22,664 bases of DNA, from positions 1 through 22,664 of IMG/VR virus record IMGVR_UViG_3300008448_000713; one strand, given 5' to 3'. Made by a program: the position numbers and the translations under genes. The notes below the pieces were generated by a model. It worked only from the letters and a program-made list of their open reading frames with translations, did no database searches and was not told the origin of the DNA. Shown here in pieces: positions 1-22,664 of this stretch. Source of the stretch: a virus. The first letter of the stretch is position 1, and each line of letters opens with the position of its first letter.

Positions 1-3000
1 TAGCGTTTGATGATACGACATTTGGTCTACCTAAACTAAGATTGTTTGACACATAAAAATCACTTATGCTTGTATCTTCTACATAATAATCAGCGTACCT
101 TATACCAGATACGTTTGCTGGGTTCGTGACTGTTCCAGTAGCAGTTAGCAAAGGATTGAGTTTTATTTGCCTTGGCCTATAATAGCAATCACCGTTGTTT
201 GTCTCTAAAATGGAGTCATCGATGTTTTGTATACTCGTTAATCCGTAGCTACCATCTGGTATACTTGGGCCATCGTATAGTATAGAAAGAGCCCCACCAG
301 AAGTTAGAAATGTGTCTTTTACCGTTATTTGTACACTTGACGGTGGTAAGGGCGATAAGGCACTTAAATTGAGTAAGTCGCCAGGGTACAGTTTAACAAC
401 GCCAGACGTAGTAACAGCCCCGCTAATTACTTCGAGTTTTGGGTTTGAAACTACATAGGTCCTATCTCTAAAGGATGATTTATGATAATAAACGCCACCA
501 GTAACAGCAACGTCGCCTTGTATATCCGTCTCCTTGTATATTGCAGATGAATTGCTTTGAATGGGCCTAAATATCTCAAAAACAACATCATTAGACCATT
601 GGGATATGTTGGATATTATACTATCTGCATTGAATCCAGTATAATTTTCATCTTTAAGTATAAGGAACAACCCAGTAGCTCTTTCCTGATAATTAGTAGC
701 GCCAGTTGATAAAGACACTGGTGTATTTGTAGCATCAAAGTATTCATACCCTATGATATCATAGACGAACTGTTTGGGGTACGAAATAATGCCAGACGAT
801 GTCGCATAGCTAATTATTCTCAATTTATCACCTTCTGCGTGCTGATAGTTTACTATAGCGTTTTGGCTCTCCTTGTACGACGTTTCTTTTCCTTCAAGAT
901 GCCTTGCTGAAACGTATATAGACCTATTTTGAGTGGAGCCAGTAGATGTCGAATCTTTACCGACAAATGCCTCCGCTGCTGAATAGGTATAACAAAAAGA
1001 ATAAGTTTGATAAGGGGAGTATACTAACCTCCATTTTTTAGCCCATGATGGTGGGGCTGATTGCAATCTTATGATTGCTTTAGTTGAACCTAAAGCAGCC
1101 GCACCGTAAGACTCCATTCTTTCCCCCTCCGATGGATTGTATATTTCACCAATCTCATTAACAGCAGAGCTCCTATTATAGGAGTCATAATAAACAATTC
1201 CGAATTTGTGATTTTGGCCAGACTTAAATGTTAAAAAATTGTAATCTGTTCCAGCTTTTATGAAGAAAGACTTGTTTAAATTCGTTATTTTGAATCCATT
1301 AAAGATTATATTGTAGGAATTGAGTATCGTTTGTTTTTTCCAAGATTTAGGATTTTCCGAACTTGTAATATCTTTAACCCAACCATAAGTGACAGTAGTC
1401 CCTTGAGTTATTGAGCCTGAAGCAAGTATTTTTGTCGAGTTTATATTAAGACCGCTATTCTTAGGTATTATTCTAAAAGTTATTACGCTACCCGAAACAG
1501 ATACCCCACTAACAGATGCATCCATTGAGCCAGCAAAAAGTATTGATACAAGTGTTCCAGAGGAAGGGCTTGGGAAAAGCAACTCTCCAATAGTAAACCT
1601 GGTAGGATTTATTTTAAATAGATAATCCCCATTTATTTGGTTAATAACCGATGAAGCTAATACTGATTTGCTTGAATAGGCTGGTATAGTGACTTTTTTC
1701 TGGATGTTAGTCGATGTATTGCCTAAACTCAATACTCGCTGACCTCCAGATGCTGAAACCGAAAAGTTACCAATAGTGAATGAACCACTGACTTTAACAA
1801 TATCAACGGTATTCGCAAATAGACTAAAGTTCATTACAGACTCGATGTCAGATGACGATGCCTCTGGCATTTCTGATAAATCAATACTGAACTCAAGATT
1901 GTTGACACCACTAACATTCGCACTAACAATCGTGCCAGAACTGGTCACGAAATTCAACGATGATACACTTATTTTTTTAGTTGAGTCTTGGTTATAGTCG
2001 AGGAATATCTGTGACGATACTGTTGTATTATCATAAAACTCCTTATAGTTTCCGAATGTCAATCTGTTTCCGCTAATTACTTGTGACTTTGCCGACAAAG
2101 GGACCGCATCATACTGCTTGTTTATTTCGTTGTCAGATATGATTTGCCCAATCGTTGAATTAGTGAATACAACCACACCAGTTGTAAGCGAACGGTCGTT
2201 AGCTAGTTCATTGAATATTGAGAAGTTATTAAGGTTCCCCTGCCTATAAAGAATTCTTATTTTTGACACATCCCCCCTTGAGTGGTTATATGTAACATTT
2301 ATAGCGTTCCTAGTTGAATCTGATTCAAAATCTCCGAATCCATCAAGAAAGTCTTCTGTGTCGACTGCTAATTCCGAATAAGGAGAAATAGCAGATACCT
2401 CACCGTCTTCGTAGATATATTGATAAGCAAACTGAAAGTTCTTTTTGGTTATGTTGTTTGATATGATACCAGTAACCGTTGTAACCTCTACAGTTGGTGC
2501 CTCTAATGGTGGTGCCTTAATGGTTGTAATACTCAATAGCTTCTCAGCGTCTGTATAACCAGTAGACCCAGCCTGTTTGTATGGATAACCAAGGGCCCCA
2601 GAGGTGTTCGCCAGTGCTTTGGTGACGTTAATCTTCTTCGGGTCTGTAATGCCATCTGTGAAGTACAGAAGCGTATCCCCGTTCTCTTTAACTAAACAGT
2701 CTGCCTTAACGAACCCTGTGGCTGTGAAGTTTAGGACTGGGTCCCTGTAGACAAGCCTTACGGTGTTCCTTCGGCTTGTGTACTCGTATATGCTATGCTC
2801 GTTGTTTGAATTGTAAACAAAGTAGAATATCTGACCAGTCTGCTTGCTTGATGTAGCTCCAATAACCGTATTCGTGCCACTTGGGAGAGCATCACCAGTT
2901 GCAGCAGTACTTACCACCACATTACCAAGCGTATTCTTGACAACCCCAGCGTTTCCACCCTCGTCATCTGCGGTTTGAATATTCAAAGCGTCAACCATCT

Positions 3001-3070
3001 CCACGGTCTTAACCAGGAGATAGTCGTCGTCTTTGTTTAAGTATCTTGGTATAAGTTTGTCTATGGGCAT
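1..3070 (-). CDS. Very large tail/nozzle-like structural protein, C-terminus cut by window edge
   Basis: An uninterrupted reading frame of 1023 codons starts with ATG at 3070 and is still open at the left edge; I checked every in-frame triplet and found no stop. The first residues read MPIDKLIPRYLNKDDDYLLV, followed by VEMVDALNIQ and an N-terminal region ending in a GN-containing turn. The rest is rich in Ser, Thr, Val, Gly and Asn and looks beta-structured throughout, with no membrane segment or coiled coil. The gene follows the 269-aa connector-like gene by one base (TAG, one base, ATG), so the two are probably translationally coupled. Position after portal, capsid and two connector-like genes, and the huge beta-rich product, suggest the tail nozzle/stabilisation protein of a short-tailed phage (T7 gp12, P22 gp10 or crAss-like muzzle type). 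A large fibre-like tail protein is the alternative. Function is inferred, not recognised by a diagnostic motif. Confidence 0.75.
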   Translation of the reverse strand, partial: MPIDKLIPRYLNKDDDYLLVKTVEMVDALNIQTADDEGGNAGVVKNTLGNVVVSTAATGDALPSGTNTVIGATSSKQTGQIFYFVYNSNNEHSIYEYTSRRNTVRLVYRDPVLNFTATGFVKADCLVKENGDTLLYFTDGITDPKKINVTKALANTSGALGYPYKQAGSTGYTDAEKLLSITTIKAPPLEAPTVEVTTVTGIISNNITKKNFQFAYQYIYEDGEVSAISPYSELAVDTEDFLDGFGDFESDSTRNAINVTYNHSRGDVSKIRILYRQGNLNNFSIFNELANDRSLTTGVVVFTNSTIGQIISDNEINKQYDAVPLSAKSQVISGNRLTFGNYKEFYDNTTVSSQIFLDYNQDSTKKISVSSLNFVTSSGTIVSANVSGVNNLEFSIDLSEMPEASSSDIESVMNFSLFANTVDIVKVSGSFTIGNFSVSASGGQRVLSLGNTSTNIQKKVTIPAYSSKSVLASSVINQINGDYLFKINPTRFTIGELLFPSPSSGTLVSILFAGSMDASVSGVSVSGSVITFRIIPKNSGLNINSTKILASGSITQGTTVTYGWVKDITSSENPKSWKKQTILNSYNIIFNGFKITNLNKSFFIKAGTDYNFLTFKSGQNHKFGIVYYDSYNRSSAVNEIGEIYNPSEGERMESYGAAALGSTKAIIRLQSAPPSWAKKWRLVYSPYQTYSFCYTYSAAEAFVGKDSTSTGSTQNRSIYVSARHLEGKETSYKESQNAIVNYQHAEGDKLRIISYATSSGIISYPKQFVYDIIGYEYFDATNTPVSLSTGATNYQERATGLFLILKDENYTGFNADSIISNISQWSNDVVFEIFRPIQSNSSAIYKETDIQGDVAVTGGVYYHKSSFRDRTYVVSNPKLEVISGAVTTSGVVKLYPGDLLNLSALSPLPPSSVQITVKDTFLTSGGALSILYDGPSIPDGSYGLTSIQNIDDSILETNNGDCYYRPRQIKLNPLLTATGTVTNPANVSGIRYADYYVEDTSISDFYVSNNLSLGRPNVVSSNA

Positions 3071-3071
3071 A

Positions 3072-3881
3072 CTAGTACTTAGGAGATTGCTTGAAGTTCT
3101 TCCTGATAACCTTCAGAGCCTCAGTCATATTGAAAGACTTAAGCCTAGAGTTCGCCAACCTTCTCTCGTTGAAGTACTCCGCCCTAGCACGCTGTTTCTC
3201 CGCCATAGGAACGCTTGATTTACGCTCGATTATCCTGTAATAGATAAATGCCCTAACAGCTGCCTCTGCGTACAGATGCACGGATGGGTTGACCGAGCGA
3301 GCCTCGTCAGCGATATATTCCACAACGACCTCGCTAAAACTTGTGCTTCCGTTCAGCTCAATCCTATTCTGGTCGTAGTTCATTCGGTACTCCCCAGAAT
3401 ACTGGCCTCCACCAAGCCCGTAAAGAGCCCCGTAGGAGTCATTATCCCAGAAGTTACGGAACAGATAGGATTCATAACCGAAAGGGTTGGAGTAAGCGTT
3501 TGGTGTCCCGTAGGCATCCACACGCTCGTAGAGCCCATCATTGCCCTCAATCGGATTGCCAGCTGCATCCAGCTTGTATGCTTGGGACATATTGATGTTC
3601 TTATTCTCCCCGAACACATAGACCAATCCATCGCTTCCAACGATGCCAATCTTAACCAAATCAACAAAATCGTCTGGCAAGTCAACCGTGCTTAAGGATT
3701 GATTAACAGGAAGCTTGAGGCTCCTGACGACCTTTGACATATCGAACCCAATCTCACGGATTCCCCTCAGTGCGTAATTGCGAACAAGAGTGTCCGTTAC
3801 ATCAGCGCAATAGTCGTCTCCAGCCATGCTCAAAACGAAGTCGTTGACTATCTGGTCAACCGTGATAAGATTTCTTGCCAT
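3072..3881 (-). CDS. Head-tail connector/adaptor-like structural protein, 269 aa
   Basis: This soluble mixed alpha/beta protein has an N-terminal segment of helices containing YALRGIREIGFDMSKVVRSL, then a beta stretch with LPDDFVDLVKIGI, a Tyr/Gly/Asn-rich middle (about residues 120-175), and a C-terminal helical, Arg/Lys-rich tail. A helical start followed by an 'LPxDFVxLxKxGxxG' strand pattern is familiar from adaptor or tail-tubular-A type proteins of short-tailed phages. The family assignment rests on that pattern and on the gene's place directly before the giant tail protein and after the 245-aa gene. Its ATG overlaps the stop of the 245-aa gene as TAATG, indicating coupled translation. 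A ring/connector protein between portal and tail is the best guess. Confidence 0.6.
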   Translation of the reverse strand: MARNLITVDQIVNDFVLSMAGDDYCADVTDTLVRNYALRGIREIGFDMSKVVRSLKLPVNQSLSTVDLPDDFVDLVKIGIVGSDGLVYVFGENKNINMSQAYKLDAAGNPIEGNDGLYERVDAYGTPNAYSNPFGYESYLFRNFWDNDSYGALYGLGGGQYSGEYRMNYDQNRIELNGSTSFSEVVVEYIADEARSVNPSVHLYAEAAVRAFIYYRIIERKSSVPMAEKQRARAEYFNERRLANSRLKSFNMTEALKVIRKNFKQSPKY

Positions 3882-4618
3882 TATTGATTAGCTTGGGTTT
3901 GACCAGCAGCGTAAGCGTATACATCGGAGTCCCTGAGGTTTACACCAACCATTTTAGCTATCTCTAAAACGAGCTCTGGCACATAGTGGTCAGGCAGCTC
4001 AAAGTCGTAGGATGTAGAAGGGTTGTAAGTTTCCGTAGAGCCCAAGTAACCAAAGGTTGGAGGATTCGTAGACCGTGCTCCAGTGGTTGTTAAAACGCTC
4101 TCAGGCTGCTTGTAGTACCTCAGCTTAATCTTCTTGATGCTTGTGGGGTATACCTCCAGAACGTTGCTCACAAGGGCAACAGGCCTCGATTCCGTGGGAA
4201 CAGATAGCGTACTACGAAGGATATACTCAATCTTCGCCTCATCGTAAATGAGGTCGATGGGAATGCTAGTTGTTTGGCCTAGGATAAAGGTCCCGAAAGT
4301 CTTAGCTGATATGATGCGACCTAAATCCGATGGCTTGAGGAATGTCTGGTCAGAGGCCGAGGTCTGAGAAATAGTGACCTCCTTGTAGAATCTAGCCAAA
4401 TCCTCCCTTATCTGCTTGACAGGAGCCACCTCACGCTCACCAGCAAGCTGCCTTGAGCGAACGGAAGAGGTTAGGGTCATCTTCTCGAACAATCTGTTGT
4501 ATACGTTCAGCTGAGCAACCCCAGCAAAGGAGTTGAACACAGCAGGGGTGATAAAGCCCCTCTGGTCCTTGTTTGCAAGGTTTTTCAGTGCATTGTATAC
4601 GGTATAGACGCTTGCCAT
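3881..4618 (-). CDS. Connector/ring-like structural protein, 245 aa
   Basis: First gene of the last minus-strand block; its ATG lies 19 bases downstream of a good TATATTTG promoter element. The N-terminal half is helical (VYTVYNALKNLANKD, then FNSFAGVAQLNVYNRLFEKM). The second half is beta-rich with short strands such as IKKIKLRYYKQP, followed by a helix with the pattern LPDHYVPELVLEIAKMVGVN close to the C-terminus. That final pattern (LP-x-H-x-x-x-LVxEIAKxxG) recurs in connector-type virion proteins of Bacteroidetes phages as I remember them, but I cannot confirm it by search. It overlaps the 269-aa gene by one base (TAATG). Together the two genes look like a pair of ring or adaptor proteins that join the portal to the tail. 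Start choice is supported by the promoter spacing. Confidence 0.55.
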   Translation of the reverse strand: MASVYTVYNALKNLANKDQRGFITPAVFNSFAGVAQLNVYNRLFEKMTLTSSVRSRQLAGEREVAPVKQIREDLARFYKEVTISQTSASDQTFLKPSDLGRIISAKTFGTFILGQTTSIPIDLIYDEAKIEYILRSTLSVPTESRPVALVSNVLEVYPTSIKKIKLRYYKQPESVLTTTGARSTNPPTFGYLGSTETYNPSTSYDFELPDHYVPELVLEIAKMVGVNLRDSDVYAYAAGQTQANQ

Positions 4619-4637
4619 GCTTTTTCGGCTTTAGATG

Positions 4638-4668
4638 CAAATATACCAACAAAAAAGGGGTTCTCAAA
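4638..4668 (-). promoter_or_regulatory. Bacteroidetes-type promoter for the connector/tail block
   Basis: On the minus strand a TTTG element (4665-4668) is followed after exactly 19 bases by TATATTTG (4638-4645). This matches the known Bacteroidetes vegetative promoter consensus TTTG-N19-21-TAnnTTTG. The -7 box ends 19 bases before the ATG at 4618. The -33 element sits in the loop of the preceding terminator hairpin. The nine-base core GTATATTTG is identical to those upstream of the portal gene and of the 125-aa gene. Confidence 0.7.
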
Positions 4669-4679
4669 CGGAACCCCTT
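4651..4679 (-). terminator. Rho-independent terminator after the 277-aa gene
   Basis: Read on the minus strand, a nine-base perfect stem AAGGGGTTC / GAACCCCTT (4671-4679 with 4655-4663) encloses a seven-base loop and runs into a T tract (six T, 4656-4651). It lies about 20 bases after the stop codon of the 277-aa gene, the expected place for transcription termination. The loop and T tract overlap the next promoter. Confidence 0.8.
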
Positions 4680-4698
4680 ATCTGTCAGCTAGTTAAGC

Positions 4699-5532
4699 TT
4701 ACTGAAACTTTTCGAGCCTTTTCAGGATTTCCTGATGGACAATGGTGCCCTTCTCGCTCAAGCAGAACTTCGTCATCATGTCAATGCCGTCTTGCCCCAT
4801 GGGGGTGGCAATAATCAATCTGTTGGAGTCGGCCCAGAATGTACCGTCTTGGTTCATGCGAAGCACCCCGCAATCAACGGCCATCTTGATGGAGGCACGC
4901 ATCTTGACAATCGGATTGTCAAACATCTCAATGAAAGCCTTTGGGTTAGCTTTTGCCTCCAAAAGCAGCTCTCTGCGAATCTCTTGGTTCCGCTGCTCTG
5001 TGCTAATGCCCAAGTACATGATAACGGGCAACAGCTCGTCAATGGATTTATCACGAACCAGTGTGATAGCGTCATGCACTAAGAACTCGTCTTGGAGCAA
5101 GGTATCCGTTTTCCTCTCGGTGTTAATCTCGTAGAAGATACGACCTCCATTCTTTGTGTTCCCAGGATGCACATCAAGATAATCTTGAAGGTTTGGCTGG
5201 TTTGCTGGGACACCAAGCATCTTATCGGTAAAGACGATATGAGAACGTCGTCCATTAGGCGATTGTTCATCGACATAAATCGATGGCTCATTGGGGCAGT
5301 AGCGGATAGAGCGAACGGTATCCTTTTCTTTATCGTAGACAGTAATATCGGATTGGCTTAATTTAAACCAAATTCCTCCGCCTTCTACGAGTTGATAGAT
5401 TTTTTGTTTTCGTCCAGTCTGCTGGACAGGTTCACGCCTCTTGGGTCGGAACACGGGGACTGAAGCAATCTTTGCTTCGTCTGGAGATAGAATCTCGTCT
5501 ACCTCTCTTTGTACTTGTGGTCTTTGTGCCAT
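4699..5532 (-). CDS. Conserved head-associated protein following the capsid gene, 277 aa
   Basis: Not recognised as an enzyme. The N-terminal 45 residues are charged and probably flexible. The core contains the stretch YLDVHPGNTKNGGRIFYEI (about residues 118-136), a 'YLxxHPxNxxNGGxxFYE' signature that I associate with proteins encoded just after the major capsid gene in several phages. This is followed by a long helical region (about 140-215) and a C-terminal part with NQDGTFWADSNRLIIATPMG. It is the first gene after the capsid gene across an 86-base gap that holds a very stable hairpin, and it is followed by a strong terminator. A head auxiliary, decoration or head-completion role fits the position; the function itself is inference. 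There is no SD sequence; the ATG is preceded by TTCTATTCAAT. Confidence 0.5.
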   Translation of the reverse strand: MAQRPQVQREVDEILSPDEAKIASVPVFRPKRREPVQQTGRKQKIYQLVEGGGIWFKLSQSDITVYDKEKDTVRSIRYCPNEPSIYVDEQSPNGRRSHIVFTDKMLGVPANQPNLQDYLDVHPGNTKNGGRIFYEINTERKTDTLLQDEFLVHDAITLVRDKSIDELLPVIMYLGISTEQRNQEIRRELLLEAKANPKAFIEMFDNPIVKMRASIKMAVDCGVLRMNQDGTFWADSNRLIIATPMGQDGIDMMTKFCLSEKGTIVHQEILKRLEKFQ

Positions 5533-5574
5533 ATTGAATAGAATTTAGGGGTTAAGAAGTCTTTTGCTGATTCA

Positions 5575-5594
5575 GGGGGCCCCGAAGGGCCCCC
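5575..5594 (-). other. UUCG-capped GC-only hairpin between capsid and 277-aa genes
   Basis: On the minus strand the sequence forms an eight-pair stem GGGGGCCC / GGGCCCCC closed by a TTCG tetraloop, an exceptionally stable fold in RNA. It is flanked by a second possible pairing, GCTGA with TCAGC, across small internal loops. No T tract follows (the next bases are TGAATCAGCAAAAG), so it is not a standard terminator. It lies just after the major capsid stop codon and could act as a partial terminator, an mRNA-stabilising end for the capsid message, or a processing signal. Confidence 0.7.
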
Positions 5595-5618
5595 GTCTTC
5601 AGCGAGTAATCACGTTAA

Positions 5619-7025
5619 TTAAGAACGCTTAATCAAAACGTGACGGTTTGCAGCACGAGTTACCAGAGCAATCTCTGACAAATAGTTGAACTGCAGTACG
5701 TCCAAGGTTGAGTTGGTGGCACCCATGAAGGAACCAGTCAGCCAGTGGTTCATCTCACGAGAGATGCCGTTGGTCGACTTGTAGTTAATCTCCAGAGGGA
5801 ACTCACGGTTTCCAGTCTTGGGGTCTACAACAGTAGCCATTGGAATCATGGCACCAGCGAATCCGATACCAGAAGCGGTCGTGGCAACTGAAGTACCGAG
5901 CAATGTTGGCTCGTTCAACAGTTTCCAGTCATGCTTGTGGAAGGTATAACCGCCACGTCCGAATGATTTGAATCCAAGTTCGATAGCCATGTTCGGGCTG
6001 TTGTTGAATGCACCGAATTGAGTGGCGACACCAGCGGTTAAGCTAGAACCAACACCCTTGGCTACGAGGTCGTCGAATGCAAGGTCTTGCAGACGGTCAA
6101 CGTAGACAGCGTACTCAGGGCCAGCACCGTTACGGTCAAGGACGGTCAAGATAACATCGAGGTCAGTCAAGTTGTCCAAGTATCCGTTGGTTACAATGCC
6201 TCGGTCTTCGAGAGCTGAGAAGTAACCTTCAGAACCGCTGATGGTTCCAGAGCCAAATGCGCCAGTTGCAGCAGTGGTGTTCTTCTGACCGAGCAACATC
6301 ATCATCTCACGCTTGTCCATGAAGCGCTGACGGGTATCAGCCTCACCCTTGATGAACCAACGATAATCTCCACCTCCTACGTCCACCCAGCCGATGTTTG
6401 TGGCCTGAGAACCAGTTACTTTGAAGATTTCTTTGATAATCATGTAAGGGTTGGTGCGCTTAACAAGGTTTGACTCCAAGTATTGGCTTGGCTGGTCGGT
6501 ACCCTGTCCGTACAAGTTACCGATGATAGGCAAGTTGTAAGGGGTTCCGCTAGTTGCAGATACCAAGGCGGTGCTTGTCAAGCTCTGGAATGTGTAGCTG
6601 TTAGTCCCAGTTGCGACAACGATAGCACGCTGAGTGCCATTGATATTATCCCAAAGGACAACATCATTAAGGCGAAGTACAGATGTGCCAGAGGTTGTTG
6701 CTGGGGTTACATTGACCACCAACACTCCAGACGCAGCGGAGCCAGAGGTAGCAGTGAAGCTAGCCTGAGGGTGGAGACGCTGCTCTTCCCACCACTGAAC
6801 TTCGTCAGCAGTACCAGCAGTTTTAACAGCACCTACCAGCTGAAGAAAGCCAGTGATACCTTGGTTACCGAAAGTCTTAACAAGCTGAGTGCGATTATCA
6901 GGCTTGTTGATTTCGTTGAGATATTGACCCAGAGAGATATACTTGTCTGGGGTTGCGAGCCTAAGTGCATTAGGCGCTGAGGTTAGTGTGCCTTGAGAGG
7001 CAACTGTTCCTGATGCGTTTGCCAT
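5619..7025 (-). CDS. Major capsid protein
   Basis: The 468-aa product has the size and composition of a phage major capsid subunit and forms the icosahedral shell. The N-terminal arm (1-70) is followed by the motif VQWWEEQRLHP (76-86), then a Ser/Thr/Gly/Val-rich beta segment at about 88-165 that looks like an inserted domain. After this comes a helical stretch with KGEADTRQRFMDKREMMMLLG (226-246), resembling the long spine helix of HK97-fold subunits, and a C-terminal half with EYAVYVDRLQDLAFDDLV, a GFKSFGRGGYTFHKHDW stretch and IALVTRAANRHVLIKRS. It lies immediately after an acidic scaffold-like gene (26-base gap) and within the portal-terminase block, the standard place for the capsid gene. 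No SD is present; an A-rich leader precedes ATG. The assignment rests on context, size and these patterns, without a homology search. Confidence 0.82.
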   Translation of the reverse strand: MANASGTVASQGTLTSAPNALRLATPDKYISLGQYLNEINKPDNRTQLVKTFGNQGITGFLQLVGAVKTAGTADEVQWWEEQRLHPQASFTATSGSAASGVLVVNVTPATTSGTSVLRLNDVVLWDNINGTQRAIVVATGTNSYTFQSLTSTALVSATSGTPYNLPIIGNLYGQGTDQPSQYLESNLVKRTNPYMIIKEIFKVTGSQATNIGWVDVGGGDYRWFIKGEADTRQRFMDKREMMMLLGQKNTTAATGAFGSGTISGSEGYFSALEDRGIVTNGYLDNLTDLDVILTVLDRNGAGPEYAVYVDRLQDLAFDDLVAKGVGSSLTAGVATQFGAFNNSPNMAIELGFKSFGRGGYTFHKHDWKLLNEPTLLGTSVATTASGIGFAGAMIPMATVVDPKTGNREFPLEINYKSTNGISREMNHWLTGSFMGATNSTLDVLQFNYLSEIALVTRAANRHVLIKRS

Positions 7026-7051
7026 TTTGTTTTGGGTTTAAAAAGTTTGGT

Positions 7052-8191
7052 TTAGAGTTTGAATCTTACCATGGAGTCGTTCTGACCCATGATGTTTTCG
7101 ATTTGCTCTAATAGACTATTCCGTTGGCCTCCAGGTCCGACATTGGGTTGGGACGAATCGATGTTCGCCACGTTCTGGACTATCTTACGCTGTCCGTCTG
7201 ACAAGCCCTGACTGTAAACAGCTTTGACAATTTCGTCGATGTTGTCTACAACCGTTCTATGCATACTGAACAGCTCGTGGTTCCATTGCCCGTTCTGCCC
7301 GACATATTGGTCGAAGAATGAGTCTAATTGAGCGTTTTTTGACTTAAGGTTATTCTTGTAAGAATCGTTGAGCCCGAAAGTGAATGTTTTCCCAGCGGAA
7401 ATTTCAAAGTCTATTCCTTCGAGTGCGTCGACCTCAGAAGACATCTCTTGAAGCCAGTTGTCGTCTACGATAGATTCCACTTCGTTACTTGTAGCATTCC
7501 CCGTTTCAGTTCTTGCTAGGTAGTTACTCCGTAGGCCGTCTATCTCTCGACGAGCTTTATTTGCATCTATCTTGAGCTGAAGCTGACCCAATTTCTGTTC
7601 CTTTTCATCAAGGTAATCATCTCCGATTTTATACTTGGACTCAATGAGGTCATTGATTTCCTGCGTGGAGAGCTCAGGGTACTCCGTCGAGATTTGCATC
7701 CTTACCGCTGATAAATCGTCCATTTCGGTTGGATTTAGCATTTGGTATCGGAACCAATCCTCTGGGGAGCGACCTGTATCCTTGACGAACTGAAGAATTG
7801 GCAAAAGCCGCTCGTCGATATCTACATTATTGCTCTGCTGCGATAGAATGTCCTCAAGCCCGCTACCGTACCTTTCTTGAAGAAAAGAATCGATAAAGCT
7901 TAGTGTCTCCTCCTCGGTTGGCTCGTCATCTTGATTGTCAAACGAACCTTGGTTGTAATACACATTGGAATCATCCCCTTCGGGTTGAGAACCACCTGTG
8001 TCTTGCGAACCGCCCTGGTCTTGAGACTGACCGCTATCGTCAGCTCCTGATGTCAAAGAACTATCGTCAGTGTTTGAATCGGTACTGACATCCGATGTGA
8101 TTTCTTGACTCTCTGGGGTTGGTGGTGTATCGAAAATCTCGATTCCCAAATCCTTCGCTAGATTGTCAAGCGGGTTAAAATTTGTTTCCAT
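7052..8191 (-). CDS. Scaffold-like acidic head-assembly protein, 379 aa
   Basis: I start the gene at the ATG at 8191; a TTG nine codons upstream would overlap a likely promoter element. Residues about 25-90 are low-complexity and strongly acidic (Asp, Ser, Gln, Gly), followed by EEETLSFIDSFLQERYG and a long helical region with DDYLDEKEQKLGQLQLKIDA (about 185-205) and EIDGLRSNY. The C-terminus is polar, ending NDSMVRFKL. Acidic, helical, disordered proteins encoded directly before the capsid gene are usually internal scaffolds that guide shell assembly and then leave or are degraded. No protease signature is visible here or in neighbouring genes. The neighbours are a lysine-rich virion protein upstream and the capsid gene downstream, and its promoter may also drive the capsid gene. 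Confidence 0.65.
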   Translation of the reverse strand: METNFNPLDNLAKDLGIEIFDTPPTPESQEITSDVSTDSNTDDSSLTSGADDSGQSQDQGGSQDTGGSQPEGDDSNVYYNQGSFDNQDDEPTEEETLSFIDSFLQERYGSGLEDILSQQSNNVDIDERLLPILQFVKDTGRSPEDWFRYQMLNPTEMDDLSAVRMQISTEYPELSTQEINDLIESKYKIGDDYLDEKEQKLGQLQLKIDANKARREIDGLRSNYLARTETGNATSNEVESIVDDNWLQEMSSEVDALEGIDFEISAGKTFTFGLNDSYKNNLKSKNAQLDSFFDQYVGQNGQWNHELFSMHRTVVDNIDEIVKAVYSQGLSDGQRKIVQNVANIDSSQPNVGPGGQRNSLLEQIENIMGQNDSMVRFKL

Positions 8192-8215
8192 AAGTAATTG
8201 AATTACAGTTGTTTG

Positions 8216-8223
8216 CAAAAGTA
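8216..8223 (-). promoter_or_regulatory. Possible -7 promoter element for scaffold and capsid genes
   Basis: The minus-strand octamer TACTTTTG matches TAnnTTTG and lies 24 bases before the ATG at 8191, inside the 67-base gap after the lysine-rich virion gene. No TTTG is found at the usual 19-21 base spacing, so this is weaker than the other promoters. An extra promoter in front of the scaffold-capsid pair would make sense because capsid protein is needed in large excess. Confidence 0.35.
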
Positions 8224-8258
8224 GACAGACTAGTACATCTTGTTAGTGTACAAATGTG

Positions 8259-9278
8259 TCAACTACGATACTTGGCTACTTTTTGTGCTATTGATTTAGG
8301 CTGCTTTACGAATTGCTTACCCTCCTTGTTGCCTTCGGCTTTTGCTTTGTTGGTCGCTGCCTTCTGCGCTGAAGACAGAGCAGACCATGCGGCTTTCGGT
8401 AAATAACGACGCTTACCCTCCGATGGCTTACCAGAAGAGGTCGTCCAATCTTGCTTTGTCCATTTAGACAAGCTTGTTTCTTTCTTGGGGCCCTTGTAAT
8501 CGCCACCAGATTTCTTGTACTGCTGAACAGCTAACTGAGCCTTCCTAGCAGACCACTCCCCAGCATCTCCCCCCTTGGAGCTAGCCTTCACCGATGCAAC
8601 AATGCGCTTCCATAGAGACGGGTTTGACTTGGTGGCTACCTTACCGCCTTCTTTGTATTTCTTGACGGGAACATATCTGTAATATTCTCCAGATGTGTCT
8701 AAATCATATTTTTTCTTAAACTTAGCCCCTTTATTGCTATTATACCAATCAAGTTCTTTTTGTATAGTTCCATGGCCTTTCTTTTTTAAAAAGGTTAATG
8801 TTTGGCTATCAATAGAAGGCAAATGACCATCTTTGTCTGGGGTATAGCCAAGCTCCCATGCCCTTTTTAGATTATAGTCAGGGGTTTCTTTGAGATTGTA
8901 TTTTGTTTTCCATTGGTCAAAGGATTCTTTAACCTTACCACCTTCTGCATACTTCTTCAGACCTCTGGTGTACTTCTGAGACTTAGGTGGCATCTTCTTG
9001 TCAGCGCTAGGGCCGCCCCAGAAAGCCTTATCCGCCCAATAGGCTCCGCTCATTTTCCCCTTGGCGATGTTCTTGGCGTGTCTTGATTTAAAGCCCTTAC
9101 GAGCCTCTGGGCTGTAATTGTGGCCCATGTTCTGGTCTCCAAAGCGGATAAGCTTCACCTTATCGCCCTCCTTCGCAAGGACAATGCCCTTCTTTGTTGG
9201 ATGGCTCGGTGTTTTCTTGGGTTTGTTAACCCCAGCTAAACCGTGCTTCTTAATGAGATTTTTGATACGTTGTTCCAT
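8259..9278 (-). CDS. Lysine-rich modular virion protein with YxEGGKV linkers and DUF5872-like C-terminus
   Basis: The 339-aa product is very basic and built from three distinct blocks. Block A (about 31-90) has IRFGDQNMG and FKSRHAKNIAKGKMSGAYWA, a pattern known from cyanophage and other phage structural proteins. Block B (about 117-206) has YNLKRAWELGYTPD, GHLPSID and YDLDTSGEYYRYVP, resembling a small module repeated in many phage proteins ('GHLPS...HPT...E..WY'). Block C (217-336) has WKRIVASVKASSKGGDAGEW, SARKAQLAV, LSKWTKQDW and KRRYLPKAAW, which I recognise as DUF5872-like. The blocks are joined by YAEGGKV (110-116) and YKEGGKV (208-214). Charge and position beside scaffold and capsid genes suggest a DNA-binding internal virion or ejected protein. 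Its start overlaps the preceding gene by 29 bases. Domain names are from memory. Confidence 0.7.
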   Translation of the reverse strand: MEQRIKNLIKKHGLAGVNKPKKTPSHPTKKGIVLAKEGDKVKLIRFGDQNMGHNYSPEARKGFKSRHAKNIAKGKMSGAYWADKAFWGGPSADKKMPPKSQKYTRGLKKYAEGGKVKESFDQWKTKYNLKETPDYNLKRAWELGYTPDKDGHLPSIDSQTLTFLKKKGHGTIQKELDWYNSNKGAKFKKKYDLDTSGEYYRYVPVKKYKEGGKVATKSNPSLWKRIVASVKASSKGGDAGEWSARKAQLAVQQYKKSGGDYKGPKKETSLSKWTKQDWTTSSGKPSEGKRRYLPKAAWSALSSAQKAATNKAKAEGNKEGKQFVKQPKSIAQKVAKYRS

Positions 9279-9561
9279 CGATTGGGTCGGTTACAAAGTA
9301 CTCGTGAAGGTTCTTGATGCTATCCTTAAGGTGTTTGTTTTCTCTTTCAAGCTGTTTCAGACGTGCGCTAGGTTTCTTCGTGTAAACAACTTGCTTGCTA
9401 TCTAACTCGTGAATCACATGGTCAAGTTTTACTGCAATGCTGTCAGCCACTGAAAGGCTTGAGTCAAGCATTTGTGCCTCCTTCTGCTTGGCTATGATTC
9501 GCTCGTCATAGCATGAATTAGCAGTGAACGACAAACAGATAGTTAAGAAGATACGCTTCAT
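9250..9561 (-). CDS. Small lipoprotein, candidate outer-membrane spanin subunit
   Basis: The 103-aa product starts MKRIFLTICLSFTANSC: two basic residues, a short hydrophobic core and a cysteine at position 17, compatible with a signal peptidase II lipobox (non-canonical, as often in Bacteroidetes). After the cysteine come acidic residues (YDER) and then two helical, coiled-coil-like stretches, the second being ARLKQLERENKHLKDSIKNL. It is encoded directly after a small protein with one N-terminal membrane segment (TAATG overlap). This pairing resembles the two-component spanin system (Rz/Rz1-type) that joins inner and outer membranes at lysis of Gram-negative hosts. No endolysin or holin is seen nearby, so the lysis role is uncertain; a virion-associated lipoprotein is the alternative. 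Its 3' end overlaps the 339-aa gene by 29 bases. Confidence 0.55.
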   Translation of the reverse strand: MKRIFLTICLSFTANSCYDERIIAKQKEAQMLDSSLSVADSIAVKLDHVIHELDSKQVVYTKKPSARLKQLERENKHLKDSIKNLHEYFVTDPIDGTTYQKSH

Positions 9562-9812
9562 TATTGTTCGTTTATGGATTCTAACTTAGTCAAAGCCCTA
9601 ACAAGCAAGCTATCGCTAACCCTTAGGCGATACTCAAGAGCTTGAACCTTAAGCTCAAGAGCCTCCACCTTGTTCCCGCAATTAACGATTTGCTGCTGAT
9701 AGTTCGTTTTATTGTCGAGGTATAGATACCCGACACATATAATCGTGAAGAACAACATACCCGCAATGGGTTCTTTTGTGAACTTCTCAAGTACCGCAAG
9801 TAATTCTTTCAT
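9561..9812 (-). CDS. Single-pass membrane protein with coiled coil, candidate inner-membrane spanin
   Basis: The 83-aa product has a short helical N-terminus, one hydrophobic segment (about 16-33, IAGMLFFTIICVGYLYL), and then a heptad-like helical tail with VEALELKVQALEYRLRVSDS to the C-terminus. N-in/C-out single-pass proteins with a periplasmic coiled coil are the standard form of i-spanins, and the next gene encodes a lipoprotein of fitting length. It overlaps the upstream 183-aa gene as ATGA and the downstream gene as TAATG, so all three are probably translated as a coupled set. A holin with one membrane segment is a less likely alternative because of the long coiled coil. Confidence 0.55.
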   Translation of the reverse strand: MKELLAVLEKFTKEPIAGMLFFTIICVGYLYLDNKTNYQQQIVNCGNKVEALELKVQALEYRLRVSDSLLVRALTKLESINEQ

Positions 9813-10360
9813 AATGTGTAAGCCGCAAAGGTTAATGTGTTTATGCTTATTGCATTCCCATCGTTAGATGATGCATAGATTTCAAACAAAGAATCTGGAG
9901 AAGCCTCAATAAAAGCCTCAGCTGAGACAACGTGATTATGCGTCCCTTGGGTCGTGTTTTCGGAAAGAGATTGCAATATGAGGTTCCCGTCTTGAGCTAT
10001 CCAAAAAGAGTATCGTCTATTGTTTTCTCCAGTAAATGTAAGTTGAAAAGACACACGAACTCCAGCTGATTGAACACCTTTGTAAGCAATACCATAATTT
10101 GTAGACTCGAACACAGTGCCAGAACTAGGTCCTTGATTCATAATGACATCAACAACTTGCTCTGAAGACGTGCTCGGTATGTATGATGTAGAAGCATCTA
10201 AGTACAAAGTAGAAAAGCCTCTCTCCCCATTCAGCGTTACGCTGTCAGCAAAGTCGTCAAATAGACCGCCAACTCTCAAAGCAGAGTTTGCATTAGCGAT
10301 TGTTTCGTTCTGAACTATCGCTGATTTATTCTGTAATTGGATTCTTGTTTGTACGGGCAT
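9809..10360 (-). CDS. Beta-rich small structural protein, possible head fibre or decoration, 183 aa
   Basis: Residues 1-45 are polar and helical (IQLQNKSAIVQNETIANANS, then ALRVGGLFDDFADS). The rest alternates short strands: VRVSFQLTFTGENNRRYSFW, DGNLILQSLS, HNHVVSAEAF and SLFEIYASSNDG, ending in a strand with AISINTLTFAAYTL. This resembles a jelly-roll or TNF/C1q-like trimer head seen on phage head fibres and decoration proteins. I do not recognise the family with certainty. It belongs to a string of four short genes just after the portal gene, joined by one-base gaps or four-base overlaps, where other phages carry head-fibre genes. Function is inference. Confidence 0.5.
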   Translation of the reverse strand: MPVQTRIQLQNKSAIVQNETIANANSALRVGGLFDDFADSVTLNGERGFSTLYLDASTSYIPSTSSEQVVDVIMNQGPSSGTVFESTNYGIAYKGVQSAGVRVSFQLTFTGENNRRYSFWIAQDGNLILQSLSENTTQGTHNHVVSAEAFIEASPDSLFEIYASSNDGNAISINTLTFAAYTL

Positions 10361-10551
10361 TATTCAAAAGTTATATCGAATGTGTAATCAAAAATGCCTC
10401 CAATATTTCCGCTATAAATCAAGTTAAGCTCCCTCTGAGGAGGTAAGTTCAACTGCTTTGAGGGAGGCTGATTGTTAATAAAACCCATGCTAACTGGACC
10501 CTGTTCCTCTGTCCTGATAACGATGTCTTTTTCTATGGTTGTATTAATCAT
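10360..10551 (-). CDS. Small protein of unknown function, 63 aa
   Basis: Unrecognised. The product is short and soluble, with an N-terminal IVIRTEEQG stretch, a proline/glutamine-rich middle (NNQPPSKQLNLPPQREL) and a C-terminal pair of strands (NLIYSGNIGGIFDYTFDITF). It sits between two beta-rich proteins. Its ATG follows the preceding stop by one base and its own stop overlaps the next ATG as TAATG, which argues that it is a real, co-translated gene. It could be an accessory of the neighbouring beta-sandwich proteins. Confidence 0.5.
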   Translation of the reverse strand: MINTTIEKDIVIRTEEQGPVSMGFINNQPPSKQLNLPPQRELNLIYSGNIGGIFDYTFDITFE

Positions 10552-10552
10552 G

Positions 10553-10927
10553 TCAGTTAACCGTTACGTCCTCGTTTATCTTAAAGGTTCCGTAAATCCA
10601 TGTCTGCACAAAGCTATCAGACATCCTTGTTGTCTGTAAATCATAGACATAGAGTCCAGAGTCAACAGCAGCCATTACGGTTGATGAAACAGTTACGGTT
10701 AGCACACCGCTAACGGTGCCAGAAAAAGTAAAGCTACCAGAAGCGATAATAGTCCCAGTAGCCGTATCTGTCTCACGGACCTCCATCTTATAGTTGAAGG
10801 ATGATACAGGCGTTACATTCACTGGAGCTCCAGTAGGACTGGTTACATTGAGCACCATCTTAAAGGTATCACCACGTCTGCAGACGATATCTACACGCTG
10901 TGCCTGGTCAATTTGTAATGTGCTCAT
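10553..10927 (-). CDS. Immunoglobulin-like (BppU N-domain-like) small structural protein, 124 aa
   Basis: The ATG at 10927 lies one base after the portal stop; a longer frame starting with GTG inside the portal gene is possible but unlikely. The product is all-beta: RVDIVCRRGDTFKMVLNV, SFNYKMEVRETDTA, GVLTVTVSSTVMA, SGLYVYDLQTT, then QTWIYGTFKINEDVT at the end. The order 'RGDTF.., ..M.V..., G.L.V....., .GLY.YDL, ..G.F.I..D.T' is typical of the beta-sandwich found at the N-terminus of BppU-type baseplate/fibre proteins and of short proteins in head operons. A decoration or fibre-anchor role is plausible. The gene sits at the head of the short-gene string after the portal. Confidence 0.55.
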   Translation of the reverse strand: MSTLQIDQAQRVDIVCRRGDTFKMVLNVTSPTGAPVNVTPVSSFNYKMEVRETDTATGTIIASGSFTFSGTVSGVLTVTVSSTVMAAVDSGLYVYDLQTTRMSDSFVQTWIYGTFKINEDVTVN

Positions 10928-10928
10928 G

Positions 10929-13391
10929 TTAAGATTCTTGTTGGGTTGGTTGTTGCTGTCCACCTAAGATGGCCTCCATCAATTCTTCGTTCTCTGGCTT
11001 AATCTCTCCACGCTCGCCCTTGCGCTGGCTGATGAGCTTGGATTGCTCAACGGCCTGCTTCTGGATTCGCTCGTCCTTGGCTTGCTCCTTGGTCTGTTCG
11101 AGCTGTTGACGGAAAGCCTTATCGCCCTGGTCAATCATGCCCCTCATTTCCGCCTCGACCTTCGCAAGCTCCATCTTCAACATATACTCCTGTTGCAACA
11201 GCTGGGACTTTGATTGGGTCTCTAGCTGAATCTTCTGTGCCACAAGCTGAGCCTCCGCTTGAAGCTCTTGAATCTTGGCCTGTGATGTAACCATAGCCGT
11301 CTGCTGATTTGCTTGGGCTTGCATCTGGCTGTTCTGAGCCGCAATCTCTTGGTTGCGCTTGATGCGCTTCTTCCTTCGTACAAGGAGCAAACGCTCCGCC
11401 TGGTCGATATCCTTCAGCTTGCGGATTGCGATAACGTCCTCAAGGTCGATTTCACGCTGAGCCAAGGAGGCTTGGATGTTCGCCTCTAAGTAAGCCCTGT
11501 CGACATCGGACATCTCCGTGACCACATGAACACCGAAGTTATACATCGGTAGGTCAGAGAAGGAAGAGAGAACTTGCATATTGGACTTACCGATAGCGTT
11601 CTCGTAAACCTTGTAAATAACGGAATCCGTTGGCATAATCTGCAAGCAACGAATGATGTCCTCGCAAACCTTCTTGTACAGAACCAAGGTACCGTGTGTG
11701 ATGTCATAGACAGCGTTGTTAGACGCTTCAATAGCTTGCTGACGAACTCCAACCAATGCATCGCCCTTTGGTGTTGAACCATCGACGACTTCGTTGATAC
11801 CCGTGGCATCACGAATCATGCGTAGGTAGTGGTTGTATAGATTGACAAGTTCGTTGATGTTCCTAATCTGGTTCTCAATCGAACGGATAGGCGGATTCTG
11901 GAAACCACCCTCTGGGTTCTTGGAGCGATAGTAGAAGATACCAGTCTGCTCGTAGATGTCCTGAATCTGCAACGGCTGCAAATCCCCACCCTGACCGAGC
12001 TGCACGTTCTCCAACCCCTCAACGTCGATAATCAAACCGTCTGGCTTGGCTTTCGCAATCGCTTGCTGAATCTTCAAGTGCGTAATCTGCAGCTGGTCAG
12101 CAAAGCCGATGACCGAGCCAACCATAGACTTGGGTTGTAACCTGCGAAGGTTAACAGCCACAGCACTGTAAGACAGCCTGGCACGGGTGATGTCATGTAC
12201 ATTCCGAGGGATGTTCTTCTTCATCCCGTAATTGTAAATCAAGTTCGTCCCGACAATGAAGCTACCACCGTAAACCGTGGTGTAGGACATCTTGTAAGGC
12301 TTCCTGTCGTATACGCTGTCACGAGGAGGCGTGTATACATTGCCCTTGTAGTAGAATCCTACATTCCCAAAGCGAGATTCTTTCCCCTCGTAATAGATAT
12401 CGTCAACGGACAAGAACTCAAAGTCAAGAACCTCAACGATATACTCGTCGTACCCGTAAACAGTTCGCTGGCTGTACCTGTCGTAGTTGCTCATGCTCAT
12501 ACGCCCAGGGTTGTTTGCATACTTGTACTGAACGTCCCTAGCTACTCTCTCGTAATCTTCCTCCGTCAGCTGGTCCCCAGCTAAACGCTTTAACTCCTGA
12601 ATGCTGATGCGCTTGATGTGCCCAGCGTAAGAGAGGTCCGCCATGTTAGGGTCCTCCGTGTAGGAGTGGACGAAATAAGATGGGTCCACATAGTTCGTTG
12701 CAATACCATAGTTCGGGTCGTTGTCACGCTTCGTTACAGCCATACCGAGTGCAACAAGGTCGTTGACGCAGCGCCTGAGCACCCCGTCGTTGAAGTCATT
12801 CCACTCAAGCGTTAGATTGGCTGCAATCTGCGATGCAATCTCCGCATTGGTCTTCACGTTGCTCTCAAGGAAAATCTCAGCCTCCTCTGGGGTCTCTGGT
12901 AGCTTTTCTACGTTAACCCCTGTGTTGATGCCAAGCTCGTTGGCCATGGCAATCGTTTCCTTGTTATTAATCTCGAAACGGACCTTCGCCTTCTTATCCT
13001 CCTTCTCTGAGATGGATAGCGGGTCAACGGCCTCCACGTTCGGGTAAGGCTTGCGTGAAAGAATCTTGTTAACGACGATACGGACGAACTTCGGCACGAT
13101 GGGGACTGGAGACCAGTCTAGGTTCAGCAAGGAACCGTCCCCGTTGTTGGGGTCCAGCGATGTGAGAATCTGCTTATAGATGGATACGTCTTGCGTACCG
13201 TTGGCGTAGTCCCTATTCCGCTCAAACTCCCCAAAGCGCCTTGCGAAAACACTCTGCGGGTCTTCCGTCCTTCCCCACTGGGATTCAATAGCTTTTGCGT
13301 ATTTTAGCCCGTAAGCCTTTTGTTCCTTGGCTTCCCTTGGAACTAATGGGTTTGGGAAATTCCCGTATGGGAAATTGAAGTCTTTTGCCAT
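10929..13391 (-). CDS. Portal protein
   Basis: The 820-aa product is the dodecameric gate at one capsid vertex through which DNA is packed and ejected. Evidence: it is the next gene after the large terminase, has portal size (at the long end), and its features suit a portal: an N-terminal region with VPIVPKFVRIVVNKILSRKP, a central segment with RDATGINEVVDGSTPKGDAL followed by GVRQQAIEASNNAVYDITHG, the stem/wing pattern seen in many portals. From about residue 685 the C-terminus is a long Gln/Lys/Glu/Ala-rich coiled coil (QAQANQQTAMVTSQAKIQEL and following), like the extended C-terminal helices of large portals in Bacteroidetes podoviruses. It is preceded by a promoter element 25 bases upstream and by the terminase terminator. 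Neighbouring short genes follow by one-base gaps. Confidence 0.85.
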   Translation of the reverse strand: MAKDFNFPYGNFPNPLVPREAKEQKAYGLKYAKAIESQWGRTEDPQSVFARRFGEFERNRDYANGTQDVSIYKQILTSLDPNNGDGSLLNLDWSPVPIVPKFVRIVVNKILSRKPYPNVEAVDPLSISEKEDKKAKVRFEINNKETIAMANELGINTGVNVEKLPETPEEAEIFLESNVKTNAEIASQIAANLTLEWNDFNDGVLRRCVNDLVALGMAVTKRDNDPNYGIATNYVDPSYFVHSYTEDPNMADLSYAGHIKRISIQELKRLAGDQLTEEDYERVARDVQYKYANNPGRMSMSNYDRYSQRTVYGYDEYIVEVLDFEFLSVDDIYYEGKESRFGNVGFYYKGNVYTPPRDSVYDRKPYKMSYTTVYGGSFIVGTNLIYNYGMKKNIPRNVHDITRARLSYSAVAVNLRRLQPKSMVGSVIGFADQLQITHLKIQQAIAKAKPDGLIIDVEGLENVQLGQGGDLQPLQIQDIYEQTGIFYYRSKNPEGGFQNPPIRSIENQIRNINELVNLYNHYLRMIRDATGINEVVDGSTPKGDALVGVRQQAIEASNNAVYDITHGTLVLYKKVCEDIIRCLQIMPTDSVIYKVYENAIGKSNMQVLSSFSDLPMYNFGVHVVTEMSDVDRAYLEANIQASLAQREIDLEDVIAIRKLKDIDQAERLLLVRRKKRIKRNQEIAAQNSQMQAQANQQTAMVTSQAKIQELQAEAQLVAQKIQLETQSKSQLLQQEYMLKMELAKVEAEMRGMIDQGDKAFRQQLEQTKEQAKDERIQKQAVEQSKLISQRKGERGEIKPENEELMEAILGGQQQPTQQES

Positions 13392-13416
13392 GCGTTTCGC
13401 TCGGTCAGTTTGGCTA

Positions 13417-13424
13417 CAAATATA
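13417..13424 (-). promoter_or_regulatory. Promoter -7 element for the portal-capsid block
   Basis: Minus-strand TATATTTG, a perfect TAnnTTTG match, lies two bases after the T tract of the terminase terminator and 25 bases before the portal ATG. The nine-base core GTATATTTG is identical to the ones before the 245-aa and 125-aa genes. No TTTG occurs at the 19-21 base spacing, where the terminator stem lies, so activity may depend on a phage factor or be weak. Confidence 0.55.
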
Positions 13425-13426
13425 CT

Positions 13427-13447
13427 AAAAAACGCTGATAATCAGCG
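13427..13447 (-). terminator. Terminator overlapping the large terminase stop codon
   Basis: On the minus strand CGCTGA-TTA-TCAGCG (13447-13433) forms a six-pair stem with a three-base loop, followed by six T (13432-13427). The terminase TGA stop codon (13444-13442) is part of the left stem arm. The short stem suggests partial termination, letting some transcripts continue into the portal block. Confidence 0.6.
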
Positions 13448-15568
13448 GATTATAGGTTTGTGCTTTCTGAAGAAGACTTTATCTGACAAATCGGCCTTTT
13501 TGATGGGTTGCTTGTACTTCTGAGCTGCCAAAAGGGCAAGTCCCGAAGAGATGGTTAAGTCGAACTTGGTACGGTCATCCACCTTGAAGTTAATCCAGTC
13601 CTCCAGCGTGCGCTCGAAATACATCCTCCCGTACTCCCCAGTCTCGTCGTGGATGCCGACGTGCTCGTGGATATACGATTCTATGGACTGAGCGTGCGCC
13701 TGGATAACATCTTGACTATTAGAGGGGATACCCTTGGTCTTTATATTTGCATTGCTATGGGGAGCCCTGAGATGTTCTGGTCGGTCAAGAATGAACCCGT
13801 CATATCCTCGTGCCTCGAAGTATCTGAAAATCCCATATTTATTGTTTTCAATGAGAAGTGGGTATCCGAAGAATACGGAAGCCTGGAGAACGTCCTCATA
13901 GAAAATCCTCGCAAGAGGTGGCCTCTCTGCGTATTCGGCAACAAAAACGTTGGATGGGTGCTCAATGTTGAATTTGTTGAATAGGTGACAGGAGCCCTTA
14001 GAGCCCCTACCGTCCATCGTATTATCAATATCGTAGGAGTCGACTCCCCCACATCCCATGTGCTCGTTCATGGGGTAGAACTTGCCGTTCCTGATAGACT
14101 TCAGGTTCCTCAAGTGCGCTGGAGGTAGCCAAGAAACCCTCCATTTGCCGTTAGCATCTGGGGACCAAAGGACCTCCGTATCGGGTATCCCGTCCTTCCA
14201 GACGAAGTTTCCACGCACAATCGGGTCTGGGTAGAGCTCCCTATTGTACTGAATCTGCTCGTAAATCTTCCCGATATTGAAGTGGGAGGACTTGGTTGAT
14301 TCCCTGAAGGCTTCATCCTCCGTCCATGGGAACTGGCGTATAGCCTCGTTTAGCTCGTATCCATCCTTGCTGAGGGCCTTGCGTTCGTTTGAGAGGTAGG
14401 TCTTAGCCCCAATCGACACCATATCCCCATCCATGGTCATCACGGGGGATTTTGGGTTCTCAACGATGGGCATCCCGTAAATGTCAAAGAACCCCTCAAG
14501 GGCCTCGTAGGCTGGGACGAATATCCTGTAGAGGCCGCTCTTCGTGCGACCGTTCTCATTTCTATCTGTTGGGTCGGAGTCAACATAGAGCTTTCGAAAG
14601 TTGGCCCCGCCCTTGTCTAAGGGATTCACGGTGCTACCAATCAGCGCCTTTCCAACGACCTTCTTACCAACGATGAGACAGGTCCTATGGATTCGCCACA
14701 CCTCCGTGATGTCCATCGGGTTCTCCCACTTGCCAGCCTCGTCGAGGTAGAGCACATACAGCTTCTCACCGTCATAGGCGTTCGAGGTCGTGTTCTTCCA
14801 GTTGATGACTGTGTCTAGTGCCTCCGTTCTTGTGGTGGTCTTGTTGGTCTTCGTAATGCGCTTGGCGGGCTCCCTGAAAGCAAGCTCAACCCTTGGGTTT
14901 GTTGTACCGTCCTGGATAGGCTTGAAGAAGAATGGGTAGCTCCTATACATCGGGAGTACCTTCTTCATGAATATATTCTCCTGAGCGTCCTTACCAGTCT
15001 TGGACATAATCCCAAGAACCTTGTCAGAAACGAGTGTACCCTTGTTAACGATGATGGAGGAGCTGATGTTCGTATAACCGCTACGCCTACACTTGACGTA
15101 AACCTGGCCTATGCAGCGTGGGTCTACGAAACAAGCCTCCGCATGGATGTAAAGCTTCCTTTGGAAGTCTAGGTATCCACCGTAGCCGATGTCCATCTGG
15201 CTCCATTGGAGCAACATATAGTGGTCTCCAGTGATGTAGGTGGGTTCCCCGTTGTTGTAGAACCAAACCCCGTTCTTACGTCTGTTAAACTCCTCAGCGA
15301 TGTAGGGGGTGAAACGGTCCTTGAACTCCTTTGGCTGCTCGTTCCACTCGTCCATCGAACGAATCTTCATGAGCTCCTTGGGTGGGGTTATGCGCTCCCA
15401 CTTCTGCTGAGCCTTGGGCTTTTCGTTGAAGAGAATCTTGCTCTTTTCGGGCTGTTTCGGTAGTTGGATGAGGATTTCGGCTATCTCAATAACCTCTCCG
15501 CTCGTATCCTGGGGACAGATATTGATGACCTCTGACTTGAAGCCCTTGATATTCTTTAAACCAGCCAT
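13442..15568 (-). CDS. terL: Terminase large subunit (packaging ATPase/nuclease)
   Basis: The 708-aa product drives ATP-dependent DNA packaging into the prohead and cuts concatemers. The N-terminal ATPase domain shows a divergent Walker A around VKCRRSGYTNISSS (158-171), a Walker B YVLYLDEAGK (271-280, with Asp276-Glu277) and a coupling motif IGSTVN (310-315). The C-terminal RNase H-like nuclease shows a first acidic site in GVDSYD (508-513), an AEYAERPPLARIFYEDV strand-helix, and a last acidic residue in TKFDLTISSGLALLAAQ (667-683). It starts at an ATG overlapping the stop of the 97-aa gene (TAATG) and lies directly upstream of the portal gene. Walker A lacks the usual GKT/GKS and instead has the RRxGYT form seen in some T4-like and Bacteroidetes phage terminases. 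Assignment is firm. Confidence 0.92.
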   Translation of the reverse strand: MAGLKNIKGFKSEVINICPQDTSGEVIEIAEILIQLPKQPEKSKILFNEKPKAQQKWERITPPKELMKIRSMDEWNEQPKEFKDRFTPYIAEEFNRRKNGVWFYNNGEPTYITGDHYMLLQWSQMDIGYGGYLDFQRKLYIHAEACFVDPRCIGQVYVKCRRSGYTNISSSIIVNKGTLVSDKVLGIMSKTGKDAQENIFMKKVLPMYRSYPFFFKPIQDGTTNPRVELAFREPAKRITKTNKTTTRTEALDTVINWKNTTSNAYDGEKLYVLYLDEAGKWENPMDITEVWRIHRTCLIVGKKVVGKALIGSTVNPLDKGGANFRKLYVDSDPTDRNENGRTKSGLYRIFVPAYEALEGFFDIYGMPIVENPKSPVMTMDGDMVSIGAKTYLSNERKALSKDGYELNEAIRQFPWTEDEAFRESTKSSHFNIGKIYEQIQYNRELYPDPIVRGNFVWKDGIPDTEVLWSPDANGKWRVSWLPPAHLRNLKSIRNGKFYPMNEHMGCGGVDSYDIDNTMDGRGSKGSCHLFNKFNIEHPSNVFVAEYAERPPLARIFYEDVLQASVFFGYPLLIENNKYGIFRYFEARGYDGFILDRPEHLRAPHSNANIKTKGIPSNSQDVIQAHAQSIESYIHEHVGIHDETGEYGRMYFERTLEDWINFKVDDRTKFDLTISSGLALLAAQKYKQPIKKADLSDKVFFRKHKPIIR

Positions 15569-15861
15569 TATTTCGCAAATTGCTCAGCAAACCCGCTGGA
15601 ATAGTCCGTCTTGTCCTCAATTTCCCCCTTATCCTTCAGCGCTATAATCATATCCTCAATCCTCTGCCTCTCTTGGAGCAGTTCTCTAGCGTCGACAACA
15701 GTTTGTTTGATGGATGACAGCTCAGCTTTCCTTGCCGCACCAGTCAAATCGGGTGAAACAGGCTTGCGAACCTCTTCAATCATGTTGTGAATGGCGTGTT
15801 CCATCGACAACAGGAGGCTTTCAGCTGCTTCTACCGTCGAGAATTTACGCTTTTTCGACAT
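15568..15861 (-). CDS. Small helical protein, candidate small terminase subunit, 97 aa
   Basis: The product is almost wholly helical: a basic N-terminus (MSKKRKFSTVEAAESL), a first helix to about residue 32, and a second long heptad-like helix (SIKQTVVDARELLQERQRIE, then DMIIALKDKG), ending in SSGFAEQFAK. Small terminases recognise the packaging site and feed DNA to the large subunit, and are usually encoded immediately before it; here the stop overlaps the terL start as TAATG. There is no clear helix-turn-helix, and at 97 aa it is short for the family, so the assignment depends mainly on position and helical build. It overlaps the co-chaperonin gene by 17 bases. Confidence 0.45.
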   Translation of the reverse strand: MSKKRKFSTVEAAESLLLSMEHAIHNMIEEVRKPVSPDLTGAARKAELSSIKQTVVDARELLQERQRIEDMIIALKDKGEIEDKTDYSSGFAEQFAK

Positions 15862-16432
15862 AAAGGATGTCGTCTATTCGCATACGATAGACCGTCTCAC
15901 CGTCCAACTCCATCTCATAGTCAGCATCCCTTGCGAAGACAACCGTGTCCCCCTTAGCGATACCGTAGTGCTCAAGCGTGTCGGAGTCGTAGGCCACCGT
16001 GGCGACGTTCTTCTTAACAACTTCAGGTAGCAAGATGATGCCAGAGGATGTTTTGTCCTCTTTTTTCTTCTCGATATGTACGAAGACCCAATCCGAAAAC
16101 AGCCTGATAACCCCGTCACGCTTGTATGCATAAGCCTGTGTGGCATGACCACCGTGCTCTGAATATCGAACGAGGTAGATGTCCTTCTCTATCTCCGCAC
16201 GCTTGTCAAGAACCACATGGTGGTGAAAGTACAGCGTATCACCGACCTTCACTGGTGTATCGTGCTTCTCTGGCACACCAACAACCTCCCCGTAGCAGTA
16301 CCTGTTCTCAAATTCACGGAACTTGTTCTCAAGATAGAACTCTTGACCAGCCATGGTAAAGGTGTCCTTAAACTTCTTAGGGAGCCTTACAAGGAAGTCC
16401 CTAACGGGTTTTAAATCAGAATTTGCAGTCAT
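15845..16432 (-). CDS. GroES-type co-chaperonin with two fused Cpn10-like domains
   Basis: I start at the ATG at 16432, giving 195 aa. The second half (about 112-195) reads as a Cpn10 domain: WVFVHIEKKKEDKTSSGIIL with LPE as mobile loop and hydrophobic tripeptide, then KNVATVAYDSD, IAKGDTVVFARDADYEMELD and MRIDDILYVEKA, matching the GroES order (strand, loop, 'GDxVxF', 'G.EV..DG', 'DIL.V'). The first half (9-105) repeats the plan in degenerate form: PVRDFLVRLPKKF, YCYGEVVGVPEKHDT, then VKVGDTLYFHHHVV. Host GroEL with a phage GroES (as with T4 gp31) folds capsid protein; this product likely acts the same way in the cytoplasm. It is twice the usual length, like plastid Cpn20. It overlaps both neighbours by 17 bases. 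Confidence 0.78.
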   Translation of the reverse strand: MTANSDLKPVRDFLVRLPKKFKDTFTMAGQEFYLENKFREFENRYCYGEVVGVPEKHDTPVKVGDTLYFHHHVVLDKRAEIEKDIYLVRYSEHGGHATQAYAYKRDGVIRLFSDWVFVHIEKKKEDKTSSGIILLPEVVKKNVATVAYDSDTLEHYGIAKGDTVVFARDADYEMELDGETVYRMRIDDILYVEKA

Positions 16433-16625
16433 ACTCAACGATTACAGGCATTTTATTAATAGTTTTCCAATGGAGCGTCCCTTCGGAGTTCTCGATGTAG
16501 ACATCGAATCTGTCCCCAGAATCATGCTCCTCGATGGCGACGACATGACCGCCACCTGCTGCCATGCCTATAAAGTAGGCCATAGCGTCCTTGGGGTTGA
16601 CCCCAATGATAATCTTACGAATCAT
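16416..16625 (-). CDS. Small conserved-looking protein of unknown function, 69 aa
   Basis: Unrecognised function. The sequence starts MIRKIIIGVNPKDAMAYFIG, continues with MAAGGGHVVAIEEHD, and has a beta-type second half (RFDVYIENSEG, then MPVIVEYDCKF). The N-terminal 'KIIIGxxPKxxMAYxxGxxAGGG' pattern looks like a conserved family of short proteins in phage structural blocks. The gene follows the 125-aa gene by one base and overlaps the co-chaperonin start by 17 bases, so it is probably co-translated with it and may work in the same assembly step. Confidence 0.55.
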   Translation of the reverse strand: MIRKIIIGVNPKDAMAYFIGMAAGGGHVVAIEEHDSGDRFDVYIENSEGTLHWKTINKMPVIVEYDCKF

Positions 16626-16626
16626 T

Positions 16627-17004
16627 TTAGTTCAAGTTAATCCAATAATCAGCCGTAGTGCTACCCTTTTCTGGGGGTGATGGCTCTGAGCGCATATTCT
16701 TCTTGCGGTCTTCAATCATCTCTGTGGTGTAGGCTTCGTAAACCCCGTCAAGCACCTCCTCAAGCACCTCTTCATCCATCACGTTTGTGGCGTAGAATAC
16801 GTCAACACGGTCTGAGTTGTCGATGCCGTCAATCGAGTTTTGAAGCCGCTCCTCCTCTGAAATCATGAAGTCGCCCTGCTTGATACCAACGGTTACGACG
16901 TAGAAGGAATCCTCCGTAGCCCCGTACTTGATGAGTAGTGCCTTGATTTCGTTGTTAATCCTTTTGAACTCCTTGGAGAAGGATTTGATGTCTTTTTCTT
17001 TCAT
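16627..17004 (-). CDS. Acidic protein of unknown function, first gene of the terminase block, 125 aa
   Basis: Unrecognised. The chosen ATG is at 17004; the reading frame stays open to a TTG at 17031, but that would place the start upstream of the predicted transcription start. The product has a basic helical N-terminus (MKEKDIKSFSKEFKRINNEI), a strand with DSFYVVTVGIKQGDFM, an acidic middle (VMDEEVLEEVLDGVYEAY) and a polar tail ending in TTADYWINLN. It is the leader gene of the block that encodes the co-chaperonin and terminase, with a promoter element only 16 bases before the ATG. Nothing in the sequence identifies a substrate or partner. Confidence 0.5.
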   Translation of the reverse strand: MKEKDIKSFSKEFKRINNEIKALLIKYGATEDSFYVVTVGIKQGDFMISEEERLQNSIDGIDNSDRVDVFYATNVMDEEVLEEVLDGVYEAYTTEMIEDRKKNMRSEPSPPEKGSTTADYWINLN

Positions 17005-17018
17005 TTGAATTAAATTTG
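16985..17018 (+). promoter_or_regulatory. Promoter for the plus-strand winged-helix regulator
   Basis: TAAATTTG (17011-17018) matches TAnnTTTG and ends 17 bases before the ATG at 17036. A TTG lies 23 bases upstream (16985-16987), within the 17-23 base range reported for Flavobacterium promoters. The element is inside the coding start region of the opposite gene and overlaps its promoter. Confidence 0.5.
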
Positions 17019-17028
17019 CACAAATATA
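17011..17028. promoter_or_regulatory. Near-perfect palindrome formed by two opposed promoter boxes, candidate operator
   Basis: TAAATTTG-CA-CAAATATA reads almost identically on both strands (seven of eight arm positions match). The left arm is the plus-strand -7 box and the right arm is the reverse complement of the minus-strand -7 box TATATTTG. A dimeric winged-helix protein encoded next door could bind here and control both directions. Operator function is inference. Confidence 0.5.
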
Positions 17029-17051
17029 CAATTAAATGCCACGCAAGAAAA
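17021..17051 (-). promoter_or_regulatory. Promoter for the 125-aa gene to terminase block
   Basis: Minus-strand TATATTTG (17021-17028) with a TTTT (three of four matches to TTTG) exactly 19 bases upstream (17048-17051), 16 bases before the ATG at 17004. The core GTATATTTG is shared with two other block promoters. The upstream part lies within the coding sequence of the divergent regulator gene. Confidence 0.6.
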
Positions 17052-17497
17052 TCATACCCAAGAAGCGGGGGACCGTGATGAACATCAAGGAGTATGCCAA
17101 GGCGGATAAGTCCAAGATTGGTAGCACCTACATGAAGTACTACAGATTGGCTTGCCAGGACATTAGAAAGGCCTACGGGGTGAGCCAGTCCCAGCTTGAG
17201 ATGATGCTCTTCGTTTACGACCTTGAATACTTCACCGCTTACTACATCTGCAAGACCTTTGGGCTGTCTCGTGTTGAAACGATGAGGAAGGACTACATAG
17301 ACCCGCTTGTGAGGCAGGGCCTGCTATTCGTCTACATGAAGCACGGGGATATATCCAACGAGGATAGGCAGCGATTCAATATCGAGGAGAACCAAAGGTT
17401 TCGAACGAGGTACTGCCTCTCACAGAAGGGTAGGTACATGGTGCACAAGCTTTACAGCAAGATGCAAGGGAAGGCCCCTATCTTTATTGATGACTAG
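17036..17497 (+). CDS. Winged-helix (MarR-like) DNA-binding regulator, 153 aa
   Basis: The only plus-strand gene in the window. After a basic N-terminus (MPRKKIIPKKRG) the product has a helical core: a helix with YYRLACQDIRKAYGVSQSQL, the pair YDLEYFTAYYICKTFGLSRV and ETMRKDYIDPLVRQGLLFVY (about 61-100; helix-turn-helix type), and a wing ending RTRYCLSQKGRYMVHKLYSK (123-142). The 'Y.LS.KG..MV...Y' end is typical of MarR-type winged helices, which bind palindromic operators as dimers. It is divergently transcribed from the terminase block, and the 31-base gap between the two ATGs is a palindrome carrying both -7 boxes. I infer that it controls itself and the late genes; activator versus repressor cannot be told. 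Its 3' end overlaps the convergent 55-aa gene by 14 bases. Confidence 0.65.
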   Translation: MPRKKIIPKKRGTVMNIKEYAKADKSKIGSTYMKYYRLACQDIRKAYGVSQSQLEMMLFVYDLEYFTAYYICKTFGLSRVETMRKDYIDPLVRQGLLFVYMKHGDISNEDRQRFNIEENQRFRTRYCLSQKGRYMVHKLYSKMQGKAPIFIDD

Positions 17498-17651
17498 TGA
17501 TGACCTTGAATGGCATCTTCAGCGAAGCCCCCTTGTGAGGCTTGAACTCCCCATCGTGCTTCATTAGGTAGAAACGACCACCTTGGTTCATCCAGTGGTA
17601 GCCATCTGGGGCATCCACCATAATCTTACTCGGAGACTTCTTTGCTTTCAT
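17484..17651 (-). CDS. Very small basic protein, 55 aa, unknown function
   Basis: I found this frame by reading the gap after the 95-aa gene: ATG at 17651, TAA at 17486-17484. It begins MKAKKSPSKIMVDAPDGYHW and continues MNQGGRFYLMKHDGEF, KPHKGASLKMPFKV, ending ITSHQ. It is basic, has a compact beta-hairpin look (GYHWM...GRFYLMKH) and no membrane segment. It begins inside the last 26 bases of the 95-aa gene and ends 14 bases inside the convergent regulator gene, so it fills what would otherwise be a gap. Tight packing, ATG start and a protein-like composition support a real gene. Confidence 0.55.
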   Translation of the reverse strand: MKAKKSPSKIMVDAPDGYHWMNQGGRFYLMKHDGEFKPHKGASLKMPFKVITSHQ

Positions 17652-17913
17652 TATTGTGATGAGCGTTATAGTCCTCTGCGTACTGCTTATCCCAACTTAG
17701 GAAAGAATGTACACCGCAGGGTTCGGGCCAAGTTTGAAAACGTTTCCAAATCTTAGGTTCATCCTTCTCCCATAGAATGTCAACGCACCAAGCCTTTGGA
17801 TTTGTAGGGTTGATATGTCCGAGTTCTACAACGGAATGATGTGCAGCCTCCGAGTCGTTAATGGTTCGGAAATCTGCGTAAATTGCAAATTCGTATTTTC
17901 GAAAGGTAGCCAT
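17626..17913 (-). CDS. Small soluble protein of unknown function, 95 aa
   Basis: Unrecognised. Mixed alpha/beta composition with FRKYEFAIYADFRT near the start, a tryptophan-rich centre (KAWCVDILWEKDEPKIWKRF, then QTWPEPCGVHSFL) and an acidic, polar tail (HNNESKEVSE). It follows the 612-aa fibre gene by two bases and overlaps the 55-aa gene by 26 bases. Being encoded just after a fibre gene, it could be a fibre assembly chaperone, but the sequence gives no direct proof. No signal peptide or membrane segment. Confidence 0.5.
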   Translation of the reverse strand: MATFRKYEFAIYADFRTINDSEAAHHSVVELGHINPTNPKAWCVDILWEKDEPKIWKRFQTWPEPCGVHSFLSWDKQYAEDYNAHHNNESKEVSE

Positions 17914-17915
17914 TG

Positions 17916-19754
17916 TTAGAGGGTTGTGAGGGCTGCGAGTTCAGAATCACTTAAACGGGTATTGTAAAGCGCAACGTCTCTGCATTGTTGATTTCCAGGC
18001 CCAAATATGAGGGCCGCATGACCGAAAACAACGCTATCTAATGCAGCCGTAAAAGTAAATGCGGTTGTGTTTGTGCTTCCAATCTTTGTTCCATTGATAT
18101 AAAAAGTCGTATCACCGCTTTTATACGCAATCGCTACCTTTAAGAATCCTGTTCGTACGGTGGTGTCTATAATTGATAATGCCGTGGAACCTCCTGCGTA
18201 TATTCTTGCAACCCAATTTGTTGTTGTGGTTTTAAGAAATACAACCGAATTTGTTACATTTCTGTTGATATAAATAATGTCCTGCGTATTCGTATTATTA
18301 CTAAGTGCATTTCCCTCCCAATAAATCGTACCCTCCGTCTGACCGATGTAATCCGTAGCCCCGCTTAGAGTTACTACATCAGCGCTTCTTGATGCGGCTG
18401 CAGTCGTTGTTGGTATCACGGATGTGGCAACGCTCCCCAATTCCATTTGAGGTAAACCGATTCGGATGGTGAAGTTGTAGGTAGTACCTGAAACAAGAAC
18501 AAACTGAATAAGCGGTTGAACTCTTGCCGTTGAAGCGTTGGCCAATGTTCTTGTAAAAGAAAACCTCGTTAGAGATGATGTCAATGTAGCGATTGCGCTT
18601 CCTTCTGCTAAATAAGTACCGCCAGAATTAAATTCATAAATAGTAACTCTTGCTGCTGGTCTATTCCCTCCAGCATCGGCTATCTGCTTTATCCACATAC
18701 TGTTGGTCCAAGCCTGACCTGACGCTGCGACAATTTGACTGTTTGTTTCAAAGCTATATGTAAGCGCAGCACCCGTTGCCGTTCCGCTTACTTGTACATC
18801 AATATAATCAACCCCATTTTCAGACCCAACCCCAACAATGGTTCTCGTTAATCCATTTAGAGTTGTTGAGTGATTTGTTGGCAAAGTACCTGGCGTTCCC
18901 GCAACCGCTCCGACCATCGTGTTGTTGCGTATGCTATTGGTCGCAGCAGGCTCTATAAGCAATGCAGGGGAACCCCCAGTATAGTCAATTCTTGGGATGT
19001 TATTAGCGTTTGCTGCGTTTACAGTTAACCCACCAAATATGGTTACTGCGCTGGTTGTGGTTGGAATATAATCAGTTACGTTTGCAGTAGGTTCGTATTG
19101 GGCCCCGTATATGTATATGCCAGAAATACCGTCACCAGCGAAATCTCCTGTGTTTGACGCTGGCTGCATATTTATCCTTACGGTTTCGTTTGCTGTGGAA
19201 GCAGCTTTTGAAATAATGCATCGATACCATCCATTTCCAAATGACCGTATTGAGGTCACGATACCTGTATCCGTAACGGTTATTGCTCCTGTATTAAGGT
19301 TAAAGTCACCACCTACGCTACCTATCCTGAGCCTGCAAAAATTGTAACCTGCAGCTTTGACAAAAACAGAGAATGTGTAACTGCCAGAAGCAGATACCGT
19401 TACTTGGTCGACACGATGCTGAACAGCTGGAGTAGTGTTTGCTACAATTAAGTCGGCAGAATTGCCTCCAAAAGGGTCAAGAGTCCCAGTTGTGTTTAAA
19501 ACGCTTCCACTGCCAAATGCAAGTAAATTTGTTTGAGTCCAAGTCGTTCCAAAGTTTTCGCTCTGCAACGCTAGATTCGTCCTAGGGGCCTCAATAAACC
19601 CGCTTGAATTAACCCTGGTAGCTAATGATGCCCTGGTGGCAGAAAACTCACGCTTGACGAAGAATCCGTCATCAGACTGGTAGTAACCTAGCAGATTGCT
19701 AAGCTTAATTCCCCAGTTGTTGCGCCCTATAACGATTGTCGGTGTTGCAGCCAT
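17916..19754 (-). CDS. Modular fibre/lectin-type protein, 612 aa (third of three paralogues)
   Basis: All-beta protein with an N-terminal lead (1-55, with TRASLATRVNSSGFIE), a first carbohydrate-binding-like module (about 58-240) containing FGNGWYRC (172-179) and GAQYEPTANVTDYIPTTTSA, a second, more divergent module (about 255-455) starting PRIDYTGGSPALLIEPAATN and ending with MELGSVATSVIPTTTAA, and a C-terminal LamG/concanavalin A-like domain (about 456-612) with IGQTEGTIYWE, VAIAYKSGDTTFYINGTKIG and VALYNTRLSD. These modules are common in phage tail-fibre and receptor-binding proteins, where they bind surface glycans. It follows its paralogue by three bases. The likely role is host recognition on the virion; a secreted or capsid-surface adhesin is the alternative. 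No enzymatic motif is visible. Confidence 0.7.
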   Translation of the reverse strand: MAATPTIVIGRNNWGIKLSNLLGYYQSDDGFFVKREFSATRASLATRVNSSGFIEAPRTNLALQSENFGTTWTQTNLLAFGSGSVLNTTGTLDPFGGNSADLIVANTTPAVQHRVDQVTVSASGSYTFSVFVKAAGYNFCRLRIGSVGGDFNLNTGAITVTDTGIVTSIRSFGNGWYRCIISKAASTANETVRINMQPASNTGDFAGDGISGIYIYGAQYEPTANVTDYIPTTTSAVTIFGGLTVNAANANNIPRIDYTGGSPALLIEPAATNSIRNNTMVGAVAGTPGTLPTNHSTTLNGLTRTIVGVGSENGVDYIDVQVSGTATGAALTYSFETNSQIVAASGQAWTNSMWIKQIADAGGNRPAARVTIYEFNSGGTYLAEGSAIATLTSSLTRFSFTRTLANASTARVQPLIQFVLVSGTTYNFTIRIGLPQMELGSVATSVIPTTTAAASRSADVVTLSGATDYIGQTEGTIYWEGNALSNNTNTQDIIYINRNVTNSVVFLKTTTTNWVARIYAGGSTALSIIDTTVRTGFLKVAIAYKSGDTTFYINGTKIGSTNTTAFTFTAALDSVVFGHAALIFGPGNQQCRDVALYNTRLSDSELAALTTL

Positions 19755-19757
19755 AAA

Positions 19758-21662
19758 TTAAACGATAGAATAAGATAAACTTGATGCAAGAGCTGAATAA
19801 GACTGAATCTGTGATGTTGCTGATTCTAGGAGGTAGTTCGGTAGACGGGTTTTGTAGATGGCAGCAGCACGGATGCGGTCGTTGAGGAATATAGTATCCG
19901 TATTAAATCGGGTTCCAATTAACACCTCCGAGCAAGTAGGCACATTTCCGCTATTATCCGTAGCAACTGAAGCCCCATTCACATACATAGCAAAGTCATT
20001 CTGCTTGTAGGTTAGGGCTACCTTGTAAATTCCATTGGTCAATGTTGAGCCAAATAACGCTGCTTGCGTTGCGTTGCTTACTTGAACCAAAGAATAAAAC
20101 CTGTTTGTCCCTCCCGATTGCCGCTCAACGCCTAAAATAATAGCATTTTGTAAGTTATTTGCTCCAACATTAAGCGCAACGATTCCAACCACAGGTGAGC
20201 CTACTTGGGGGAAAGTCCTAACATCCACCTCCACATAAATCGTCCCCTCGGTCTGCCCAATCAACCCACTAACGCTAGTCTTGTTTATGACATCCGCATT
20301 TCGGGTGACGGTTGATGCAACCGTTGGGATATAGGAAGTGGCTATTGGCCCTGTTTCAAGCTGTGCGCCCCAGATGTAAATCCCAGCTACGCTATTCCTG
20401 ATTTGAGCAGCCCTAATCAGTTCAACCTTTGGGTTGGTTACAGTTGCAGCTGTGGTGCCAGATACGGATACCCTGTACCATCCATTGCCGTAATTCTGGA
20501 TTGTTCCACCTGTTACCGTCGCTGTGCTAAGGTCAAAGGAGCAAATGAAAGCAGGTGTCTCGTCCGTGTAGAACCTTATCGAGGCCGTATCGTAATCCTT
20601 CTTCTTCACGAAGAGACTAAGCGTATGGGTGGTTCCAGTTGCAAGGGATAGGAACGTCCTCTCGATAGCTGAATCAATGCCTACACCAGTGTCGATGACG
20701 TACGTTGTAGCATCGTTAGTCCCGTCAGGGGAGACGGTTGTACCAAAAGTAACGACCCCGTAATTTTTAGCCCAATAACCATTAGCGAAATCCTCGCTAC
20801 GCTGTAGCAAATTTGTTGCCGCTGGCTCTACAAGCAAGGCTGGGCATCCTGGTGTCCCATCACCCATGTAATAATCAAGCCTTGGTACAGAGTTGGTTAC
20901 TGCTGCCGTGGTCGTTGGAATGTAAGCTGTTGCTGATGCTCCAACTTCAATTTGCGCTCCAAAACCGTAAAGAATATCAGTAGTTGTGCCTGAAAAAGGA
21001 AACGCACGAGTGCTACCGCTTGACGTTATCAGAATCGCAGCGACCCCAGCTCCACCTGCCGATACAGCAGCCGTAGCAGTAAATTGACAACGATACCATC
21101 CGTTGCCGTAATTTTCGATGCTTGCAGACCTGTTTGTGTCTGCGGATGTCCCAGTTACAACTGCAACCGTGCCAAGTTGAAGGTCAAAGTTTGCATAACC
21201 TAATTGAGTGAACGAATTCCCAACACCTGGGAAAGTCATTTGAACATACCTTCCAGCAACTCCAGTTCCTTGCTTGAAGAATGCGCTTTGCGTGTAAATC
21301 GTTCCGCTGGTGTATGCTATAGTAGTCGGACTGTTGGATTGAGCAATGTGGGATGAACTGCCTGAAGTTGGACTTATAGCGTTAGCCAAGTTCGTGCCAA
21401 AAGGGTCAGTCGTTCCGCTTGTTCCAGTTACGACCGTTACTGCGGAATTAAGCCAGTTATTTGCTGCAATCCATGAATGAGAATGCCATGCCAAATTAGT
21501 ATTGGCTGGGATGGTTTCGATATACCCCAATGAATTGACACGGGTTGAAATCGTTGCACGAGTGACCGTTAGGTCTCCCGTACCGTCCATTGGCTCCTGA
21601 CACAAGAGAGTACCAACCCCGTACTTCGCAGGTATCATTTCTATAGATGGTACAATGTTCAT
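19758..21662 (-). CDS. Modular fibre/lectin-type protein, 634 aa (second of three paralogues)
   Basis: Same design as its neighbours: lead (1-55) with LTVTRATISTRVNSLGYIET, module 1 (about 52-257) with SAFFKQGTG, YGNGWYRC (185-192) and GAQIEVGASATAYIPTTTAA, module 2 (about 258-455) starting PRLDYYMGDGTPGCPALLVE, with NLLQRSEDFANGYWAKN, YGNGWYRV (391-398) and GAQLETGPIATSYIPT, then a LamG-like domain (about 456-615) with IGQTEGTIYVE, VALTYKQNDFAMYVNGASVA and AAIYKTRLPN. Module 1 is close to the visible module of the paralogue to the right at both DNA and protein level, and module 2 is the part that paralogue lacks. Its ATG overlaps the preceding stop (ATGA). A receptor-binding role is inferred from the lectin-like folds and tandem arrangement. 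Confidence 0.7.
   Translation of the reverse strand: MNIVPSIEMIPAKYGVGTLLCQEPMDGTGDLTVTRATISTRVNSLGYIETIPANTNLAWHSHSWIAANNWLNSAVTVVTGTSGTTDPFGTNLANAISPTSGSSSHIAQSNSPTTIAYTSGTIYTQSAFFKQGTGVAGRYVQMTFPGVGNSFTQLGYANFDLQLGTVAVVTGTSADTNRSASIENYGNGWYRCQFTATAAVSAGGAGVAAILITSSGSTRAFPFSGTTTDILYGFGAQIEVGASATAYIPTTTAAVTNSVPRLDYYMGDGTPGCPALLVEPAATNLLQRSEDFANGYWAKNYGVVTFGTTVSPDGTNDATTYVIDTGVGIDSAIERTFLSLATGTTHTLSLFVKKKDYDTASIRFYTDETPAFICSFDLSTATVTGGTIQNYGNGWYRVSVSGTTAATVTNPKVELIRAAQIRNSVAGIYIWGAQLETGPIATSYIPTVASTVTRNADVINKTSVSGLIGQTEGTIYVEVDVRTFPQVGSPVVGIVALNVGANNLQNAIILGVERQSGGTNRFYSLVQVSNATQAALFGSTLTNGIYKVALTYKQNDFAMYVNGASVATDNSGNVPTCSEVLIGTRFNTDTIFLNDRIRAAAIYKTRLPNYLLESATSQIQSYSALASSLSYSIV
19870..20255 (-). 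repeat. LamG-region DNA shared with the first fibre paralogue
   Basis: Within the C-terminal domain coding region, 17 bases at 19870-19886 recur exactly at 21837-21853, and 22 bases at 20234-20255 recur exactly at 22171-22192. These are remnants of duplication of the LamG-coding segment between tandem fibre genes and are possible recombination sites. Confidence 0.7.
21100..21195 (-). repeat. Module DNA shared with the first fibre paralogue
   Basis: Seventeen bases at 21100-21116 recur exactly at 22449-22465, and the 27 bases at 21169-21195 recur at 22518-22544 with one mismatch. Both pairs have the same offset (1349 bases), showing that one continuous module-coding segment was duplicated between the 634-aa gene and its upstream paralogue. 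Confidence 0.7.
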
Positions 21663-22664
21663 ACGATAATAAGTTGGTTGTGTCTCGTTTGAAGGCAGCT
21701 CTGTAGCTCACTGAACGAGCTGGTCCTAGCTGCAAAGGTCCCCCAAATCAAATCCCTCACGTTTGAGTAATGGGTTGGGTAGGTTAAGAGCTCTAGTTCT
21801 TCGTTAGGGAGCCTTGTGGTGTAGAGGGCGGCAGAGCGGATGCGGTCGTTGAGAAATAGTGCCGAACCATTATCTTCTTGTTTCCCCAAAAATATTGTAT
21901 TACACGCTGGGACTGTTCCGCTATTATCAGTTGCAACCTGAACGCCATTAACATATAATGCAAAATCATTTAAAGCGTAAGCAAGGGCTATTTTATACAC
22001 ACCATTTGCTCTTAAAGAATCGGAAACAAATTGTATTACCCCTCCATTAGTAACAATAGCCCTGAGGTTATTACTTGACTCAAAAGAAAGAAGTATTCTG
22101 TTAGAAATACTGTTATCAGATAAAGCAATTAACCTTCTTGACTGACTTATTGCATTGTAAACAACCTCCGCATAAATCGTCCCCTCGGTCTGACCTATGC
22201 AACCGCTGACTGCGCCTGATAGGCTTATCACGTCTGCGTTGCGTGTTGCGCTTGCGGTCGTTGTAGGGATGTAGGATGTTGCGATAGAGCCTGTTTCGGT
22301 TTGCGCTCCCCAGCCGTACAAGATGTCCGTAGTTGTGCCAGAAAAACTTGGTAGTCTTGTTGCTCCGCTTGTTTGAATTAATACGATGGAGATACCATTT
22401 CCTGTTCCAGAGTTGTTGCAGGTTGCAGTAAATCTGCATCGATACCAACCGTTGCCGTAATTTTCAATAGAAGCAGCCCTATTGGTGTCCGCAGCCGTTC
22501 CGCTTACAGCTGCAACTGTGCCAAGTTGCAGGTCAAAGTTTGCAAACCCGTTTTGTGAAAATTGGGTTACTGAATAAGTCAACTGAACATATCTCCCAGA
22601 ATTACCTGTTCCTTGCTTAAAAAAAGCACTTGATGTATAGACCGTTCCGCTTGTAAAACTTGCA
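21659..22664 (-). CDS. Modular fibre/lectin-type protein, N-terminus cut by window edge (first of three paralogues)
   Basis: The frame is open at the right edge; 334 residues are visible, beginning ASFTSGTVYTSSAFFKQGTG. An in-frame TTG at 22582 is not a credible start because clear homology to the 634-aa paralogue continues upstream of it. The visible part holds the second half of one carbohydrate-binding-like module (NGFANFDLQLGTVAAVSGTA, then YGNGWYRCRFTATC and GAQTETGSIATSYIPTTTAS) directly joined to a LamG-like domain (CIGQTEGTIYAEVVYN, then KIALAYALNDFALYVNGVQV and AALYTTRLPNEE), plus a C-terminal extension of about 30 residues after the LamG end, longer than in the paralogues. Its stop overlaps the next ATG (ATGA). 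Likely a receptor-binding or fibre protein. Confidence 0.7.
   Translation of the reverse strand, partial: ASFTSGTVYTSSAFFKQGTGNSGRYVQLTYSVTQFSQNGFANFDLQLGTVAAVSGTAADTNRAASIENYGNGWYRCRFTATCNNSGTGNGISIVLIQTSGATRLPSFSGTTTDILYGWGAQTETGSIATSYIPTTTASATRNADVISLSGAVSGCIGQTEGTIYAEVVYNAISQSRRLIALSDNSISNRILLSFESSNNLRAIVTNGGVIQFVSDSLRANGVYKIALAYALNDFALYVNGVQVATDNSGTVPACNTIFLGKQEDNGSALFLNDRIRSAALYTTRLPNEELELLTYPTHYSNVRDLIWGTFAARTSSFSELQSCLQTRHNQLIIV

Follow-up and report, generated by a model that had tools for sequence, protein, structure and literature searches.

The window, the whole 22,664-nucleotide stretch of viral DNA analysed here, carries a gene for a tandem GroES-like protein of 195 residues (Table 1). 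The gene order is the 69-aa ORF, the tandem gene, the 97-aa ORF, the terminase large subunit (TerL) and the portal. The preliminary description placed the tandem gene in a packaging block with 17-base overlaps on both sides. The coordinates bear out the overlaps (16416-16432 and 15845-15861), and the TerL, portal and head-protein matches (phrog_6681, phrog_6547 and phrog_13704) confirm the block. All five sequence strings it cited (PVRDFLVRLP, YCYGEVVGV, VKVGDTLYF, GIILLP and DILYV) are found in the translation.

A family search with the 69-aa upstream ORF gave no match, and its product is a candidate partner of the tandem protein. The 97-aa ORF would, at a guess, encode a small-terminase-like part, and the phrog_13704 head protein is a possible folding client of the tandem protein. 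In one related locus (L060, 2349-3200), the tandem protein and the 97-aa ORF lie in one reading frame, either by true fusion or by an indel error. Elsewhere in the window, three long minus-strand ORFs in series (17916-22582) share similar repeat segments (NYGNGWYRC, TSYIPTTT), and the second of them has matches to phage tail families (phrog_5939).

Table 1. Features of the tandem gene and its neighbours in the window
Feature	Coordinates	Strand	Basis or remark
Tandem GroES-like protein, 195 aa	15845..16432	-	ATG at 16432, stop ends at 15845
N-terminal GroES-like domain, residues 1-106, diverged, without roof hairpin	16115..16432	-	hhalign to Cpn10 profile; AF2 and Cpn20 superposition
N-half hairpin at mobile-loop position, residues 24-34, TFTMAGQEFYL	16331..16363	-	AF2 strands 24-27 and 30-33; profile alignment
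H70-H71-H72 after GDTLYF, N domain	16217..16225	-	conservation among 40 representatives
C-terminal Cpn10 domain, residues 107-195	15848..16114	-	PF00166, 36 bits; Z ~8 to GroES structures
C-half mobile-loop tripeptide region GIILLP, residues 131-136	16025..16042	-	inside low-confidence AF2 loop
69-aa small ORF directly upstream of tandem gene, 17-base overlap	16416..16625	-	homologues upstream in most loci
97-aa ORF between tandem gene and TerL, 17-base overlap	15568..15861	-	homologue there in 73 loci
Terminase large subunit (TerL)	13442..15568	-	phrog_6681, 8.8e-191
Portal protein	10929..13391	-	phrog_6547, ~1e-193 (1.2e-193)
Virion structural (head) protein	5619..7025	-	phrog_13704, 6.9e-113

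A Cpn10 domain with a canonical loop of the GroES/gp31 type makes up the C half. Residues 110-191 match PF00166 (E=7e-9, 36 bits; cut-off 21.1), in line with the Cpn10 pattern first read there from the sequence, and the half superposes on GroES structures with a Z of about 8. Cpn10 matches at E<=1 are found in 51 of the 69 aligned family members, and an NCBIfam search gave GroES matches below threshold only. The loop, KTSSGIILLPE in the window, holds the hydrophobic tripeptide of a mobile loop (GIILL). The structure prediction is of low confidence around it (pLDDT 78 and 65 in the blocks of residues 121-140), as is expected for a mobile loop.

Structure prediction was run on the whole chain with a 69-sequence alignment. 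The AF2 model has a pLDDT of 90 and a pTM of 0.84; its low-confidence parts are chiefly the N terminus and the C loop. Its best PDB match is plastid Cpn20 (7ekq_R; Z 11.2, rmsd 4.0, 169 residues, model residues 1-194), and the T4 gp31 structures 1g31 and 2cgt are also among the matches. Both halves superpose on the tandem Cpn20, their exact mutual orientation being loose at this rmsd, and the N half comes out GroES-like. A separately modelled relative from clade B (pLDDT 83) again has Cpn20 as its best match (Z 10.3, 160 residues). Both halves are thus GroES-like and placed as neighbouring protomers.

In the predicted model two barrels stand next to each other in the manner of plastid Cpn20, and a short turn, KRDG, links the final N-domain strand to the first C-domain strand. 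The strands so joined would in effect make a GroES subunit interface within one chain. The roof beta-hairpin of Cpn10/GroES is missing from both halves, being a gap in the N-half alignment and replaced by a short helix (residues 151-155) in the modelled C half, and neither half is predicted to have room for it. This hairpin is not universal in the fold, as gp31 lacks it. Alcohol dehydrogenases also match both halves structurally, which is due to the GroES-like domain and has no enzymatic meaning.

Profile comparison and predicted structure show that the N half, too, is a GroES-like domain, though a diverged one. Alone it has no Pfam match, and the PF00166 cut-off is not reached for it separately. 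The N halves of the family, dereplicated to 28, were aligned as a profile by hhalign with one of phage-encoded single-domain Cpn10 and E. coli GroES. This match spans roughly residues 4-70 with a probability of 87.7% (E 3.4e-6) and leaves the GroES roof residues unmatched; none of 60 column-shuffled or reversed decoys exceeded 5%. The N half compared with the C half of the same family gives a weaker 42%. The decoy-controlled match and the superposition on Cpn20 uphold the view that the N half repeats the Cpn10 plan.

The same alignment sets a hairpin, AGQEFYL in the window, opposite the GroES mobile loop. Its family-wide pattern is G-x-E-[LIF]-[YIF]-[LIV], and it is present in 40 of 40 representatives (all below 75% identity to each other) and never gapped. 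Among them E31 occurs in 27, and positions 32-34 are hydrophobic in 100, 90 and 95%. The preliminary description saw no mobile-loop tripeptide in the N half. This stands as far as the canonical G-I-V/I-L motif goes, which is absent, but a diverged and conserved hydrophobic hairpin, G-x-E-h-h-h, occupies the place.

H70 and H71 are each found in 39 of the 40 representatives, and the third position is H or N. This HH of the N domain has no counterpart in E. coli GroES and is a possible metal or partner site. The N half is the more conserved one, with a mean entropy of 1.88 versus 2.20 for the C half. The earlier suggestion of a non-binding N half is thus unsupported, as this half is better conserved and its hairpin occupies the mobile-loop position throughout the family; the variable part is the C-half loop, which many relatives lack.

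The tandem protein is real and widespread, one member of a catalogued family and not a one-off. A family search gave a full-length match to phrog_13932, annotated as co-chaperonin GroES and 200 aa long (5.5e-30, residues 8-193 to profile positions 2-199), and over 500 related stretches were found in IMG/VR. The scans there with two different queries found 528 and 540 relatives, two sets that may overlap. The tblastn relatives are Cellulophaga phages (Pervagoviridae and Pachyviridae), Maribacter phage Panino and MW202828. Identity of the window protein is 23-26% to the proteins of the isolates and 96-99% to those of several metagenomic contigs. From the isolate hosts and a Bacteroidetes MAG whose copy is 46% identical, we infer an aquatic bacterium of Bacteroidetes type as the phage host.

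A cpn10 gene is one of the eight core genes of Pervagoviridae (PMC8776804), which could be either the tandem or the single-domain one; the Calle_1 record labels both proteins chaperonin Cpn10. We found no description of tandem GroES proteins in phages in the open-access literature searched. In that literature the family appears uncharacterised, and both the fused form and its persistence beside separate phage GroEL and GroES genes seem unremarked. Relatives also gave weak matches to other Pfam families (MazE antitoxin, CDC48_N and NPL4), which were taken as barrel-shape noise. At about 0.87 Mb in CP070801.1 (L229, 8001-8423), a 1.05 Mb chromosome labelled Aenigmatarchaeota archaeon, lies a tandem gene of clade B accompanied by TerL and the small ORF; the phage there is probably mis-assembled or integrated.

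A chance ORF or an artefact is ruled out by the phrog_13932 match, the hundreds of relatives and the confident model. That the fusion, or the likeness of the N half, arose by chance or assembly error is improbable in the extreme, for although the N half alone lacks a Pfam match, length and plan recur in independent isolates and hundreds of contigs, the AF2 model is confident and the profile match is decoy-controlled.

The synteny is strict. TerL follows the tandem gene directly or after one small ORF in 189 of the 195 loci with room, and the 69-aa ORF family lies immediately upstream in 164 of 183; these counts include a few window duplicates and two single-domain Cpn10 loci (L017 and L024) that entered through the iterated profile. 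A homologue of the 97-aa ORF stands between the tandem gene and TerL in 73 loci.

Several relatives encode chaperonins of their own. Phages phi38:1, Calle_1, Panino and MW202828 have GroEL and a separate single-domain Cpn10 in addition to the tandem protein, and phi18:3 has a separate Cpn10 without GroEL. GroEL was found in 12 of 38 further records, all of them MW202828-like clade B. Hence, GroEL capping by the tandem protein cannot be assumed family-wide. In the window lineage no GroEL or other GroES was seen. Neither GroEL nor a second Cpn10 was found in the 51-65 kb window-like contigs G002, G006-G009, G013 and G015, which are linear and of unstated completeness, so the absence of GroEL from the lineage is unproven.

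The C loop is deleted in clade B (DSYIKKPFSEEPLMG) and degenerate in phi38:1 and Panino. Thus three lineages with their own GroEL and single-domain GroES have this loop deleted or degenerate and retain the tandem protein. L186, a sister of phi38:1, has no GroEL match in 72.8 kb and a canonical C loop (GSIIVP). Overall, the canonical C loop occurs in 0 of 12 with their own GroEL versus 7 of 9 without, a count that discounts two automatic matches (L012 and L111) lying beyond the loop on inspection. The count is striking, and the uncorrected table gives a Fisher p of 0.009, but the tree offers only two independent pairs and the association is not significant. The tie between C-loop loss and own GroEL is a lead and does not amount to a test.

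Of the HHH-type sequences, once dereplicated, about half retain the canonical hydrophobic C loop. In this clade the loop also appears as an acidic variant of the KSDILELV type. One such loop is in L074, a 61.6-kb contig without GroEL, so the rule linking loop loss to GroEL is not strict. The acidic sub-clades (L074, L066, L077 and relatives) echo the N-half hairpin pattern G-x-E-h-h.

For the window lineage we favour, at about an even chance, a roofless tandem co-chaperonin for head or packaging proteins that docks on the host GroEL by its C-half loop. The N- and C-terminal strands left free in each tandem unit would pair between units in the GroES manner, closing the GroES-like domains into a ring. 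Such a ring would be even, of six or eight domains, from tandems alone, and of seven if three tandems took in one single-domain GroES of host or phage. With no GroEL or GroES of its own seen in the lineage, the C-half loops would dock on the GroEL of the host. The lid would be open like that of T4 gp31, which would suit a large product of the neighbouring head or packaging genes. Tandem Cpn20 and GroES concatemers of six to eight domains function with the 7-fold GroEL (PMC5780408).

Another reading, possible but on the unlikely side, is a head-assembly or packaging factor of GroES fold that has lost the work of a GroEL lid. Its N domain, with the hairpin and HH, would bind a packaging or capsid protein, and its C loop would be a remnant or serve other binding. 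Consistent with it, the tandem gene is retained beside TerL in phages with their own GroEL and single-domain GroES, where the C loop is deleted or degenerate. The better conservation of the N half, its ungapped loop and the strictly kept gene order with TerL and the 69-aa ORF fit as well. Against it, an unused loop would drift, yet the canonical form persists in the window lineage and in roughly half of the dereplicated HHH-type sequences.

The N-half loop, which is not a canonical mobile loop, counts against the favoured co-chaperonin reading. The main doubt about it is that relatives which encode GroEL and GroES themselves retain a loop-less tandem protein, so that the core function common to the family may do without GroEL. 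These loop-less tandems point to a second, GroEL-independent role for the conserved N domain. The duties might even be split, a reading we put forward tentatively and hold rather doubtful: the N domain with its hairpin and HH as a packaging or head-assembly module, and the GroEL-docking loop of the C domain as an option kept with the host GroEL and lost with own GroEL and GroES.

Less probable still is a mixed ring, in which tandem chains and single-domain GroES of phage or host make seven domains, an arrangement proposed for Cpn20 and Cpn10/11 of plastids. The Cpn20-like arrangement and the separate single-domain Cpn10 of many relatives speak for it, as do the seven-domain hetero-oligomers of plastid co-chaperonins (PMC5780408). 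However, clade B tandems would add no canonical loops to such a ring, and the window phage would depend on the GroES of its host. This reading overlaps with that of a co-chaperonin docking on the host GroEL.

A large terminase-linked phage family of tandem plan, persisting beside phage GroEL and GroES, is a natural test of how many GroEL contacts a lid requires. It equally tests whether the GroES fold was reused for head assembly or packaging.

Tandem co-chaperonins have been described for plastids and apicoplasts. The likeness to plastid Cpn20, already drawn in the preliminary description along with the tandem fold, is borne out by the superposition and the decoy-controlled profile match, the two having two GroES-like domains head to tail. 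They differ in that identity is 17% and the phage gene sits in a packaging operon. A sequence search of the PDB aligned each of the two Cpn20 domains with the window C half, whereas the phage N half is diverged and, without the canonical tripeptide, departs from the Cpn20 type of canonical mobile loops in both domains. The tandem plan is probably convergent between phage and plastid.

T4 gp31 shares the phage co-chaperonin fold, the missing roof hairpin and a similar mobile loop; the window loop and the loops DEEVTESGIIT and DEEVTESGIVV, from window-like relatives, are close to that of gp31 in the T4 record, GDEEVTESGLIIGK. It is, however, a single domain of 111 aa, its gene lies among non-packaging genes away from the terminase genes in that record, and the sequence profiles of gp31 and the tandem family barely match.

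The single-domain GroES of phages and bacteria (PF00166, phrog_3188) resemble the C half, which matches them above cut-off, but the window protein is fused to the second, diverged domain and lacks their roof hairpin. Also close are the phrog_13932 proteins of the isolates (Cellulophaga phi38:1 gp089 and phi18:3 gp096, Calle_1 and Maribacter Panino), which have the same length and the same place before TerL and portal. They differ from the window clade, which has the GIILLP loop and no separate GroES or GroEL seen, whereas phi38:1, Calle_1 and Panino encode both.
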